From: a virus
IMG/VR virus record: IMGVR_UViG_3300022896_000001
Location: 1-58,395 of that record
Length of the DNA: 58,395 nucleotides
Strand: one strand, 5' to 3'
The notes below the pieces were generated by a model. The model did no database searches and had not been told where the DNA came from. It saw nothing but the letters and a program-made list of their open reading frames with translations. The position numbers and the translations under genes were made by a program. Positions 1 through 58,395 of this stretch are shown here, in pieces (position 1 is the first letter of the stretch; every line of letters starts with the position of its first letter).

Positions 1-127
1 AGGTTCGCCAAGCTGCCCTCGACAGGCTCGCCGCCGTTGACTTCGTGCCCGATGTGGACCCGGCCCGGTACGAGCGGATGCTGTCCGCCCTGCACGACCA
101 GGAGTGGCGGCCACTGCACACCCAGGT
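1..127. repeat. 127-bp terminal direct repeat, left copy
   Basis: Bases 1-127 are identical to 58269-58395. The length 127 is a common maximum assembly k-mer, and the reading frame of the gene cut at the window ends continues perfectly through the join. I therefore read this as the overlap left when a circular molecule is assembled, giving a 58,268-bp circle. A true short terminal redundancy is less likely. Confidence 0.93.
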
Positions 128-905
128 CGACTCGAACTGGATCCGGTGGTGCGAATGGCCGGACTGCCTCCGTTCGTTCAACGTCCTCACCGGACCGGAC
201 CCGAAGACCGACGGCGCGGGCTGGATCTACCTCCGGACCGGGACGCACCTCCTGCTCTGCCCCGACCACGCGAACGCCGGCCACCGGCCGCAGCACTTCG
301 CCGACTGGAAACCGGGCGACACCACCATCAACACGTCGTGCGAGTGCGGCGAACGCGGCTACGGGCTGGCACCCGCGAGCACCACGGTGTGCGTGGAGTG
401 GTGGCGCCACCACGTCCGCCAGCTGCCGGAGCAGCCTGCCGCCGAGGCTGAGCCCGACCAGGACCTGGTGCAGCGGACTGCGCGGGAGCTGGCCGGGTTT
501 CAGCTTCGGCTCGGCCCGAACACCTTGGCGGCGATCCGTGCCGGGCAGGACCAAGTGCTGCTCACCGGCGGCGAACGGGACGACGTCGCCCGTGCCGCCG
601 TGGCCGCTCTCCACGGCGGCACCCCACCCATCCGAGAGGACTTCACCCCCATGATCGACCTCGACGCCCAGGCCCAGCGTGAACTGCTGGAGCTCGCGGC
701 CCGCGCAGTCATTGAGGACCAGTTCGCTTCCACCGGCACCGTCCAGCGCAGGTGCAGGGTCGGCTACGCCACCGCCGAGCGGCTGATGGACCAGCTGCAC
801 GAGCTCGGCGTGGTCAGCCCAAGGGAAGGCACACGTGCACGCGACGTGCTGGTGACCGTGGACCAGGTGGACGAGGTCGTCGCCCGGATCCGCGGTGCGG
901 CGTGA
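1..905 (+). CDS. zinc-site protein with C-terminal FtsK-gamma-like winged helix (3' part)
   Basis: This is the 3' part of a 310-residue gene whose ATG is at 58241, across the circular join; the GTG at 45 lies inside it. The N-terminal half has Cys/His clusters (CEWPDC near residue 60, LCPDH, CECGERG) that could bind zinc. Residues about 228-295 resemble the gamma domain of FtsK, the winged helix that reads oriented DNA motifs: an alpha-helix, QRRCRVGYATAERLMDQL, then GVVSP and VLV. Its closest relative in the window is the 82-residue product of 57334-57582, two genes upstream on the circle. There is no ATPase domain, so it is not a translocase. It could bind the same motifs as the translocase at 4964-7120, or be an ordinary phage regulator; the family match is by eye. 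Confidence 0.8.
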   Translation, partial: VRQAALDRLAAVDFVPDVDPARYERMLSALHDQEWRPLHTQVDSNWIRWCEWPDCLRSFNVLTGPDPKTDGAGWIYLRTGTHLLLCPDHANAGHRPQHFADWKPGDTTINTSCECGERGYGLAPASTTVCVEWWRHHVRQLPEQPAAEAEPDQDLVQRTARELAGFQLRLGPNTLAAIRAGQDQVLLTGGERDDVARAAVAALHGGTPPIREDFTPMIDLDAQAQRELLELAARAVIEDQFASTGTVQRRCRVGYATAERLMDQLHELGVVSPREGTRARDVLVTVDQVDEVVARIRGAA

Positions 906-1015
906 CCGCGGCGAGCGACCGAGCCCGCGGCGCGTGGGTCCTCGTCCGGATGCTGGCCACGATCGTCCGGTACACCGTGGGCGGCTGGCTCCAGCGGATC
1001 GGCGGCCGAAGATGA
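902..1015 (+). CDS. hypothetical 37-residue basic protein
   Basis: GTG start overlapping the upstream TGA (GTGA), stop overlapping the next ATG (ATGA). The product is Arg-rich with a short hydrophobic stretch (VLVRMLATIVRYTV). No family recognised. Support comes only from the tight translational coupling on both sides. Confidence 0.5.
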   Translation: MTAASDRARGAWVLVRMLATIVRYTVGGWLQRIGGRR

Positions 1016-1179
1016 CCGGCACCGGCAACTTCGAGGGCGGTGCCAAGAGCCTGCTACAGCCCATCCCGCCGACCGAACTCGAAGAGCGCCGCGCGAGCCG
1101 CGTCGTGGCGGCCCGCGCGGTGGACGTGCAGGACTGCGTGCTCCTGCTGGACATGCTCGGTCTGTACCCCAAGGCGTGA
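1012..1179 (+). CDS. hypothetical 55-residue protein
   Basis: ATG inside an ATGA overlap with the previous gene; its TGA overlaps the next GTG. The acidic/helical product ends VLLLDMLGLYPKA. Similar short proteins are common in actinobacterial mobile elements, but I do not recognise a function. Confidence 0.6.
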   Translation: MTGTGNFEGGAKSLLQPIPPTELEERRASRVVAARAVDVQDCVLLLDMLGLYPKA

Positions 1180-1325
1180 CCTGGCTTCGAGTGCTCCTGC
1201 GGCGCCTGATCTGGCTGCACATGGCCTGCCCGTGGTGCGGGAGGGAACTCGACACCGCACCGCTGCTCGCGAAGCCGCATGAGGTTCTTGCCTGGCACGA
1301 ACCCCGCTGCCCGGTCGAACGCTGA
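1176..1325 (+). CDS. hypothetical 49-residue protein with CPWC motif
   Basis: GTG start coupled to the preceding TGA. The product has a CPWCGREL motif and a later HEPRCP, possibly one zinc knuckle. Last gene of a plus-strand run; the next gene is convergent. Function unknown. Confidence 0.55.
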   Translation: MTWLRVLLRRLIWLHMACPWCGRELDTAPLLAKPHEVLAWHEPRCPVER

Positions 1326-1356
1326 CGAATTCGTGTGGCCTCGCGTGGCGGCTAGC

Positions 1357-1785
1357 TCAGGCGCGCGGTGCCTGCGTCTCTGGGGTCGTGTCGGCGGGCT
1401 CGTTCGACGCCTGGTGGTGGAGCTTCATCGCTTCGGAGCGGGTGCGTCGCTCTACTCCGGCGTCGTCGAGCATCCGCCTCACGGCCTTCACGCTGATGTC
1501 GTAGCGGGCGGCGAGGTCGCTGGTGGAGCGGCCGGCCTTGTAGTCCTCGACGAGGCCGTCGGGGGTGGGCAGCTTGGGCGGGGCCATGTCGCGGCGTCCC
1601 TTGCCGGGGGCGGCGGCGACCGCGGCGCGGACCTGGTCGGCGAGGTAGCGATGGCGGCCGGTGCGGCCAGTCTCGCGGTCGACGGGTTCGACGCCGAGCC
1701 GGGACATGCGTTTGCGGACGTAGTCGATGTCGATCTCGCAGTGGGCGGCGACTTCCGCGCTGGTCCACACCTCGGGGGTAGTCAT
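1357..1785 (-). CDS. two-HTH DNA-binding protein, putative repressor
   Basis: 142 residues. The N-terminal third (TSAEVAAHCEIDIDYVRKRMSRLG) looks like a MerR/excisionase-type helix-turn-helix; residues about 75-115 (LVEDYKAGRSTSDLAARYDISVKAVRRMLDDAGV) look like a Hin/resolvase-type HTH. ATG at 1785 lies about 7 nt from the predicted -10, so the mRNA may be leaderless. A perfect dyad GTCCCATGATGGGAC sits between its own -35 and -10, and related dyads occupy the same place in the two plus-strand promoters at 1911 and 2499. The simplest reading is an autoregulated repressor of this locus. That the protein binds these dyads is inference. Confidence 0.8.
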   Translation of the reverse strand: MTTPEVWTSAEVAAHCEIDIDYVRKRMSRLGVEPVDRETGRTGRHRYLADQVRAAVAAAPGKGRRDMAPPKLPTPDGLVEDYKAGRSTSDLAARYDISVKAVRRMLDDAGVERRTRSEAMKLHHQASNEPADTTPETQAPRA

Positions 1786-1791
1786 CCCTCA

Positions 1792-1821
1792 ATGATGTCC
1801 CATGATGGGACTGGGTTGCAA
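1792..1821 (-). promoter_or_regulatory. promoter of the 1357-1785 gene with internal dyad operator
   Basis: On the minus strand: -35 TTGCAA (1821-1816), 18-bp spacer, -10 CATCAT (1797-1792). The perfect dyad GTCCCATGATGGGAC (1797-1811) fills most of the spacer. Same layout as the promoters at 1911-1939 and 2499-2527. Confidence 0.65.
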
Positions 1822-1910
1822 GTGTGCTGATCAGGGGCTATGTCGGAGGTGAGATGTATTCATAGCTAAAGCATGTTTCGCGTCCGTTCGAGTGAACCGA
1901 GGGATAAGGC

Positions 1911-1939
1911 TTGCAGTATGTCCCACAGTGGGACATACT
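1911..1939 (+). promoter_or_regulatory. promoter with 23-bp perfect palindromic operator
   Basis: -35 TTGCAG (1911-1916), 17-bp spacer, -10 CATACT (1934-1939). A perfect 23-bp palindrome (1916-1938, arms GTATGTCCCAC and GTGGGACATAC around one central A) lies over the spacer and -10. The element from CGTCCGTTCGAGTGAACC (from 1881) to the SD is nearly duplicated at 2467-2563. It drives the gene at 1977. Confidence 0.75.
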
Positions 1940-1976
1940 TTAGGAACAAGCAGCGAAACGAGCCAAGGAGAACCCC

Positions 1977-2378
1977 ATGACCGCCGCCACCGCCACTGTC
2001 GCCACCACCCCCGGTCAGGCCGCCCGCCTCGCCCTGATCCACGCCGACACCGACAACCCGATCACCCTCAGCCCCCTCCCGGGCGGCCTGCTCAAGGTCA
2101 CGGAGCACGAGGACGGCGAGGAGTACTCCTCGATCCTCGACCTCGACGGCGTCCCCGTGGACCGCGCCACCGGCGACGGCGCCCAGGTCCACTTCGACAG
2201 CGAGGCGGAGGCCGTCGCGTACTTCGCCGAGCGCTTCGTCGGCGAAGGCCCCGCCGAGATCGCCCGCTACGTGGAGCTGCTCCAGGCCGACATGGTCGAG
2301 CAGGGGGAGAACCCCGACCTCTGGTGGGACGGCATCGCCGCCGGCGAGCTCGTCACGTACCTCTTCGGCCTCATCTAG
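1977..2378 (+). CDS. two-domain hypothetical protein, full-length member of a local three-gene family
   Basis: 133 residues, ATG after a good SD (AAGGAG). The N-terminal part (LPGGLLKVTEHEDGEE, then ILDLDGVPV) matches the 2564-2965 product; the C-terminal part (AYFAERF, ADMVEQGENPDLWWDGI, ELVTY.FGLI) matches the whole 3112-3333 product. It looks like a fusion of, or ancestor to, its two neighbours. Strongly acidic C-terminal half; no enzyme motif. Expressed from an operator-controlled promoter. Function unknown. Confidence 0.8.
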   Translation: MTAATATVATTPGQAARLALIHADTDNPITLSPLPGGLLKVTEHEDGEEYSSILDLDGVPVDRATGDGAQVHFDSEAEAVAYFAERFVGEGPAEIARYVELLQADMVEQGENPDLWWDGIAAGELVTYLFGLI

Positions 2379-2498
2379 CGCGCCGGGCCTGCCTGGTGGT
2401 CCGCCCTTGGCGGTGTCGGGCGGGTCCGGCGGTCGCGCCTGTGGGGTGGCTGCGCGGTGGGTTGGTGCGTCCGTTCGAGTGAACCGACGTGCTGGGGC

Positions 2499-2527
2499 TT
2501 GAAGTATGTCCCGCAATGGGGCATACT
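2499..2527 (+). promoter_or_regulatory. second copy of the operator-controlled promoter
   Basis: -35 TTGAAG (2499-2504), 17-bp spacer, -10 CATACT (2522-2527), with the imperfect dyad GTATGTCCCGCAATGGGGC over the spacer. The flanking sequence and leader (TTTAGGAACAAGCA) match the 1911 promoter, so the module was duplicated. Confidence 0.72.
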
Positions 2528-2563
2528 TTAGGAACAAGCAAAGAACAAGCCAAGGAGCCCCCG

Positions 2564-2965
2564 ATGACCCGCACCGCCGCCCAGACCGCCCGCATCGCCC
2601 AGGCCCGCCAGGACGCCACCGCCGCCGGCACCCGCATCGCCACCCGCACCCTCCCCACCGGCCACGTCCGAGTCACCGAGCACGACGGCAACACCAAGGC
2701 CTCCCTGGACCTCGACACCGACGGCCAGTACGTCGGCCAGGCCGCCCCGGCCAAGGCAGCCAAGCTGGCCACGAAGAAGGCCACCAAGGCGGCGACGTGG
2801 ACCATCGGCGCGGACATCGCCGACCGGGTCGCCCTCACCCTGTTCAACGGCATGTCGGACGAGGTCAAGGCCGAGTTCGTCGCCACCCTCGCCCCCGAGG
2901 AGCTCGCCACCCTGAAGGACGGCCTGAAGCGGGGCCGCGAGCTCCGGGCCCGAGCCGCCCGGTAG
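2564..2965 (+). CDS. hypothetical protein sharing the N-terminal domain of the 1977 gene
   Basis: 133 residues; ATG after CCAAGGAGCCCCCG. Residues about 25-60 (TLPTGHVRVTEHDGNTKASLDLDTDGQYV) match the N-terminal domain of the 1977-2378 product. The C-terminal half is different and helical, with Lys/Ala runs (AAKLATKKATKAATW) and a basic tail (LKRGRELRARAAR), which could bind nucleic acid. Own operator-controlled promoter at 2499. Confidence 0.78.
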   Translation: MTRTAAQTARIAQARQDATAAGTRIATRTLPTGHVRVTEHDGNTKASLDLDTDGQYVGQAAPAKAAKLATKKATKAATWTIGADIADRVALTLFNGMSDEVKAEFVATLAPEELATLKDGLKRGRELRARAAR

Positions 2966-3111
2966 CGGGCGGGGCCCGCCGCCCCCGGCGGGCCCCAAGG
3001 GCTCGGGGGAGCACGGGTGCCGGCCTCGCGTGAGACGGCGCCCAAGTGGATCGATTGCCTATGAATGTTTCGGGGTTCCGACCCCCACCACCCACAACAC
3101 AGGAGCCCCAC

Positions 3112-3333
3112 ATGCCCACGAAGAACACCGACGGCGGACTGACCTTCCTCGACACCGAAGCCGAGGCCATCGCCTACCTCGCCGAGCGGTTCCCCAACGA
3201 GCCCCCCGCCCGCATCGCCCACTTCGTCACCCTCACCCGCGCCGACATGGTCGAGCAGGAGGAGAACCCCGACCTCTGGTGGGACGGCATCGACCGCGAC
3301 GAGCTCGTCACCTACGTCTCCGGCCTCATCTAG
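3112..3333 (+). CDS. hypothetical protein equal to the C-terminal domain of the 1977 gene
   Basis: 73 residues; ATG chosen because AGGAGC precedes it (an upstream in-frame GTG at 3046 lacks an SD). The product EAIAYLAERF, ADMVEQEENPDLWWDGI and ELVTYVSGLI is about 70% identical by eye to the end of the 1977-2378 protein. Function unknown. Confidence 0.75.
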   Translation: MPTKNTDGGLTFLDTEAEAIAYLAERFPNEPPARIAHFVTLTRADMVEQEENPDLWWDGIDRDELVTYVSGLI

Positions 3334-3425
3334 CTGGCCGGGCCCGGCGGCTCCGCCTGGACAGCACGCCACCGGACCCGGCTCCCAACACCCACTGCCC
3401 ACCAGCCCGACAGGGGACACCGATC

Positions 3426-3971
3426 ATGCCCGACCACACCACCGCAGGAGTCACTGCCGCCCTCGTCTACACCGCCCTGTTCGCCGCCCACGGACTCGGC
3501 GACCACTGGGTCCAGCGCACCTGCGACGCCCTCGGCAAAGGCGCAGCCAACCGCCGCGGCCAGCTCGCCTGCGCCTGGCACGTCACCACCTACACCCTCA
3601 CCACCACCGTCGCCGTGCTGCTCGTGATGGGACTCCCGCTCGGCGCCCACATCACCGTGGCCGGGTTCGCCGCCGGCCAAGCCTTCTCCGCGGCCACCCA
3701 CTACGCCATCGACCGCCGCTGGACACTGCTGCGCCTCGCGAACCTGACCGGCAACCGCGAGTTCCACGACCTCGGCGCACCCCGCCCACTGACCGTGCTC
3801 GCCCGCAAACGGACTCCGGTCAACGCACCCGCAGGCACCGTCCACGACGAGACGGTCGAGGTCGAGATTCCGCTGGACAACCCCACCTACTCGACCGGCG
3901 CCTACGCGCTCGACCAAGCCCTGCACGTGGCCCTGCTGTTCGTGTCCGCACTGCTGACCGCCCTCGTCTGA
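3426..3971 (+). CDS. membrane protein, DUF3307-like
   Basis: 181 residues; ATG after GGGGACACCG. It has several hydrophobic segments and the pattern HGLGDHWVQ ... LGKG ... ACAWHVTTYTLT near residues 18-65, which fits DUF3307 membrane proteins (conserved H/D/Q, K and H in helices). Ends with a hydrophobic helix (LHVALLFVSALLTALV). Role unknown; such proteins occur in actinobacterial plasmids and phages. The family call is from motif memory only. Confidence 0.7.
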   Translation: MPDHTTAGVTAALVYTALFAAHGLGDHWVQRTCDALGKGAANRRGQLACAWHVTTYTLTTTVAVLLVMGLPLGAHITVAGFAAGQAFSAATHYAIDRRWTLLRLANLTGNREFHDLGAPRPLTVLARKRTPVNAPAGTVHDETVEVEIPLDNPTYSTGAYALDQALHVALLFVSALLTALV

Positions 3972-4225
3972 TGGGGGGCCACTCACGGACACTGGCGGAG
4001 GTCAGGGCTGGTCGGTCGTTCCTCTGGAACTCCCAGCGGGGCTGGCTGCTCGTCGGCCCCACGGACGCCCTGACGCGCGCCGCGGCGGCCCGGCCCCGCG
4101 GGAGCATCCGGGTCTCCACGGACGCGGGCGGGACCGTCACGGTCCGGGTCATGCGCGTGGTCGGCTCGTGGACGCGTGACGGCGTCGACTACTCGACCGC
4201 CGTCTTCACCCGGCTCCCCACCTGA
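3971..4225 (+). CDS. hypothetical 84-residue protein
   Basis: ATG overlaps the previous TGA by one base. Basic beta-rich product (SFLWNSQRGWLLVGPTDA, then VTVRVMRVVGSW), possibly a small barrel. No family recognised. Followed by a terminator. Confidence 0.65.
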   Translation: MGGHSRTLAEVRAGRSFLWNSQRGWLLVGPTDALTRAAAARPRGSIRVSTDAGGTVTVRVMRVVGSWTRDGVDYSTAVFTRLPT

Positions 4226-4228
4226 CCG

Positions 4229-4261
4229 CTGCCCCTGGGTCCTTCGCTGGCCCAGGGGCAG
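4229..4261 (+). terminator. rho-independent-like hairpin
   Basis: Perfect 11-bp stem CTGCCCCTGGG / CCCAGGGGCAG with an 11-nt loop just after the 3971-4225 gene. No U-run, as is common in actinomycetes. Confidence 0.75.
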
Positions 4262-4320
4262 CCCCACGCCCGCGGGACGTAGCATCCGGTCGCCCGCCAG
4301 GAACACCCCGAGGAGCCCCT

Positions 4321-4527
4321 GTGACCGCACCCGACACCACCACGCCCGACCTGGCCAGCGCCGTCGCCTACGTCCTGGTCGACCCGACCCGCAGCACCGG
4401 CACCTGGTGGGTCACCCCCGACCGGGTCGTTCACTACCAGCGGCCGACCGGCGAGTGGACGCCACCCGCGATCGTCTCCGCCGACGACATCGAGGACTCG
4501 CCGACCTGGAAGCGCGCCGACAGCTGA
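4321..4527 (+). CDS. hypothetical 68-residue protein
   Basis: GTG start with GAGGAGCCCCT upstream. Compact, Trp-rich product (GTWWVTPDRVVHYQRPTGEWTP). Lies alone between two strong terminators. No family recognised. Confidence 0.65.
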   Translation: MTAPDTTTPDLASAVAYVLVDPTRSTGTWWVTPDRVVHYQRPTGEWTPPAIVSADDIEDSPTWKRADS

Positions 4528-4538
4528 CCCCGCACAGC

Positions 4539-4575
4539 ACGAGGGCCCCACACCGCGATGGTGTGGGGCCCTCGT
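4539..4575. terminator. bidirectional terminator
   Basis: Perfect 16-bp stem (4539-4554 with 4560-4575) and a GCGAT loop between the convergent genes ending at 4527 and 4589. It insulates the minus-strand transfer operon from the plus-strand genes. Confidence 0.88.
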
Positions 4576-4588
4576 CGTGTCCCGGGGC

Positions 4589-4912
4589 TCACCGCCGACC
4601 GGCAGGAACCTCACGCTCCTCATCCTCAAGCGGGCGCAGCGGAAGGGTCCTGGCCAGCAGCCACAGCAGTGCGTAGACGACCACCTCGACACTGGCGATC
4701 AACTGCGCCGCGCGGAACCCCGCGATGACGTGGAACCCGCCGATGAACCCCAACGCGACCAACCAGTACTTGAACCGCGCCACGGCCTCGGCGAAGCGCA
4801 GGTGCCGGGTCGTGGCCAACGTGCCGACCAGCAACAGCAACGCGAGACCCCACGCCGCCATCGTCAGCAGCGACGTGTCCAGGTCCGGGAACGGGCGCAG
4901 GTCTAAGTCCAT
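4589..4912 (-). CDS. small membrane protein at the end of the transfer operon
   Basis: 107 residues with three predicted membrane helices (LLTMAAWGLALLLLVGTLA; YWLVALGFIGGFHVIAG; LIASVEVVVYALLWLLA). Last gene of the minus-strand operon, 51 bp after the translocase. Small membrane proteins of this kind accompany traB in Streptomyces plasmids (Spd proteins, intramycelial spread); homology to Spd is not shown here. Confidence 0.7.
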   Translation of the reverse strand: MDLDLRPFPDLDTSLLTMAAWGLALLLLVGTLATTRHLRFAEAVARFKYWLVALGFIGGFHVIAGFRAAQLIASVEVVVYALLWLLARTLPLRPLEDEEREVPAGRR

Positions 4913-4950
4913 ACCCGCGAGGGTCCCTCCACCGCCGGCGGGTCGTCAAC

Positions 4951-5041
4951 CTCACCTCACCCCTCACCTCACCCCGCCACCCTGTCCCCCACCAGCAGAT
5001 ACGGGGGAGGGGGTGGGTGAGGTGAGGTCCGTGAGGTGAGG
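4951..5041. repeat. inverted cluster of GGTGAGGTGAGG repeats at the translocase 3' end
   Basis: CTCACCTCACC occurs at 4951-4961 and 4963-4973, and its complement at 5016-5027 and 5031-5041, so two copies face two others across about 42 bp. The block overlaps the last codons of the translocase gene. A third cluster is at 7543-7584, on the other side of that gene. It could be a hairpin terminator, a protein-binding site or a recombination product. Confidence 0.7.
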
Positions 5042-7120
5042 CAGCTCGTACACCCCGATCGTCGGGTTCGCCAACCTCCCGGACAGCTTGAGGTCCGCGA
5101 GCACGTTGTTCAGCACGCCCTCGGTCGGCTCGGCGCCCGAGGCCGTCAGCCCGGCGCGGATGTCCTTGCGGCGCATCCGCCCACCGGCGTCGGTCACGAG
5201 CTGGACGATGCGGTCGCCCCACGTCAGGTCCGGTACCACCGCCTCGACGACAGGCGCGGGCAGCTCGGTCACCGGCGGCGCGGCCGGGAGCGCCTTGGGC
5301 TGAGGCATCACCTGCGCCAGGAACGCGTCCGCCTCGGCCGCGACCTCCGCCGCCTCGTCCCGCACCACCGGTGCGGGCTGACCGACACCGCGCAGGTAGT
5401 CGCGGTGCGCCGCGGTCATCCGCTGCGGGCGGTCCGCGTAGAACGCGCCCGCCGCGCGCGCCGACCCGGTATCCAGCGGGCGGCGCTGACCAGCACGAAC
5501 CCGCGCGATCTCCCGGACCGTGGGCCCGTCGTGCAGGCGCGGCTTCGCCGGGTCGGACTCCTGCGGGTAGAACAGCTTCGCGTGCACCGGGTCCCGGTGA
5601 TCCTGCACGTAGGCCTCGCCGGGGTTGTACAGGTTGGGCAGCCCGTAGAAGCGGTCGCCGAACGCTCGCCGCCGTTCGTCGCCGCTGGAGGACCGGCACA
5701 GCACGGTGACGCCCACGTTGTTCTTGATGCTGGCGGCCTCTTTGCCGAACATCTCGTGGTCGTAGTCCTGCGCCGACCACACCCAGTACACCTGCGCCGA
5801 CAGCGTCGAGCGGGCGCCGTGCCCGGTCAGCTCGGACGCGGTGTACTTGCGGCCCTCCCAGGTGATCTGCCTCGTCGTGTCCATGAGCACCCGCGGGGAC
5901 TCGGTCATCACGATCCACAAGGGGGTGAGGTCACCCTTTTGAGCTGCGGAAAGTCCCTGCCGGTAGCGGGCGACGCTCATCGCGGCGGCCATCATCTTCA
6001 GGGTGTCGTCCATGCCCTGCACCGCCCAGATCGGCAGGTCGATGTCCTCGCCGACGAACTGGTCGAGGTGGTCCTCCAGCGTTGCCCACACCTTCTCCGC
6101 GCCGCAGAACCACACCTCGCCACGCGCTTGGCCTTCAGCGACGACGACGTTCTCCAGCCCGGACTTGCCCGAGCCGGTGGGACCGACGATGACCCAGTGC
6201 TGGCGGGGGTTGACCTGCACGTCCTGGGCGCGGATGTCCAGGCCGATGGTCATCTTGTCCGGGTCGCGCGGGGTGGCGTCGAGCGCGGTGTAGGGCTTGG
6301 CCTTGGCCATGACGTCCTCGGTGGTCACGGTGACCACGACCCGCCCGGCGGCGCGCTTGGAGGTGACCTGCACCCAGTCGGTCATCATCTCCACCCCGGT
6401 CAGCGACTGGATCGTGGTCGCGATGACCTCACAGTCTGCGCTGGTCAGCGGGGTGAGGTCCTTCACCTTGAGCTTCGGGAACGGCTTGGACGGGTCGGCG
6501 GCGTGCTCGGCTTTCGCGGCGCGCTCGGCGGCCTGCAACGGGGTGAGCATCTGCAACTCCCACCAGCCGCCGTAGCCGAGCGCGCCGTCGGCGACCTGGT
6601 CGTAGTGGTCCTTGCCGATCTGGCGCAGCACTTCGGTCATCAGTCCGGCCGCGGTCGGCGGGACCTCGGCGTCCACGACGGAGGCCACATGCCGCTCGGG
6701 TACGGCGACCTGGGCGCGGGGCTTCACGTGGGTGACCTGGTAGTCCCACCACGCGGCGAGCACCCACTCCAGCGCCCCGAGCCCGACCAGCAGCCCAGCA
6801 GTCCACTGCCAGGTCCACAGGCCGTGCGGGGCGATCAGCGCCCACAGGGCGTGGGCGGTGGCCGCGGCGGTGGTGGCGCGCGCCATGTTCAGCCGGGAGC
6901 TGTAGCCGATCGCCTCGAACACCATGCCGCCGAGGAACACCGCGCGCGCCCACACAGTGACCCCGACCGCCGCGACCAGCACGACCAGCACGGCGGCCCA
7001 CGTCGGCGCGCCCAGCACGGCGGGCAGCACCGCGACCGCGCCGGTGGCGAGCATCCCCGCCAGCACGCAGACGGTCTTCGTGGAGACCTTCGGCTCGTCG
7101 TCGTCACGTCGCTGGTTCAT
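4964..7120 (-). CDS. FtsK/SpoIIIE-family DNA translocase, TraB/TraSA-like
   Basis: 718 residues; ATG at 7120 chosen for the GGGAG SD just upstream rather than the longer frame from 7165. The N-terminal third has about four membrane helices (residues about 15-125), then a linker and a RecA-type motor with Walker A GPTGSGKS at about 313-320. The Walker B equivalent reads PLWIVMTE (about 401-407), with Thr where Asp is usual. A C-terminal winged helix (DRIVQLVTDAGGRMRRKDIRAGL...) follows a Pro/Ala linker. This layout fits the actinomycete conjugation ATPases (TraB, TraSA) that pump double-stranded DNA through a hexamer. Flanked by the DUF2637-like, Gly-rich and small membrane genes typical of AICE transfer regions. 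A pure phage role cannot be excluded. Confidence 0.85.
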   Translation of the reverse strand: MNQRRDDDEPKVSTKTVCVLAGMLATGAVAVLPAVLGAPTWAAVLVVLVAAVGVTVWARAVFLGGMVFEAIGYSSRLNMARATTAAATAHALWALIAPHGLWTWQWTAGLLVGLGALEWVLAAWWDYQVTHVKPRAQVAVPERHVASVVDAEVPPTAAGLMTEVLRQIGKDHYDQVADGALGYGGWWELQMLTPLQAAERAAKAEHAADPSKPFPKLKVKDLTPLTSADCEVIATTIQSLTGVEMMTDWVQVTSKRAAGRVVVTVTTEDVMAKAKPYTALDATPRDPDKMTIGLDIRAQDVQVNPRQHWVIVGPTGSGKSGLENVVVAEGQARGEVWFCGAEKVWATLEDHLDQFVGEDIDLPIWAVQGMDDTLKMMAAAMSVARYRQGLSAAQKGDLTPLWIVMTESPRVLMDTTRQITWEGRKYTASELTGHGARSTLSAQVYWVWSAQDYDHEMFGKEAASIKNNVGVTVLCRSSSGDERRRAFGDRFYGLPNLYNPGEAYVQDHRDPVHAKLFYPQESDPAKPRLHDGPTVREIARVRAGQRRPLDTGSARAAGAFYADRPQRMTAAHRDYLRGVGQPAPVVRDEAAEVAAEADAFLAQVMPQPKALPAAPPVTELPAPVVEAVVPDLTWGDRIVQLVTDAGGRMRRKDIRAGLTASGAEPTEGVLNNVLADLKLSGRLANPTIGVYELPHLTDLTSPTPSPVSAGGGQGGGVR

Positions 7121-7143
7121 CGGATACTCCCTGCTCAGACAGG

Positions 7144-7175
7144 TCGGGGGCCCGTACCGCAGCACGGGCCCCCGA
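7144..7175 (-). terminator. hairpin between the Gly-rich gene and the translocase gene
   Basis: Perfect 12-bp stem TCGGGGGCCCGT (7144-7155) with ACGGGCCCCCGA (7164-7175), 24 bp upstream of the translocase ATG and 17 bp after the upstream stop. It may attenuate read-through into the translocase gene. Confidence 0.65.
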
Positions 7176-7192
7176 GGTGGACGGGTGGGTGG

Positions 7193-7483
7193 TCAGTCGG
7201 CTTGCTCGGCGGAGCGGCTGGTGAAGTGCGCCGACAGGAGCCGGTTCTTCTCGGCGTCGCCCTCCAGCGCGGCGGCCTTCGCGTTGAGCTCGGTGACCCG
7301 GTCGGGGAACTTCGCCGCGGCGCGGGCGTCGGCGCGCAGCCGCTCCGCCTCCTGGACGAGGGCGAGGTGGCGGGCGGAGGCGTCGCTGGCGGCCTCGTTG
7401 AGCGCGTTCTTGCGCTCGGCCGCCGTGGACTCCTCGGTGAGGTTCTCGAAGTGGTTCGCGAAGTCGGTGACGGCGACGGTCAT
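7193..7483 (-). CDS. internal in-frame product: 96-residue coiled-coil protein
   Basis: In the same frame as the 555-residue gene, ATG at 7483 follows AGGAGAG with ideal spacing. The product MTVAVTDFANHFENL... is Ala/Glu/Lys/Arg-rich and probably helical (AEAERLRADARAAAKF-like heptads). Its composition differs sharply from the Gly-rich part upstream, so this may be the true gene and the longer frame a fusion by lack of a stop. Both readings are possible. Confidence 0.5.
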   Translation of the reverse strand: MTVAVTDFANHFENLTEESTAAERKNALNEAASDASARHLALVQEAERLRADARAAAKFPDRVTELNAKAAALEGDAEKNRLLSAHFTSRSAEQAD

Positions 7484-8860
7484 GGGGTCTCTCCTGGTCG
7501 TGGTGATGACGTGCGATTCGTGGTGTTCGTGCTGTTCAGGGGGGTGAGGTGAGGCATGAGGTGAGGGGTGAGGTGGAGGTGAGGGCTTGCCCTTGTCGTG
7601 GTCTCTGGGCCAGGCGTAGTCGTCGACCGTGGACTGGCCGGGCCACACGTAGTCGTCGGCGGTCTGGCCGGGCCACCAGTCGGGCATCGGGTCGGTCTCG
7701 CCCTCGTCGATGCCCGTGGTGAACTTCTTCGGCGGGCCGGGCTTGAACGGGGTCCGGAGCGCGTCGGCCACGGCGTGCCCGTCGACGGCGCGGACCTGGT
7801 TGCCGACGAACGTGGCGAACCCGGAGTACGCGCTGCGGGCTCCGCGGCCGACCAAGCGCCACGCGCCGGACGAGTCCGACGACGAGCCGTGGCCCTTGCT
7901 GCCGCCTCCCGACCCTCCCTTGCTCCCGCCCTTGCCCTTGCCGCCGCCGTTGCCTCCGGACTTGCCGCCGCCGCGGGAGCCTCCCGGCGAGCCCTTGCCC
8001 CTCCCGCCCGACGGCCTCCCGCCTCCCGTGCCGGGGCTCCCGAGCCTCCCGCCCGACACCCGGTTCAGCAGGCTCCTGCCGCGCCCGCGGGACGAGGTGC
8101 TCCCGCCTCCCGTGCCACCCTTGCTCCCACCCTTGCCCGGCCCCTTGCCGGGAGCCCTCCCGCCGGACCTCCCGCCCGACCTCCCGGTGGAGCCGTGAGC
8201 CGACCGGGCTCCCGAGACGCCACGCGGGAGGAACCTTCCGAGGCTCCCGCCCGACGACCTCCCGCCCGACCGGGAGCCTCCCGACCGGGCACCGGACCGG
8301 GAGGACAGGAGGCCGCGCGCCTTGCCCAGGAGGCCACCCCGCCGGGAGGCTCCCGGGAGCCCTCCCGCCGTGCGCCTCCCGCCGGGAGCTCCCGCCTTGG
8401 CCGGGAACCTCCCGCCCGTGAGGCTGCGAAGCCGGGAGGCGAACCTCCCGTTGCGGGCGCGCGCCAGCCCGGACCTCCCGCGGCCTCCCGCCGACCGCAG
8501 CGCACGGCCGAGGCGGGTCCCGCCCAGCGCGCGGCCGAGCCGACCCGCGCCCGCCCGACGCCCGCCACGGCCGCGGGCCAGCTGCCAGCCCAGCGCCCCC
8601 AGCCCGGCCAGCAGCACCAAGCCGCCGAGGATCAAGCCGAGGGAAGGGCTGGCCAGCGACGACACCACCACCGCGGCAACCACAAGCAGCGGCACGCCGA
8701 GCCGGAGCAGCGCGGTGGCCAGCGGGACACCGGTGGTGCCGAACGTCGGCAGACCCTCCGGCTCGTCGACCGGCGACGCGGGTGCAGCGGCTGGCGAGGT
8801 CGGTGCGGGCCGAGGGCTCAGGGTGAGCGGGGGCCGCGGCGGCGGGGTCGGGGTGCTCAT
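7193..8860 (-). CDS. Gly/Arg/Ser-rich membrane protein of the transfer operon
   Basis: 555 residues in one open frame, ATG at 8860. It starts with a Pro-rich cytoplasmic stretch and two hydrophobic helices (LGVPLLVVAAVVVSSLA; LGLILGGLVLLAGLGALGW, about residues 52-90). A long low-complexity region rich in G, R, S and K follows (about 95-330), then a more ordered segment, a His/Pro-rich linker and a coiled-coil-like end. Its DNA carries the dense GGGAG/CTCCC array, including unusual AGG Arg codons in repeated Gly-Arg steps. Start coupled to the gene ending at 8857. A good internal SD and ATG at 7483 suggests the last 96 residues can also be made separately. Function unknown; position implies a role in transfer. 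Confidence 0.7.
   Translation of the reverse strand: MSTPTPPPRPPLTLSPRPAPTSPAAAPASPVDEPEGLPTFGTTGVPLATALLRLGVPLLVVAAVVVSSLASPSLGLILGGLVLLAGLGALGWQLARGRGGRRAGAGRLGRALGGTRLGRALRSAGGRGRSGLARARNGRFASRLRSLTGGRFPAKAGAPGGRRTAGGLPGASRRGGLLGKARGLLSSRSGARSGGSRSGGRSSGGSLGRFLPRGVSGARSAHGSTGRSGGRSGGRAPGKGPGKGGSKGGTGGGSTSSRGRGRSLLNRVSGGRLGSPGTGGGRPSGGRGKGSPGGSRGGGKSGGNGGGKGKGGSKGGSGGGSKGHGSSSDSSGAWRLVGRGARSAYSGFATFVGNQVRAVDGHAVADALRTPFKPGPPKKFTTGIDEGETDPMPDWWPGQTADDYVWPGQSTVDDYAWPRDHDKGKPSPPPHPSPHASPHPPEQHEHHESHVITTTRRDPMTVAVTDFANHFENLTEESTAAERKNALNEAASDASARHLALVQEAERLRADARAAAKFPDRVTELNAKAAALEGDAEKNRLLSAHFTSRSAEQAD
7543..7584. repeat. GGTGAGGTGAGG repeat cluster upstream of the translocase
   Basis: GGTGAGGTGAGG at 7543-7554, TGAGGTGAGGGG at 7557-7568, then GGTGAGGTGG and GAGGTGAGG to 7584, all in one orientation. 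Same motif as at 4951-5041. On the minus strand it encodes a Pro/His/Ser linker. Confidence 0.7.
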
Positions 8861-9271
8861 CCGGTCTGCTCCCGGTGCTCCTGCTCGGCGGCCTCGACGA
8901 ACTTCTTCGCCCGGGACGCCCCGATCCCGAGAGCCTTCTTCACGCGGTCGGCGGTCGGGAGCTCCCGGTGCTCCTGCTCCCAGGAAGCGATGAACTCCCG
9001 GATGTCCTCGTCGGAGCGGGAGGCCCTCATCGGGAGCACCTGGTGCTCCCGCCCCAGGGAGGCTCCCGGCTCTGCGGCAGCCTCCCGGTCGGGCTCCCGC
9101 TCGGCGGGCGGGAGCACCACGGGAGCTCCCGGCGGGAGCACGACGGCGGGAGCTTCGGGAGCCTCCTGCTTGCCGGGAGCCGGGACGCGGGCCATCACGG
9201 TCGAAGCGGGAGCCTGCTGCTCCACGGCGGGCGGGAGCACCTCCTCCTGCTCCGGGACGGCGGGAGCCTCC
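7904..9271. repeat. dense GGGAG/CTCCC motif array across two genes
   Basis: By hand I count about 58 copies of CTCCC or GGGAG in two blocks: 7904-8495 (about 36, mostly CTCCC on plus) and 8955-9271 (about 22, both orientations mixed). Roughly 4 would be expected in that length at 70% GC. Several form inverted pairs, e.g. GGGAGCTCCC near 8383, 8957 and 9121. The motif falls in several codon phases (GGG AGG, CGG GAG, CTC CCG, GCT CCC) and relies on codons that are rare at this GC (AGG, GCT, GGA). That argues for selection on DNA rather than on protein. FtsK/TraB-type motors read short repeated motifs, so a translocase recognition or clt-like role is my leading idea. Confidence 0.8.
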
Positions 9272-9735
9272 CGGACCGGCTCATCGTCCGCGCGGAGCAT
9301 GTGCAGCAAGGCCGCGGTCATCCCGACGATCGCGATCGGCAGGCACGCCACCCCGACCACGATCTGCCACGGCGCCACGCGCTGCCCGAACGTCTCCAAG
9401 AGGTGGTACGCCACCTGGCCCAGCGCGCCGAGCACGAGGGCGGTGATCCCGGAGACCATCGCGAACGTGCGGGTGCGGTCCGACATCGGCCGGGACGACA
9501 GCCACACCCCGAGCGCGTAGGCCGCGTAGGCCTCGATCCCGAGCGGGAGGGTGATCGCGGAGTTGATGACGAACTCGTCGGCGATGCCGGGCAGGAGCTT
9601 GACGGGGCCGAACCCGGCCTTCTCGCCGAGGCCGACCCACCCGGACCAGGTCGCGACGAACGCGGGCGCGGCGATGGCGATGAGCGGCCAGCGTCGGGCT
9701 CGCCCGTCAGCGGGGGTGGGCTTGGATCCGAACAT
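8857..9735 (-). CDS. DUF2637-like membrane protein with C-terminal HTH
   Basis: 292 residues; ATG at 9735 after GGGAGA. The first about 150 residues have four hydrophobic helices (WPLIAIAAPAFVATWSGW; INSAITLPLGIEAYAAYALG; FAMVSGITALVLGALGQVAYHLL; IVVGVACLPIAIVGMTAALLHML), matching the DUF2637 membrane proteins of Streptomyces plasmids and AICEs. A Pro/Glu/Ala linker follows, then a small HTH (SDEDIREFIASWEQEHRELPTADRVKKALGI, about 240-280). The linker DNA is full of GCT CCC, CTC CCG and GGA GCT codons that form the motif array. Overlaps the next gene by four bases. Probably a membrane partner of the translocase. Confidence 0.8.
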   Translation of the reverse strand: MFGSKPTPADGRARRWPLIAIAAPAFVATWSGWVGLGEKAGFGPVKLLPGIADEFVINSAITLPLGIEAYAAYALGVWLSSRPMSDRTRTFAMVSGITALVLGALGQVAYHLLETFGQRVAPWQIVVGVACLPIAIVGMTAALLHMLRADDEPVREAPAVPEQEEVLPPAVEQQAPASTVMARVPAPGKQEAPEAPAVVLPPGAPVVLPPAEREPDREAAAEPGASLGREHQVLPMRASRSDEDIREFIASWEQEHRELPTADRVKKALGIGASRAKKFVEAAEQEHREQTG

Positions 9736-9758
9736 GGTGAAGGTCTCCCAGTGGTGGG

Positions 9759-10253
9759 TCAGAGGAGGCGGGCGAGGTCGCGGCCAGACACGAAGCCGTC
9801 CTCCAGCAGAGCTGCGGCCATCGCCTCGACCGCACCCCACTGCTCGACGAGCAGGTCGTAGCTCCAGGCGTAGGCCGCGTCGACGGTCAACGCGGTGAGA
9901 CGGACCAGGTCGCGGACCTTGCCCGCGTCGGAGGGGTTGTCGTACACGGCGGCCCGGCGTCGGGACTTGAAGCTGCCCCCGCAGACCGCGGCGGTCCACA
10001 GCGCTTCGGCGTCGATCCCGGCCGCGGCGATGAGCTGGTCGTCGGTGTCGTCGTAGTCCTTGGCGTCGACGAACCCTTCGACGGACCACGAGGTGAAGAA
10101 GAAGCCGGAGCGGACGGTGGTGATGCTGGCGCTGACGACGGGCAGCTCTCGTGCGAACGCGGCGAGGGCGTGCCCGGCCTCGTGGTGGGCTGCGCGTTCG
10201 CGTTGCAGTTGGAGTTGCTGCTGTTTGCCTGAGGTGAGCACGCCCGGGAGCAT
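9759..10253 (-). CDS. HEAGH zinc-peptidase-like protein
   Basis: 164 residues. An HEAGHALAAFA helix at residues 24-34 is the zinc-binding motif of FtsH/M41-type peptidases (HExxH). No AAA+ domain is present, so it is not an FtsH. The rest is mixed alpha/beta with a possible third ligand unassigned. Lies in the transfer operon between the DUF2637-like gene and small genes. Could process an operon protein or be a non-catalytic structural relative; I cannot tell which. Confidence 0.72.
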   Translation of the reverse strand: MLPGVLTSGKQQQLQLQRERAAHHEAGHALAAFARELPVVSASITTVRSGFFFTSWSVEGFVDAKDYDDTDDQLIAAAGIDAEALWTAAVCGGSFKSRRRAAVYDNPSDAGKVRDLVRLTALTVDAAYAWSYDLLVEQWGAVEAMAAALLEDGFVSGRDLARLL

Positions 10254-10289
10254 GGCGGGACCTTCCAGTTGGAGACGACTTGGTGAGGG

Positions 10290-10338
10290 CCCGGTCGGGG
10301 CGGGGTCTTCTTGGCGGACGGCGCCCGCCCCGACCGGG
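10290..10338 (-). terminator. hairpin after the 10341-10607 gene
   Basis: Perfect 15-bp stem CCCGGTCGGGGCGGG (10290-10304) with CCCGCCCCGACCGGG (10324-10338), 19-nt loop. It may cut expression between the promoter-proximal small genes and the rest of the operon. Confidence 0.8.
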
Positions 10339-10340
10339 GG

Positions 10341-10607
10341 CTAGAGGGTGGAGGCGTCCGCGGCGGCGAGCAGCAGACCCGTCTCGGCGAGGCCGCGGTA
10401 CGTCCCGGCGAGCTCGGTCAGGATCGACACGCGGGCCTGGATCCGCGACTCGTTTGCGTAGAGGCCTTGGGCTTCGATGGCGGCGTGGCGGGCCAGGGTG
10501 ACCGCGGCTGCCTGGTTCTCTTCCGGGTTGGTCGGGGGCTGGTCGGCGAGGCTCTTGAGGTAGGCGCTGACGTGGCCGAGGGGGCGACTGGTGTGGGTGG
10601 TGTTCAT
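10341..10607 (-). CDS. hypothetical 88-residue helical protein
   Basis: ATG overlaps the upstream TGA (ATGA). Helical, Ala/Leu-rich product (AAAVTLARHAAIEAQGLYANESRIQARVSIL). Followed by a strong hairpin. Function unknown; regulatory small genes are typical upstream of tra in AICEs. Confidence 0.65.
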   Translation of the reverse strand: MNTTHTSRPLGHVSAYLKSLADQPPTNPEENQAAAVTLARHAAIEAQGLYANESRIQARVSILTELAGTYRGLAETGLLLAAADASTL

Positions 10608-10756
10608 TCCTTCGGTCCCAGCGTCTTGGCGACGGCGATCATCAGGGCGGGGTCCTCCTTGAAGGCGTCGAGGACCAGGTCGTTGAGGCGCTGGATGCGC
10701 CGGGAGAGATTGGCCACGGCCACGGCCACGGGGTCGGGTTGCTTGTCGGCGCTCAC
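10604..10756 (-). CDS. hypothetical 50-residue protein
   Basis: GTG at 10756 chosen for GGAGA upstream; the longer frame from 10867 begins with low-complexity Pro/Thr shadow sequence. Amphipathic product (VAVANLSRRIQRLNDLVLDAFKED). Function unknown. Confidence 0.55.
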   Translation of the reverse strand: MSADKQPDPVAVAVANLSRRIQRLNDLVLDAFKEDPALMIAVAKTLGPKE

Positions 10757-10790
10757 GGTGTTCTCCGGTTCTGTGCGGGTGTCCTGAAGG

Positions 10791-10976
10791 TCAGTCCAGG
10801 ACGGTGACGGGGTGGTCCGGGGTGGCGGTGTAGTCGCCGCCGGTGGTGATGACGAGGAGGTCGCCATCCAGGTAGGGGGAGTCGCCGACGAGCAGGACGT
10901 GGGCGGTGTTGCCGCCGTCGGGGTTGATGATGCTGTCCCCTGCGTTGAGGTCTGCGGCGGTCTTGGTGCTGGTCAC
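10791..10976 (-). CDS. hypothetical 61-residue protein, first gene of the transfer operon
   Basis: GTG at 10976 with CAGGAGC upstream. Small beta-rich product (AGDSIINPDGGNTAHVLLVGDSPYLDGDLLVITTGGDY). First gene of the minus-strand operon, divergent from the GntR gene, so probably a direct target of that regulator. Function unknown. Confidence 0.6.
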   Translation of the reverse strand: MTSTKTAADLNAGDSIINPDGGNTAHVLLVGDSPYLDGDLLVITTGGDYTATPDHPVTVLD

Positions 10977-11024
10977 GGGTGCTCCTGCGTGGTTGACGGG
11001 TTGCGGTGTGTGCCCGGGCTAGGA

Positions 11025-11054
11025 TTGCAGACTTAGCTGTGCGCCTGCAAGTAT
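11025..11054 (+). promoter_or_regulatory. candidate promoter of the GntR-type regulator
   Basis: TTGCAG (11025-11030), 18-bp spacer, AAGTAT (11049-11054), about 30 bp before the regulator ATG. The 107-bp divergent region (10977-11083) must also hold the promoter of the minus-strand operon, which I cannot place with confidence. Confidence 0.45.
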
Positions 11055-11083
11055 GGTGCCACGAGTTGACCCGAAGGATGGCG

Positions 11084-11902
11084 ATGACCCAACCGGCCGA
11101 CGACCTCACCGCACACCTGCGGGAGCAGATCACCACTGGTGAGCTCGCTCCAGGGGACCGCCTGCCCACCGTCAAAGCCGCCCAAGACCTCTGGCGTGTC
11201 GGCGAGTCCGTCGTCCGGACCGCCTACCGCACACTGGCCGCCGAGGGCCTGGTCCGCGGGTCGCACGGCCGCGGCACGGTCGTGCTCGGCCCCGCGCTGA
11301 TCCGCATCGCCCGGCACCGGGCGATGTTCCGGGACCGGCTCGGCTACTACTTCGACCCCGAGGGCCAAGACCTGCGGCTAGTCGGGAAGCCCACCGTCGA
11401 GGTACTGCCCGCGTCCCCGGACATCGCACTCCGCCTGCAAGTGCCGCCAGGGTCGCCGGTGGTGGTGCGGGATCGGGTGCTCGGCAGGCCGGGCACGAAA
11501 CGGACCCGGCCGACGCCTCTGCAAATCGCAACCAGCTACCTGCCCGGCTGGCTCCACGCAGTGCTCCCGATCATCGGCGAGCCGATCACTGGGCCAGGTG
11601 GGATCTACGACCGGATCGAGGAGCACTTCGGGCGGCCGTTGGCGGATCCGGTGGAGGCGCAGGGGGCGGTGTCCGCGACGGCCGCCGAGGCGAAGCGACT
11701 GAACGTCCCGGCTGGGGCGGCACTGGTCCGGATCGCGCGGACGACCGCGCTGGAGGACGGGCGGCCGGTCGAGGTGAACGACACCCGCATGGACGGTGCC
11801 CGGTTCGAGACGGTGATCGTGCTGGCACGCGACGAGTCGGCAGGGTGGCCGCCGGACCCAGCTGTGGAATCACCCGTAGCACCAAGCGAGGAGAACGACT
11901 GA
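11084..11902 (+). CDS. GntR/HutC-family regulator, KorSA/TraR-like
   Basis: 272 residues; ATG at 11084 preferred over 11078 because GAAGGA then has proper spacing. N-terminal winged helix (LTAHLREQITTGELAPGDRLPTVKAAQDL..., ESVVRTAYRTLAAEGLVRGSHGRGTVV, residues about 5-72) and a C-terminal UTRA-like ligand domain (about 100-250). KorSA of pSAM2 and TraR-type regulators of Streptomyces plasmids belong to this family and repress transfer genes. Being divergent from the transfer operon fits the same job. Followed by a terminator. Confidence 0.9.
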   Translation: MTQPADDLTAHLREQITTGELAPGDRLPTVKAAQDLWRVGESVVRTAYRTLAAEGLVRGSHGRGTVVLGPALIRIARHRAMFRDRLGYYFDPEGQDLRLVGKPTVEVLPASPDIALRLQVPPGSPVVVRDRVLGRPGTKRTRPTPLQIATSYLPGWLHAVLPIIGEPITGPGGIYDRIEEHFGRPLADPVEAQGAVSATAAEAKRLNVPAGAALVRIARTTALEDGRPVEVNDTRMDGARFETVIVLARDESAGWPPDPAVESPVAPSEEND

Positions 11903-11973
11903 TGTCCCGGCTGCTGCCCTAGCCGGCTACTGTCCCTCGTGGAGCGGAACTCCCCCCGACGCTCCGTCCTCAA

Positions 11974-12003
11974 GCTGCCCCCGCGCTCCCCTGCGGGGGC
12001 AGC
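11974..12003 (+). terminator. hairpin after the GntR-type gene
   Basis: 11-bp perfect stem GCTGCCCCCGC / GCGGGGGCAGC, 8-nt loop, 72 bp after the regulator stop. Confidence 0.8.
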
Positions 12004-12047
12004 GCTATGTCGTCACCGCGGCTTGCCGGTCCACACGAGACAGTTCC

Positions 12048-12080
12048 GTGTATCGCCACCTACTGTGGAACGCGATACAC
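12048..12080. promoter_or_regulatory. inverted repeat, candidate operator
   Basis: Perfect 9-bp arms GTGTATCGC (12048-12056) and GCGATACAC (12072-12080) separated by 15 bp, 34 bp before the ATG at 12114. Unlike the other operators in the window. I cannot define a convincing promoter around it. Confidence 0.5.
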
Positions 12081-12113
12081 CACCGCCACGCCGCCGCCGC
12101 TTGTGAGGTCCCC

Positions 12114-12458
12114 ATGATCGAGCCCGTTTCCGTCGACCGCACGCTGGTCTTAGTCCCCAACGACCAGGCCGAGGCGATGGCCATACCGCCGGGCTCCTCC
12201 CGCATCGAGGTCGCGAACAGGCTCGGGCAACTGGTCGACCTCGCGCCGCTCATCCACGCGACCTGGGCCCTCATCGCCGAAGAGGTGACCGTCGCCGCCC
12301 GCGCCTGGACCGAGGCGCTACGCAACGTCGAAGGCCTCCCCGAGGTGCCGCCGACCGACCCGAGAGCCCGCGCGCTGTGGCTGCGTCAGCGTCGTGGCAC
12401 CGGTCCGGTCCGGCAGCGTTGTGCCCCGCGCTCGCTCGTTCCAGGGCGTGCCAGATGA
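12114..12458 (+). CDS. hypothetical 114-residue protein
   Basis: ATG follows TGAGGTCCCC. The N-terminal part is ordered (VSVDRTLVLVPNDQAEAMAIPPGSSRIEVANRL), with an Arg-rich tail. Stop overlaps the next ATG. No family recognised. First gene of a plus-strand run to 14696. Confidence 0.65.
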   Translation: MIEPVSVDRTLVLVPNDQAEAMAIPPGSSRIEVANRLGQLVDLAPLIHATWALIAEEVTVAARAWTEALRNVEGLPEVPPTDPRARALWLRQRRGTGPVRQRCAPRSLVPGRAR

Positions 12459-13078
12459 GCCTTCTGTGCACGCACCCGGACTGCGCACCCCGACCCACAC
12501 CCCGCCCGGCCGCTGACGGCACCCGCGTCTGCCAGCCCCACACCGACCAGTTCCTCGGCCACTGCACCCTGATCCCTGACCTGTGGGCCCCGTTCCTCGA
12601 CGACGACGCCCTGATCCCCGTCAAGAGCGGCGGCGGCCGCGCGGCCCCAGGGATCGCGCTGTCCGCGCCGATCAACCTCACCGTGTTCGCCATGCTCGAC
12701 CCCCGCACCTCGTGGGCCGAGCCCGGCGATCTCCTCAACCCGCCACGGGCGCTCGGGGAGATCGCGGCACAGGCCCTGCTCGACGCGACGGGCCAGCTAC
12801 GCAGCATCGGGGGGTTCAGCGTCGCCGAGTCGTGCCAGATCCTCGGACGCTCGCAGCTGACCCGCTGGGCCCTCGCGCAGGAGTGGGCTGGGCGGATGTG
12901 CTGGACCGTCGGCTTGGTCTACCAACTGCTCGCCGGGCTGTCGGGGGAGCACCGGCCCCGCGCGGTCGGCGACTGCCCGGACTGCCCCGGACGACTCCGG
13001 CCGATCCCCACCGGCGCACGGTGCGGGGCCTGCGGGCACACCGTGGGCGGCTTCCAACTCCTCGGGAGGACAGCGTGA
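12455..13078 (+). CDS. hypothetical protein with two zinc-ribbon-like ends
   Basis: 207 residues. N-terminal CTHPDC ... CQPHTDQ and C-terminal CPDCPGRLRPIPTGARCGACG form probable zinc sites around a helical middle. ATGA overlap with the previous gene. Similar proteins occur in actinobacterial phages; function unknown. Confidence 0.75.
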   Translation: MSLLCTHPDCAPRPTPRPAADGTRVCQPHTDQFLGHCTLIPDLWAPFLDDDALIPVKSGGGRAAPGIALSAPINLTVFAMLDPRTSWAEPGDLLNPPRALGEIAAQALLDATGQLRSIGGFSVAESCQILGRSQLTRWALAQEWAGRMCWTVGLVYQLLAGLSGEHRPRAVGDCPDCPGRLRPIPTGARCGACGHTVGGFQLLGRTA

Positions 13079-13287
13079 GCGACCGGAGTTGGATCAACAC
13101 GCCGTTGGCCGACATCGCACGGCAGCTGGTTGCGGACGCCACTGCTCAGCTGCCGGTCGGCTCGCGCCTCATCCCCGACGACGCCGTGGTCGTGGTGCGG
13201 CAGAACAGCGTGGAGGTCCGAGTGCACGCACCGAACCCCTACGGCAAGCGCCTCCCTGGCTACCCCGAGGCGGTGCCCCGTGGATGA
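13075..13287 (+). CDS. hypothetical 70-residue protein
   Basis: GTG in a GTGA overlap. Product SWINTPLADIARQLVADATAQLPVGSRLIPDDAVVVVRQNSVEVRVHAPNPYG..., no recognised domain. Its end (VPRG/GTGGATGA) repeats the start context of the next two genes. Confidence 0.6.
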   Translation: MSDRSWINTPLADIARQLVADATAQLPVGSRLIPDDAVVVVRQNSVEVRVHAPNPYGKRLPGYPEAVPRG

Positions 13288-13645
13288 CCAGATCGTTCGA
13301 CTCACCTGGGACGGCAAGCTCGTCACCGCGCCCGCAGGCACGAACAAGTGCGCGCAGACGGTCGGCCGACCTCACTGGTCCGACTTGACCCACCGCCTCG
13401 CCTACGCCGACAACCCCGGCCCGATGGTCCAACTCCTGACCGGGTGTGGACATCGTGCGCACCGCTTCGTGCTGGAGACCGAGGGGAAGCAAGTCGACTG
13501 CCCGAACTGTCTGGCGAACGGCGAGCTCGCGGCAGACCTCGAAGAGGGGCTGGCGCAGGCCCGAGCAGGCGACACGGTGCCCGCCGAGACGATCGCCGAT
13601 GACCTCCAGCGGCGGCGAGAAGCTGGCGAGGACCCCCGTGGATGA
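13280..13645 (+). CDS. hypothetical 121-residue zinc-knuckle protein
   Basis: GTG inside the end of the previous gene. CGHRAHRF ... DCPNCLAN (residues about 55-80) looks like a zinc site. C-terminal helical region. Function unknown. Confidence 0.65.
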   Translation: MDDQIVRLTWDGKLVTAPAGTNKCAQTVGRPHWSDLTHRLAYADNPGPMVQLLTGCGHRAHRFVLETEGKQVDCPNCLANGELAADLEEGLAQARAGDTVPAETIADDLQRRREAGEDPRG

Positions 13646-13940
13646 CGCCGTCGCGCAGCAGCTGATCGAGGACATGGCGGCGAAGTGGGTCGCGGACACG
13701 ACGCTGGAGCTGCCGTCCAGCCTGCCCCCTGCACCCATCGACCCGGTCGAGATGCTCAGGGAGGTGGACCGGCTGCTAGACCGGCTCCCGATCGTGGTGT
13801 GCTCCGCCGAGGACGAGCAACGCGTCCGCGCATCGATCCCGTGGGACGCCCCGATGCGCGTGCAGGTCGACAGCCAGTTCGCCGCGCCGGGCACGGCGTA
13901 CGTGATCAACCCGGAGGGACTGCTCCCATGGACGACCTAG
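13638..13940 (+). CDS. hypothetical 100-residue protein
   Basis: GTG overlaps the previous stop (GTGGATGA). Product MDDAVAQQLIEDMAAKWVADTTLELP... with no clear motif. N-terminal pattern resembles that of the 13075 product (ADIARQLVADATAQLP), so the two may be distant duplicates. Confidence 0.6.
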   Translation: MDDAVAQQLIEDMAAKWVADTTLELPSSLPPAPIDPVEMLREVDRLLDRLPIVVCSAEDEQRVRASIPWDAPMRVQVDSQFAAPGTAYVINPEGLLPWTT

Positions 13941-14209
13941 TGGTGTGGCTGCGCGCCCAGATCGCTGCTGCCGAGGCCAGCGCTCGCACCGACGAGTGGA
14001 ACCGCCCCCACGGGTCACGCTGCGGCATCACGGCCGACAACCTCCCGGAGTGCGACTGCGACTACTGGAAGACCGTGCTGGCCCAGTGCGAGGCGCACGA
14101 GATGGTCCTGAGACTGGCTGAAACCGTGTATGTCGGCTATGCCGCAGTCCGCGCTGTCGGCTTGGCCTACCAGCACAACCCCGGCTACCGCGAGGAGTGG
14201 AAGCCGTGA
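13928..14209 (+). CDS. DUF6221-like phage protein
   Basis: 93 residues. The pattern DDLVVWLRAQI near the start, LAQCEAHEMVLRLAE in the middle and the end AYQHNPGYREEWKP fits the DUF6221 proteins of actinobacterial phages. Unknown function; family call from motif memory. Confidence 0.72.
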   Translation: MDDLVVWLRAQIAAAEASARTDEWNRPHGSRCGITADNLPECDCDYWKTVLAQCEAHEMVLRLAETVYVGYAAVRAVGLAYQHNPGYREEWKP

Positions 14210-14409
14210 TGACCCTCGCGCCGCGCTGGTCGGAGTCCAGTGGCGAAACGCCCATCCAGCACTGGCGGCGAACCCATCCCGGCGTGGACCTGGAGCGTTG
14301 GGTGGTCGCGTGGTCTGCGCTGGACAGCATTCAGTCGGACTGGGAGTACCGCAACGGGGCGCTCGCCCTGCCGGAGAAGTACACGGGCCAGCGCGGGTGG
14401 TGGCTGTGA
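14209..14409 (+). CDS. hypothetical 66-residue protein
   Basis: ATG overlaps the previous TGA (TGATG); a GTG three bases earlier is an alternative. Trp-rich product (WRRTHPGVDLERWVVAWSALDSIQSDWEYR). No family recognised. Confidence 0.55.
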   Translation: MTLAPRWSESSGETPIQHWRRTHPGVDLERWVVAWSALDSIQSDWEYRNGALALPEKYTGQRGWWL

Positions 14410-14696
14410 GCCCCTACCTCTCGGCCGACCTCGCCGTGCTGCTGCTCCACCAGGAGGCGACCCGCACAGGGGACGTCCGCCTGCGCATCAAGGCCGCGAC
14501 CCTCTACCAGTGGGTGCGCCGACAGCACATCGTCTACGACCGGGCCCGTGGCGGCTTCGACGTGGCGAGCATCGTGGAGTACGTGACCAAGCGGCCCGCG
14601 CGGGGCCAGCGGGCGCGCCGTGTTGACCAAGCTCGAAGCGAGGTGTCAGAATCCCGCGCAGCACCACCCGTGTGCGACGACCTCAAAGCCTCGTAG
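14406..14696 (+). CDS. hypothetical MerR/HTH-like protein
   Basis: 96 residues, GTG start coupled to the previous gene. RLRIKAATLYQWVRRQHIVYDRARGGFDVASIVEYV resembles the HTH of small phage or excisionase-type DNA-binding proteins. Last gene before the packaging genes; strong terminator follows. Confidence 0.62.
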   Translation: MSPYLSADLAVLLLHQEATRTGDVRLRIKAATLYQWVRRQHIVYDRARGGFDVASIVEYVTKRPARGQRARRVDQARSEVSESRAAPPVCDDLKAS

Positions 14697-14698
14697 CT

Positions 14699-14733
14699 GA
14701 AGCCCCCGGAGACCCACTGGGTCCGGGGGCTTC
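14699..14733 (+). terminator. hairpin closing the early region
   Basis: 12-bp perfect stem GAAGCCCCCGGA (14699-14710) / TCCGGGGGCTTC (14722-14733) right after the stop at 14696. Confidence 0.85.
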
Positions 14734-14768
14734 ACTCGTTCCCGGAGCCTGGCGGTAACCGGGGACGT

Positions 14769-14810
14769 GCCCGGCAGGGGAAACGCAGGGGAAGCAGACC
14801 CCTGCCGGGC
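14769..14810. other. inverted repeat upstream of terS, possible cos/pac element
   Basis: Perfect 12-bp arms GCCCGGCAGGGG (14769-14780) and CCCCTGCCGGGC (14799-14810), 18-nt loop with internal CAGGGGAA repeats. It lies between the terminator at 14733 and terS, where packaging sites often are. It could instead be a second terminator. Confidence 0.45.
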
Positions 14811-14868
14811 CCATCTTGGGATGCCACCTGCGGAAACGCCGCACCCGGAGGTACCGGGGGGAACGCTC

Positions 14869-15285
14869 ATGCCCCCACGTATCGACGACGGCCGACGCGC
14901 CGCGATCATCGCCGACATCCAGGCAGGCTCGAAGTCAGCCCGCCAGATCGCGAAGGACCACGGGGTCAGCGCCAGCCTCGTCAGCAAAATCGCAGGTGAC
15001 GAGCATGTGCACGGTGCGTTTGAACGTGCACAGACCAAAAAGGCGCGCGAGGCGCTCACAGAGGACAGCAAGGCGATCAGGGCGCAGCTGGCGGCCCGAA
15101 GCCTGACCGACGCTGACATCCTGCGGCAGCGGGCGCTCAAGTCGGAGAGTGCCCGCGACGCCAGGGACTACGCCACGGCGTTCGCGATCTTCGTCGACAA
15201 GCACCTCGTGCTCGACGCCCACGACTCCGACACCCACGGCCTGTCCGACGTCGATGCCTGGCTGGATCACCTCACCGGCGACTGA
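14869..15285 (+). CDS. terS: terminase small subunit
   Basis: 138 residues; ATG at 14869 after a run of G. N-terminal HTH (RRAAIIADIQAGSKSARQIAKDHGVSASLVSKIAGD), as in DNA-recognition subunits of phage terminases, followed by a helical oligomerisation region. Immediately upstream of the large subunit, the usual order. Binds the packaging start site and recruits the large subunit. Confidence 0.85.
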   Translation: MPPRIDDGRRAAIIADIQAGSKSARQIAKDHGVSASLVSKIAGDEHVHGAFERAQTKKAREALTEDSKAIRAQLAARSLTDADILRQRALKSESARDARDYATAFAIFVDKHLVLDAHDSDTHGLSDVDAWLDHLTGD

Positions 15286-15299
15286 CCGGGGAGGGTGCG

Positions 15300-16571
15300 A
15301 TGCCGACGCAGCCGCTCGGAGGGAAGGCCCGCGAGTCGGTCCGGCAGGCCACAGCGCGCGGGAACTTGTGGGAGGGCGCGGTCCGGTCGTCGAAGACCGT
15401 GTCGTCGATCGTGCGGTGGCTGAAGTACGTGCGGAACGGGCCGCCAGGCGCGCTGCTGATGGTCGGGAAGACCGAGCGGACGCTGAAGCGGAACATCATC
15501 GACCCGATCCAGGCCATGGTCGGGGTGAAGCGGTGCCGGTTCAAGGTCGGCGTCGGCGAGCTGGAGTTGTTCGGCCGGACGATCTACGTGGTTGGCGCGA
15601 ACGACGAGCGGTCCAGCGACAAGATCAAGGGCCTGACGCTGTCCGGGGCGTACTGCGACGAGCTCACCACCTACCCCGAGTCGTTCTTCTCGATGCTCAC
15701 CACCCGCCTCTCCGTGCCGGGCGCGCAGTGGTTCGCGACAACGAACCCCGAGGGCCCTGGCCACTGGGTGAAGAAGAAGTACGTCGACCGCGCGAAGCTC
15801 CGCATCACCCGCGACGGCCAGATCGTCCGCTCCGACGACCCGACGGCGCTGGACCTGCACACCTTCGCGTTCCAGCTCGCCGACAACCCCACCCTGCCCG
15901 CGGCGTACGTCGAGGAGCTGAAGCGGGAATACGTCGGCCTGTTCTACCGGCGGTACGTGCTCGGCGAGTGGTGCCTGGCCGAGGGCGTTGTCTACGACAT
16001 GTGGGACCCCGACAAGCACGTGGTCACCACAGCCCAGATGCCCGCGATCAGCAGGCACATCGCGCTCGGCATCGACTACGGCACGGTCAACCCGTTCGCC
16101 GGGCTACTGCTCGGGTTGGGCGCTGACCAGCGGCTGTACCTGACCAACGAGTACCGGTACGACTCGAAGGCTCAGCGGCGGTCGTTGACGGACGCGGAGT
16201 ACTCGCGGGAGCTGACCCTGTGGCTGGACAAGCTCCAGGTGTTCCCCGAGTGGACAGCGGTCGACCCCAGCGCGGCGTCGTTCGTGCAGCAGCTCTACCG
16301 CGACGGCCGGGTCACCCCGACCCTCGCGAACAACTCCGTGATCGACGGCATCCGGCAGCTGTCGTCCCTGCTCGCGACCGACCGGCTTCGGGTGCACGAC
16401 TCGTGCAAGGGGTGGATCGAGGAGATCCCCGGCTACTCGTGGGACCCGAAGAAGGCACTTCGAGGCGAAGACGCGCCGATCAAGGTCGGCGACCACTCGC
16501 TCGACGCGGGCCGGTACGCGGTCCACACCACCGAAGCCATCTGGCATGGCCAACTCAAGGAGGCAGCGTGA
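15300..16571 (+). CDS. terL: terminase large subunit
   Basis: 423 residues; ATG after GGGGAGGGTGCG. ATPase domain with a deviant Walker A (EGAVRSSKT, residues 25-33) and Walker B GAYCDE (116-121), followed by TTNPEGPGHW. The nuclease domain opens with HIALGIDYGTVNPF (about 258-271). Packages DNA into proheads through the portal. The size and motifs fit the PBSX/Terminase_3-6 type. Confidence 0.95.
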   Translation: MPTQPLGGKARESVRQATARGNLWEGAVRSSKTVSSIVRWLKYVRNGPPGALLMVGKTERTLKRNIIDPIQAMVGVKRCRFKVGVGELELFGRTIYVVGANDERSSDKIKGLTLSGAYCDELTTYPESFFSMLTTRLSVPGAQWFATTNPEGPGHWVKKKYVDRAKLRITRDGQIVRSDDPTALDLHTFAFQLADNPTLPAAYVEELKREYVGLFYRRYVLGEWCLAEGVVYDMWDPDKHVVTTAQMPAISRHIALGIDYGTVNPFAGLLLGLGADQRLYLTNEYRYDSKAQRRSLTDAEYSRELTLWLDKLQVFPEWTAVDPSAASFVQQLYRDGRVTPTLANNSVIDGIRQLSSLLATDRLRVHDSCKGWIEEIPGYSWDPKKALRGEDAPIKVGDHSLDAGRYAVHTTEAIWHGQLKEAA

Positions 16572-16744
16572 CCCCGCAGGAAGCAGCCGCGAAGGCAGCA
16601 GAGGTGCTGGCCAAGGCCGAAACGGACATCGACCGCGGCAACGGGCCCGCTCGGGCGCACGCGCTCCGATGCGTCGCTGACGGCTGGACGCAGCTCGCCG
16701 TAGTGCTCGCGACGCACCCGAGCACGGTCGGGAAAGCCAGCTGA
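16568..16744 (+). CDS. hypothetical 58-residue protein
   Basis: GTG coupled to the terL stop. Helical product (QEAAAKAAEVLAKAETDIDRGNGPARAHALRCVADGWTQLAVVL). Function unknown; sits between terL and portal. Confidence 0.6.
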   Translation: MTPQEAAAKAAEVLAKAETDIDRGNGPARAHALRCVADGWTQLAVVLATHPSTVGKAS

Positions 16745-16971
16745 TGGCCCCGCTGCCCGCGCGGATCACCCGCCGCAAGGTGCTCGAAGCACTCGACGTC
16801 CTCGGCATCCCGCACACCGACGTGTGCGTGGTCGAGTTGGGCCTGCACGAGGTCACGGTGCGGGAGCTGATGAAGCCCGAGACCAAGGCCGAGGGCGACA
16901 AGGTGCGCGTCGAGCGGGTCACGGTCATCCCGACCGGCGTGCTGCGAGTCTCGCGAGGCGACATTGCCTAA
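16744..16971 (+). CDS. hypothetical 75-residue protein
   Basis: ATG overlaps the previous TGA (TGATG). Product ITRRKVLEALDVLGIPHTDVCVVELG... shares a layout with the next product (VLNALDHLGVPIEALVKITVTE), so the pair looks like a tandem duplication. Function unknown. Confidence 0.65.
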   Translation: MAPLPARITRRKVLEALDVLGIPHTDVCVVELGLHEVTVRELMKPETKAEGDKVRVERVTVIPTGVLRVSRGDIA

Positions 16972-17182
16972 GCGCCAGCGGTTCGCCACCCGCGACGAGC
17001 TGGCCGAGCTGGTCCGGCAGTACCTCGTCGAGCACTGCGACGGCGCCTACGCCGCCGACACGGTCACGGACGACGTGCTGAACGCGCTCGACCACCTCGG
17101 CGTGCCGATCGAAGCCCTCGTCAAGATCACCGTCACCGAGCCCACCCCCAAGGTGGAGTTCCGTGAGCCGCGAAGGGAGTAG
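16964..17182 (+). CDS. hypothetical 72-residue protein
   Basis: TTG start overlapping the previous gene. Distant duplicate of the preceding gene: VTDDVLNALDHLGVPIEALVKITVTEPTPKV. Ends just before the portal GTG. Confidence 0.6.
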   Translation: MPKRQRFATRDELAELVRQYLVEHCDGAYAADTVTDDVLNALDHLGVPIEALVKITVTEPTPKVEFREPRRE

Positions 17183-17184
17183 TT

Positions 17185-18786
17185 GTGCCGCTCCCCACCG
17201 GAGGCGATACCCAGTGGCCGCCGAAGGCCCTGGACGAGGTGTTCAGCACGGTCGACGTGTGGGACGCCTGGTACTCCGGGGGCCCGGACAAGCTCGCTGA
17301 GGTCTACGGCGACGGCTCCAGCGGCGGGTTCGACTCGGTCAGCCGCGCCAGGCTCCGCAACCGGCCCGCGCAGTTCAGCGGCGGCGTGAAGGGCCGGGTG
17401 GCTAGGTGGTTCTGGGGCGCGCCGACCCTGGCCGGTGAGCCGCGGACCAAGCTCCACATCCCGCTGGCCTCGGACATCGCCGCCAAGAGCGCGAAGCTCC
17501 TGTTCGCCGAGCCTCCGACGTTCAAGGTCGAGGACGCCGCCACACAGAAGGTGCTGGACGACGTCGTCGAGCAGGCGCTGCACGCCCGCCTGCTCGAAGC
17601 CGCTGACGCGTGCGCCGGGCTCGGCGGGGTGTACCTGCGGCTGGTGTGGGACACAGAGATCAGCCCGCTGCCGTGGCCGCAGGTCGTCCACGCCGACGCC
17701 GCAGTGCCGGAGTGGCGCGGTGGCAGGCTCAAGGCGGTCACGTTCTGGCGGATCGTCGACCAGACCGACAGCCAGGTGTGGCGGCACCTGGAGCGGCACG
17801 AGGCCGGACGGATCCTGCACGGCCTCTACGAGGGCACGCACGACCACCTCGGTCGGAAGATCCCGCTCACCGAGCAGGAAGCCACCGCAGACCTAGTCGA
17901 CCAGCTCACCGACGGCGACGAGATCCTCACCGGCGTCGACAAGGCCACCGCCTGGTACGTCCCGAACATCCGACCCAACCGGCTGTGGCGCACCAACCCT
18001 GCCGCCGCCGAGCTCGGCCGCGCGGACATCTCCGGCGCCGAGGGAGCGCTCGATAAGCTCGACGAGACGTGGACCAGTTGGATGCGGGACATCCGGCTCG
18101 CGAAGGGCCGTGTGTTCGTCGCCGAGTCCTACCTGCGCACCACCGGGCCGGGCCAGGGCGCGTACTTCGACGCTGACCAGGAGATCTACGCGTCGCTGAA
18201 CATGCTGCCGCAGGCTGGCAACAACGCGCCGATCACGCTCAACCAGTTCGCGATCCGCGTCGAGGAGCACGCCCGCACGGCTGAGGAGCTGACCAAGGTC
18301 ATCCTCCGCTCGGCGGGGTACAGCGCCCAGACGTTCGGCATGAGTGGCGATGTCGCCATCACGGCCACCGAGGTCACCGCCAAGGAGCGCGACAGCTTCC
18401 TGACCCGGTCGCACAAGCTCCTGTACTGGAACCCGGTGCTGGCCGACCTGCTGGAAACCCTGCTCGCGGTGTACGCCGGGCCCGTGCTCAAGGGCAAGGT
18501 CACCCCGGAGCGTCCACAGATCGAGTGGCCGGACGGCGTGGCCACCGACCCGGAGCAGCAGGCCCGCACCATCCAACTGCTTGACGCCGCCGGTTCCGTG
18601 TCGACCGAGACGAAGGTCCGGATGCTGCACCCGGACTGGGAGGACAAGCAGGTCGACGAAGAGGTCGAGGCGATCAAGGGCCCCCCGCTGGAGGACCCAG
18701 GGTCGTTCACCGGCGGGCCACCGATCAACGTCAAGGGCCCGCAGCCCCCAGGCGACACCCCACCTGGCGAGGAGCCGCCACCGTGA
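17185..18786 (+). CDS. portal protein, SPP1 gp6-like
   Basis: 533 residues; GTG after GAAGGGAGTAGTT. Recognised from size, position between terminase and MuF, and sequence runs such as IPLASDIAAKSAKLLFAEPP, GGVYLRLVWD and SGDVAITATEVTAKERDSF typical of SPP1-type portals in actinophages. Acidic Pro-rich tail. Forms the dodecameric DNA channel at one capsid vertex. Confidence 0.92.
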   Translation: MPLPTGGDTQWPPKALDEVFSTVDVWDAWYSGGPDKLAEVYGDGSSGGFDSVSRARLRNRPAQFSGGVKGRVARWFWGAPTLAGEPRTKLHIPLASDIAAKSAKLLFAEPPTFKVEDAATQKVLDDVVEQALHARLLEAADACAGLGGVYLRLVWDTEISPLPWPQVVHADAAVPEWRGGRLKAVTFWRIVDQTDSQVWRHLERHEAGRILHGLYEGTHDHLGRKIPLTEQEATADLVDQLTDGDEILTGVDKATAWYVPNIRPNRLWRTNPAAAELGRADISGAEGALDKLDETWTSWMRDIRLAKGRVFVAESYLRTTGPGQGAYFDADQEIYASLNMLPQAGNNAPITLNQFAIRVEEHARTAEELTKVILRSAGYSAQTFGMSGDVAITATEVTAKERDSFLTRSHKLLYWNPVLADLLETLLAVYAGPVLKGKVTPERPQIEWPDGVATDPEQQARTIQLLDAAGSVSTETKVRMLHPDWEDKQVDEEVEAIKGPPLEDPGSFTGGPPINVKGPQPPGDTPPGEEPPP

Positions 18787-19049
18787 CCGGCATGGACCAC
18801 AGCCTCAGGGACGTCACCGTCCCGGATTTGATCGACACCCTCCGCGACGCCGAGGACCACCTCGACGTTGTCCAGCCCGGAGCCCTCCGCGAACCGCTTT
18901 CCCTGTGGTTCCTTGCCACCCTGGAGCAGGCCAAGCGTGAGCGCTGGACACAGCTGATGGGCAAGCCCGTCGTGGCTGTCTGGAACGCCGCCCGCGCCGT
19001 GCTCGACCAAACCGATGAGGTGCAGGGCCAGGTGGACGTCGGGGGGTAA
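18783..19049 (+). CDS. hypothetical 88-residue protein
   Basis: GTG in a GTGA overlap with the portal gene. Helical product (VPDLIDTLRDAEDHLDVVQPG). No family recognised; co-translated with head genes, so probably a minor head or assembly factor. Confidence 0.65.
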   Translation: MTGMDHSLRDVTVPDLIDTLRDAEDHLDVVQPGALREPLSLWFLATLEQAKRERWTQLMGKPVVAVWNAARAVLDQTDEVQGQVDVGG

Positions 19050-19054
19050 ACCCC

Positions 19055-20608
19055 ATGCCGGTCGATCGCACCCTCGGCTCCGAACTCGCGGACACCGTCA
19101 CAGCCCTGTACGCCGAGGCTGAGCTGGTGCTGACGAAGCAGATCGCGAAGCAGGTCGGCACCGGGCTGGGCTCTCCGGACTGGGCAGAGCAGCGGCTCGC
19201 CAGGGTCGGGGAGATGCGGCGCATCGCCGAGCGGATCACCGCGCGCCTGGCCGCCGACACGACCGGCAAGGTGGCCGAAGCGGTCGCGACGGCGTACCAG
19301 CGCGGCGGCGAGAACGCCCTCTCTGAGGTGGCGAAGCTCAGCGGCGCTCGCCCCGGCGCGGCTGCGGCCATCCGGGGCGAGCTGACCGGGTCAGCCGCGG
19401 TACAGCGACTCGTGACCGCTCTGGTCACACGGCTCGGCGGCACGCACCTGAAGATCGTCCGCGAGACCGTCGACACGTACCGGCAGGTCATCTCCAGCAC
19501 CGTCGCCTCAGGCACCCTGCAAGGGACCGAGACGCGGCGCGAGGCGGCGCAGCGGGCGATGAAGAAGTTCGCCGCCGAGGGCATCACGGGGTTCGAGGAC
19601 AAGTCGGGCCGCCAGTGGCAGCTCTCCTCGTACGTGGAGATGGCCACCCGGACCGGTACGGCGCAGGCTGCGGTGGAAGGGCACCTCGACCGGCTCGAAG
19701 GCCTCGACATCGACTTGGTGATCGTCAGCAACGCTCCGCAGGAGTGCAAGCGGTGCCGCCCGTGGGAGGGGAAGGTTCTCGCTCGCCGCGGGCCGCATGG
19801 CCGGCGCACGGTGGAGGTCGAGCACTCGACCATCGATGACCTGATGATCGAGGTCGAGATCGCGGGCACTGTCGACGAGGCTGTGGCTGACGGGTTCATG
19901 CACCCGAACTGCCGCCACTCCCTGTCGGCGTACCTGCCGGGTGTCACCAAGCCGATCACGAACACCGAGGACCCCGACGGCGACAAGGCCCGGCAGAAGC
20001 AGCGCCTGCTGGAGCGCAACATCCGGGCCGCGAAGATGGACGAGGCCGCTGCCCTCGGCCCGGAGCAGGCAGCCGAGGCCCGCGTCGCGATCAAGGCGGC
20101 GAACAAGCGGCTCCTACAGCACCTCGACGAGAACCCGTCGCTGAAGCGCCTGAAGTACCGGGAGCAGATCGGCGCGGGCAACCTGCCCACCAAGGGCACC
20201 TCCGACGCGGGCGTACGTGGCCCGCTGGAGGCCGCGCCCAAGTCGAAGCCCGCGGCCGCACCGAAGGCAGCGTCCAAGCCAGCACCGGCCAAGCCGAAGC
20301 CTGCGACCGCCGCGAAGCCCGCGGCCCCGGTCAAGCCGCCAGCACCCAAGCCCCCAGCGGCGAAGAAGCCTGCCGCGGTCGCGCCGAAGCCTCAGGCTCC
20401 GAAGCCTGTGCAGCCAGAGCGGCTCGCCGACGCGCTCGCCATGGGCCGCTCCAAACCCGCCGACCTCACCGTCAACGAGTTGCACGCAGCCGACAGGGAG
20501 TTCGCGAGGCGGGCTGCTGAATTGGGCAAGTCCGACAAGGTCGGACGCACCCACAGGAAAATCAAGAACGAGCTGCTTCGCCGTGCCAAGGAGGCGATGG
20601 GGTTCTAG
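19055..20608 (+). CDS. MuF-like minor capsid protein (Phage_min_cap2 type)
   Basis: 517 residues; ATG. The middle has the MuF-type zinc motif CKRCRPWEGKV ... MHPNCRHSL (about residues 232-290). C-terminal extension: a charged helical stretch, a long Lys-Pro-Ala repeat linker (about 388-450), then a final helical domain (LTVNELHAADREFARRAAELGKSDK...). Such tails can carry effector modules in MuF proteins; this one shows no enzyme motif. Needed for head assembly and packaged with the virion. Confidence 0.87.
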   Translation: MPVDRTLGSELADTVTALYAEAELVLTKQIAKQVGTGLGSPDWAEQRLARVGEMRRIAERITARLAADTTGKVAEAVATAYQRGGENALSEVAKLSGARPGAAAAIRGELTGSAAVQRLVTALVTRLGGTHLKIVRETVDTYRQVISSTVASGTLQGTETRREAAQRAMKKFAAEGITGFEDKSGRQWQLSSYVEMATRTGTAQAAVEGHLDRLEGLDIDLVIVSNAPQECKRCRPWEGKVLARRGPHGRRTVEVEHSTIDDLMIEVEIAGTVDEAVADGFMHPNCRHSLSAYLPGVTKPITNTEDPDGDKARQKQRLLERNIRAAKMDEAAALGPEQAAEARVAIKAANKRLLQHLDENPSLKRLKYREQIGAGNLPTKGTSDAGVRGPLEAAPKSKPAAAPKAASKPAPAKPKPATAAKPAAPVKPPAPKPPAAKKPAAVAPKPQAPKPVQPERLADALAMGRSKPADLTVNELHAADREFARRAAELGKSDKVGRTHRKIKNELLRRAKEAMGF

Positions 20609-20628
20609 GCCCAGGCCAGGGCCGGGCG

Positions 20629-20675
20629 GCTGGCGTGCCACCCGACGAACTCGGAGCGTCGGGTGGCACGCCAGC
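20629..20675. terminator. bidirectional terminator
   Basis: Perfect 18-bp stem (20629-20646 with 20658-20675), 11-nt loop, between the convergent MuF gene and the minus-strand lipoprotein gene. Confidence 0.9.
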
Positions 20676-20692
20676 CAGGGGCTTCGGCGTAG

Positions 20693-21133
20693 CTAGCCGA
20701 CCAGCTTCGCCAACTCCTGCTCATACCTCGGCCGGTCCTCGGCTGGGGTCCTTGCCGCCGTGTAGGACAGCACGACCATGCCGCGCTGGTGGGTCTCACC
20801 GTTCGCCGTGTACTTCGCCGCGGCGGCCGTGTCGTCGAACGTCAGCACAGTCACCGCGTCCGTGGTGACCATCTCTCGGCACCCCAGCGTCGGGCAGTTC
20901 TTGCTGTTGTCCCGCGGCGACGGCGCCGGTAACCCGGCCGCGGCGAACGCGTCCACCACCTGCTGTGCGGACACGGCCGCCGCCGCGGCAGGCGCTGCCG
21001 ACGACACCGGCGCTGCCGCCGAGACCTCCGAACTGCCTCCCGGCGTCAGCCGGTCGACCTTGTCGCTGATCCCGGCACAGCCCGAGACCAGCACGAGCAC
21101 TCCTATGACTACCGCTCCGATTGCTCTGTTCAC
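20693..21133 (-). CDS. lipoprotein moron inside the head module
   Basis: 146 residues, GTG at 21133. A signal peptide with lipobox (GVLVLVSGCAG) implies a surface lipoprotein. A Ser/Ala linker is followed by a small domain with two Cys (NCPTLGCREMVTTDAVTVLTF) that may form a disulfide. Opposite to all surrounding head genes and bounded by its own terminator, as expected for a prophage-expressed gene. Likely role: superinfection exclusion or host surface change, by analogy with other phage lipoproteins. Confidence 0.82.
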   Translation of the reverse strand: MNRAIGAVVIGVLVLVSGCAGISDKVDRLTPGGSSEVSAAAPVSSAAPAAAAAVSAQQVVDAFAAAGLPAPSPRDNSKNCPTLGCREMVTTDAVTVLTFDDTAAAAKYTANGETHQRGMVVLSYTAARTPAEDRPRYEQELAKLVG

Positions 21134-21210
21134 GCCTGGCTATCGGAGCGGCAGAACTCACCGCTACACCCCCGGCCGGTTGACCCGGCCTCGCCGCCCC
21201 AGGAGGGCAC

Positions 21211-22005
21211 ATGCACGCCAAGATCGGGACGACTGACTCGTCCACCCTGCCCATTCACCCCACCACCGGGCTCCGCGCGCTCGCCATCGGCCGCCGTGGC
21301 CCCGTGTGGCCTGTCCTCGGCGGCAACGGGGAGGGCGACGGCAACACCGGCGACATCCCGGCGGACGACACCGGCGACGACGCGGACACCACGGGCGACC
21401 AAGGCACTGGCGGGACGGACTCCGGCCAGGACAAGGGCACCCAGAAGGACACGGACGCGGCCAAGGCGGAAGCCAAGGAGGTCAAGGACCTCCCGTCGTG
21501 GGCCCAGAAGATCGTCCGCGAGTCGCGCAAGCAGGCCGCTGACGAGCGCGGGAAGGTCGCGGCAGCCGAGAAGGCGCGCCAGGACACGCTCGACAGCATC
21601 GCGGTTGCTCTCGGCCTGAAGAAGGGCGACGAGGTCGACCCGAAGAAGCTCGCCGACCAGCTCACCGCAGAACGCGATAAGGCCGCCACCGCCGCGGCCA
21701 GCGCCCAGCAGGAGCTGGCGATCTACCGGGCCGCCGACAAGCACGGCGCCGACCCGAACGCACTGACCGACTCGCGCGAGTTCCTCAAGGCCGTCAGTGA
21801 GCTTGACGCCACCGACAAGGACTACGCGAAGGACCTCGCGGAGCTGATCAAGCAGCGCGTGAAGGACAACCCGACTCGGTACGCCCGCGAGGCCCCGAAG
21901 ACGAAGAAGTCGGGCAGCGCGGACGACATGAACGGCGGCAAGGGCAGCGGCGGCCCCCGCCCCACCTCGCTACACGCAGCGCTCGAAGCGCGCAACAAGA
22001 CCTGA
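21211..22005 (+). CDS. scaffolding protein
   Basis: 264 residues; ATG after GGAGGGCAC. The N-terminal HPTTGLRALAIGRRGPVWPV is typical of actinophage scaffolds. A Gly/Asp-rich acidic linker, a long helical/coiled region (about 85-180) and a basic C-terminus follow. Lies directly before the capsid gene. Directs prohead assembly and is then lost. Confidence 0.88.
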   Translation: MHAKIGTTDSSTLPIHPTTGLRALAIGRRGPVWPVLGGNGEGDGNTGDIPADDTGDDADTTGDQGTGGTDSGQDKGTQKDTDAAKAEAKEVKDLPSWAQKIVRESRKQAADERGKVAAAEKARQDTLDSIAVALGLKKGDEVDPKKLADQLTAERDKAATAAASAQQELAIYRAADKHGADPNALTDSREFLKAVSELDATDKDYAKDLAELIKQRVKDNPTRYAREAPKTKKSGSADDMNGGKGSGGPRPTSLHAALEARNKT

Positions 22006-22024
22006 CCGATAGAAGAGAGGCAGC

Positions 22025-23092
22025 ATGCCCATCACCCTGGCGCAGGCGCAGATCAACGCCCGCGACGACATCGACCACGCGGTCATCGACAACCTGCGGC
22101 GCTACTCGTGGCTGTGGGACCAGATCATCTGGGACGACACGGTCACGCCCGGCACGGGTGGTGCCAGCCTCACCTACGGCTACACCCTGCTCACCGCGGC
22201 GCGGCAGGGCCAGTTCCGGCAGATCAACCAGGAGTACACCGCCCAGTCGGCCAGCCGCGAGCAGCGCTCGACGACGCTGAAGCCGTTCGGTGGCGCGTAC
22301 ACCCTGGACCGCATCCTGCGCGGGTTGGGCCCGGCTGCGACGAACGAGGAGACGTTCCAGACGCAGCAGCTTATGAAGGGCGCGACGACCAGCCTCATGG
22401 TCGAGATCGTCAACGGCGACACCGCGGTGAACACCGCCGGGTTCGACGGCCTGGACAAGCTGCTCACCGGTCAGGCCACCGAGTACACGCCCAACAGCGG
22501 CGGCACCGCGTACACGTCGTGGGCGCCCGGCGCGATCGACACGCAGGAGAAGGCCAACCTCCAGCTGGACATCCTGGAGGAGTGGCTGTCCTCCATCACC
22601 CCGTCCATCGTGGGCGGCGGCGACATGAGCGCGGACGCCGGTCTGCCCGGCGGTGTGAAGGCCATCCTGGGCAACACCAAGTCCATCACCCGCCTCAAGG
22701 CGCTGGCGCGGTGGGCGAACCTGCACACCTCCACGCTGGAGACTTTCGGCGGCGTGCAGCGCCGGGTCGAGCGGTACGGCGAGTGGGTGCTCCAGGACAT
22801 CGGCGACAACGCCCTCGGGTCGGCGCCGGTCATCCCGATCGAGACCCGCGACCCGGACGGCGTCGGCGGTGGCGGCAACATCACCAACCTCACCGACCTC
22901 TACGCGGTGTCGTTCGGCCTGGACGCGTTCCACGGCGCGTCCATGGCGGGCAAGCCGCTCGTCGCCTACTACCCGCCGGAGTGGAACACCCCCGGCGCGG
23001 TCAAGACCGGCGAGCTGGAGATCGGCCCCGGCGCGATGATCCTGCGCAACACCAAGGCCTGTGGCGTCCTGCGCAACGTGAAGGTGGCGTGA
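22025..23092 (+). CDS. major capsid protein, HK97-fold
   Basis: 355 residues; ATG after AGAGAGGCAGC. Position after the scaffold, length and the N-terminal region (ITLAQAQINARDDIDHAVIDNLRRYSWLWD...) fit actinophage HK97-type capsid proteins. C-terminal part includes YYPPEWNTPGAVKTGELEIGPGAMI. No N-terminal delta domain; the separate scaffold replaces it. Confidence 0.88.
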   Translation: MPITLAQAQINARDDIDHAVIDNLRRYSWLWDQIIWDDTVTPGTGGASLTYGYTLLTAARQGQFRQINQEYTAQSASREQRSTTLKPFGGAYTLDRILRGLGPAATNEETFQTQQLMKGATTSLMVEIVNGDTAVNTAGFDGLDKLLTGQATEYTPNSGGTAYTSWAPGAIDTQEKANLQLDILEEWLSSITPSIVGGGDMSADAGLPGGVKAILGNTKSITRLKALARWANLHTSTLETFGGVQRRVERYGEWVLQDIGDNALGSAPVIPIETRDPDGVGGGGNITNLTDLYAVSFGLDAFHGASMAGKPLVAYYPPEWNTPGAVKTGELEIGPGAMILRNTKACGVLRNVKVA

Positions 23093-23094
23093 CC

Positions 23095-23490
23095 ATGACC
23101 GACTACCGGATCACCTCGCCCGACCCCGCGTTCAACGGCGTTGTCGGCGACGGCGTCGTGTTCAGCAAGGGCGTGGCGCTGCTGTCGGTGGACCACGACG
23201 CCGACCGCGTCGACGGCGCCACCAACCTCCCGGCTGGCGCGGCCGCGCTGGCGTACTTCAAGCGCCGCGGCTACGGCATCGAGGACGTCACCGTCCCCGA
23301 GCGCCCGGTCGCAGTCGACGAGGCGCCGCCGCCGAAGGAGCCGAAGCTCCCGTCGAAGACGGCGACCAAGGCCGACTGGGTGGCGCACGCCGTCTCCCTG
23401 AAGCCCGAGGACGGCGGCCTGACCGAGGCCGAAGCCAACGCCCTGACCCGCGACCAGCTCGCCGAGAAGTACACGGAGGTAGCGAAGTGA
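23095..23490 (+). CDS. head protein with C-terminal SAP/HeH-like domain
   Basis: 131 residues; ATG. Short N-terminal strand-rich part (GVVGDGVVFSKGVALL), a Pro-rich linker, then KADWVAHAVSLKPEDGGLTEAEANALTRDQLAEKY, a small helix-extended-loop-helix of the kind found at ends of phage head proteins. Stop overlaps the next GTG. Probable minor head or head-tail joining component. Confidence 0.68.
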   Translation: MTDYRITSPDPAFNGVVGDGVVFSKGVALLSVDHDADRVDGATNLPAGAAALAYFKRRGYGIEDVTVPERPVAVDEAPPPKEPKLPSKTATKADWVAHAVSLKPEDGGLTEAEANALTRDQLAEKYTEVAK

Positions 23491-24074
23491 CCACCCTCGG
23501 CCGTCACCCCGGCGTTGTGCGGGACAGTCCGGTCTTCGACCAGGCCTACGCCGACCTGCCCGGCGTCTCCCAGTCCGCGTTCGTCCGCTCGAACATTCCG
23601 GTGTGGGCGTGCGTCTCCGACCTCGCCGCGACCGGCACCGGTGTCGCCATCGGCACCTGGGTGTTCCTCCGCGCGGGAGACGTCGTCACGAGCCTGTCGT
23701 TCGTGGCGGGCAACACCGCGCTCGCGTCCGGCACTGCCGGGTGGCACGCGCTGTACGACTCGACCGGCGCGCTGCTGCGGCAGTCCGCCGCTCAGGGCGC
23801 GACGGCGTGGGCGGCGAACACCGCGAGGAAGCTCGCGCTGACCTCGCCGTACACGATCACCACGGACGGCTGGTACATCGTGGCCACGTCGACCACGGCA
23901 TCCACCGTCCAGACCCTCATCGGCTGCGCCCCGATCGTCACCGCCACCGGCGCGGCGTTCACCGGGTCGCTGCCGCTCGGGTTCACGTTCGGTTCCGCCA
24001 CCGGCGACGTCGCCCCGGCGACCACCGGCACGCGGACCGCCGTGGCGAAGTGCCCGCTGGCGCTCGTCAGCTGA
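23487..24074 (+). CDS. probable virion structural protein
   Basis: 195 residues, GTG start. Beta-rich, Thr/Ala/Gly-rich product (SDLAATGTGVAIGTWVFLRAGDVVTSLSFVAGNTAL; GWYIVATSTTASTVQTLIG) that looks like a jelly-roll or carbohydrate-binding-type sandwich. Between capsid and connector genes, so possibly a decoration or head fibre protein. Confidence 0.7.
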   Translation: MTTLGRHPGVVRDSPVFDQAYADLPGVSQSAFVRSNIPVWACVSDLAATGTGVAIGTWVFLRAGDVVTSLSFVAGNTALASGTAGWHALYDSTGALLRQSAAQGATAWAANTARKLALTSPYTITTDGWYIVATSTTASTVQTLIGCAPIVTATGAAFTGSLPLGFTFGSATGDVAPATTGTRTAVAKCPLALVS

Positions 24075-24087
24075 TCCCGCTCACCGC

Positions 24088-24125
24088 GTAGGGCCCGGCC
24101 GGACTACTCCCCGGTCGGGCCCTAC
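24088..24125 (+). terminator. hairpin within the head operon
   Basis: 15-bp stem with one mismatch (24088-24102 / 24111-24125), 8-nt loop. May lower expression of genes after the capsid and decoration genes. Confidence 0.72.
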
Positions 24126-24149
24126 GCGCTGCCCCTGGAAGGACCAGAT

Positions 24150-24491
24150 GTGACGACTTACGAACGTGTCGTCGACGGCAAGGTCGTCGAGCGCGTCACG
24201 CCGCTGGACGGAAGCCACGAGGACACCCGGATCGGCTGCCTGGTGCTCGAAGGCGGCAGCGACTGGCGAGTCGAGGGCAACCCGGTGGCCCCGCCGACGA
24301 CGCCCGAGGACAACCCGCCGCCCCAGGTGGACGGCACCCCGGAGAACACCCCCGGCGCGGGCAGCGCCACCGACGACGCCAGCGCGGCTGGCACGAGCAC
24401 GAGCGAGGGCACCGATGGCGCGGACCGCACTGACGGCGACGGAGCTGGCGACGACGGGGACAAGCCCCGCAGCGATCGACGTCGCCGCTGA
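24150..24491 (+). CDS. hypothetical acidic head-region protein
   Basis: 113 residues, GTG. Ordered first half (YERVVDGKVVERVTPLDGSHEDTRIGCLVLEGGSDWRVE), then disordered Pro/Thr/Asp/Gly-rich tail. The last 77 nt overlap the next gene in another frame. Unknown function. Confidence 0.65.
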   Translation: MTTYERVVDGKVVERVTPLDGSHEDTRIGCLVLEGGSDWRVEGNPVAPPTTPEDNPPPQVDGTPENTPGAGSATDDASAAGTSTSEGTDGADRTDGDGAGDDGDKPRSDRRRR

Positions 24492-24762
24492 GGTCACCGA
24501 CGGGAACTACTTCACCTACAAGGCCCACAGGTTCGTCTACGTGCTCAACGGCGACGACGCGGCGTTGACGGTGACGATCCCGACGCCCGGCACGATCGGC
24601 CGCGGCGCGCTGACCATCGCCGACACCGCGGTGACGATCCCCGCGGGTGAGTACCGGCTGATCCCGTTCGGGCTGGAGCACAAGCAGGCCGACAGCACCG
24701 TCCACGTCAACTACGCAGGCACCACCCCCGTCGGGGTCATGGTCGCCGTGCTCGACGCGTAG
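24415..24762 (+). CDS. probable head protein
   Basis: 115 residues; ATG inside the previous gene. Product VTDGNYFTYKAHRFVYVLNGDDAALTVTIPTP..., TIPAGEYRLIPFGLEHKQADSTVHVNYAG is a compact beta protein. This type recurs in the head-decoration region of actinophages. Exact role unknown. Confidence 0.7.
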   Translation: MARTALTATELATTGTSPAAIDVAAEVTDGNYFTYKAHRFVYVLNGDDAALTVTIPTPGTIGRGALTIADTAVTIPAGEYRLIPFGLEHKQADSTVHVNYAGTTPVGVMVAVLDA

Positions 24763-24771
24763 GAGGCGGCG

Positions 24772-25233
24772 ATGGGCAACGGTGTTTTCAACATCTCCAA
24801 GGGCCTCTGGCGCTACTACCTCGGCCTGCCCGCCACGAACGACGCGCTCGTGGTGGTGCTGCTGAAGAGCACGGGGCTCGTCGCGGACAGCGCGCTGGCC
24901 GACTACGACGACCTCACCGCGCTGCTCGCGGGGGCATCGGACGAGGCCGACTTCACCGGCTACGCCCGGAAGTCCATCACCTCCGGGATCACGATCACCG
25001 TGGACGACCCGAACGACCGGGTGGACGGCGACATCCCCGACCAGGTGTGGAGCACCGCGGGCGGCGCGACGAACAACACCCTCGGGAAGCTGATCGTCTG
25101 CTACGACCCGGACACCACCGGCGGCACCGACGCGGACCTGATCCCGTTGACGTTCCACGACTTCACCGCCACGACCGACGGCAACCCGCTCACCGCCCAG
25201 GTGGCCACAGCAGGCCTGGTCCGCGCGGCCTGA
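24772..25233 (+). CDS. probable virion structural protein
   Basis: 153 residues; ATG after GGAGGCGGCG. Beta-rich product (RYYLGLPATNDALVVVLLKSTGL; VDDPNDRVDGDIPDQVW). Similar small proteins of unknown function sit between capsid and connector genes in actinophages. Confidence 0.72.
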   Translation: MGNGVFNISKGLWRYYLGLPATNDALVVVLLKSTGLVADSALADYDDLTALLAGASDEADFTGYARKSITSGITITVDDPNDRVDGDIPDQVWSTAGGATNNTLGKLIVCYDPDTTGGTDADLIPLTFHDFTATTDGNPLTAQVATAGLVRAA

Positions 25234-25245
25234 TCGGGGGTCTCG

Positions 25246-26157
25246 GTGACCGACTACTCGATCTGGCCAGCGACCAGCGGGCCGGGCGCGTCCAGCGCGG
25301 ACAGCCCGGTGACGCTGGGCACCGAGTTCTACGTGACCAGCCCGGTGTGGCTGCTCGCCATCCGGTTCTGGCGTGCTGACACAGGCATCACCGGCGCGGT
25401 CGCCGGGCGGGTGTGGAAGGCCACCAACAGCACGTCCGGCACGGCGGTGTCCGGAGCGGACGCGGCGTTCTCGCTCAGTGGCACCGGATGGCAGCGCGCG
25501 AACGTCGCCGTTCCGGTGCCTCTGCTCCCGTCCAACAAGTACAAGGCCAGCTGCTTCTTCCCGTCCGGCTACTCGGCGACCGGCGCGTACTGGGCCAGCG
25601 GCGGCGGCGCGAGCGACATCGTCAACGGGCCGCTCGTCGCGCCGAACAAGAGCAATAGCGTCGGCGGCGACACGCAGGGCTGCTTCGGCTACGGCGCGTC
25701 CATCACCTACCCAGCCAACGGCTCCGGCTCCGGCGCTTGCTACTGGGTCGACGTCGTCGTCACCGACGTAGACCCGTTCGCCGGTCAGACGATCGTCCTC
25801 GGCCAAGCCATCGAGACCACCACCGCGGGCGCTGTCGCCCCGGCGCGCGCGGTGGTCCTCGGCCAGGCACTGGAGACCGACACGGCGCAGGCGATCACCG
25901 GCGCGCGCGCTGTGCTGCTCGGCCAGGCTCAGGAAGCGGACACCGCGACATCCTTCGCCGCGGCGCGGGCGGTGCTGCTGGGCCAAGCGGCCGAGACCAG
26001 CACCGGCCAGGCCGTCACCCCGGCTCGTTCCGTGCCGCTGGGGCAAGCGGTGGAGACCGACACCGCGCGGACCGTCCTGCCCGTGAGGGCCACCGTCGTG
26101 CCCGGCGTGCTCGCTGCCTCGTCGTCGGTCGCTCGCCTGTCCGCCACCAGCAGGTAA
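25246..26157 (+). CDS. DUF4082-like structural protein with five 20-residue repeats
   Basis: 303 residues, GTG. The first about 180 residues resemble DUF4082 (LGTEFYVTSPVWLLAIRFWRA, a wall-associated beta sandwich). Five tandem 20-residue repeats follow with consensus VxLGQAxETDTAxAxxxARA, then a short Ser/Arg tail. Probably a head fibre or decoration protein exposed on the virion. The repeats could form a stacked shaft. Confidence 0.75.
   Translation: MTDYSIWPATSGPGASSADSPVTLGTEFYVTSPVWLLAIRFWRADTGITGAVAGRVWKATNSTSGTAVSGADAAFSLSGTGWQRANVAVPVPLLPSNKYKASCFFPSGYSATGAYWASGGGASDIVNGPLVAPNKSNSVGGDTQGCFGYGASITYPANGSGSGACYWVDVVVTDVDPFAGQTIVLGQAIETTTAGAVAPARAVVLGQALETDTAQAITGARAVLLGQAQEADTATSFAAARAVLLGQAAETSTGQAVTPARSVPLGQAVETDTARTVLPVRATVVPGVLAASSSVARLSATSR
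25792..26091 (+). repeat. five 60-bp tandem repeats in the 25246-26157 gene
   Basis: Five consecutive 60-nt units each encode V/I-x-LGQA-x-ET/AD-TA...AR-A/S. DNA identity between units is moderate, with protein positions L, G, Q, A and E invariant, so the repeat is old and kept at protein level. Confidence 0.88.
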
Positions 26158-26167
26158 AGGGGGCCGC

Positions 26168-26845
26168 GTGACCAACGTCGACGTCGGCGACTACGCCACC
26201 ATCACGCTCACGGTCGACCCTGCCGACGCGACCACGGTCGCCGCGGCAACGGTCACGTCCCCGCTCGGGGTGGCATCGACCCCCACGACCACCCCGAGCG
26301 GGGACTTCAAGACCTGGACCGCAGTCATCCCCATCACCCTGCCCGGCATCTGGAACGTCCGCTGGGTCGTCACCGGCGTCGGCGCGGGTGCCGAGCAGTC
26401 CGCGATCATCGCGTCGCCCACGAACCCCATCGCCACCGGCCAGCGGATCTACGCCACCACCGTGGACCTCGCGAACCACCTGCACGGCCCACCACCAGCC
26501 GACGCGCAGCGGAAGTTGGCGCGGGCGTCGCGCCGGATCGGGAACTTGATCCGGACCGCGGTGTACGACGCCGACTCGGTCACCGGGATGCCGACCGACG
26601 CGACGATCCTCGCCGCGGTGCGGGACGCGACGTGCGCGCTGGTCGAGTGGTGGGGCGAGACCGGCGACGAGACCGGAGCGGCTGCCCAGATGCAGTCGGT
26701 GTCCATCGGCTCGGTCAGCCTCGGCCGCGGCTACAGCGGTGCCGGGTCCGCCACGGGCGCCGACCAGACGATGTCGGCCGAGGCGATCGAGTTCCTCCGG
26801 GACGCCGGGCTGATCTCCACCGACGTGTACAGCGCTGGCTACTGA
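26168..26845 (+). CDS. head-tail connector with N-terminal Ig-like domain
   Basis: 225 residues, GTG. Residues 1-90 form a beta domain (DVGDYATITLTVDPADATTV ... WTAVIPITLPGIWNVRW). Residues about 100-225 form the helical connector (VDLANHLHGPPPADAQRKLARASRRIGNLI...), matching the gp6/gp15-type head-completion proteins. Next gene is the stopper, the usual order. Confidence 0.78.
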   Translation: MTNVDVGDYATITLTVDPADATTVAAATVTSPLGVASTPTTTPSGDFKTWTAVIPITLPGIWNVRWVVTGVGAGAEQSAIIASPTNPIATGQRIYATTVDLANHLHGPPPADAQRKLARASRRIGNLIRTAVYDADSVTGMPTDATILAAVRDATCALVEWWGETGDETGAAAQMQSVSIGSVSLGRGYSGAGSATGADQTMSAEAIEFLRDAGLISTDVYSAGY

Positions 26846-26854
26846 GGAGGCGCT

Positions 26855-27169
26855 GTGGGCTCGATCCCTGGGTACCTCCTGCGCCACACCGCGACCATCG
26901 AGCCCTACCTCGGCGCGGGAGCGCACGGGGACCTCTTCGGTCCGCCGGTCACGGTGGCGTGCTTCGCCGACGACAAGCGCCGGCGGGTCCGCTCAGCGGG
27001 CGGTGACGAGGTCATCTCCGAAACCACCCTCTACTGCCGCCTCGACACCGACGCCCCGGCCGGGTCGCGAGTCGCGGTCAACGGCCGCACCACCCACGTC
27101 ATCCAGGCCCTGCGGCGCGACGGCGGCGGCCTCCCCACTCCGGACCACCTGGAGGTGGTGCTGCAGTGA
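26855..27169 (+). CDS. head-tail stopper-like protein
   Basis: 104 residues, GTG. Small beta protein (LLRHTATIEPYLGAGAHGDLFGPPVTVACFADDKRRRVRS; GRTTHVIQALRRDGGGLPTPDHLEVVL), fitting head-tail stopper/adaptor proteins by position and pattern. Confidence 0.75.
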   Translation: MGSIPGYLLRHTATIEPYLGAGAHGDLFGPPVTVACFADDKRRRVRSAGGDEVISETTLYCRLDTDAPAGSRVAVNGRTTHVIQALRRDGGGLPTPDHLEVVLQ

Positions 27170-27513
27170 AGCGCGTCAAGACCACCATGTCGTTCACCGC
27201 AGCCACCGCCAAGGCGCGAGCGGGCGCAGCCCGCGGGCTCGGCTTGGCGATGGAGCACCTGCTCACCGAATCCCGCAAGCAGGTGCCGCTGGAGGAAGGC
27301 ACGCTCGAACGCTCCGGAGCGGCCATCACCGACGCCGACGCGCTCCGCGGCGCGGTCTCCTACGACACCAAGTACGCCGTGCGCCAGCACGAGGAACTCG
27401 ACTGGCGGCACGACGAGGGCCGCAAGGCGAAGTACCTCGAAGACCCCTTGAACCAAGAGGGCGCGACGATGCTCGCGCTGGTGGCCGCCCAGACCAGGCG
27501 GGCACTGCGGTGA
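27166..27513 (+). CDS. HK97 gp10-like tail completion protein
   Basis: 115 residues; GTG in a GTGA overlap with the previous gene. Contains ESRKQVPLEEGTLERSGAAITD and SYDTKYAVRQHEELDWRHDEGRKAKYLEDPL, the hallmark pattern of gp10/minor-capsid-type head-tail joining proteins. Confidence 0.83.
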   Translation: MKRVKTTMSFTAATAKARAGAARGLGLAMEHLLTESRKQVPLEEGTLERSGAAITDADALRGAVSYDTKYAVRQHEELDWRHDEGRKAKYLEDPLNQEGATMLALVAAQTRRALR

Positions 27514-27935
27514 CCCTCCTCGAAGAACTGGCGCTGCTGCTGGAAGAACTCGGGCTCGGCACGTACAAGCCTGACGACGTCAACGGCACGATCTTCTTCC
27601 CTGCCCTGCCCGACAGCCCGGACACGTGCATGGCGATCGCACGCTACGGCGGCACCGAGTCATCCAGCCGCGACCCGTTCGACGAGCCCCGCATCCAGAC
27701 CCGCCACCGCGGCACCGCCACGGACGCCCGGTCCGCCGAGGCGTCCGCGCAAGCCACCTACGACGCGCTGCACGGCCTCGGCATGCGCACGTTGGCGGGC
27801 GGCACCGAGTTGCAGCTGGCGATCGGCATCGGCTCCGGCCCGGAGTACATGGGCCGCGACGAGAACCGGCGCCACGAGTACGTCACGAACTTCCGCGTCG
27901 AGGTGCAGCGCCCGCTGCTCTCCCGCCCCCAGTGA
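27510..27935 (+). CDS. tail terminator-like protein
   Basis: 141 residues, GTG coupled to the previous stop. Pattern LLEELALLLEELGLG ... IFFPALPDSPDTCMAIARYGG ... IQTRHRG ... ATYDALHGL fits the DUF3168/minor capsid class that caps the tail tube. Confidence 0.8.
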   Translation: MTLLEELALLLEELGLGTYKPDDVNGTIFFPALPDSPDTCMAIARYGGTESSSRDPFDEPRIQTRHRGTATDARSAEASAQATYDALHGLGMRTLAGGTELQLAIGIGSGPEYMGRDENRRHEYVTNFRVEVQRPLLSRPQ

Positions 27936-27950
27936 GAGAGGGACATCCCC

Positions 27951-28403
27951 ATGGTCATGGTGAAGGTCAACGCGCGCGACCAGGTCGTCCAGGTCGCCGA
28001 AGCCGACGGCACCACGTGGACCGAGATCGGCAACCTCGCGACGATCGGGTTCAACCCCGGCGAGAACGAGGAGACCGTCGACACCACGGTGATGGAGTCC
28101 GACGGCAACTACGAGGAAGAGGTCATGCAGCGCGGCAAGTCGCTGAGCCTCGAAGGCATGAAGACCAAGGACCGCACCACCGGCGCGAAGGACCCCGGCC
28201 AGGCGCGCTGTGAGGTCCTCGGCGTTGCAAAGGGCTACGACTCGCTCGGGAAGATCCGGTTCCGGGACGTCATGGACGCCGACTGGGAGATCTGGAACGC
28301 CACCTTCAAGCTCGGCGAGCAGGGCGGCGGCACCAACGACAAGTCCGCGTGGGCCTGCACCGTGACCCGCTCCGGCCCGTCGACCACTGCGGCGGTGGCG
28401 TAG
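27951..28403 (+). CDS. major tail protein
   Basis: 150 residues; ATG after GAGAGGGACATCCCC. Beta-rich tube protein (WTEIGNLATIGFNPGENEETVDTTVMESDGNYEEEV; FRDVMDADWEIWNATFKLGEQ). Lies just upstream of the tail chaperone pair. Short for the class, so it probably lacks an Ig-like decoration domain. Confidence 0.82.
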   Translation: MVMVKVNARDQVVQVAEADGTTWTEIGNLATIGFNPGENEETVDTTVMESDGNYEEEVMQRGKSLSLEGMKTKDRTTGAKDPGQARCEVLGVAKGYDSLGKIRFRDVMDADWEIWNATFKLGEQGGGTNDKSAWACTVTRSGPSTTAAVA

Positions 28404-28924
28404 TGGCAGGGGTCGACGAGCAGGACATCGCGGTCGACTTCGACGAGGCGTGGGACGAGGAAGACGCGAAGGCCCCGGTCATCAGGATCAAGGGCGAGCT
28501 CATCCGACTGCCGCACGCGATGCCCGCCAAGCTCGTGCTGTTCGTGACCAGAGCGAAGGCCGGAGCCGAGGAAGCGAAGCGCGACAACAGGACCACCAAG
28601 AGGGCGAAGGCTGCCGTTGAGGACCCGAAGCGTGAGGTCAAGGTCACCGAGATCGTGGACCTCGCCGGGATGCTGATCGGCCGGGAGCGGGTCCAGGGCT
28701 ACATCGACGGCGGCATGTCGTTCGAGCGGGTCGGCGAGATCATGCGTCGCTGCATGGCCGTCTACCGCAAGGACAAGAGCGACGACGAGGACGGCCAGGG
28801 GGAAGCGAAGGCCCCGAAGGAGGAGACGGGGACCACCTCCTCCGGCTCGTCCTCAAGTACTGGGGCCTCCTCGTCGCCGACTGGCGCCGCGAGTACCACG
28901 GAGCCGATCTCCACGCCGAGCTGA
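28403..28924 (+). CDS. tail assembly chaperone, unshifted product (gpG-like)
   Basis: 173 residues, GTG. Acidic N-terminus and helical core (GELIRLPHAMPAKLVLFVTRAKAGAEE; VTEIVDLAGMLIGRERVQGYI) with a Ser/Thr-rich tail. Overlaps the -1 frame extension at 28636-29073. Position between major tail protein and tape measure identifies it. Confidence 0.8.
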   Translation: MAGVDEQDIAVDFDEAWDEEDAKAPVIRIKGELIRLPHAMPAKLVLFVTRAKAGAEEAKRDNRTTKRAKAAVEDPKREVKVTEIVDLAGMLIGRERVQGYIDGGMSFERVGEIMRRCMAVYRKDKSDDEDGQGEAKAPKEETGTTSSGSSSSTGASSSPTGAASTTEPISTPS

Positions 28925-29073
28925 ACAACGGTCTGAGCTGGACCCGCTTCCGGTTCTACCTCACAGGCCTCTCCGACCAGTCCCGATGGCGGGCGATCGC
29001 CAGCAAGGAACCCGTCGTCCTGTCCGGCCAAGCCGGACGTGACGCGCTGCGCGCCTACACGAGAGGCGGGTGA
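28403..29073 (+). CDS. tail assembly chaperone, -1 frameshift product (gpGT-like)
   Basis: The -1 frame is open from 28636 to the TGA at 29071-29073 and has no good start of its own. From about 28815 it encodes a convincing chaperone half (GDGDHLLRLVLKYWGLLVAD; LNNGLSWTRFRFYLTGLSD; RAYTRGG). A -1 shift in 28636-28822 would join it to gpG. The best candidate slip site is GGGGGAA at 28798-28804 (frame caG GGG GAA), which is not a perfect X-XXY-YYZ heptamer. Confidence 0.72.
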
Positions 29074-29079
29074 GCGGTC

Positions 29080-32000
29080 ATGGACGTCGGTGAGCTCGTC
29101 GGCTACATGCAGATCAAGGACGACGACTGGAAGGGCGGACTCGCCAGCGCCGACCGGGCGATGTCCAGCTTCACCAGCTCGGTGGACAGCGATCTGGACG
29201 ACCTGGAGCAGTCGTTCCGGCGCGCTGACAAGGAAATGCTCGACGACATGGAACGCGCGTTCCAGGAGTTGGACAACGTCGTCGAGGAAGCGTTCCGCGA
29301 AGCCGAGGCCGCCGCCGAGCAAGGCAGCAAGAAGGTCGGCAAGCAGCTCGAACAGGGCATCGACGGCGGCATGGACGGCGCCAAGCAGGCCGCGCGCCGC
29401 GGCGGCGAAGGCGCGGGCGCGGAGTTCGGCGGCGGCATGGGCCACGCCGGCGGTGCTGGTGCTGAGGCCGCGGGCATGGACATGATGGGTGCCCTCAAGG
29501 GCCTGGGGTGGGCCGCGGTCGGTGCCGCGATCGGCGCGGTCCTGATGGACGGGTTCACCCAGGCGCTCGACGCGGACAAGGCCAACGCGAAGCTGTCCGC
29601 CCAGCTCGGTGCCACGCCGGAGATGGCTGCGGACTTCGGCGGCATCGCCGGGCGCCTGTACGCGGACGCCTACGGGGAGAACATCTCCGACATCAACACC
29701 GCGCTCAAGGCGGTGTGGCAGTCCGGGCTGGTCCCGGAGGACGAGTCCGTCGAGGCCATCCAGCACATCACGGCGACCGCGATGGACTTCGCCTCGGCGA
29801 TGGACCAGGACGTAGAGAAGGCGGTCCGCGCCGCCGCGAAGATGATCAAAACCGGGTTGGCCGAGAACGGTGACGAGGCCTTCGACATCCTCACCCGCGG
29901 CATGCAGCAGGGCGCCAACGACGCCGACGACCTGCTCGACACCTTCGCCGAGTACCCGACCATGTTCCGCGACCTCGGCCTCGACGGCGAGACCGCGATG
30001 GGCATGCTGTCGCAGGGCCTGCGCGCCGGTGCGCGCGACGCGGACACCGTGGCGGACGCGCTCAAGGAGTTCGCGATCCGCGCCCAGGACGGTTCCAAGA
30101 CGTCCGCTGAGGGCTTCAAAGCCATCGGGATGTCCGCCGAGGAGATGACCGCGAAGGTCGCCCGCGGCGGCCCGGAAGCGGCCGAGGCGCTGGACCAGGT
30201 GCTCGACGGCCTTCGCGCCATGGAAGACCCGGTCGCACGCAACGCCGCCGCCGTCGCGCTGTTCGGTACCAAGGCCGAGGACCTCGGTGACGCGCTGTTC
30301 TCGATCGACCCGTCGACCGCAGTCGCGGCCCTCGGCAACGTCGAGGGCGCCGCAGCGAGAATGGGCGACACCCTGCACGACAACGCCTCCAGCAAGATCG
30401 AGGCGTTCAAGCGCGGCATGCAGCAGGGCTTGGTCGACTTCATCGGCGGCCAGGTGCTGCCCGTGCTGGAAGACCTGATCGACGGGCTCCAACTGTCCGG
30501 CGCAGGCGAGGCGCTCGGCGCGATCGTCGGCAAGATCCGCGAGTTCATCGGCGGCATCGTCGATGACATCCGCACCTGGGTGTCCACCCACCAGGAGCAG
30601 ATCGACCAGATCGTCGCGCAGGCGCAGAAGCTCAAGGACCGGGTCGTCGCCTACTACTCCGAGCTGGTCGACTTCGTATCGCAGCTGTGGGAGAGCGGCG
30701 GCTCCGACTGGCTCGACACGGTCGCCAACCACGTCGAGGGCCTGCTCAAGATCGTCAACGGCCTGGTCGGCTCCGTGATGGGCCTGTTCCGATATTTCCA
30801 AGGGGTCTTGCACGGCGACTTCGGCGAGATGTGGGAGGGCCTGAAGCAGATCGCGCGCAGCGGCGGCGAGTTCCTCGTCGGCCTGGTCGACGTTCTCGTA
30901 GGCAACATCGTCGAGGCCTTCGGCGGCAACTGGCAGTCCATTAAGGACGGTGCGCGCGACGCCTGGGAGGCCGTGCTCGGGTTCTTCCGCGGCGCCGGCG
31001 AGAAGGCCATGGCTGCGCTGGCGTGGGTGCAGGCGCTCCCCGGCAAGTTCGCGGAGTGGTTCGGCCAGGCGAAGGACTGGGCGGCCCGGAAGCTCGACGA
31101 GCTGGTCGTCTGGATCGGCGAGCTGCCAGCGAAGATCCTCGAGAAGCTGGCCAGCCTCGGCGCGATGGTCGGCGAGGCGTTCAGCGCGGCACTGACGGCG
31201 GCGAAGTGGGTGGTGACCGAAGGCGTCCAGTGGGTGATCGCCGAGTTCATCGCGCTGCCGTTCCAGATCGTCGCGGGCGTTCAAGCGCTGGGCGGGCTGC
31301 TCAGCCAGTGGATGTCGGACGCCTGGGACTGGGTGGTGGCGACCGCGTCCGCGAAGATCGACGAGTTCCTGGCGTGGGCGGCAGCGCTGCCGGGCCGCAT
31401 CATCGACTCGGTGTCGGAGTTCGGCGCCATGGCCGGCCAGTGGGCGTCCGACTCGTGGCAGACGGCGAAGGACTGGGCCGAGCAGAAGGGCTCCGAGTTC
31501 GTCGTCTGGGCGGCTGGCTTGCCCGGCCGGCTCATCAACGCGGTGTCCGAACTCAACGACCGGGTCGGCCGGTGGGCTCGCGACGCGTGGCAGAACGCCA
31601 AGGACGGAGCCGTCGAGAAGGGTGGCGAGCTGGTCGACTGGGCCCAGGGCTTGCCCGGCCGGATCGTGTCGGCCATCGGCGACCTCAGCGGCAAGCTTCT
31701 GCAGGCGGGCAAGGACATCATCAACGGCTTGCTCAACGGCATCAAGCAGGCCGCCCAGGGCGTGTTCGACTACGTCGGCGGGATCGCGGACAAGATCGCC
31801 GCGCTCAAGGGGCCGCTTCCCTACGACCGGAAGCTCCTGATCCCCGCCGGGCAGGCGATCATGCAAGGCCTGCTCGGCGGCCTCAAGAGCCAGGAGACCG
31901 AGCTGTTCGGCTGGGTGTCGAAGCTCGGCGACCGGCTCAGCGTGGCCGGTTCGATGACCGCGACCCTCACTCCACCCGCGGTCGACATCACCAAGCCCGA

Positions 32001-32154
32001 CGGCGCGACCTCGAAGCCGTGGACCGGTTGGCCAGGCGACGACCCGCGCGGCGGCGCGCTGACCATCGGCACCTTCAACGCCTACAACAGCGCGTCGCCG
32101 AGCGAGGTCAGCGAAGAGCTGCTCTGGCACTCGAAGTCCACCAAGGGGGTCTGA
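29080..32154 (+). CDS. tape measure protein
   Basis: 1024 residues; ATG seven bases after the frameshift product. Helical N-terminus with Gly-rich segment, a hydrophobic stretch (LKGLGWAAVGAAIGAVLMDGF, about 138-160), then long helical repeats with regularly spaced Trp (SQWMSDAWDWVVATASAKIDE; AGQWASDSWQTAKDWAEQK; GRWARDAWQNAKDGAVEKG). Sets tail length: at about 0.15 nm per residue, a tail near 150 nm. Longest gene in the window; confirms siphovirus morphology. Confidence 0.95.
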   Translation: MDVGELVGYMQIKDDDWKGGLASADRAMSSFTSSVDSDLDDLEQSFRRADKEMLDDMERAFQELDNVVEEAFREAEAAAEQGSKKVGKQLEQGIDGGMDGAKQAARRGGEGAGAEFGGGMGHAGGAGAEAAGMDMMGALKGLGWAAVGAAIGAVLMDGFTQALDADKANAKLSAQLGATPEMAADFGGIAGRLYADAYGENISDINTALKAVWQSGLVPEDESVEAIQHITATAMDFASAMDQDVEKAVRAAAKMIKTGLAENGDEAFDILTRGMQQGANDADDLLDTFAEYPTMFRDLGLDGETAMGMLSQGLRAGARDADTVADALKEFAIRAQDGSKTSAEGFKAIGMSAEEMTAKVARGGPEAAEALDQVLDGLRAMEDPVARNAAAVALFGTKAEDLGDALFSIDPSTAVAALGNVEGAAARMGDTLHDNASSKIEAFKRGMQQGLVDFIGGQVLPVLEDLIDGLQLSGAGEALGAIVGKIREFIGGIVDDIRTWVSTHQEQIDQIVAQAQKLKDRVVAYYSELVDFVSQLWESGGSDWLDTVANHVEGLLKIVNGLVGSVMGLFRYFQGVLHGDFGEMWEGLKQIARSGGEFLVGLVDVLVGNIVEAFGGNWQSIKDGARDAWEAVLGFFRGAGEKAMAALAWVQALPGKFAEWFGQAKDWAARKLDELVVWIGELPAKILEKLASLGAMVGEAFSAALTAAKWVVTEGVQWVIAEFIALPFQIVAGVQALGGLLSQWMSDAWDWVVATASAKIDEFLAWAAALPGRIIDSVSEFGAMAGQWASDSWQTAKDWAEQKGSEFVVWAAGLPGRLINAVSELNDRVGRWARDAWQNAKDGAVEKGGELVDWAQGLPGRIVSAIGDLSGKLLQAGKDIINGLLNGIKQAAQGVFDYVGGIADKIAALKGPLPYDRKLLIPAGQAIMQGLLGGLKSQETELFGWVSKLGDRLSVAGSMTATLTPPAVDITKPDGATSKPWTGWPGDDPRGGALTIGTFNAYNSASPSEVSEELLWHSKSTKGV

Positions 32155-32155
32155 C

Positions 32156-33064
32156 GTGCCCGCTGGCGACCTCCTCGACCGTGACAACCAGGTCGAGTGG
32201 CGGGGAGTGCTGCTCGGCTCCGGCACGCCGTACCGGAGCATCTCGCTGGAGGGCTGGCAAGATCTGCCAGCCCTCCGCGGAACCAACCAGGTGCTGTCCG
32301 GGTTCCACGGCAACCGGCCCGGCCAGTTGACCGCCGACCAGCGCACCGTGACCTTGAACTTCAGGCTCTCGCAGCGCCTCGCAGACTTCCGGGCCTCGGT
32401 GGCCGAGCTGCGCAGGCTCACCGCGCCGACAGAGAACCCCGTCGAGGAAGCGCTCGCGGTCCAGATCGACGGGCAGAAGTACCTGGTGATGGCCCGCTGC
32501 CACCGGCGCGCGATCCCCACCGACAAGCACTACGCCATCGGCCACACCGTGGGCGCGGTGCAGTGGGTGTCCACCAACCCGCGGCAGTGGTTGTTGCCGC
32601 GCAAGACCGCGCAGGCGAAGCTCGCGACCGACCCCACCGGCGGCCTGGTGTTCCCGCTGGTGTTCCCGCTCGACTTCGGGCAGGCCACCAGCGGCGGCGG
32701 CTTCCCCGCGCCACTGGAGAACACGGGCTCGGTGGACTCGTGGCCGATCTGGCGGATCACCGGGCCGTGCACCGGGCCCGTGATCACCGACCTCACCACG
32801 GGCGCGTCGCAACTGCGCTTCAACCCCGACTGGCAGATCCCCGCCGGCCAAGTCGTGGAGATCGACACCCGGCCCGGCGTGCGCACGGTGACCTTCGTCG
32901 ACCCGACCACGTTCGCGAGCCTCGACATCAGCGCCTCCGCCCAACTGTGGACGCGCCAGTGGTTCCCCATCCCCGCGGGCGGTTCGGTCCGCGTGGGCTT
33001 CACCGCCGGGTCCTACGAGGCAGCCGCCGCGCTGGACGCCCTCTGGTACGACGAGAACATGTGA
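32156..33064 (+). CDS. distal tail (Dit-like) protein
   Basis: 302 residues, GTG. Opens with DRDNQVEWRGVLLGSGTPYRSISLEGWQDLP and has the N-terminal beta domain and galectin-like C-terminus pattern (ITGPCTGPVITDLTTGASQLRFN) of Dit/minor tail proteins that follow the tape measure. Confidence 0.8.
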   Translation: MPAGDLLDRDNQVEWRGVLLGSGTPYRSISLEGWQDLPALRGTNQVLSGFHGNRPGQLTADQRTVTLNFRLSQRLADFRASVAELRRLTAPTENPVEEALAVQIDGQKYLVMARCHRRAIPTDKHYAIGHTVGAVQWVSTNPRQWLLPRKTAQAKLATDPTGGLVFPLVFPLDFGQATSGGGFPAPLENTGSVDSWPIWRITGPCTGPVITDLTTGASQLRFNPDWQIPAGQVVEIDTRPGVRTVTFVDPTTFASLDISASAQLWTRQWFPIPAGGSVRVGFTAGSYEAAAALDALWYDENM

Positions 33065-33073
33065 GGTGTTGAC

Positions 33074-34348
33074 GTGGGAGAACGCGTGACCTGGGCGGTG
33101 TCCCACAGCCCTGGTGTGCTGACCACGGTGGACGCGCGGCACGCCTTCGCGTCGCTGTGGTGGGGCGGGTCGACCGCGACCGGCAAGCGGGTCGGGAAGA
33201 TCCCGCACTACACCGACCCGCTGAAGGTGTCCGCCAGTTCGCCGACGCCGGACGGGTTCGTGCACGTGAACCCCGGCCACATGCTGTCGATGGGCACCAG
33301 GTCCGTCGCGGCGTACATCCACACGCTGGACGCGGTCAAGGACATCAACATCTTGTCCACCCCGGCGCACGCGTCGCTCACCCGCTACGACCTGATCGTC
33401 GCGCAGCAGTCCGACGAGTCGCACTCCGACGCGAACAACGCGTGGTGGATCGGGCCGATCCGCGGCACGCCGTCGGCCACGCCGACCGACCCCGTGGTGA
33501 ACACGACCAACGGCGCACCCACCAACTCGCCGGACTACGTGGTGCTGGCGCGGGTCACCGTGCCGTCCACCGCGAGCAGCGCGGGCATCCTGCCCGGCAA
33601 CGTGACCCAGCTGCTGACCGCGTTCACCGTGCCGATCGGCGCGGTCCTGCCGGTCGCCGACCAGACCGAACGCGACGCGCTGATCGGCACCCGCCACGAC
33701 GGCATGGTCGTGTGGCGCAAGGACACGCACTGGCTGGAGGTCTTCGACGGCACCGCGTTCCGGGTGCAGGGCCTCGCGATCTGCAACTCGGCGGCCGACC
33801 GGGCGACGAAGGTCACGCACCCGCAGGAGGGCACGGAGTCCTACCTCAAGGACACCGACCTGCGGTACGTCTACGACGGCGCTGTGTGGGTGCCCGAGCG
33901 GACGCTCGCGGGCCGGATCGCCAGCGGCTCGGGCTTCATCAACTCGGGGATCGACGACAGCCCCGAGGTCAACATCGCCAAGGTCCAGATCGAGAACTAC
34001 CGGGTCTCCAGCGGCCACTTCTACATGCTGTCGGCGAACATCTTCTGGAACTTCTCCACCGTGGTGGCCGGCGACTCGTACGTGGTGCGGGTTCGCAAGG
34101 ACACTGCCGTGTCCGGCACGATCATCGCCGAGTGGATCGCCCGCCCCGTCGACGCCAGCGCGTTCGACGAGTCCGAGTCGTTCAACCAGCCCTGGAAGGC
34201 CACAGCCGACGACACCGACGCGGACTTCTACCTGTCCGTCGTCCGGGTCGCGGGCTCAGGCTCGATCAACGTGAACGGCGACCGGCGCACGGCATTCTGG
34301 ATCACCGACCTCGGCGGTGACACCACGCTGTGGTCGGAGGTGCCGTAG
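33074..34348 (+). CDS. minor tail protein, baseplate/fibre-like
   Basis: 424 residues; GTG at 33074 (GTG at 33086 also possible). The N-terminal half resembles tail-attached proteins with SNHTDA-like pattern DSH...; it contains IGTRHDGMVVWRKDTHWLEVFDGTAF and LKDTDLRYVYDGAVWVPE, short fibre repeats seen in actinophage minor tail proteins. C-terminal beta region (DSYVVRVRKDTAVSGTIIAEW). Probable receptor-contact part. Confidence 0.7.
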   Translation: MGERVTWAVSHSPGVLTTVDARHAFASLWWGGSTATGKRVGKIPHYTDPLKVSASSPTPDGFVHVNPGHMLSMGTRSVAAYIHTLDAVKDINILSTPAHASLTRYDLIVAQQSDESHSDANNAWWIGPIRGTPSATPTDPVVNTTNGAPTNSPDYVVLARVTVPSTASSAGILPGNVTQLLTAFTVPIGAVLPVADQTERDALIGTRHDGMVVWRKDTHWLEVFDGTAFRVQGLAICNSAADRATKVTHPQEGTESYLKDTDLRYVYDGAVWVPERTLAGRIASGSGFINSGIDDSPEVNIAKVQIENYRVSSGHFYMLSANIFWNFSTVVAGDSYVVRVRKDTAVSGTIIAEWIARPVDASAFDESESFNQPWKATADDTDADFYLSVVRVAGSGSINVNGDRRTAFWITDLGGDTTLWSEVP

Positions 34349-35518
34349 ATGGCGCTCCCGGTCTACACCTACGAGATCCGGGACCTCCGCTCGAACGTGC
34401 TGCTGGAGGAGCTGCCTCTGGCGGACACGTCGTGGACGAAGTGCCTCAACGACACATCGTCGTTCTCCGGCTCACTGGGGCTGCCGCTGCTGGACTCCCT
34501 CGGAGGCCTGCGGGACGCCTACGAGCTCACCACCCCCGCGCACACCTGCGTGTACGTGTACCGAGACGCACGGCCGATCTGGGGCGGCGTGATCTGGACG
34601 TCGGTCTACGACTCGTCAACCGGGAAGCTCTCCATCGGCGCAGCGGACTGGTGGTCCCTGCTCGACCACCGCAAGATCCTGCCGGTCCTCGCGGCCGAGG
34701 CGTTCACGGACACCTCCATGGTGGCCCAGCTGTCGACCAACTTCAACGGGGTCGACCAGAACGCGATCGCCCGCGGCCTGCTCACCCAAGCGCAGGCACA
34801 CACCGGGGGCGACCTCGGCATCGTGGCCACCACGTCGAACTCGTCCATCCTCCGGGACCGCACCTACCCCGGCTTCTCGATGACGTCCCTCGGCGAGGCC
34901 TACCGGCAGTTGAGCCAGGTGATCGACGGCCCGGACATCCGGTTCGACGTCGCCATCCAGCGTGACGACGACGGCGCCCCGATCCGGCAGATGCTCATCG
35001 GCGACCCGCTGCTCGGCGCAGTCGGTTCCAACCACGTGTGGGAGTACGGGGGGAACGTCGCGAACTACACCTGGCCGCGGGACGCCACCCGGCAGCGGAC
35101 CCGCAGCTTCGCGATCGGCGAGGGCTCGGACCAGCTCACCCCGATCGGGGTCTACGAGGACACGAGCCTCTACGAGAACGGGTGGCCGCTCCTCGAAGAC
35201 GACACCGGCTACGACCGCACCAGCGGCGCCACGGACACGCTGCACGACCACGCGATGTCCGACCAGCAGATCGTGAAGCTCCCCGTCGTGCTGCCGACGC
35301 TGACCGTGAAGGGCGAAGCAGCGCCGACGGTCGCCGAGATCGCGCCCGGCGACGACGGCCGCGTGGTCATCTCCGACCACTTCCACGGCTACGCCCCGCC
35401 GCAGGGCCGCCGCGGGCTGGACACGCGGATGCGGCTGATCCGGATGGCGGTGAAGCCGACCGACGCGGGCGAGGAGGCGGTGCTGACGATGTCTCCGCTG
35501 CTGGATGACGTGGCCTGA
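34349..35518 (+). CDS. minor tail protein (tail hub/Tal-like)
   Basis: 389 residues; ATG right after the previous stop. The start (YTYEIRDLRSNVLLEELPLADTSWTKCLNDTSSFSGSL) and later GGVIWTSVYDSSTGKLSIGAADWWSLLDHRKI are typical of siphophage tail-hub/ReqiPepy6-type proteins. Binds Dit and anchors fibres. Confidence 0.82.
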   Translation: MALPVYTYEIRDLRSNVLLEELPLADTSWTKCLNDTSSFSGSLGLPLLDSLGGLRDAYELTTPAHTCVYVYRDARPIWGGVIWTSVYDSSTGKLSIGAADWWSLLDHRKILPVLAAEAFTDTSMVAQLSTNFNGVDQNAIARGLLTQAQAHTGGDLGIVATTSNSSILRDRTYPGFSMTSLGEAYRQLSQVIDGPDIRFDVAIQRDDDGAPIRQMLIGDPLLGAVGSNHVWEYGGNVANYTWPRDATRQRTRSFAIGEGSDQLTPIGVYEDTSLYENGWPLLEDDTGYDRTSGATDTLHDHAMSDQQIVKLPVVLPTLTVKGEAAPTVAEIAPGDDGRVVISDHFHGYAPPQGRRGLDTRMRLIRMAVKPTDAGEEAVLTMSPLLDDVA

Positions 35519-36252
35519 TGGCACCGAACAACCAACCCCAGGACACCGCGTCGAAGGTGATCGAGCTGGAGCGGCTGATCAAGCAGGTCCGGGACCGGGT
35601 CGGCAACGTGTCCGCGTTCGTCGGCCAGGGCGGGCTGACGATCGGCGACAACGGCGCGCTGCGGATGGTCGACGACGCGGGCGTCGAGATCCTCTATCTC
35701 GGTCCGGACGCCCAGGGCAACCAGGTGCTCCGGATCAAGCGCGACGGCGGCAGCTACGTGCTGTACACGGCGTTCACGTCGAACGGAAACCAGTACTGGA
35801 GGATGACCGACCGGTTCAACCGCGAGCTGTTCTCCGACGACGCGACCACCGGCGGGATGGCCCGCCCGTACCTGCCGGTGCAGCTGTTCGCGAAGTTCTC
35901 CATGGCCGCGTCGTCGCTCTACTCGTACATGAACGTGGCCGTGTCGTCGCTCGCGGCCGAGACCACGCTGTGGGAGGGCCGGATCGGGCTGGTCTCGCAC
36001 CCGTACTTCAGCCTCAGCGGAATCTGGGGCACGGCCAGCGGCACGAACTCCACGATCTTCCGGGCCCGCGTGAACGGCACCGAGGCCGGAACGTGGACGT
36101 CCACGACGCTGGAAAACAACATGAAGGGCCCGTTCTACGCGGGCACCTGGCTGGGGCTGCAAGAGGTGCCGGTCACCATCACGGCGATCGCGACCGGCAG
36201 CGGCGCGGTGGCGTGCCAGCCGTTCAACTGGACCCAGCGCCAGTCGCCCTAG
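35518..36252 (+). CDS. minor tail protein
   Basis: 244 residues; ATG overlaps the previous TGA. N-terminal helix (ASKVIELERLIKQVRDR) then a beta-helical repeat pattern (GGLTIGDNGALRMVDDAGVEILYLGPDAQGNQVLRIKR), typical of fibres, and a beta-sandwich C-terminus. Last gene of the tail operon. Confidence 0.77.
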   Translation: MAPNNQPQDTASKVIELERLIKQVRDRVGNVSAFVGQGGLTIGDNGALRMVDDAGVEILYLGPDAQGNQVLRIKRDGGSYVLYTAFTSNGNQYWRMTDRFNRELFSDDATTGGMARPYLPVQLFAKFSMAASSLYSYMNVAVSSLAAETTLWEGRIGLVSHPYFSLSGIWGTASGTNSTIFRARVNGTEAGTWTSTTLENNMKGPFYAGTWLGLQEVPVTITAIATGSGAVACQPFNWTQRQSP

Positions 36253-36254
36253 CC

Positions 36255-36659
36255 CTAGCCCTCGATCGGGTCCGGTGCGGGCAGCGGCTCGGGCGGCAAC
36301 GGCGCGGGCGCGGTCTCCGTGCTCGCCGGGTCGAACGGGCTCACCGGGTAGTCGACGCCCGGCACGGTGATCGACGGCTGTGGCGGCACGACCGGCGCTT
36401 CCGGCTCGGTGGTCTCCGGCGCTGGCGGGGTGGGCACGTTCTCCGTGGTCGTCACCGGAGCCACGGTAGTCGGCGTCAACGTGACCGTGGTGGCGGCGAC
36501 CGACGTGTCGACGTCGGCCTCCATACGGTCGGCCTGGTCGACGACCACGCCCTGGATCTGGCCGCCGTCAGGCTGGCTCGCGGCGACAGCGACACCGGTC
36601 GCAACGGCACCCGCGGCGACCAGGCCTACGGCGGTGAGGGCGATCCGGCGACCGTGCAC
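36255..36659 (-). CDS. secreted/anchored Pro-Thr-rich protein, second moron
   Basis: 134 residues, GTG at 36659 with AAGGAG upstream. An N-terminal hydrophobic helix (IALTAVGLVAAGAVATGVAVAAS) serves as signal peptide or anchor. The rest is Pro/Thr/Val/Glu-rich and probably disordered. Reverse strand between tail and lysis genes, so probably expressed separately, perhaps in the lysogen. Function unknown; surface role inferred. Confidence 0.72.
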   Translation of the reverse strand: MHGRRIALTAVGLVAAGAVATGVAVAASQPDGGQIQGVVVDQADRMEADVDTSVAATTVTLTPTTVAPVTTTENVPTPPAPETTEPEAPVVPPQPSITVPGVDYPVSPFDPASTETAPAPLPPEPLPAPDPIEG

Positions 36660-36779
36660 AGCAACTCCTTCAGGTGCGCGCCCGTGCGGCGCTGTGGCTG
36701 ATGTATCGCCACAGGCGCGCGAGCGCTACAGCGCATCCGCAGGCACCACCCCATGGCACGACAACTTGAGGAGGGGTGA

Positions 36780-37016
36780 GTGGGTGACTGGGTTGCGCTT
36801 CTGCCAGCCATTGCGCTCGTTATCGGCTCCGCCGGATCGGCCACGGCCGCGGTCATCACCGCGCTGCGGTCCGCGCCGAGGGAGCGCAAGCAGGCCGCAA
36901 AGCGAGCCGTGGAGCGATTCGCTGAAGCGGCCTCCGATGGCGAGATCACTGAAGACGAGCTGGCCGAGATCGCCAAAGCGTTCAACGAGGAAGACAAAGC
37001 AGGGGGCGAGTCGTGA
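36780..37016 (+). CDS. small membrane protein of the lysis region
   Basis: 78 residues, GTG after GAGGAGGGGTGA. One N-terminal membrane helix (VALLPAIALVIGSAGSATAAVITAL) followed by a charged helical tail (DGEITEDELAEIAKAF). Could be a holin-type or antiholin protein; stop overlaps the next GTG. Confidence 0.65.
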   Translation: MGDWVALLPAIALVIGSAGSATAAVITALRSAPRERKQAAKRAVERFAEAASDGEITEDELAEIAKAFNEEDKAGGES

Positions 37017-37699
37017 CCTCTGACCACGTCAACCGAACGGTCGTCGAGCCAGCGGCGGACGACGCTGCGGTGCCGGGGACGCGACGCACCATCATCACGC
37101 TCGCCGTGGTGGCCGTCGTGCTCGCCGCTGGCGCGGTGGCATTGGTGCTGATGTACCGCAGCGACTCCCGCAACCTGGAGGCCGCGCTCCGCGGTGACAT
37201 CACGTCGCTGTCGGGTCAGGTCCGCCAGCTCGGTGGGACACCTGTGGTCACCGCGCCTGGTGCCCCCGGTGCCCCCGGCGCTCCCGGCACGGACGGTGCC
37301 GATGGGCGTGCTGGCGTGGACGGGCGCGACGGCACGAACGGCGTGGACGGCCTCACCCCGCAGTGCCTCGGCGAGCCCCGCCAGTGCCGCGGGGCCGACG
37401 GCCAAGACGGGGCTGACGCTACCGGCGAACCGGGACCACCGGGCCAAGACGCGACAGGAGCGCCAGGACCACCGGGGCTTGATGCCACCGGCGTTCCCGG
37501 GCCGCCCGGCGACAAGGGCGAACCCGGCAGCCCAGGGCAGAACGGCGTGCCTCCAGCCGGGTGGACGTGGATCGACGGCGACGGCCGCCAGCAGTCCTGC
37601 GCGCGTGACTCCGGCAGCCCGGACACCGCGCCGACCTACACGTGCACCGCGCCATCACCGGAGCCGACTGGGCTCCCGATCTTGAGGAGCAGCCCATGA
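37013..37699 (+). CDS. membrane-anchored collagen-like protein
   Basis: 228 residues, GTG. N-terminal membrane helix (IITLAVVAVVLAAGAVALVLMY, about 27-48), short coil, then Gly-X-Y repeats from about 80 to 175 (GAPGAPGAPGTDGADG; GPPGLDATGVPGPPGDKG) with a Cys-containing interruption (PQCLGEPRQCRG) and a Cys-containing C-terminus. Sits between a small membrane gene and the endolysin. Possibly a spanin-like or surface structure; collagen repeats are usual in phage fibres, but the membrane anchor is not. Confidence 0.75.
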   Translation: MTSDHVNRTVVEPAADDAAVPGTRRTIITLAVVAVVLAAGAVALVLMYRSDSRNLEAALRGDITSLSGQVRQLGGTPVVTAPGAPGAPGAPGTDGADGRAGVDGRDGTNGVDGLTPQCLGEPRQCRGADGQDGADATGEPGPPGQDATGAPGPPGLDATGVPGPPGDKGEPGSPGQNGVPPAGWTWIDGDGRQQSCARDSGSPDTAPTYTCTAPSPEPTGLPILRSSP

Positions 37700-38742
37700 C
37701 CGCACCCGAGTACCTGATCGACATATCCAGCTACAACGCGGTGAATGACTGGAACGCCGTGCGCGCCAACGGGATCGTCGGCGCGAGCATCAAGGTCAGC
37801 CAGCAGGTCAACTATCTGAACCCGCTGTGCGGCGCTCAGGTGGCCGGCGCGCGGGCCGCGGGCGTCGCGCCGGGCGGCTACCACTTCGGCGACCCGCGCG
37901 TCTCGGCCGCGGCACAGGCGTCGTACTTCGTGAAGAACGCCCGCCCGCACGGCCTGTTCAACGACGACGCGCTGGCGCCGATGTACGACGCCGAGAACTG
38001 GGAGGGCGGCGGCCTCATCTGGCCGAACCCGAAGACCCTGAACGCGCACATCGCCGAGCACATCCGCGTGGTGCGCGAGGAGACCGGCGTCCGGAAGCAC
38101 CTGGTCTACGGCTCGCTGTCCTGGTGGGGCTCATGGATCGACCCGGACCTGTGGGCCGACGAGGACGTGCTGCTGTGGATCGCGGTCTACAACGGCCGGC
38201 CGGGTGACCTTCAGGGCTGGTCGCACCCGCTGGACGCGGTGCACCAGTACACGTCGGCCGGGTCCGTACCGGGCATCCCCGGCTCCGTCGACAAGAACAC
38301 CACGCTCCGAGACCGCCGGATCGGCGACCTCACGATCAAGGGCAAGGAGAACGACATGCAGCTGACCGACCGCATGAAGAACGCCTGGGGCGGCACGCCG
38401 ACCTTGGAGGAGGTGTTCCGGTACATCGACCTGCGAGGCTCGCAGAACTGGGAGTCCAACCAGCGCCAGGAGGTCGCGCTCGCGGCGCTCCAGACCGGCC
38501 TGGCGGCCGTCGCGCAGGACGCGAACATCACGCCCGACCGCTTGCAGGCGATCATGGACGTCTCGATCACCGAGGGTCTGGCCCGCATCAAGGACGAGAT
38601 GACGGAGCAGAACCGCGTGGTGGTCGGCGAAGTTATCCGCGCCGAACTGGGCGAGGACAACGAGGAGCAGGCGCAGCGCATCCTCGCCGCGATCGCCCGT
38701 CAGCTCTCCGGCGTCGCGACCCCGCCGAGCGTGGGCCAGTGA
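37696..38742 (+). CDS. GH25 lysozyme (endolysin)
   Basis: 348 residues; ATG overlapping the previous gene. Catalytic domain residues about 5-215 with D9 (YLIDIS) and the DxE pair D98/E100 in MYDAENWE, as in GH25 muramidases that cut the glycan backbone. C-terminal region (about 230-348) is helical, probably a wall-binding or oligomerisation part, not recognised. Followed by a holin gene. Confidence 0.9.
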   Translation: MTAPEYLIDISSYNAVNDWNAVRANGIVGASIKVSQQVNYLNPLCGAQVAGARAAGVAPGGYHFGDPRVSAAAQASYFVKNARPHGLFNDDALAPMYDAENWEGGGLIWPNPKTLNAHIAEHIRVVREETGVRKHLVYGSLSWWGSWIDPDLWADEDVLLWIAVYNGRPGDLQGWSHPLDAVHQYTSAGSVPGIPGSVDKNTTLRDRRIGDLTIKGKENDMQLTDRMKNAWGGTPTLEEVFRYIDLRGSQNWESNQRQEVALAALQTGLAAVAQDANITPDRLQAIMDVSITEGLARIKDEMTEQNRVVVGEVIRAELGEDNEEQAQRILAAIARQLSGVATPPSVGQ

Positions 38743-39104
38743 GCGCCGTGAAGCTGTCCCGCGATCCGGCCGTCGTCGTCGAGGCGCTCGTCGCTTCGGG
38801 GCTCGGCGTGCTGCTGCTGTTCGGCCTGCCGGACAGCGTCGAGCCGTACTACTCCGCGGTGATCCTCGCGATCGGCGGCCTGCTCACCGCGGCGTGGGTG
38901 AAGAAGGAGAAGGTGCTGCCCGCGGTCGTGGGCTTCATCAAGGCGGTGTTCGCGCTCGTCGTCGGGCTCGGGGTCGCTGTCGACCCGAACGTCGAGGTCG
39001 GCGTCATCATGGTCATCTCGGCGCTGGCCACGTTCTTCGTGCGCACCCAGGCCACCGCCCCGGTCACGGTCGACGGCGTCGTGCTGTCGTCCCGCTCAGC
39101 CTGA
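38739..39104 (+). CDS. holin
   Basis: 121 residues, GTG coupled to the endolysin stop. Three to four hydrophobic helices (VEALVASGLGVLLLFGL; YYSAVILAIGGLLTAAWV; VGFIKAVFALVVGLGVAV; VGVIMVISALATFFV). Position after the endolysin supports holin. Confidence 0.82.
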   Translation: MSAVKLSRDPAVVVEALVASGLGVLLLFGLPDSVEPYYSAVILAIGGLLTAAWVKKEKVLPAVVGFIKAVFALVVGLGVAVDPNVEVGVIMVISALATFFVRTQATAPVTVDGVVLSSRSA

Positions 39105-39146
39105 CCGGGCCCGCTCCACACCTCGAGCCCCCTCAGGCTCACCAAG

Positions 39147-39187
39147 ACGCCCCCAGCTTCCGGTCACCCGGAGGCTGGGGGCGTTTT
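39147..39187 (+). terminator. intrinsic terminator ending the late operon
   Basis: 11-bp stem ACGCCCCCAGC (39147-39157) / GCTGGGGGCGT (39174-39184), extended by CCGG/CCGG in the loop, then TTTT. The only clear U-tract terminator I see. Confidence 0.9.
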
Positions 39188-39254
39188 GTCGTCGCGCCAG
39201 CAGGCCTGTCGAGCGGGCCGTGAGGGCGGCTGAACAGGGCGTTTTCAGTGGGTA

Positions 39255-39276
39255 TGCCTCACGCCTGCCTCACGCC
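39255..39276 (+). repeat. two tandem TGCCTCACGCC sites, left of attP
   Basis: TGCCTCACGCC at 39255-39265 and 39266-39276. Matching copies lie right of the core at 39490-39500 (last two bases differ) and 39502-39512, same orientation. Probable arm-type integrase sites. Confidence 0.65.
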
Positions 39277-39330
39277 CCGGCCTGCGAGCCCTCCCCTCTG
39301 AGGAGTTCTCGCAGGCCAGAGCAACTGCGG

Positions 39331-39370
39331 TGGGGCCGGAGAGACTCGAACTCTCACTGGCACGGACCTA
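39331..39370 (-). other. attP: attP core: 3' half of a tRNA gene
   Basis: On the minus strand this reads as the 3' part of a tRNA: from the anticodon loop (TAGGT), 3' anticodon stem CCGTG, short variable region, T-arm GAGAG-TTCGAGT-CTCTC (39355-39339), acceptor strand CGGCCCC and discriminator A at 39331. The 5' half is missing, so it is not a functional tRNA. Tyrosine integrases commonly recombine in such cores, with crossover in the anticodon loop. I cannot name the amino acid. The surrounding 39105-39438 has no gene: terminator, this core and repeats. Confidence 0.8.
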
Positions 39371-39382
39371 GTTGCACCATAT

Positions 39383-39474
39383 ACCGCAGTCTTCCGCAAC
39401 TTGGCGCGCTCTCCACCCGTGGTCAACACGGCGGTCCGCTACGCCGTCCGCGATGAACCGCAGTCCGCCGCAAC
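39383..39474 (+). repeat. ACCGCAGT...CCGCAAC repeats right of the attP core
   Basis: ACCGCAGTCTTCCGCAAC at 39383-39400 and ACCGCAGTCCGCCGCAAC at 39457-39474 differ at two positions. An inverted partial copy (CAACTGCGGT) is at 39322-39331, touching the core. Candidate Xis or integrase sites; the second lies inside the integrase gene end. Confidence 0.6.
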
Positions 39475-40629
39475 CGCTCTCAATGAGGTTGCCTCACCCG
39501 GTGCCTCACGCCCCATGTGCGAGGTGATCGCGTCCCGCACCGTCCCGTACCCCTCGTCGGACAGGTGCGCGTACCGCTTCGACACCTCCCACGAGGAGTG
39601 CCCCATCACTCGAGCCAGCTCGGCGAAGCTCACTCCCCTCTGGATGAGCCACGAGGCGTAGGTGTGGCGCAGATCGTGCACCCGCACACGGCCGCGCAGC
39701 TTCGCCAACTGGACCGCCGGGGTGAGGATGTAGCGGCCGAACTGTGACGACTTCAGCGGGCTGCCCTTGGGGCCGCGGAACACCAGCGCACCGCCGGGGC
39801 AACTGCCGGCCAGGTGCGGAACACCGCACTGGTCGACCTCGGGGAGCGCATCGACGTGTGCTTGCAGGCGGGCGGCGATGTCCGAGGGGAGAGGCACGTA
39901 GCGCTTCTCCTTGTCCTTCGGCACAGGCTTGATCACCCCGTCTTTCTGGTCGTACTGCTCCACCACCAGCAGGCCCCCGTTGCGGGTGTCGATGCGAGGG
40001 ATGTGCAAGCCCGCGAGTTCGCCCGCGCGCAGCCCGGTCGTCACTGCGGTCCAGGTGATCAGGGCGTTGAAGTCGGTCATGAAGTGGGCAGCGGCCTCGA
40101 CCTCGGCGGGGGTGAGGTAGCGCTCCAGTGCGTCGGGAAGGTCCGGCCACTCCAGGCCCTTGACCTCGTTGACGTGTAGGCGCTTGTCCTCGACGGCGGC
40201 GTTGATCGACGCGACGAACGTCTGCACCGCGAGCCGGATCGTCCACGGGCTGCGGGGGTTGCTCGCGCCTGCCCGGGGCTCCTTCTGCAGTCGCTTCACC
40301 CACGCTCGGCCGCGGCGGGCAGTGATGTCCTTCAGGGGAGTGTTCTCCCAGTAGGGGAGGATGTGCAGCCGCGCTGTCGAGCGGTACTCACGCTCGGTGG
40401 ACGTCGCGACCTGGTGGGACTCGATCCACAGGTCGAACCACGAGCCGTAGTCGAGCTTGGCTTGCTTCGGGTCGATAGCGCCCGGCGTGCGCTGCTCGTC
40501 CTCCATGGCGCCGGCCTTGCGCAGCGCCTCGGCCTTGGTGTCGAAGGTGCCTGGTACGTAGCTTTTTCCCCGGTCGCCGCGGTAGCAGCCGCGGAACCGG
40601 CCCGACGGTAACTCCTGAGCCCAAGCCAT
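39439..40629 (-). CDS. int: tyrosine-recombinase integrase
   Basis: 396 residues; ATG at 40629 (GTG at 40632 also possible). N-terminal arm-binding domain (GSWFDLWI..., core-binding SAM-like about 62-150) and catalytic domain with R201 (TGLRAGEL), H318/R321 (VHDLRHTYASW), H344 (VMGHSS) and Y353 (SKRYAHL). Complete catalytic set, so active by sequence. attP lies beyond its 3' end, with one set of arm repeats in its last codons. Start overlaps the ImmA-like stop, so both are probably co-expressed from the repressor promoter. Confidence 0.95.
   Translation of the reverse strand: MAWAQELPSGRFRGCYRGDRGKSYVPGTFDTKAEALRKAGAMEDEQRTPGAIDPKQAKLDYGSWFDLWIESHQVATSTEREYRSTARLHILPYWENTPLKDITARRGRAWVKRLQKEPRAGASNPRSPWTIRLAVQTFVASINAAVEDKRLHVNEVKGLEWPDLPDALERYLTPAEVEAAAHFMTDFNALITWTAVTTGLRAGELAGLHIPRIDTRNGGLLVVEQYDQKDGVIKPVPKDKEKRYVPLPSDIAARLQAHVDALPEVDQCGVPHLAGSCPGGALVFRGPKGSPLKSSQFGRYILTPAVQLAKLRGRVRVHDLRHTYASWLIQRGVSFAELARVMGHSSWEVSKRYAHLSDEGYGTVRDAITSHMGREAPGEATSLRAVAADCGSSRTA
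39490..39512 (+). repeat. TGCCTCAC sites right of attP
   Basis: TGCCTCACCCG at 39490-39500 and TGCCTCACGCC at 39502-39512, same orientation as the tandem pair at 39255-39276. They fall in the integrase C-terminal codons. Confidence 0.6.
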
Positions 40630-41021
40630 CACGCCACCCTTCTTCGTCTGGCCAGTTGCAAAGCGAGCCGAGCCACGGACGTGTCGATGCCCAGGTGGTT
40701 GGCCAGGTGTTCGGCGGAGGTGGTCGACGGGAAGGAATCGGGGGGCGCCAAGAGCAGGGCGGTCTCCCTCAGGACCCTGGCCTCCTCCCAGGCGACCTCG
40801 TCAACGAAGCCCGGCCCGCGGCGCAGGTGTACCAATTCGTGCATTAATGCGGATGAAAAAAGGGGGAGATCCGCGTGTCGCGCGATGGTGATCGTGTTGC
40901 TCGGGTAGTGGATATGGCCGTGCCGCGAGGGCGGCAAATCCGCCTTCCGGACGCACAGTTCGGGGACGGCGTCCAGTGCCTCGTGGAGGGCTGCGATCAC
41001 TACTGCGTGGGCTGGGCTCAT
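40629..41021 (-). CDS. immA: ImmA/IrrE-family metallopeptidase
   Basis: 130 residues. HELVHL at residues 61-66 (HExxH) with a downstream acidic helix (VDEVAWEEARVLRE) that can give the third ligand. N-terminal part (VRKADLPPSRHGHIHYPSNTITIARHA) is typical of ImmA. In ICEBs1-like elements ImmA cleaves the repressor ImmR and triggers induction; the adjacent repressor gene supports that role. Confidence 0.88.
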   Translation of the reverse strand: MSPAHAVVIAALHEALDAVPELCVRKADLPPSRHGHIHYPSNTITIARHADLPLFSSALMHELVHLRRGPGFVDEVAWEEARVLRETALLLAPPDSFPSTTSAEHLANHLGIDTSVARLALQLARRRRVA

Positions 41022-41059
41022 AGAGTTACCTTGCGCCTATCCGGTATGGAATTTGACGC

Positions 41060-41075
41060 ATTCAGGCGCCTGAAT
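41060..41075. promoter_or_regulatory. 16-bp palindrome between immA and repressor genes
   Basis: ATTCAGGCGCCTGAAT is a perfect palindrome in the 97-bp gap upstream of the immA ATG. Probable operator for immA-int expression; no clear -35/-10 pair found. Confidence 0.5.
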
Positions 41076-41118
41076 CGGTTCCGCTTGACCCGGTCGGACC
41101 AATGGTGTCAATCGTCCG

Positions 41119-41541
41119 TCACGGACCGTCTGCACCATTTGGGGGATCTTCATCCCAGGACGCTTCGCTTACGCGGGCCCGACCGATAGGTGTCACCGTA
41201 GCTTGCGTTCGTGTCGGTGTCTGCGCGTTGATCAGTCTCAAAAATTCTCGACCCAGGGTCACGATGATGCGCCTTTGCTCTGGGCCCAGTGCAGCGAACT
41301 CGGGAGGGAGGACGAATGGCGGATCGGCTTCCTTAATGCCTGCCAGTCGGAAGAGCCGGTCGAGCGAGAGGCCGAGTTTCCCGGCGACCGTCTCCAGTGT
41401 GTCGGCTCCGGGTTCTGCGGTGCCGTCGAGCAGCCTCTTGGCTGTGGTGATCGGGACACCTGCGTGTCGTGCGAACGGCCGTGGGCCGCTGATCCCCCGC
41501 TCTCGGGCTACCTCGCTGAGGTAGTCACTCAGTGCACTCAC
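41119..41541 (-). CDS. XRE-family immunity repressor (CI/ImmR-like)
   Basis: 140 residues; GTG. N-terminal HTH (LSDYLSEVARERGISGPRPFARHAGVPITTAKRLLDG...AEPGADTLETVAGKLGLSLDRLFRLAG, about 5-70). Short C-terminal tail without a LexA-type peptidase, so inactivation would depend on ImmA. Divergent from the Cro-like gene across a 242-bp control region with operators. Confidence 0.88.
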   Translation of the reverse strand: MSALSDYLSEVARERGISGPRPFARHAGVPITTAKRLLDGTAEPGADTLETVAGKLGLSLDRLFRLAGIKEADPPFVLPPEFAALGPEQRRIIVTLGREFLRLINAQTPTRTQATVTPIGRARVSEASWDEDPPNGADGP

Positions 41542-41617
41542 AGGGTCACATCCTCACGCTGATGGGGTGTGGCTGTCTACGCCGCCGCAACGCCTACCGA
41601 GACGCTGTTTCGTTCAG

Positions 41618-41635
41618 ATTATGGACCAGCGGTCC
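41618..41635 (-). promoter_or_regulatory. candidate leftward promoter -10 with dyad GGACCAGCGGTCC
   Basis: The minus strand has CATAAT (41623-41618) next to the dyad GGACC-AGC-GGTCC (41623-41635). No good -35 at 17 bp; TTGCCT lies 22 bp upstream. Would drive the repressor gene. Confidence 0.35.
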
Positions 41636-41697
41636 ACCGCGCGTGAGGCAAGCGCAGGTCAGGCATGCACTAACCAGGTCCGCTGGCGGGTCATGTC

Positions 41698-41733
41698 GTA
41701 CCGCGTTTCGCTAAGGCTTGCGAAACGCGGTAC
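41698..41733. promoter_or_regulatory. large perfect inverted-repeat operator of the immunity region
   Basis: Arms GTACCGCGTTTCGC (41698-41711) and GCGAAACGCGGTAC (41720-41733), 14 bp each, 8-bp centre. The right arm overlaps the -35 and spacer of the rightward promoter, so a bound repressor would block it. Related half-sites occur at 41992-42029 and 48933-48970. Confidence 0.8.
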
Positions 41734-41746
41734 GGGCGCTTACTCT
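41718..41746 (+). promoter_or_regulatory. rightward lytic promoter (PR-like)
   Basis: TTGCGA (41718-41723), 17-bp spacer, TACTCT (41741-41746), 37 bp before the Cro-like GTG. Spacer covered by the operator arm. Confidence 0.7.
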
Positions 41747-41783
41747 TCACGGCGTAGCCCGAGTCGTTCAGGAAGGGGGCAGC

Positions 41784-42041
41784 GTGAAGCTCAAGGTGTC
41801 CGCAAACCTGGTGTTCTGCATGGAGGACCGCGGCATCGGCGTCCGCGAGCTCGCGGGCCGCGTCCCGTGCTCGCCCGGCACTATCAGCAAGCTGTGCAAC
41901 GGCCTTCAGATGTCCACGACCGAGCGCATCGCGAAAGCGATCGAGCGGGAGTTGCGCGTGAAGGACGAGGCGCTTTTTGTCATGGCCTCAACGTTCCGCG
42001 TTCCGGGCGAGGAAGCGGCACGCGGAACGGATGCGGCATGA
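41784..42041 (+). CDS. Cro-like XRE regulator
   Basis: 85 residues; GTG after AGGAAGGGGGCAGC. HTH residues about 15-60 (MEDRGIGVRELAGRVPCSPGTISKLCNGLQ). First gene after PR. Its C-terminal end is encoded by an inverted repeat (41992-42029) and reads TFRVPGEEAARGT, resembling the start of the 48872 product. Confidence 0.82.
   Translation: MKLKVSANLVFCMEDRGIGVRELAGRVPCSPGTISKLCNGLQMSTTERIAKAIERELRVKDEALFVMASTFRVPGEEAARGTDAA
41992..42029. repeat. 13-12-13 inverted repeat in the Cro-like gene
   Basis: Arms CGTTCCGCGTTCC (41992-42004) and GGCACGCGGAACG (42017-42029) pair with one mismatch around a 12-nt centre. The same arms and the same spacing recur at 48933-48970. Arm core GGAACGCGGAAC is 10/12 identical to GAAACGCGGTAC in the 41698 operator. 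Confidence 0.7.
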
Positions 42042-42262
42042 ACTGGCTCACGGTCAAAGACACCGCCAAGTACTCCGGTTGGTCGGTACGCACGATCGAG
42101 AGCGCGGTAGCCGACGGGTCACTCCATTCCCATCAGCGAGTTCAGCGCGGCAAGCGACGACTGGCCGAATCGGCTGTGGACGCCTGGATACGCGGCGAAA
42201 ACGAGCAGGCACAGGAGCGCGCGTGCGGATGCGCTGGCTTGAGGGCGGTCCGCTCGGCCTGA
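42038..42262 (+). CDS. xis: excisionase-like MerR/HTH_17 protein
   Basis: 74 residues; ATG overlapping the Cro-like stop (ATGA). NWLTVKDTAKYSGWSVRTIESAVADGSLHSHQRVQRGKRRLAESAVDAWI is the HTH_17/excisionase fold. Next to the immunity switch and near int; likely Xis. Confidence 0.8.
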   Translation: MNWLTVKDTAKYSGWSVRTIESAVADGSLHSHQRVQRGKRRLAESAVDAWIRGENEQAQERACGCAGLRAVRSA

Positions 42263-42346
42263 AAACGAAGAAGTCGCCTGCGTGCCGTGGCCGCGGCACT
42301 GCAGACGACTCCATCTCACAGCTTTAACCGCAAAGGAAGCTACTCA

Positions 42347-43255
42347 ATGTCACAGCATGGTCTCACAGAGTCGGACCCGTTGGCCAACCAGAACCCACCG
42401 GCCCCCGATGACGCCCCAGATCTCGGCACGGATCTGGGTAGAAAGCTGAACGCGCTGGCCATCAAGGCCGCCGTGGCACGGCGGAGCAAGGCTCGCGCTA
42501 TCGAGGCGGAGCGGGTGGCGACGGCTGCGGTCGTGGCGGCGTACGGCGCGGAAGGACGAAAGCAGGCCGCTGACCCATCCGGGTCGGGTCGGGTCATCTC
42601 GCAGGTCACCGTGGACAAGGCGGGCTACAAGGCCACGGTCACCGACCCGAAGGAGGTCGAGCAGTGGGTGCGAAAGAAGTACCCCGAGAAGTTGCAGAAG
42701 AAGACGCGCATCGTTCCCGGCCAAGAAGAGGCCGTCATCCTCGCGCTCCGCCAGTACGCGGGGTTCCTGCTCGAGGAGTACGAGGACATCCCTGACTACG
42801 TCATCAGCGGGCTGCTGTCGAAGTGCGAGCAGGCACACAAGCCGATGGGGTGGGGCGGCGAGATCGACGACGACGCCCCGCCCGGCATCAAGGTGGAACC
42901 GCGCTCGCTCGGGGTGACCATCACCTACCGGGACGCGGACCTGATCGACGACCTGATTAAGCGGGGCGTTATCGACCACGAGGGCAACGTCCTCGCCCGC
43001 GACAGTCGACCCCGTCAGTGGGGTCCGGGTGACGAGCCGCCCGCTGGCGTCGACGTCGTCCACAACCCAAACGCGACCGGCAAGTCGGACCTGTCGTTAG
43101 CACTGCGCGGTCCGAACGGCCTGTGGGCTTGGTGCTGGAGCACCGACGAAGTGGATCCGCCGTACTCCCAGACGTGGGACCAGTTGTTCTACGACACCAC
43201 TGACGGGCCGCTGGTCGAGGGCAAGCCTGCCTTTCTCACTGCCGGTGGTGCGTGA
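42347..43255 (+). CDS. hypothetical phage protein upstream of RecA-like gene
   Basis: 302 residues; ATG after AAAGGAAGCTACTCA. Helical N-terminus (RSKARAIEAERVATAAVVAAYG), central AGYKATVTDPKEVEQWVRKKYPEKLQKKTRIVPGQEE, and C-terminal regions without known motifs. Co-transcribed with the RecA-like gene (TGATG overlap), so a recombination or replication role is plausible. Function not recognised. Confidence 0.7.
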   Translation: MSQHGLTESDPLANQNPPAPDDAPDLGTDLGRKLNALAIKAAVARRSKARAIEAERVATAAVVAAYGAEGRKQAADPSGSGRVISQVTVDKAGYKATVTDPKEVEQWVRKKYPEKLQKKTRIVPGQEEAVILALRQYAGFLLEEYEDIPDYVISGLLSKCEQAHKPMGWGGEIDDDAPPGIKVEPRSLGVTITYRDADLIDDLIKRGVIDHEGNVLARDSRPRQWGPGDEPPAGVDVVHNPNATGKSDLSLALRGPNGLWAWCWSTDEVDPPYSQTWDQLFYDTTDGPLVEGKPAFLTAGGA

Positions 43256-44418
43256 TGGCCGAGCTGAGAACCCGCCGCCCCACGGGCGAGCCGACGTGGA
43301 CGCGTGTGCTGCTTTCCGGGCTGGACGGCACCGACGCGCCGTGGATGGGCGCGGAGCTGTCCGCTGACGAGCGGCTCGCCGCCACGTACTGGCTCCAGGT
43401 CGGCGGCGATGGGGCGGACCTCTACGCGGCCGCGCCCGGGGCCTCCTACGAGATCCTCGTGCACGACGGCACGTGGGTGGGGATCTGCGAGCAGCTTGCC
43501 GCCGCGCTGGCCGTCGCGACGGAGGCCGGGGTGGCAAGCGCCTTGGTCGTCAACGGGATGAGCGCGCTGTGGGCGATGCTCCAGGACGTCATCGACCGTC
43601 GCGCCCGGCGCCGGGAAGGCAACGCGCTGATATCGCGAGGCCTGGACCCGAGCGCGGCGTACTCCTCGGAGATCGAGGTGCCGCTGCTGGGCGACCAGTG
43701 GTCGTTGGTGAACCGCCGACACGACTCGTTCATGGAGATGGTCGACGCCTGGCCCGGCCCGGTGGTGCTCATCGCGCGGGACAAGGTGACTGCGGACGGC
43801 CGCCGGTACACCAAGGCGCACGAGTCGATCAGCGAGCACTGCACGGCATGGGTCCGGCTCACCCCTGAGCAGGACCCGGAGATCGTCAAGCTGAACACCG
43901 CGCTTTACCGGTACGCCGACAAGGACACGCGCGCCCGGCTGCGCGGCGAGTTCAGCCTGCCGCGGCTGATCTGGGAGTGGTCGGGGTGCACGGTGGACAC
44001 CCGCGCTCCGGACGTGGTGGCGTTGGACGGGGACCAGGTGCTGCCCGGCGAGCAGGCTCCGCCGCGGGTAGCGCTGCCCAGTGAGCCGAAGCGCACCCGG
44101 CGGACCGCCGCCACGCCGCCGCCCGGCGATGCCTCGGCACCAGCGGCCGACGCGACCCAAGGCGCGCGGGCGGTGGCTGATCTCGTGCAGGAGTTGCTGG
44201 AGCTGGACGACCGCGGACGCACTACCGAGGTGTGGAACCGGACGACCCTGTTCGACGCGGTGCGGGAGTCCGCCGACGTGTCCGGGCTGCTGCGCGATGT
44301 CGAGCTGGAGCGGCTCGGTGCGCCGAAGCCGTACCCGTTGCGGCAGTTCGGGACCGATGCCTGCCAGTTGGTGATGAAGACCGGCCAGGCCCTGCGTCCC
44401 GCGCTGGTGGAGTCATGA
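43255..44418 (+). CDS. RecA/Sak4-like phage protein with degenerate Walker A
   Basis: 387 residues; ATG overlapping the previous TGA. Layout fits actinophage RecA-like NTPases: VLLSGLDGTDAPW where the P-loop should be (residues 18-30), GADLYAAAPGASYEILVHDGTW, a Walker-B-like ALVVNGMSALW and VVLIARDK. The P-loop lacks the GKT/S of active enzymes, so ATP binding may be lost. C-terminal acidic/Pro-rich linker and helical end. Probably single-strand annealing or recombination. Confidence 0.68.
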   Translation: MAELRTRRPTGEPTWTRVLLSGLDGTDAPWMGAELSADERLAATYWLQVGGDGADLYAAAPGASYEILVHDGTWVGICEQLAAALAVATEAGVASALVVNGMSALWAMLQDVIDRRARRREGNALISRGLDPSAAYSSEIEVPLLGDQWSLVNRRHDSFMEMVDAWPGPVVLIARDKVTADGRRYTKAHESISEHCTAWVRLTPEQDPEIVKLNTALYRYADKDTRARLRGEFSLPRLIWEWSGCTVDTRAPDVVALDGDQVLPGEQAPPRVALPSEPKRTRRTAATPPPGDASAPAADATQGARAVADLVQELLELDDRGRTTEVWNRTTLFDAVRESADVSGLLRDVELERLGAPKPYPLRQFGTDACQLVMKTGQALRPALVES

Positions 44419-44675
44419 GCGGGCGGCACGTCGCGTGCTGCGACGACCACAAGGCCATCGGGTGCTGCGGGGCCGACTGTTCCCCGTGCTGCCTGTCGTG
44501 CCCGTCCTGCCCTGTCGTGGCCGGGCTGACTGCGACGGACCGGGAAGCGCTCGGCGAACTGTGCGGGCTGTACGCGGGAGCCCAGCCCGGTGTGCGGGTT
44601 CGGGTAGCGCGGTCGCCGTGGACGGTGAGCGAGGCCGGTCCTGGGTGGGCTCGACTCGCCGGGGTGTTGCTGTGA
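44415..44675 (+). CDS. Cys-rich hypothetical protein
   Basis: 86 residues; ATGA overlap. The first 35 residues hold ten Cys (HVACCDDHKAIGCCGADCSPCCLSCPSC), suggesting zinc or Fe-S binding. Second half ordinary. Function unknown. Confidence 0.65.
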   Translation: MSGRHVACCDDHKAIGCCGADCSPCCLSCPSCPVVAGLTATDREALGELCGLYAGAQPGVRVRVARSPWTVSEAGPGWARLAGVLL

Positions 44676-45160
44676 AGCGCACCCCGCTGAAGCGGAAGAC
44701 CTCGCTGACGCGCACCGCGTTCCCCTCCCGAGGGAAGCCGCTCCCGCAGCGCGCGGCACCGCTCAAGGCGAAGCGGCCCAAGAAGGCGGCCACGGCGGTC
44801 GAGCAGCCGGACGGCGTCGGTGAGCGCGTCGCGAAGGACCGGGCCCGGAGGCGCGCGGTCGGCCTGTGTGAGATCCGGCTGGTCGGGTGCTTCGGCCGTG
44901 GCAAGGACTTCCACCATCGCCTGCTCAGCGGGCAGGGCGGGCTGTGGCAGGCCAGCAACGGCTTGTTCCTGTGCCGCTGGTGCCACGAAGCCGTGACGAA
45001 CACGCGCGGCAACCGGGCGCTGTACGAGGCGAACGGCTGGCTGATCCGGGCCAACACCGTGCCCGCGATCGTTCCCGCCACCGTGCCGGTGCTGCTGTGG
45101 AACGACACGCGGGTGCTGCTCGACGACGTCGGCGACTACCTGCCGGTGCGCGCGGGATGA
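44672..45160 (+). CDS. HNH/NinG-like nuclease
   Basis: 162 residues, GTG. Basic N-terminus, then CEIRLVGCFGRGKDFHHRLLSG ... ASNGLFLCRWCHEAVTNTRGNRALYEANGW, an HNH-type zinc fold with HH and C..CH positions. Such proteins cut branched DNA in phage recombination. Lies between the RecA-like and initiator genes. Confidence 0.75.
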   Translation: MKRTPLKRKTSLTRTAFPSRGKPLPQRAAPLKAKRPKKAATAVEQPDGVGERVAKDRARRRAVGLCEIRLVGCFGRGKDFHHRLLSGQGGLWQASNGLFLCRWCHEAVTNTRGNRALYEANGWLIRANTVPAIVPATVPVLLWNDTRVLLDDVGDYLPVRAG

Positions 45161-45423
45161 GCCGCCGACGCTCGATGCCCGCGGCCGTCGCCCCGGCGGC
45201 CGCGCGGTCGGACTGGCGGCTGTGGCGGGCGTGCTGGGAAGGCCGTGAACCGGCCGATGCGCTGCCTACTCAGGACCGCGAGGACCTGGTGTGGCAGCTG
45301 CACCAGCGCGGGTGGTCCGACGAGCAGATCGCCGACCACACACGGATGACCGAGTACACGACCGCCCGTATCCGCGCCCGGCTCGGACTCGCCGAGCACG
45401 GGCCTGCCGCTGCCGCTAGCTAG
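45157..45423 (+). CDS. HTH protein
   Basis: 88 residues; ATGA overlap. QLHQRGWSDEQIADHTRMTEYTTARIRARLGL looks like a sigma-70 region 4/resolvase-type HTH. Directly upstream of the initiator; possibly a regulator of early genes. Confidence 0.65.
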   Translation: MSRRRSMPAAVAPAAARSDWRLWRACWEGREPADALPTQDREDLVWQLHQRGWSDEQIADHTRMTEYTTARIRARLGLAEHGPAAAAS

Positions 45424-45457
45424 GCCGCTGAATCAACGACAGAAGGAGGTGAACAGC

Positions 45458-46216
45458 GTGAGCCACCAGGCCGTCACGTGGGCGCTTTACGAGTCGCCCA
45501 TGCTGCTCACCGCGGCTGGCAAGCCGGACACCACTGCGCGGTTCGTGCTCGTGGTGTACGCGGAGCGCGCGGACAAGGACGGCTGCAACGCGTACCCCGG
45601 CCCCGCTTACGTCAAGTTCGCCACTGGCTTGGACGTGCGGACGGTCGAGCGCGCGGTGCGACGCCTGGAGGACGCGGCCCTGTTGATCCGCGATGGGCTG
45701 ACCGCGAAGGGCGCTGTGCGATGGCGGCTGGATCTCACTGTGAAGCGTCCAGCAAGCGACTGGGCCGAGATCGAAGCGGCTCAGGCAGCGGAGCGGGAAG
45801 CGACTGCGGAGCGGGTTCGGAGGCATCGCACGAAGGCCTCTGTAACGGACGCAGAATCCGTTACAGGCTCAGCGGTAACGGATTCTGCGTCCGTACGTAA
45901 CGGACGCAGAATCCGTTCTGTAACGGACGCAGCGCCGGGGGAACCACCAGAGGAACCACCAGGTGAACCGTTCGGGGGCACGCTGCCCCCGGACCCCCTG
46001 CGCACCGACGCGCCGCAAGCGGCTTGTCGGACCGATCTGGAACCGGAACCTGAGCGATCCAAGACGACCTCTACGGGACTCGATCGGGAAAGTCCGGTAC
46101 CCAGCGCGCGAGCGCGCTGCGCCGCGCACCCGCTGCTCGCGGCCGGGCGTGGCCCGGACGGCAAGCCCCTCTGCACGTTCTGCCGTCGGGTCGAGCAACT
46201 GGCGGCGGCGTCATGA
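45458..46216 (+). CDS. lambda O-like replication initiator
   Basis: 252 residues; GTG at 45458 chosen because AGAAGGAGGTGA is at ideal distance (GTG at 45449 lies in that SD). Winged-helix N-terminus (VVYAERADKDGCNAYPGPAYVKFATGLDVRTVERAVRRLEDAALL, about 25-80), a charged linker, then a repeat-coded stretch (SVTDAES..., about 128-158), a Pro/Glu linker and a C-terminal zinc-type CAAHPLLAAGRG ... CTFCRRV. The middle of the gene carries four iterons, the arrangement of the lambda origin inside gene O. Probably binds these and recruits a host helicase. Confidence 0.8.
   Translation: MSHQAVTWALYESPMLLTAAGKPDTTARFVLVVYAERADKDGCNAYPGPAYVKFATGLDVRTVERAVRRLEDAALLIRDGLTAKGAVRWRLDLTVKRPASDWAEIEAAQAAEREATAERVRRHRTKASVTDAESVTGSAVTDSASVRNGRRIRSVTDAAPGEPPEEPPGEPFGGTLPPDPLRTDAPQAACRTDLEPEPERSKTTSTGLDRESPVPSARARCAAHPLLAAGRGPDGKPLCTFCRRVEQLAAAS
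45842..45932. other. ori: iteron array, probable replication origin
   Basis: Core AACGGACGCAGAATCCGTT (19 bp, dyad AACGGA/TCCGTT) occurs direct at 45842-45864 (with flanks), inverted at 45875-45896, direct at 45897-45917, and as a partial direct copy at 45920-45932. GGAACCACCAG direct repeats (about 45940-45965) and a hairpin (45973-45991) follow. Four dyad iterons inside the initiator gene match the lambda origin layout. No clearly AT-rich unwinding element is visible. Confidence 0.75.
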
Positions 46217-46521
46217 CCGAGCACTTGGCGACCGTCCGACCGCTGCGCCCACGGAGGTGCTCCGACATGCCCGACCGCTACGGCGACGACCCGACCGCAC
46301 CGGACCCGGCCGAACACCGGTGCTTCAACGGCTGGCTCAACGACCGCCTCACCGCCGACAACCCTCGGCCCTGCCCGGTGTGCAAGCCCGATCGCACGCC
46401 TGCCGCGCGGCGGGCATACCTCCGGCGGCTGCTCGGCAAGCCGAACCCCGCGCCGGAACCGGCAGCGGCATCCGAGCTGGAGCCACTCGACTGGTCCGGC
46501 CGCCGCACCCGCCGAACCTGA
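46213..46521 (+). CDS. hypothetical 102-residue zinc-site protein
   Basis: ATG overlaps the initiator TGA. Contains HRCFNGWLNDRLTADNPRPCPVCKPDRTP (possible zinc site) and a helical end (AARRAYLRRLLGK). It occupies the place of a helicase loader but has no ATPase motif. Confidence 0.65.
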   Translation: MTEHLATVRPLRPRRCSDMPDRYGDDPTAPDPAEHRCFNGWLNDRLTADNPRPCPVCKPDRTPAARRAYLRRLLGKPNPAPEPAAASELEPLDWSGRRTRRT

Positions 46522-46591
46522 CCGCCCTGCACATCCATGACACCGCCGTCCGGCCGCCCAGGGTGGCCCAGGAAGCCACGAAAGGAATCCG

Positions 46592-47122
46592 ATGACCTTC
46601 GCTGTACCCCGGCCCGACTCGGATCGTCCAGAGCCCGCCACGGTTCAGGTTGCTGAAGCCAACGCCGCACTCCGCGCGCTCGCCCGGCAGCGCCCCAGCA
46701 CACGCACGCACTCCTGGATCCCTGTCCCCGACGACCGCGTCGAGTGGTCTTCGGCAGAGGGCGTGTGGAAGCCCGCAGTGGTCGAGCGGGTCACGATCTC
46801 CCGCGCGGACACGGTGGCGCGGATCGTGCTGGACGAGAACGGGCGCCTGCTCGTGGCAGGGCTGGAGCACCTCCGGCCGTCGCCCACCGCGCCGGCCACC
46901 CACGCCGCTGAGGAGAACCCCCGAGTGAACGACACCAGCACAAGCCTCGTGGACGCCGTCGCGGCAGCGGCCCCGACGCTCACCAAGCGCGAGGCCCGAG
47001 ACGCCACCGCCGCGCTGCTCCGGAAGCTGTCCGAGTTCATGGACGAGGACGAGTCCGACGAGGGCTGGCCCGAGGCTGACGACCTGCTCATGCTGGCCGA
47101 CGACATCGAGGCCCGGGCATGA
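46592..47122 (+). CDS. hypothetical 176-residue protein
   Basis: ATG after GAAAGGAATCCG. N-terminal domain with WIPVPDDRVEWSSAEGVWKPAVVERVTI (a small SH3-like barrel pattern) and C-terminal helical domain. An internal GTG at 46925 has its own SD (GAGGAG), so the C-terminal part might be made alone. Function unknown. Confidence 0.68.
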   Translation: MTFAVPRPDSDRPEPATVQVAEANAALRALARQRPSTRTHSWIPVPDDRVEWSSAEGVWKPAVVERVTISRADTVARIVLDENGRLLVAGLEHLRPSPTAPATHAAEENPRVNDTSTSLVDAVAAAAPTLTKREARDATAALLRKLSEFMDEDESDEGWPEADDLLMLADDIEARA

Positions 47123-47439
47123 GCGCGGGCGCCTTCGGGCGGTTCCTGAGAGCCGGGCAGGGAGGGCTGATCGCGGCCGCCGCGGTGCTGTACGGCTCGG
47201 TGGGCTGGGCCGGTCGGCTCGGCGGACGTGACCAGCACGCCACCGTGGCCGACCCTGACGGCTACACCCCAGGCGGCGATGACTGGGCTACCGACAACCC
47301 CGCCACCCACGTGCCAGCAGAGGACGAGTGGTTCCCGGTGGGCCGGCCGATCGACCCGGCTCGCCGAGCTGGCGACGCGGCACCGCAGCCGCAGCCACGC
47401 GCGCCGTGGTGGCGCAGGCTCCTCGGCAGGCTCCGGTGA
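47119..47439 (+). CDS. hypothetical 106-residue protein
   Basis: ATGA overlap. Short hydrophobic N-terminus (GGLIAAAAVLYGSVGWAG), acidic middle, basic end (PWWRRLLGRLR). May be membrane-associated. Unknown. Confidence 0.6.
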   Translation: MSAGAFGRFLRAGQGGLIAAAAVLYGSVGWAGRLGGRDQHATVADPDGYTPGGDDWATDNPATHVPAEDEWFPVGRPIDPARRAGDAAPQPQPRAPWWRRLLGRLR

Positions 47440-47714
47440 CCACCGCCGTGACGATCCCGGCCTGGCTCGCGTGCCTCGTCATCCTCTTCGCCACCTTCGG
47501 CGCGTACGCCGTGCTCTTCCTTCTGCAGCAGGCCATCGAGTCCTTCAGGGAGTTCATGGCTGCTCGTCGTGACTACTACCGCCTGGAGGCGAAGAAGATG
47601 ACCAGCCCAGCGGACCCGCCGCCCGAGCCCGCCCCGGTCGGTAGCCCCGAAGGAGCCGACCGGCTGCGCGCCGCGATGGATGACCACGATGCCGACACCC
47701 GCGAGGAGAACTGA
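47436..47714 (+). CDS. small membrane protein
   Basis: 92 residues, GTG. One membrane helix (IPAWLACLVILFATFGAYAVLFLL) followed by a helical cytoplasmic tail. Unknown role. Confidence 0.65.
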   Translation: MTTAVTIPAWLACLVILFATFGAYAVLFLLQQAIESFREFMAARRDYYRLEAKKMTSPADPPPEPAPVGSPEGADRLRAAMDDHDADTREEN

Positions 47715-48472
47715 TGTCCGTCCGGATGCTCACCAAGGACCTGCTGGCCTTGCTCGACGACCTCATGCTCACCGCTCAGGCCGAGCCTGGCGGCGCGGGC
47801 TACGCCGGGATGCTCTTGCACACCAGCCGCGTCAACGAGGGCGACGACCCCGGCGCCGCGAAGAACTGCCTCGTCGGCACCTCCACCAACGGCGAGATCA
47901 TCGGCCACACCTGGACCGAGGCAGGCGGACACCTCCCCGCCACCCTGCTCCCCGTCCGCTACGTCACCCCGCTCCGCCTGGCCCTCGGGAAGCTCTTCAA
48001 CAAGGACACCAAGGAAACCCACGTCACCGACATCCGACGCGAGGGCGACCACATCGTCATCGCGGAAGACCCGGACCTGTTCGGCGGAGGCTGGTCCCAG
48101 CAGTTCGCCTACGGCGACCTCGACCACTGGCCGCGCAGCGTCTTCCCCCTGCTTGCGCAGATCAACCTCGTCGCGCCCACCACCCTGCGCCCGGTCGAGA
48201 ACCGCACCGACTTCCCCGCACGCCGACTCGCCCCGTTCGTCACCATCGCCGGACGCCGCAGCGGCGAGCTGTCCTTGTACCGCTGCCACCAGTCGCTGAA
48301 CGTGCACGTCCAGGTCGGCTGGCAGTACCGCGGCCTGCTCGTCCCGTCGACCGGTTGGAACGACAGCTCGGGGGAGGGTGGCTCACCGGACTGCGGGGTG
48401 TACGCCGCGGACCTCCCGGCAATCGTGACGGCAGAGGACACGTCGAGAAAGCCTGAGCCAGCACCGGCATAA
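47714..48472 (+). CDS. conserved phage protein, possible sliding-clamp-like fold
   Basis: 252 residues; ATG overlapping the previous stop. Patterns LTKDLLALLDDLMLTA, YAGMLLHTSRV, CLVGTSTNGEIIGHTW, IVIAEDPDLFGGGW and WYRGLLVPSTGW-like endings recur in actinophage proteins of unknown function. The repeated beta-alpha layout might be a clamp, but I cannot show it. Ends the operon at a terminator. Confidence 0.7.
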   Translation: MSVRMLTKDLLALLDDLMLTAQAEPGGAGYAGMLLHTSRVNEGDDPGAAKNCLVGTSTNGEIIGHTWTEAGGHLPATLLPVRYVTPLRLALGKLFNKDTKETHVTDIRREGDHIVIAEDPDLFGGGWSQQFAYGDLDHWPRSVFPLLAQINLVAPTTLRPVENRTDFPARRLAPFVTIAGRRSGELSLYRCHQSLNVHVQVGWQYRGLLVPSTGWNDSSGEGGSPDCGVYAADLPAIVTAEDTSRKPEPAPA

Positions 48473-48475
48473 CGA

Positions 48476-48509
48476 AGCGGCCCCCATCCCTGCCGGGGTG
48501 GGGGCCGCT
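48476..48509. terminator. bidirectional terminator
   Basis: 15-bp stem with one G-U type mismatch (48476-48490 / 48495-48509), TGCC loop, between convergent genes ending at 48472 and 48525. Confidence 0.85.
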
Positions 48510-48524
48510 CGGGTGTGGGCGGGG

Positions 48525-48752
48525 TTAAACCTTGGCGGTGCGCCGCGGCAGCACGCCGGCGTCCTCGGCGGCGTTGCGGATACGGCGGACGGTTTCGCGG
48601 TCGGTCCCGACACGGCGCGCGATGTCCATCGTCTGCTCACCTCTGGCGTAGGCCGCGACGACGGCGGCCTTCATCTCGGCGTGCAGGGTTTCGGCCCTGG
48701 TTCTGGCGCTGCGGTACGCGCGGCCGATACGTACCAGGTCGTCTTCATCCAT
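48525..48752 (-). CDS. small HTH regulator
   Basis: 75 residues; ATG at 48752 after GGGAG. Helix then HTH (VVAAYARGEQTMDIARRVGTDRETVRRIRNAAED). Only minus-strand gene in this arm. It faces a divergent promoter with two identical-form dyads, so it is probably a local repressor of the 48872 operon and itself. Confidence 0.78.
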   Translation of the reverse strand: MDEDDLVRIGRAYRSARTRAETLHAEMKAAVVAAYARGEQTMDIARRVGTDRETVRRIRNAAEDAGVLPRRTAKV

Positions 48753-48778
48753 GAGGCCGATGCTCCCATGGAGACGTT

Positions 48779-48795
48779 GGCCTAGCAAGTAGGCC
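48779..48795. promoter_or_regulatory. operator copy 1, GGCCTAGCAAGTAGGCC
   Basis: 17-bp dyad between the divergent HTH gene and the 48872 operon. Same form as copy 2 (consensus GGCCTRRCARGTAGGCC); 26 bp lie between them. Confidence 0.65.
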
Positions 48796-48815
48796 GATCC
48801 TGTCGGCGTAACCAG

Positions 48816-48844
48816 TTGACAGGCCTGACAGGTAGGCCTACGGT
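48816..48844 (+). promoter_or_regulatory. strong promoter with operator copy 2 filling the spacer
   Basis: -35 TTGACA (48816-48821), 17-bp spacer that is exactly GGCCTGACAGGTAGGCC (48822-48838), -10 TACGGT (48839-48844). Transcription would start near 48851. The spacer being the operator implies tight repression, presumably by the 48525-48752 protein. Confidence 0.82.
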
Positions 48845-48871
48845 ATTGGCATGACAACCGAGGAGGTACCG

Positions 48872-49312
48872 ATGACCGCCACCGCCCAGGACAACCGCCA
48901 GGCGGACCCCTCGGCTTTCGCCATGCCCGAAACGTTCCGCGTTCCACGAATCAGCGCGGAACGCGGAACGGCTTCCACTCGGCCGATCGTGGTCGACAAC
49001 GCCCGCTTCGCCTGGACCAACCAGAACAGCGGCGTCCTCAACGCCCTCCACCCCGACCTCGTCTTCGACTACCGCGAAGCCCTCGACACCGCCGCCATCA
49101 ACCGGCTCGGCCCGCTGCTCGCCCAGGTCTGGGCAGAGCGCGGCTACACCGTCCAGTGGGGCACCTACGACCAGGCCCACGACCAGCTCCGCGGCATGGA
49201 CCGCGCCACCTACTGGGCCGTCATCGACGACGCCTGCTCGCGCCTCGACGTCGACCAGCTCGTCCGCGACGCCGACCTCGTCGACCTCCAGCGCTCCCTC
49301 TACAGCGACTGA
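48872..49312 (+). CDS. hypothetical protein, first gene of the repressed right-arm operon
   Basis: 146 residues; ATG at 48872 chosen because GAGGAGGT precedes it. An in-frame ATG at 48851 lies at the predicted transcript start and could be used leaderless. Contains ETFRVPRISAERGTAS, like the Cro-like C-terminus, coded by the 13-12-13 inverted repeat, then FAWTNQNSGVLNALHPDLVFDYREALDTAAINRLG. No known family. Confidence 0.72.
   Translation: MTATAQDNRQADPSAFAMPETFRVPRISAERGTASTRPIVVDNARFAWTNQNSGVLNALHPDLVFDYREALDTAAINRLGPLLAQVWAERGYTVQWGTYDQAHDQLRGMDRATYWAVIDDACSRLDVDQLVRDADLVDLQRSLYSD
48933..48970. repeat. 13-12-13 inverted repeat, perfect copy
   Basis: Arms CGTTCCGCGTTCC (48933-48945) and GGAACGCGGAACG (48958-48970) are perfect, 12-nt centre. 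Same arms and spacing as 41992-42029, 6.9 kb away in another gene. Confidence 0.75.
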
Positions 49313-49351
49313 CCCCGCCCGGACGCCTCACCGTCCAGGAAGGACACCCCG

Positions 49352-49537
49352 ATGCTGAACACCCTCGCAGACCTCATCTCCGACCGCCTCGACGAGATGG
49401 CCGCGCACGACTGCAACGAGCAGCACGTCGACGGCCTCCGCGCCCACCTCGACATCCTGCTCGCCACCAGCGCCGACCTCACCGCGTTCGCCGACGAGCT
49501 CGACATCACCGTCCCGGCCCTCGCGGCGGTGGCGTGA
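49352..49537 (+). CDS. hypothetical 61-residue protein
   Basis: ATG after AAGGACACCCCG. Helical acidic product (LADLISDRLDEMAAHDCNEQHVDGLRAHL). Unknown. Confidence 0.62.
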   Translation: MLNTLADLISDRLDEMAAHDCNEQHVDGLRAHLDILLATSADLTAFADELDITVPALAAVA

Positions 49538-49689
49538 TGGGCGCCCACTCCGCCCGCCTCCTCGACACGGGCGACACCACCCCGGTCCTGGACACCCGCC
49601 TGACCCTGCTGGCCACGGACCGGAAGGCCGCTCTCGCCACCGCCCGCACCCTCGCCGCCGACGTCCGCACCGGACGCGTGACCCGATGA
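49537..49689 (+). CDS. hypothetical 50-residue protein
   Basis: ATG touching the previous TGA (GTGATG). Product ends TLAADVRTGRVTR. Supported only by coupling to both neighbours. Confidence 0.5.
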   Translation: MGAHSARLLDTGDTTPVLDTRLTLLATDRKAALATARTLAADVRTGRVTR

Positions 49690-49973
49690 GCCGCCTCATC
49701 CCCGCCGCGCTGGAGAAGCGCTACGAGACCGCCCGCGACCGCTTGTCCGAGGTGCTCGCCCTGACCCCGACTGACGAGGCAGCCCTGATCGCCAAGTACC
49801 GGGACTCGGTCGCGGCGTGGGGCGAGATGGTCGACGTGTACGCGGAAGCGGGTCGGCTCCCGTCGGTCGGCACCGGGCTGCTGTGGTCGGCGCTGTACGA
49901 CGCCGGGACGTACGCCCGTAACCGGCGCGCCGAGGCTGAGCGCGAGCTGGCGACGCTGGGCGGCAAGTCGTGA
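49686..49973 (+). CDS. hypothetical 95-residue protein
   Basis: ATGA overlap. Helical product (LEKRYETARDRLSEVLALTPTDEAALIAKYRDSVAAWGEM). Unknown. Confidence 0.62.
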   Translation: MSRLIPAALEKRYETARDRLSEVLALTPTDEAALIAKYRDSVAAWGEMVDVYAEAGRLPSVGTGLLWSALYDAGTYARNRRAEAERELATLGGKS

Positions 49974-50173
49974 CCGCCCGCGCCACGGTGTCTGTGGACC
50001 TCGGCAACCGGTCCGCCACCGTCGTCGACTCCGACGGCACCCACCAAGGCACCTGGTCCGACACCACCCGGTCCACTGCGGCTGACCGGATCGCCGCGGA
50101 TGGCTGGAAGTTCGCCGACGACTACGGCTGGCGGATGACACCCGACGGCGGTGTCCGCGAGGTCGTCCGGTGA
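49970..50173 (+). CDS. hypothetical 67-residue protein
   Basis: GTG in a GTGA overlap. Beta-type product (ATVSVDLGNRSATVVDSDGTHQGTWSD). Unknown. Confidence 0.58.
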   Translation: MTARATVSVDLGNRSATVVDSDGTHQGTWSDTTRSTAADRIAADGWKFADDYGWRMTPDGGVREVVR

Positions 50174-50334
50174 CCGCCGACGAGGCGGGTCGGGACCGGC
50201 AGCGGCAGTTCGACCTCGAACAGGCCGCCAACGCCAAGCGCCTCGAAAAGCACGGGGCCGCACTCCTCGAAAAGTACGGGCCGCAGAAGTACTTCGCCTG
50301 GCAGCAGGCCACCAAGGAAGCAGGAACCCGATGA
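50170..50334 (+). CDS. hypothetical 54-residue protein
   Basis: GTG in a GTGA overlap with the previous gene and ATGA overlap with the next. Charged helical product (RQRQFDLEQAANAKRLEKHG; EKYGPQKYFAWQQATKEAG). Confidence 0.58.
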   Translation: MTADEAGRDRQRQFDLEQAANAKRLEKHGAALLEKYGPQKYFAWQQATKEAGTR

Positions 50335-50522
50335 CCACCACCGCGCCGGCCACCCACTGGGCTCGCGTCCGCCGCGCCGCCGGGACCTTCTGCCTCGTCC
50401 CCGCGTTCCTCGCCGCGCTCGCCCTCGGCCCCTTCGAGAGGCAGTGGACCTGGCCCCGCGCCATCACCGTCGGTGTCGTCTGCGAACTCGCCGCCCTCGG
50501 CCTCGTCCTGGTCACCCGATGA
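50331..50522 (+). CDS. small membrane protein, two helices
   Basis: 63 residues. Two hydrophobic helices (GTFCLVPAFLAALALGPF; AITVGVVCELAALGLVLV). Coupled on both sides. Unknown. Confidence 0.6.
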   Translation: MTTTAPATHWARVRRAAGTFCLVPAFLAALALGPFERQWTWPRAITVGVVCELAALGLVLVTR

Positions 50523-50836
50523 ACCCCGACCCCGCCGGCCCCTGGGGCGTGATCGCCGTCGTGATCCTCGTGGTCCTCGGCGTCAGCGCCGCCACCTGCG
50601 CCCTCGCCGTCGTCGTCGGACGAGCCCTCCGCCGCTCCCGCCTACACCACGAGCAGGCCCACGGCACCGGTCACGTCCACGACAACACCAGCCGCCTCTG
50701 GAACGAAGGCCCCGACGGGCTCTACGACCTCGACGGCTCCGCCGACCCGGCCGACCAGTCCTGGACCTACGACCAACTCGACCGCGTCCACGGACCACTC
50801 ATCCCCGCCGCGCCCACCAGACAGGACACCCCGTGA
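50519..50836 (+). CDS. single-span membrane protein
   Basis: 105 residues; ATGA overlap. N-terminal helix (WGVIAVVILVVLGVSAATCALAVVVG), then a His/Asp-rich soluble tail. Unknown. Confidence 0.62.
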   Translation: MNPDPAGPWGVIAVVILVVLGVSAATCALAVVVGRALRRSRLHHEQAHGTGHVHDNTSRLWNEGPDGLYDLDGSADPADQSWTYDQLDRVHGPLIPAAPTRQDTP

Positions 50837-51045
50837 ACCTCCCCATCCGCCCCGCAGACCTCCCCGCCACCGCCGACCGCTGGACCGACACCGCCGGATC
50901 CGTGTGGGCCGACGCCGGCGGCGACGACCTCCTCCTCATCGAGCACGGCGGCACCCCGGTCCCGTTCGCCGACCCCACCCCGAGGGCAACGGTCACCCGC
51001 CAGTGGGGCCCGCTGACCCCGGCAAGACCCGCGGTGTCCGCGTGA
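50833..51045 (+). CDS. hypothetical 70-residue protein
   Basis: GTG start coupled to the previous stop. Product RPADLPATADRWTDTAGSVWADAGGDDLLLIEHGG... No family recognised. Confidence 0.58.
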   Translation: MNLPIRPADLPATADRWTDTAGSVWADAGGDDLLLIEHGGTPVPFADPTPRATVTRQWGPLTPARPAVSA

Positions 51046-51425
51046 TCCGCGTCCTCGGCACGGCCGTGGTCCTCGCGTGGTTCGCCGGGACCGCGGTCCT
51101 CGCTCACGCCGCGGCCGTCGAAACCCACCCGGCCCCGCTTCCCGCCGGGTACGTCCTGGCCCACGCCCGCATCTCGTGCGCCGTCGACCGGTTCGACACC
51201 GCCGAGCAGACCCGCGTGTTCCGGGCCTCCGACCTGTCCGCCACCGCGCTGCGCTGCGTCCTGGACGCCGTCGGTGCCCCGTCCTACGTCGCCACCGACA
51301 TCGCCCGCACCCGCACCCCGATGCAGACCTCCACCGCCTCCTGGGGCACCGCTACCGCCACCTGGTACCGCGACCCCGAGTCCGGTGTGGACGTCACCAT
51401 CCGCATGACAGGAACCGCGCCGTGA
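51042..51425 (+). CDS. secreted or membrane-anchored hypothetical protein
   Basis: 127 residues, GTG. N-terminal signal-like helix (VLGTAVVLAWFAGTAVLAHAAA) then a small domain with two Cys (ISCAVDRFD; LRCVLDAVG) that may form a disulfide. Unknown function. Confidence 0.65.
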   Translation: MIRVLGTAVVLAWFAGTAVLAHAAAVETHPAPLPAGYVLAHARISCAVDRFDTAEQTRVFRASDLSATALRCVLDAVGAPSYVATDIARTRTPMQTSTASWGTATATWYRDPESGVDVTIRMTGTAP

Positions 51426-51706
51426 CCCGCCTCCCCGTTCCGGTCGCCTGCGCGAGGTGCCAGTTCAACCACCACTGCCCCTCGTGCCGGTCGTGCTAAC
51501 CCACCCACACCGACACCTGCCCGTACCACCCGTCCCGCCGGAAGCCGCCAGAGCCGGACGCGTGCGCCGCCTGCAACACCCCGGAGCGCAGCCACTACTC
51601 CCGCTGGTCGCCCGACGTCCGCTGGCACGTGTGGATCGCCCCGCGTAACGAGACCCGCAAGGCCCGCATGCTCGCCCGCCGTAGCACCAGTTCACCGCAC
51701 GCATAA
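51422..51706 (+). pseudogene. Cys-rich gene interrupted by an in-frame TAA
   Basis: GTG at 51422 opens a 95-codon frame ending with TAA at 51704-51706, but codon 26 (51497-51499) is TAA. Before it: PVACARCQFNHHCPSCRSC. After it the same frame stays open for 68 codons with TCPYHPS and DACAACNTPERSHYSRWSPDVRWHVWIAP, a plausible zinc-finger continuation without its own start. Either a nonsense mutation, readthrough, a sequencing error, or a 25-residue gene followed by an unused frame. Confidence 0.5.
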
Positions 51707-51750
51707 CCCCGCCGCACACCTGCGGCCCCCGAACTCAGAAAGGCATCGCC

Positions 51751-51894
51751 ATGGCGCTCGTCGAGAAGCAGTGCTCCCGCTGTCACCGATGGTCGTGGGA
51801 CAGCCAGACCGGCTCCTACAACGAAACCTGCACCCGTGACGGAAAACCCTGCGACACCAACGGTGGCACGTGGGTCGACGGCCTTCCGCAGTAG
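51751..51894 (+). CDS. 47-residue zinc-ribbon protein
   Basis: ATG after AGAAAGGCATCGCC. Product has CSRCHRWSWD ... CTRDGKPCDTNGG, a probable four-Cys zinc site. Followed by a terminator. Unknown role. Confidence 0.65.
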   Translation: MALVEKQCSRCHRWSWDSQTGSYNETCTRDGKPCDTNGGTWVDGLPQ

Positions 51895-51900
51895 ATGACC

Positions 51901-51937
51901 GGGTCCGGTGGCAGGTGACTCGCCTGCCACCGGACCC
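51901..51937 (+). terminator. strong hairpin terminator
   Basis: Perfect 15-bp stem GGGTCCGGTGGCAGG (51901-51915) / CCTGCCACCGGACCC (51923-51937), 7-nt loop. Confidence 0.88.
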
Positions 51938-51977
51938 CGAACCCACCCGCCTCCCACCTCACCCCGAAAGGCCCGCG

Positions 51978-52598
51978 ATGACCGAGCCCACCGTCACCCC
52001 GCCCGTGGCTGGCGCTTCCAGCGTTCCCGATGACGTCGTGGAGATCGCTCTCGCTGCCAGCCTCGAACACGAGGTGCTCAACCCAGGGGATGGGGCGTTC
52101 GCCCGGCTCCGTGCCGCGATCGCCGCTGCCCGCCCGCACCTGACCGCCGAGCGGGACGCGGAGAACACCCGACTCCGGGCCGAGAACGAGCAGTTGCGCC
52201 GGATCACCGCCGAGGTCTCCCGCCTGCGCTGGCTGACCGACAAGGACGGGCCGGTCGTGCACGCGCTGGGCCAGATCGAGGTCATGACCGCACGCCTCGA
52301 AGGCGTCACCGACACCGCTCGGTTGCTCGACTTTGCCGAGGTGGAGCAGGTCTACCGCATCGCTGGCGACGCGATCGCCGTGCTGGCCGACCCCGCCCCG
52401 GAGCCAGCCGCCGAGGCGCCCGAACCCGAGATCGACGAGACCGACCCCGCCTACTGCCCCTCCGCCCTGTCCAGCGACGACCGCCACAGCAGCGACTACC
52501 TCAAGCGCGGATGGGCCTGCCAGTGGTGCGGCGCAGAACCCGTCGAAGCCGACCCCGCCCCGTCCCCCCCCACCGCACAGGAGACCCCCGATGCCTGA
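51978..52598 (+). CDS. hypothetical coiled-coil and zinc-ribbon protein
   Basis: 206 residues; ATG after GAAAGGCCCGCG. A coiled coil (AERDAENTRLRAENEQLRRITAEVSRL, about 60-86), acidic Pro/Glu linker, and a C-terminal CPSALSSDDRH...GWACQWCGA. Unknown. Confidence 0.65.
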   Translation: MTEPTVTPPVAGASSVPDDVVEIALAASLEHEVLNPGDGAFARLRAAIAAARPHLTAERDAENTRLRAENEQLRRITAEVSRLRWLTDKDGPVVHALGQIEVMTARLEGVTDTARLLDFAEVEQVYRIAGDAIAVLADPAPEPAAEAPEPEIDETDPAYCPSALSSDDRHSSDYLKRGWACQWCGAEPVEADPAPSPPTAQETPDA

Positions 52599-52929
52599 GC
52601 AGACCGACGCCGACCGCTTCATCGCGGCGATCACCGCAGCAGACGAGCAGGCAGACCCGGACGACACGTTCCGGGACACGATCGCCGCCGACCCCGACGC
52701 CCACCAGGTCGCTTCCTGGACGGTTCACATCGCCCGTTGGTACCGGCGGATCGCCACCGTCTACCGCTGCCCCGACGGGACGTTCGCCGCCGTAGAGGAG
52801 AACCACGGCGCGACGGAGGAGCAGGAGTCCGACCCGTGCGCGACCGCCTACGTGGTCGAGCCCTACGAGGTGACGGTCACGAGGTACCGCAAGCCCGCTT
52901 CCCCGTCCGCCCCCGAGGAGCAGCAGTGA
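52591..52929 (+). CDS. hypothetical 112-residue protein
   Basis: ATG overlapping the previous gene end. Acidic N-terminus, then VASWTVHIARWYRRIATVYRCPDGTFAAVEEN. Unknown. Confidence 0.6.
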   Translation: MPEQTDADRFIAAITAADEQADPDDTFRDTIAADPDAHQVASWTVHIARWYRRIATVYRCPDGTFAAVEENHGATEEQESDPCATAYVVEPYEVTVTRYRKPASPSAPEEQQ

Positions 52930-53486
52930 GCACCCCCGAGACCACGGTCGAAATGCGCGAGTGGCTGATCCGTGGCGAGACCATCGCCGACGACCAGGCC
53001 GAGTACGGGCTGACCGTGTTCGTCCGCGCCGACGACGTCCACGAGATCATCCGCGCCTACCTTGTCGCCAACGGCCTGCCCGTGCCCGCCCCGTCCTCCG
53101 TGGACACCCCGGCGGACACCCCAGCACCACGAGTGTGGCGGGCGGGCGACAAGGCCGTCTGGCGCGGCCGCGTGGTCACCATCGCAGGCGTCCACAGCGA
53201 CGGCGAACACGTCGCCCTGCACGACTTCGACAGCCTGCTGCTCGACCGCGACATCACCGAACTGTCCGAAGTCCCGCCCCGACACCGCTGGCACGTGAAC
53301 CAGCGCGTCGAGATCCACAACGCCATCACCGGCACGTGGTCCCCGGCCACCCTCACCGTCGTTGGCAGCGTCACCGTCCCGTTCGAGGCCGTGCTCGACG
53401 ACGGACCAGCGTGCCGGTTCTACAACGCCAGCCCCTCCCACCTCCGTCCGCTGTCCGAGGTCCCCGCGGGCGGTGGGCAGCCATGA
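52926..53486 (+). CDS. hypothetical 186-residue protein with SH3-like repeats
   Basis: GTG start. After a helical N-terminus it has two similar beta stretches: WRAGDKAVWRGRVVTIAGVHSDGEHVALHDF and WHVNQRVEIHNAITGTWSPATLTVVGSV, suggesting tandem small barrels. Unknown function. Confidence 0.62.
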   Translation: MSTPETTVEMREWLIRGETIADDQAEYGLTVFVRADDVHEIIRAYLVANGLPVPAPSSVDTPADTPAPRVWRAGDKAVWRGRVVTIAGVHSDGEHVALHDFDSLLLDRDITELSEVPPRHRWHVNQRVEIHNAITGTWSPATLTVVGSVTVPFEAVLDDGPACRFYNASPSHLRPLSEVPAGGGQP

Positions 53487-53767
53487 CCGCAGGCGTCGTC
53501 CAGCTCGCGTTGCTCGACCTCGCAGACCTCGCCCCCCGCGTCTGGCACCACCACCGCGACGTCCCCCAGGGCGAACCCGGACTCGTCGTCCGCGACCACC
53601 ACGGACACCGCGCCCGCAACGTCTCCCCTGGCCGGTGGCTGTGGACCAGCCAGCCCCGCTGCGACGGCACCTACCTCGACCGCGAGCACTGGGTGACGGG
53701 AGACCCCTGGTACTGGCCCTCGTACTTGCAGTTCCCCGTGACCGAGCAGCCTGCGGTCGCGGCGTGA
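53483..53767 (+). CDS. hypothetical 94-residue protein
   Basis: ATG overlapping the previous stop. His/Trp-rich product (APRVWHHHRDVPQGEPGLVVRDHHGHRARNVSPGRWLW). Possibly metal binding. Unknown. Confidence 0.6.
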   Translation: MTAGVVQLALLDLADLAPRVWHHHRDVPQGEPGLVVRDHHGHRARNVSPGRWLWTSQPRCDGTYLDREHWVTGDPWYWPSYLQFPVTEQPAVAA

Positions 53768-53799
53768 CCGCGGCACCCCCAAACCGAGAGGACACACCG

Positions 53800-54147
53800 A
53801 TGCCCGACCGCCCCCGCATCGTCTGCCTGTGCGGCTCCATGCGCTTCGAAGAGCAGATGCGCGAAGCCGCCCGCGTCGAGTCCATCAACGGCCTGATCGT
53901 CGTCGGCCCGATGGTCAACATGAAGCACCCGCACCCACTGTGGGACGAGACCGCCGACGTCGAGCAGATCAAGACGGACCTCGACGCCCTGCACAAGCGG
54001 AAGATCGACCTCGCCGACGAGATCCTGGTGGTGTCGGACGAGACCGGCTACGTCGGCGACTCCACCCGCAGCGAGATCGCCTACGCCCACGCGCTGGGCA
54101 AGCCGGTCCGGGAGTTCCGCATGGCTGCCCCGGCGGTGACCGGGTGA
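53800..54147 (+). CDS. nucleoside 2-deoxyribosyltransferase-like protein (DUF4406-like)
   Basis: 115 residues; ATG after GAGAGGACACACCG. VCLCGSMRFEEQMREAARVESINGLIVVGP at the start and DEILVVSDETGYVGDSTRSEIAYAHALGKPV near the end match the Rossmann-like nucleoside-deoxyribosyltransferase/DUF4406 group found in many phages. Likely acts on nucleotides or their derivatives; substrate unknown. Confidence 0.82.
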   Translation: MPDRPRIVCLCGSMRFEEQMREAARVESINGLIVVGPMVNMKHPHPLWDETADVEQIKTDLDALHKRKIDLADEILVVSDETGYVGDSTRSEIAYAHALGKPVREFRMAAPAVTG

Positions 54148-55553
54148 CCGACCCCGCCTCCGCCGACGACCTCCGCGACCGGCTCTCCGAGCACCTCGAA
54201 CGCACCATGCCGAAGTCAGCGTCCGGCTACCAGACCTACCTCCAGGACGAGATGTACTTCGGGCTGGCCGGGTTCATCGAGGCCGAGGTGGAAGCACGGG
54301 TGCTGGCCGAGCATCAGACCGACGTGGCCCGCCTCACCGACGAGAAGACCGCAGCGCACACCCGGAACGCCGTCCTCCGCTCCGAGCACCGCACCGAGGT
54401 CGAGCGGCTGCGTGCCGCAATGGCCCGTCTCGTGCTGACCGCCACCGACTCGTGGTCAGCGGTCGACGCCGACTTGGACGCCCAAGTGCAGGCGGCCGAA
54501 GCGGCGATCCGAGAGGCGCGCGACACGGCCACGTCGATGACGGCCGAGTCGTGGGCCTTGATGCGCCGCCAGCGGGACGCGCTGTCCAGCCTGCTGCGCG
54601 ACATGGCCCGCCGAGCGGTCCACGAGCGGCAGATGAAGCAGGAGGCCGTCGACGCGTTCGCCCGCCTGTCGGGGGGCAATACCCCCGCAGACGCGGAGGA
54701 GTTGCGTATCCGGATCGCCGAGCACGTCTCCGGCCTCTGCTGCACGCCGACCACGCTGTGCCCGCTGTGCGCGGTCAAGGTGGACGACATCGCCACAGCG
54801 GTCGAGCCGTTGCTGGCCGGACTTCGCAGCGATCGGGCCACGGCGCGGGACGAGTACGTCGCGGTCGGCGTGGACCTCGACCACGCGACCGACCGATTGT
54901 CCGACATGGTCGCCGATGCGGGCCTCGCTCGCCCCGAGTCGCTCGCTGAGGCGCTGGACGCCGTGTACGCGCTGATCTCCTCGCCGGGTTGGGGGTCGGC
55001 TGTCGCCACCCCCGGACAAGGCGCGAGCCCCAGGCCCCTCCATCCGGAGGGATCTCCTGAGGCTCACTTCCAGACGCACCGCAGTTCGGCTGGCAACACC
55101 ACCGAGGGTACCCCGGCTGTCGCCACCCCCGCCGACACACAGGCGGGCCAACTCCAAGCGTCCTCCAACTTGCTCCAAGCCTTGCAGCAAGCGCTGGCCA
55201 AGCCGGATGGCGACCTCTACCGCAAAGCCCACGGCTGGTTCGAGGAACCGCTGAACCGGACCGACCCGCAGAGCGCCACCGACGTGGCCGCCAGCGCGGT
55301 CATGTGGTTCCTGCGGCACTGGAAGGACCGGACTCCGCCGCTGTGCAGCACGCTGCCCCTTGGGCAGGAATGTCCCGGCCGCCCGAGGGTCGAGTGCTCG
55401 CGCTGCACCACCCCCGCCCCGTCCGCTGGGGGTGCCGACACCGAGGACGAGAGGGAGCGGGAGGCACGAGAAGACGCCGAGGACCGCGAGCAGCACGCGA
55501 CGCTCAACCCGCCGATGGCTGCCCGCACGGCACCTCCGGGACCGACGACGTGA
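54144..55553 (+). CDS. large coiled-coil protein of the right arm
   Basis: 469 residues, GTG in a GTGA overlap. Mostly helical (residues about 50-165) with a CTPTTLCPLCAVK motif near 215, a low-complexity Ser/Thr/Pro middle, a WFEEPLNRT... stretch, and a Cys pair (CPGRPRVECSRC) near the acidic C-terminus. No enzyme motif seen. Composite phage protein of unknown function. Confidence 0.68.
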   Translation: MTDPASADDLRDRLSEHLERTMPKSASGYQTYLQDEMYFGLAGFIEAEVEARVLAEHQTDVARLTDEKTAAHTRNAVLRSEHRTEVERLRAAMARLVLTATDSWSAVDADLDAQVQAAEAAIREARDTATSMTAESWALMRRQRDALSSLLRDMARRAVHERQMKQEAVDAFARLSGGNTPADAEELRIRIAEHVSGLCCTPTTLCPLCAVKVDDIATAVEPLLAGLRSDRATARDEYVAVGVDLDHATDRLSDMVADAGLARPESLAEALDAVYALISSPGWGSAVATPGQGASPRPLHPEGSPEAHFQTHRSSAGNTTEGTPAVATPADTQAGQLQASSNLLQALQQALAKPDGDLYRKAHGWFEEPLNRTDPQSATDVAASAVMWFLRHWKDRTPPLCSTLPLGQECPGRPRVECSRCTTPAPSAGGADTEDEREREAREDAEDREQHATLNPPMAARTAPPGPTT

Positions 55554-56281
55554 CCGCCCTCAACGAGCCGCCCGCCGGATACGCCGAGTTGCTGCGCATC
55601 CTCGCCAACCTGCCGCTGCTCGTGCTGGAGAAGCGGCGACGACTCGGCCTGTCCCAGCGGGCGGCAGCCGACCAGACCGGGCTGACGTTCTCCACCATCT
55701 GCCGCGCCGAGCAGGGCTACGACATGCGCCTGTCGACCGCGATGGAGCTCCTGGAATGGGTCGGCCGCTCCGACATTCCGCCCGCTCCGCCTGCCCCACC
55801 GAGAGGATCAAGCCTGATGCCTGACCTGCTCAGCCTCAACCCGCGCACCACCGACCTGATCAACCTCACCCCCCACGCCATCCGGCTCTACCACCACACC
55901 GCGCCGGACACCCTGGATAACGACTGGGACTTCCTCGTGCTCACGGTCGACCCGTCCGGCAGGACCGCCCGCCTGGCCGAGCGTTCGGTAGCGCTGCGCC
56001 ACACCGCGATGGAGAGCTACACGCAGGGCGACGTGAGCATCCCTGTCGAGTCGGTCGAGTACGGGCAGGTCGTCGGGCTACCGGAGGAGCAGTCGGGCGT
56101 GCTGCTGATCGTGCCGCCGGTGACCGCTTTGGCGGTGCTGGCGACCGGCGGCCGTGACGACCTGCTGGTGCCGTGGCGGCAAGTCCGCAACGTCAGCGGC
56201 ACGGTCATCGGCTGCCGAGCGTTCGCCCACCCGTTCACCGCTGTGTCGTCCCCTTCCCCCACCGAGAGGACCACGTCGTGA
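55550..56281 (+). CDS. XRE HTH fused to an NLTPH-type phage domain
   Basis: 243 residues, GTG. Residues about 20-70 form an HTH (LPLLVLEKRRRLGLSQRAAADQTGLTFSTICRAEQG). After a Pro linker, DLINLTPHAIRLY ... DPSGRTARLAE ... VVGLPEEQSGVLLIVPPVTALAVL ... RDDLLVPW is a common actinophage family normally found alone. An internal ATG at 55817 with GAGAGGATCAAGCCTG upstream could produce that domain separately. Confidence 0.72.
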   Translation: MTALNEPPAGYAELLRILANLPLLVLEKRRRLGLSQRAAADQTGLTFSTICRAEQGYDMRLSTAMELLEWVGRSDIPPAPPAPPRGSSLMPDLLSLNPRTTDLINLTPHAIRLYHHTAPDTLDNDWDFLVLTVDPSGRTARLAERSVALRHTAMESYTQGDVSIPVESVEYGQVVGLPEEQSGVLLIVPPVTALAVLATGGRDDLLVPWRQVRNVSGTVIGCRAFAHPFTAVSSPSPTERTTS

Positions 56282-56496
56282 AGTGGGTCAACCGCAACGA
56301 GGACAAGCCTCACCGCTGCCCCGAGTGCCACAGCATCGCCACCTGGGACCGCCGCTCCCACGGCCCCCGCACGCGAGTCGTCTGCCCTTCCGGGTGTGGC
56401 GTCCAGTGGCGGATGGGCGACCGGCTCACCCGGAAGCTCGATCTCTGGTGGAAGCGCCGCGACTCCGGCGGCCTCTGCATCCAGCCGAACCGATGA
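56278..56496 (+). CDS. 72-residue zinc-ribbon protein
   Basis: GTG start. CPECHSIATWDRRSHGPRTRVVCPSGCGVQW is a classic zinc ribbon; basic C-terminus. Probably nucleic-acid binding. Unknown role. Confidence 0.68.
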   Translation: MKWVNRNEDKPHRCPECHSIATWDRRSHGPRTRVVCPSGCGVQWRMGDRLTRKLDLWWKRRDSGGLCIQPNR

Positions 56497-56521
56497 CCCC
56501 CACCGAGAGGACCGACAAGCC

Positions 56522-56731
56522 GTGAGCACCGAAACGATGATGCCCAGCGACCTCGAAGACGCCGTGCAGGTCGTCCTTGACCAGCTGTCCAACGAGGTCG
56601 ACGAGGCCACCGTCCGCGAGCACCTGGAGGCCGACGGCTGGACCCCGTCCGACGCGCAGGTCCGCGACGTCCTGAAGGGCGTGCTGCACAACCTGACCGG
56701 GTTGTCGTCCCCTCCCCGACAGGAGGGATGA
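56522..56731 (+). CDS. hypothetical 69-residue protein
   Basis: GTG after GAGAGGACCGACAAGCC. Acidic helical product (DLEDAVQVVLDQLSNEVDEATVREHLEADGW). Unknown. Confidence 0.6.
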   Translation: MSTETMMPSDLEDAVQVVLDQLSNEVDEATVREHLEADGWTPSDAQVRDVLKGVLHNLTGLSSPPRQEG

Positions 56732-56735
56732 GGAC

Positions 56736-57176
56736 GTGAAGACGCTGACGATCAGGCAGCCGTGGGCTTGGGCTGTGGCGAAGGGCATCAAGCCCATCGA
56801 GAACCGCGGCTGGACGACGAACTACCGCGGCACGCTCGCGATCCACGCCGCAGCCCGGTGGGATGACGAGGCGGAGGAAGCGCTGCGCGAGGTCGTGCAG
56901 CGCGCCCGAACCCAGGGCGCGGTCCTGCCGCGCACGCTCGCGGACGACTTTCCCCTCAGCTCCCTCGGCGCGGTCGTGGCGATCGCCGACCTGATGGACA
57001 TCTGCACCCAGCTCGACGGCCAGTGCGACTGCGGGCCGTGGGCGCAGATCGGACAGAACCACTGGCAGCTGGCCAACGTCCAGCCGCTCAGCGAGGCAGT
57101 CCCGGCGAAGGGGCGACTCGGGCTGTGGGAGCTGGACATCGACCTGTCCAGCCTGCTCGTCGGAGGTCGGCAGTGA
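56736..57176 (+). CDS. ASCH-domain protein
   Basis: 146 residues, GTG after GGGATGAGGAC. LTIRQPWAWAVAKGIKPIENRGWTTNYRG and LAIHAAARW are the ASCH signature, with GAVVAIADL and LWELD later. ASCH proteins bind RNA or modified nucleosides. A role in regulating or processing host RNA is plausible. Confidence 0.85.
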   Translation: MKTLTIRQPWAWAVAKGIKPIENRGWTTNYRGTLAIHAAARWDDEAEEALREVVQRARTQGAVLPRTLADDFPLSSLGAVVAIADLMDICTQLDGQCDCGPWAQIGQNHWQLANVQPLSEAVPAKGRLGLWELDIDLSSLLVGGRQ

Positions 57177-57337
57177 CCGCGGTCTGGCACGCCTGCGACA
57201 CCTGCGGTGCTCGGCCCTGCCAAGGCGGGTGCCGCCGACGTACCGATGCCACCGGAAAAGCGCGCCACGGGTGCGCCGACATCCGCGCCTGCGTGCGCGT
57301 CTTCGATGGCCCTAACAAAGGAAGGCCCCGACCATGA
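57173..57337 (+). CDS. 54-residue Cys-rich protein
   Basis: GTG coupled to the previous gene. CDTCGARPCQGGCRRRTD ... HGCADIRACVRV suggests a zinc site. Unknown. Confidence 0.6.
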   Translation: MTAVWHACDTCGARPCQGGCRRRTDATGKARHGCADIRACVRVFDGPNKGRPRP

Positions 57338-57582
57338 CCACACCTGAAGCCCCGACCGAGCTGGAGCAACTGGTGCGCGCGGCCCGCCTGGTCATCGACA
57401 CCCAGTTCGGCTCGCCCAGCATGCTGAAGCGGAAGCTGTTCATCACCTACGACGAGGCCGCCCGGCTGCTGGGCGAGCTGGCGCGCTACGGCGTCGTCGG
57501 CCCGCCAGCGGCCACCCGCAAGGTCCTCGTCCCCTGCGGCCAGCTCGACGAAGTCGTCGACCAGATCCGCGGCGTCCGATGA
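57334..57582 (+). CDS. stand-alone FtsK-gamma-like winged-helix protein
   Basis: 82 residues; ATGA overlap. Residues about 10-60 (LVRAARLVIDTQFGSPSMLKRKLFITYDEAARLLGELARYGVVGP) align with the FtsK gamma domain and with the C-terminus of the gene at 58241/1-905 (shared RAAR.VI..QF, Y..A.RL, GVV.P, DEVV..IRG). No motor. May recognise a short DNA motif. Confidence 0.78.
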   Translation: MTTPEAPTELEQLVRAARLVIDTQFGSPSMLKRKLFITYDEAARLLGELARYGVVGPPAATRKVLVPCGQLDEVVDQIRGVR

Positions 57583-58241
57583 CCGCCCCCGGCAGCAGCC
57601 CGCACACGACCCGGCTCTCCGCGGCGGAACTGGGCGACCGGCTCCGCGCCAGCCGGTTGAACATCGGCCTGAGTCAGCAGAACGTGACCGACCGGATCGG
57701 CATCGGGCGGTCGGCGCTCTCCGACGTCGAGCACGGTCAACGGGCCGTGAGCGCACTGGAGCTGAAGGCCTTGGCCGCGCTCTACCAGGTGGACGTGGAC
57801 GACCTGCTCGGCGACGGGCTGCCTGCGGCAGCTGCTCCTCCAGTTCCCTCACCGGTGGTGCTCGGCGTCGGAGGCCCCGGCTACGTCGCCCTCAACAGCT
57901 TCGGCGCGCTCGTGCGCGAGGCCTACGACCACGTTCCCTACCTCGTCGGGTCCGCGGTGCGCGGTAAGACCTGGCGCGACGTCGACGTCCGCCTGATCCT
58001 CCCCGACGACGAGTTCGCCGCCATGTTCGGCGACGCCCCGTGGGGACTGAACCCGCTGTTCTGCCTGCTGTCCGCAGGCATCTCCGCGTGGGGCAAAGAA
58101 CTCACGTCGTTGCCGATCGACTTCCAGTTCCAGCCGCAGACCCACGCCAACGCGAAGTACTCCGGCGCCCGACAGCCGCTGGGGATCTGGTCCACCAGGT
58201 TGTCCGCCACCACCGACAACCCCACCAGCACGGAGTACTGA
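57579..58241 (+). CDS. XRE HTH fused to nucleotidyltransferase-like domain
   Basis: 220 residues; ATGA overlap. HTH residues about 17-70 (DRLRASRLNIGLSQQNVTDRIGIGRSALSDVEHG). The second domain has YLVGSAVRGKTWRDVDVRLI (121-140): a GS motif (G124, S125) followed by D134-x-D136, as in Pol-beta-type nucleotidyltransferases. Flanking genes are the two FtsK-gamma-like genes. Could be a regulator, a toxin or a modifying enzyme; no antitoxin pair is evident. Confidence 0.72.
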   Translation: MTAPGSSPHTTRLSAAELGDRLRASRLNIGLSQQNVTDRIGIGRSALSDVEHGQRAVSALELKALAALYQVDVDDLLGDGLPAAAAPPVPSPVVLGVGGPGYVALNSFGALVREAYDHVPYLVGSAVRGKTWRDVDVRLILPDDEFAAMFGDAPWGLNPLFCLLSAGISAWGKELTSLPIDFQFQPQTHANAKYSGARQPLGIWSTRLSATTDNPTSTEY

Positions 58242-58395
58242 TGCTTTCACCCCTCAGCACACCCGCTCAGGTTCGCCAAGCTGCCCTCGACAGGCTCGCC
58301 GCCGTTGACTTCGTGCCCGATGTGGACCCGGCCCGGTACGAGCGGATGCTGTCCGCCCTGCACGACCAGGAGTGGCGGCCACTGCACACCCAGGT
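58241..58395 (+). CDS. 5' end of the FtsK-gamma-like gene that continues at base 1
   Basis: ATG at 58241 overlaps the previous TGA. The frame runs into the terminal repeat and, after removing one copy, continues to the TGA at 905 (310 residues). The first residues MLSPLSTPAQVRQAALDRLA precede the GTG at 45. Confidence 0.85.
   Translation, partial: MLSPLSTPAQVRQAALDRLAAVDFVPDVDPARYERMLSALHDQEWRPLHTQ
58269..58395. repeat. 127-bp terminal direct repeat, right copy
   Basis: Exact copy of bases 1-127. Remove one copy before any circular annotation, otherwise the gene starting at 58241 is counted twice. Confidence 0.93.

Follow-up and report, generated by a model that had tools for sequence, protein, structure and literature searches.

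The DNA analysed here (the window) is a stretch of 58,395 bp with a 128-bp direct repeat at its two ends (1-128 and 58268-58395), which marks it as a complete circular genome. It is the genome of a temperate actinophage and encodes a terminase, a portal protein, head proteins, a tape measure protein, a glycoside hydrolase 25 and an integrase. The same genome also has a conjugation-type module with a membrane-HTH protein, an FtsK-like ATPase and a GntR regulator. Three genes of interest (B, A and the FtsK/TraB-like ATPase) all lie on the minus strand (Table 1). Their order agrees with the original prediction, which placed a motor of the FtsK/TraB type, within a transfer-type module, beside the motif array described below; this ATPase, which ends in a winged-helix-like domain, is likely to be the partner of the gene B protein. 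Neither ParA/ParB genes near the array nor a rep gene beside it were recognised in the window. The last ~97 residues of gene A (7193-7483), which look like a helical protein, may form a separate in-frame gene, and the gene A counterpart in the related locus L093 seems to run on likewise across its contig ends. Both window proteins with FtsK_gamma domains come without a motor, flank the circularisation point on opposite sides and possibly read host KOPS.

Table 1 Features of the window that bear on the array.
Feature	Position	Strand	Description	Basis
Gene B	8857..9735	-	292-aa membrane-HTH protein, proposed array reader	AlphaFold2 model and homologues of the TM domain
Gene B, codons 16-151	9283..9690	-	Four predicted transmembrane helices; 1 CGGGAG	
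Gene B, codons 152-240	9016..9282	-	Disordered linker, most blocks pLDDT < 50, dense CGGGAG	
Gene B, codons 241-292	8860..9015	-	HTH-type domain of three helices (mean pLDDT ~94 when modelled within full-length B); sites present here too	
Array block 1	7906..8489	no strand	36 sites, mostly CGGGAG, inside gene A	Count and synonymous shuffle
Array block 2	8869..9272	no strand	23 sites covering the gene B codons for linker and HTH	
Gene A	7193..8860	-	Putative membrane segment (hydrophobic) and a low-complexity region rich in Gly/Ser/Arg; holds block 1	ORF and syntenic counterpart in L093
FtsK/TraB-like ATPase	4964..7132	-	722 aa, C-terminal winged-helix-like domain	Relative in the L093 record, weak PF01580 match
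Protein with C-terminal FtsK_gamma	45..905	+	Considered as alternative reader	PF09397, E=4e-19
Small stand-alone FtsK_gamma protein	57334..57582	+	Considered as alternative reader	PF09397, E=2e-12

Between positions 7904 and 9271, a direct count gave 59 starts of GGGAG or its complement CTCCC (22 and 37, respectively, with the last copy ending at 9272), against the 3.3 expected from the rate in the rest of the window. The original prediction had put about 58 copies in two blocks, one per ~16 bp, with about 4 expected; the count matches it closely, at about one site per 17 bp in both blocks. Across the whole window, every 500-bp bin outside 7.5-9.5 kb held 0-4 copies. C precedes GGGAG in 55 of the 59 sites and the hexamer CGGGAG occurs 54 times (1.2 expected), such that CGGGAG(C/G) describes the word better. 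As predicted, the array spans two genes, with block 1 in gene A and block 2 in gene B, and its sites occupy both strands and several codon phases. Block 2 ends where the membrane-domain codons of gene B begin; those codons are almost free of sites, and the 300 bp upstream of gene B contain no CGGGAG. Head-to-head pairs (GGGAG, a gap of 0-2 bp, CTCCC), likewise foreseen, numbered 10 against 3.2 expected under permuted orientation (p=0.0002), and with these pairs and the 22 versus 37 split in orientation the array is non-polar. A search for helical phasing of the sites found none, and their spacing is irregular.

Synonymous codons were permuted within each gene, which gave 9.7±2.7 copies of GGGAG/CTCCC for gene A (36 observed) and 13.0±2.2 for gene B (24 observed); in neither gene did any of 1,000 permutations reach the observed count. 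For gene B, none of 200 shuffles corrected for picking the best 6-mer did so either. These shuffles, proposed with the original prediction as a check, rule out a protein-driven or chance origin and uphold its view that protein selection hardly explains the motif. Codon use in the two genes also departs from the rest of the window as predicted: AGG makes up 27% of Arg codons in gene A and 4% elsewhere, and GGA and GCT reach 43% and 42% in the extension of gene B compared with 3% and 7% elsewhere. We regard it as virtually certain that the array is real and selected at the DNA level.

An AlphaFold2 model of the gene B product, built on 15 homologous sequences, predicted helices at residues 16-39, 59-79, 86-115 and 123-151, a low-confidence linker at 152-240 and a confident three-helix domain at 242-291. 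Both the membrane helices and the HTH domain, which was also modelled alone, are thus predicted features. Foldseek returned no meaningful match to the whole model and nothing below E=0.35 for the HTH domain alone, for which the top weak matches were DNA-binding helical domains (HTH, homeodomain and FtsK gamma), including the KOPS-bound FtsK gamma structure 2ve9 (E=0.87). A Pfam search found no match to DUF2637 (PF10935) in gene B or in its counterpart in L093.

Used as a query, the window FtsK found no viral or phage match and none in plasmids at 1e-5, with weak partial plasmid matches only at E<=10. The membrane domain of gene B was therefore taken as the query instead. It found Nocardia and Cellulosimicrobium plasmids, 79 genome loci and 21 viral loci, placing gene B relatives in actinobacterial plasmids, integrative elements and phages. 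The sequences come from assemblies and viral contigs, some of them incomplete, and related loci are mutually non-independent.

The closest relative, L093, forms one end of a viral record of 59.7 kb; the opposite end encodes an FtsK 37% identical to that of the window. This record is apparently circular, again with the gene order B-A-FtsK. Identity to the window is 47% for B, 36% for A, 39% for the HTH and 60% for the TM domain, and the C-terminal winged-helix-like domain of FtsK is conserved between the two; the window terminase had no match in the L093 record. The array of L093, CGGGAGG/AGGAGG, lies in the same two genes. The word has thus been kept in a relative with diverged proteins, a situation that the original prediction had suggested looking for. 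Its GGAGG raised the idea of a Shine-Dalgarno-like function, which we rejected given that other elements use unrelated words and that sites lie on both strands. When further relatives with the window HTH were sought in viral contigs, only the L093 record matched over this domain. The phage to which locus L091 belongs encodes a terminase 63% identical to that of the window, yet it has another HTH and the word CGCCAG.

Arrays were also sought across related elements, as had been proposed, using exact 6-mers against local backgrounds. About 30 of the 106 collected gene B relatives have a local array of their own word, mostly different from that of the window (GGTGC, TGCGCA, GTACC, GAACA, CGGACA, CGCCAG, GACCCC, TCTCCA and others). 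Thirty loci have an HTH extension at the C terminus; half of them (50%) had a local array score of at least 8, compared with 3% of control stretches from the same contigs, and median scores were 8.1 and 4.4, respectively (Mann-Whitney p=8e-11). Of 31 loci, 28 had more copies of their chosen word than synonymous shuffles produced. Of the exceptions, L018 has an array that fails to beat its shuffles, and L022 and L031 carry theirs in the 5' portion of the following gene (a translocase), not in the gene B homologue. In shuffles corrected for motif choice, p<0.05 was reached by 18 of the 30 C-type loci and by 11 of the 73 N-type ones; in most N-type relatives, which are typically AICE-like with a TraB-like gene downstream, an array at B was absent and counts were chance-like. 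A hold-out locus found later, L117, had its own array (CTGAC, p=0.002). In Nocardia plasmids, G(T/C)GAACA is densely repeated in the gene B homologue and in the intergenic DNA that follows, and L006 has ~10 GAACA copies within ~310 intergenic base pairs downstream of the homologue. Taken together, arrays very probably belong with membrane-HTH genes.

In Nocardia plasmids, CCCATATGGGC palindromes also lie in the stretch from ParA to the membrane-HTH gene (L004, 10975-11350; L005, 5400-6500; L006, 2820-3160); these are parS-like and distinct from the GAACA array. The L012 contig of Planomonospora (17.8 kb, assembly coverage 1222), which holds a GACCCC array and a VirD4-like gene, is possibly a high-copy plasmid. 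In Kribbella sandramycini (L030, 1-800), a GGAGCC/GAGCCC array of 22 copies (score 27) lies ~9.7 kb upstream of the B homologue and is unconnected to B.

Word similarity tracked similarity of the HTH extension when TM identity was controlled for (partial Mantel r=0.28, p=0.0005; this permutation test corrects only partly for shared ancestry). Among pairs with TM identity <0.8, mean word cosine was 0.147 for HTH-similar pairs versus 0.033 (permutation p=0.002), and at TM identities of 0.8-0.9 words were shared in 56% of HTH-similar and 3% of HTH-dissimilar pairs. Co-variation of HTH and word is therefore significant but modest. A partial natural swap is seen in L020, which is nearest to the L010 group in its TrwB-like protein (76% versus 59%), whereas by its HTH it belongs to the L035 group and in word counts it resembles that group. 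We treat this case as supportive only because the two words overlap. The case for a clean recombinant among the Nocardia groups proved weaker than hoped, with overlapping GGTGC and GGTGCGCA words. Two DUF2637 loci contradict a one-to-one HTH code: L145 has an HTH resembling the L081 one yet shows no CGGACA enrichment, and L178 has the CGGACA word with a different HTH class.

These observations suggest a model in which the gene B product is a membrane-anchored DNA-binding protein, with four TM helices joined by a flexible linker to an HTH, and the CGGGAG array is its cognate multi-site binding platform, laid over poorly constrained codons of B and A. At the inner membrane face, numerous HTH heads would grip the dense array and hold the DNA of the element at the envelope, most likely presenting it to the FtsK/TraB-like translocase encoded downstream (VirD4-like in other elements). 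The array would act as an address label working like clt or oriT, and HTH and word would have changed together in related elements, giving each its own address. Binding of the array by B is inferred, and a purpose in DNA transfer, not partition or silencing, is a further step. Transfer is the favoured role because homologues of B commonly adjoin DNA-translocating ATPases, that is, on the basis of gene neighbourhood only, and we consider it about evenly balanced whether the array system plays a part in it. The model as a whole, with B as a membrane-tethered reader of an address and the array as its platform for presenting DNA to a translocase, seems to us slightly better than an even bet.

B could instead tether the element to the membrane for inheritance, in a StbA/stbDR-like or centromere-like manner, with transfer playing no part. 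A membrane anchor combined with an array of sites would fit such tethering, and there are precedents in StbA/stbDRs, where an array-binding protein is tied to both stability and transfer (PMC3098194), and in SpdA2/sps, where a protein with sites in its own gene is tied to stability (PMC4170104). Although it encodes a phage integrase, the window circle could replicate as a plasmid-like prophage. Against partition, the Nocardia plasmids already have ParA beside the separate CCCATATGGGC palindromes, and B homologues also occur in integrative elements and beside translocases. We consider this explanation unlikely.

A second alternative is that B is a mere neighbour and that the array is read, like clt/TRS or KOPS, by the C-terminal winged helix of the FtsK/TraB-like motor or by the pair of FtsK_gamma proteins. 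The original prediction had pointed to such readers; its claims of DNA-level selection and of an adjacent motor were borne out, but the motor as reader was not supported. FtsK with its conserved C-terminal domain adjoins the array in both CGGGAG elements, FtsK_gamma proteins are encoded in the window and in the L093 record, the HTH of B itself weakly resembles KOPS-bound FtsK gamma, and reading of 8-bp TRS repeats at clt by TraB is established in Streptomyces (PMC4170104). However, the neighbouring or linked ATPase is TraG/VirD4-like in the array-bearing L012 and TrwB-like in L010, and of the loci with a TraB/FtsK-like cluster beside B, 53 lacked an array at B and only 9 had one. Among the array-bearing records searched, FtsK_gamma proteins turned up outside the window only in that of the closest relative, L093, which rules them out as a general reader and speaks against the suggestion that the two gamma-like proteins of the window read the array. 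A KOPS-like motif is ruled out by the missing polarity. The word, moreover, follows the HTH of B. For these reasons we judge a motor or gamma reader distinctly unlikely.

The membrane-HTH gene, by comparison, is common to nearly all array loci, and its homologues often lie beside translocation ATPases or are linked to them. As a reader, the HTH of B would be the most economical choice because the word follows it, because arrays occur with TraG/VirD4- or TrwB-like ATPases, because FtsK-like neighbours without arrays are common and because few array records have FtsK_gamma. We therefore think that the gene B protein probably reads the array, with the FtsK-like motor a less likely reader; the winged helix of FtsK stays a possible candidate for the window/L093 pair because it is conserved in both.

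B might also repress its own operon through the array, forming a membrane-bound repressive complex. HTH proteins often autoregulate, and the array overlies the B and A genes themselves. Yet it lies in coding DNA 3' of the membrane part of B, not in a promoter, and the 300 bp upstream are free of copies; usual operators have fewer than 59 sites, and repression does not require TM helices, making this reading very unlikely. Finally, the idea that low-complexity linkers, whose Gly/Ser/Arg and Ala/Pro runs can hold repeated codons, or local repeat expansion produced the repeats as a by-product with no binding function is largely refuted, and its probability is close to nil, given the failure of synonymous shuffles, the sites on both strands in several phases with irregular spacing, the excess of head-to-head pairs, the intergenic and element-specific words, and the word that the window and L093 keep despite diverged proteins.

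The array phenomenon extends beyond the family of gene B. Arrays were found with genes of DUF2637, a family that B does not match, at L147 (CAGCGC), L183 (GATCGA), L178 (CGGACA), L166 (CGAAAC) and L167 (GGGGAC). Two sets of DUF2637 loci were examined; in the larger of them, the second, controls were exceeded by loci with long extensions (p=0.007) but not by those with short ones.

AICE-like relatives without an array at B contain other repeats. At 11 loci (L036, L047, L049, L059, L062, L067, L071, L074, L075, L083 and L087), ~9-14 copies of CTAGC occur in a short stretch ~2.6 to 3.6 kb downstream of the membrane domain, about the end of the TraB-like gene; variants are CGCTAC in L032, L041 and L085 and CTAGA in L024 and L080. 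These stretches are candidate clt/TRS sites. A second downstream array lies at ~+4 to +8 kb in AICE-like elements, with a word that differs by group: ATCTCCGCA in L045, L047, L056, L075 and L082, TGTCAAC in L048, L057 and L079, and CGTCCCA in L064, L076-L078 and L080. It looks like another exchangeable protein-site pair.

To our knowledge, the way in which an actinobacterial element marks its DNA for TraB-type or other envelope machinery has been worked out in just a few Streptomyces plasmids. We tentatively suggest a widespread addressing system of actinobacterial mobile elements, in which exchangeable HTH heads on membrane proteins would each be matched to an element-specific dense array that labels DNA for envelope machinery, with pairs diversifying like a code. 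The arrays would be written into silent positions and disordered codons of their own and neighbouring genes. If so, phages such as that of the window would link a genome carried in virions to a module of the conjugation type. In ~30 elements, a candidate reader can be paired with a site word, which makes specificity testable, and possibly readable from sequence. Information at the DNA level bears on these coding sequences strongly enough to set the amino-acid composition, with Gly/Ser/Arg in the window and L093 and Ser-Glu-Gln and Val-Asn-Thr runs in Nocardia; this is a warning against calling such linkers protein-selected. No earlier description of such arrays was found in the literature searched, where a single paper mentions DUF2637 and the partial coverage of which makes this no proof of novelty.

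Several known systems share parts of this arrangement. KOPS and SRS, read by the gamma domain of FtsK/SpoIIIE, are likewise short, repeated, G-rich words, and gamma-domain proteins are encoded in the window, but KOPS are polar and chromosome-wide (PMC2680272) whereas the window array is non-polar and local. Centromeres of the ParB/parS type adjoin ParA/ParB genes, an adjacency not seen at the window array, and the ParA of Nocardia plasmids has its separate palindromes. Replication iterons are regular direct repeats beside a rep gene; the window array is irregular and in both orientations. In R388, the DNA-binding protein StbA acts with the stbDRs, an array of short sites beside the transfer region, to govern plasmid placement, stability and conjugation (PMC3098194). 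The stbDRs comprise ten ordered 9-bp repeats around a promoter, in contrast to the irregular arrays in coding DNA and the membrane-embedded proposed reader described here.

Among Streptomyces proteins, SpdA2 of pIJ101 is a plasmid DNA-binding protein with sites (sps) inside its own coding region (PMC4170104). It has 117-163 aa and a stability phenotype, and sps is one conserved 12-bp palindrome in 1-3 copies, common to all plasmids; here, by contrast, we find a predicted membrane protein, dozens of sites and an element-dependent word. Spread proteins of the SpdB2 type are integral membrane proteins of actinobacterial conjugation modules, comparable to the predicted membrane protein B, and, according to the same source, SpdB2 binds dsDNA and contacts TraB (PMC4170104, citing Tiffert 2007). 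Its binding is reported there as non-specific, whereas we propose a separate HTH domain with a cognate array.

The adjacent FtsK-like motor, a trait of TraB/clt, is present in the window and L093 and not in relatives of the L012/L010 type. In TraB/clt, the FtsK-like motor itself is the reader and the repeats are few; the repeat reportedly differs between plasmids, a finding credited to Vogelmann in 2011. TraB with the TRS octamer of clt in Streptomyces plasmids is likewise an actinobacterial membrane DNA-transfer system that reads short repeats (PMC4170104). Unlike TraB/clt, the arrays described here comprise up to 59 sites over coding DNA, the word follows a separate membrane-HTH protein, and arrays also occur in elements with VirD4-like ATPases.
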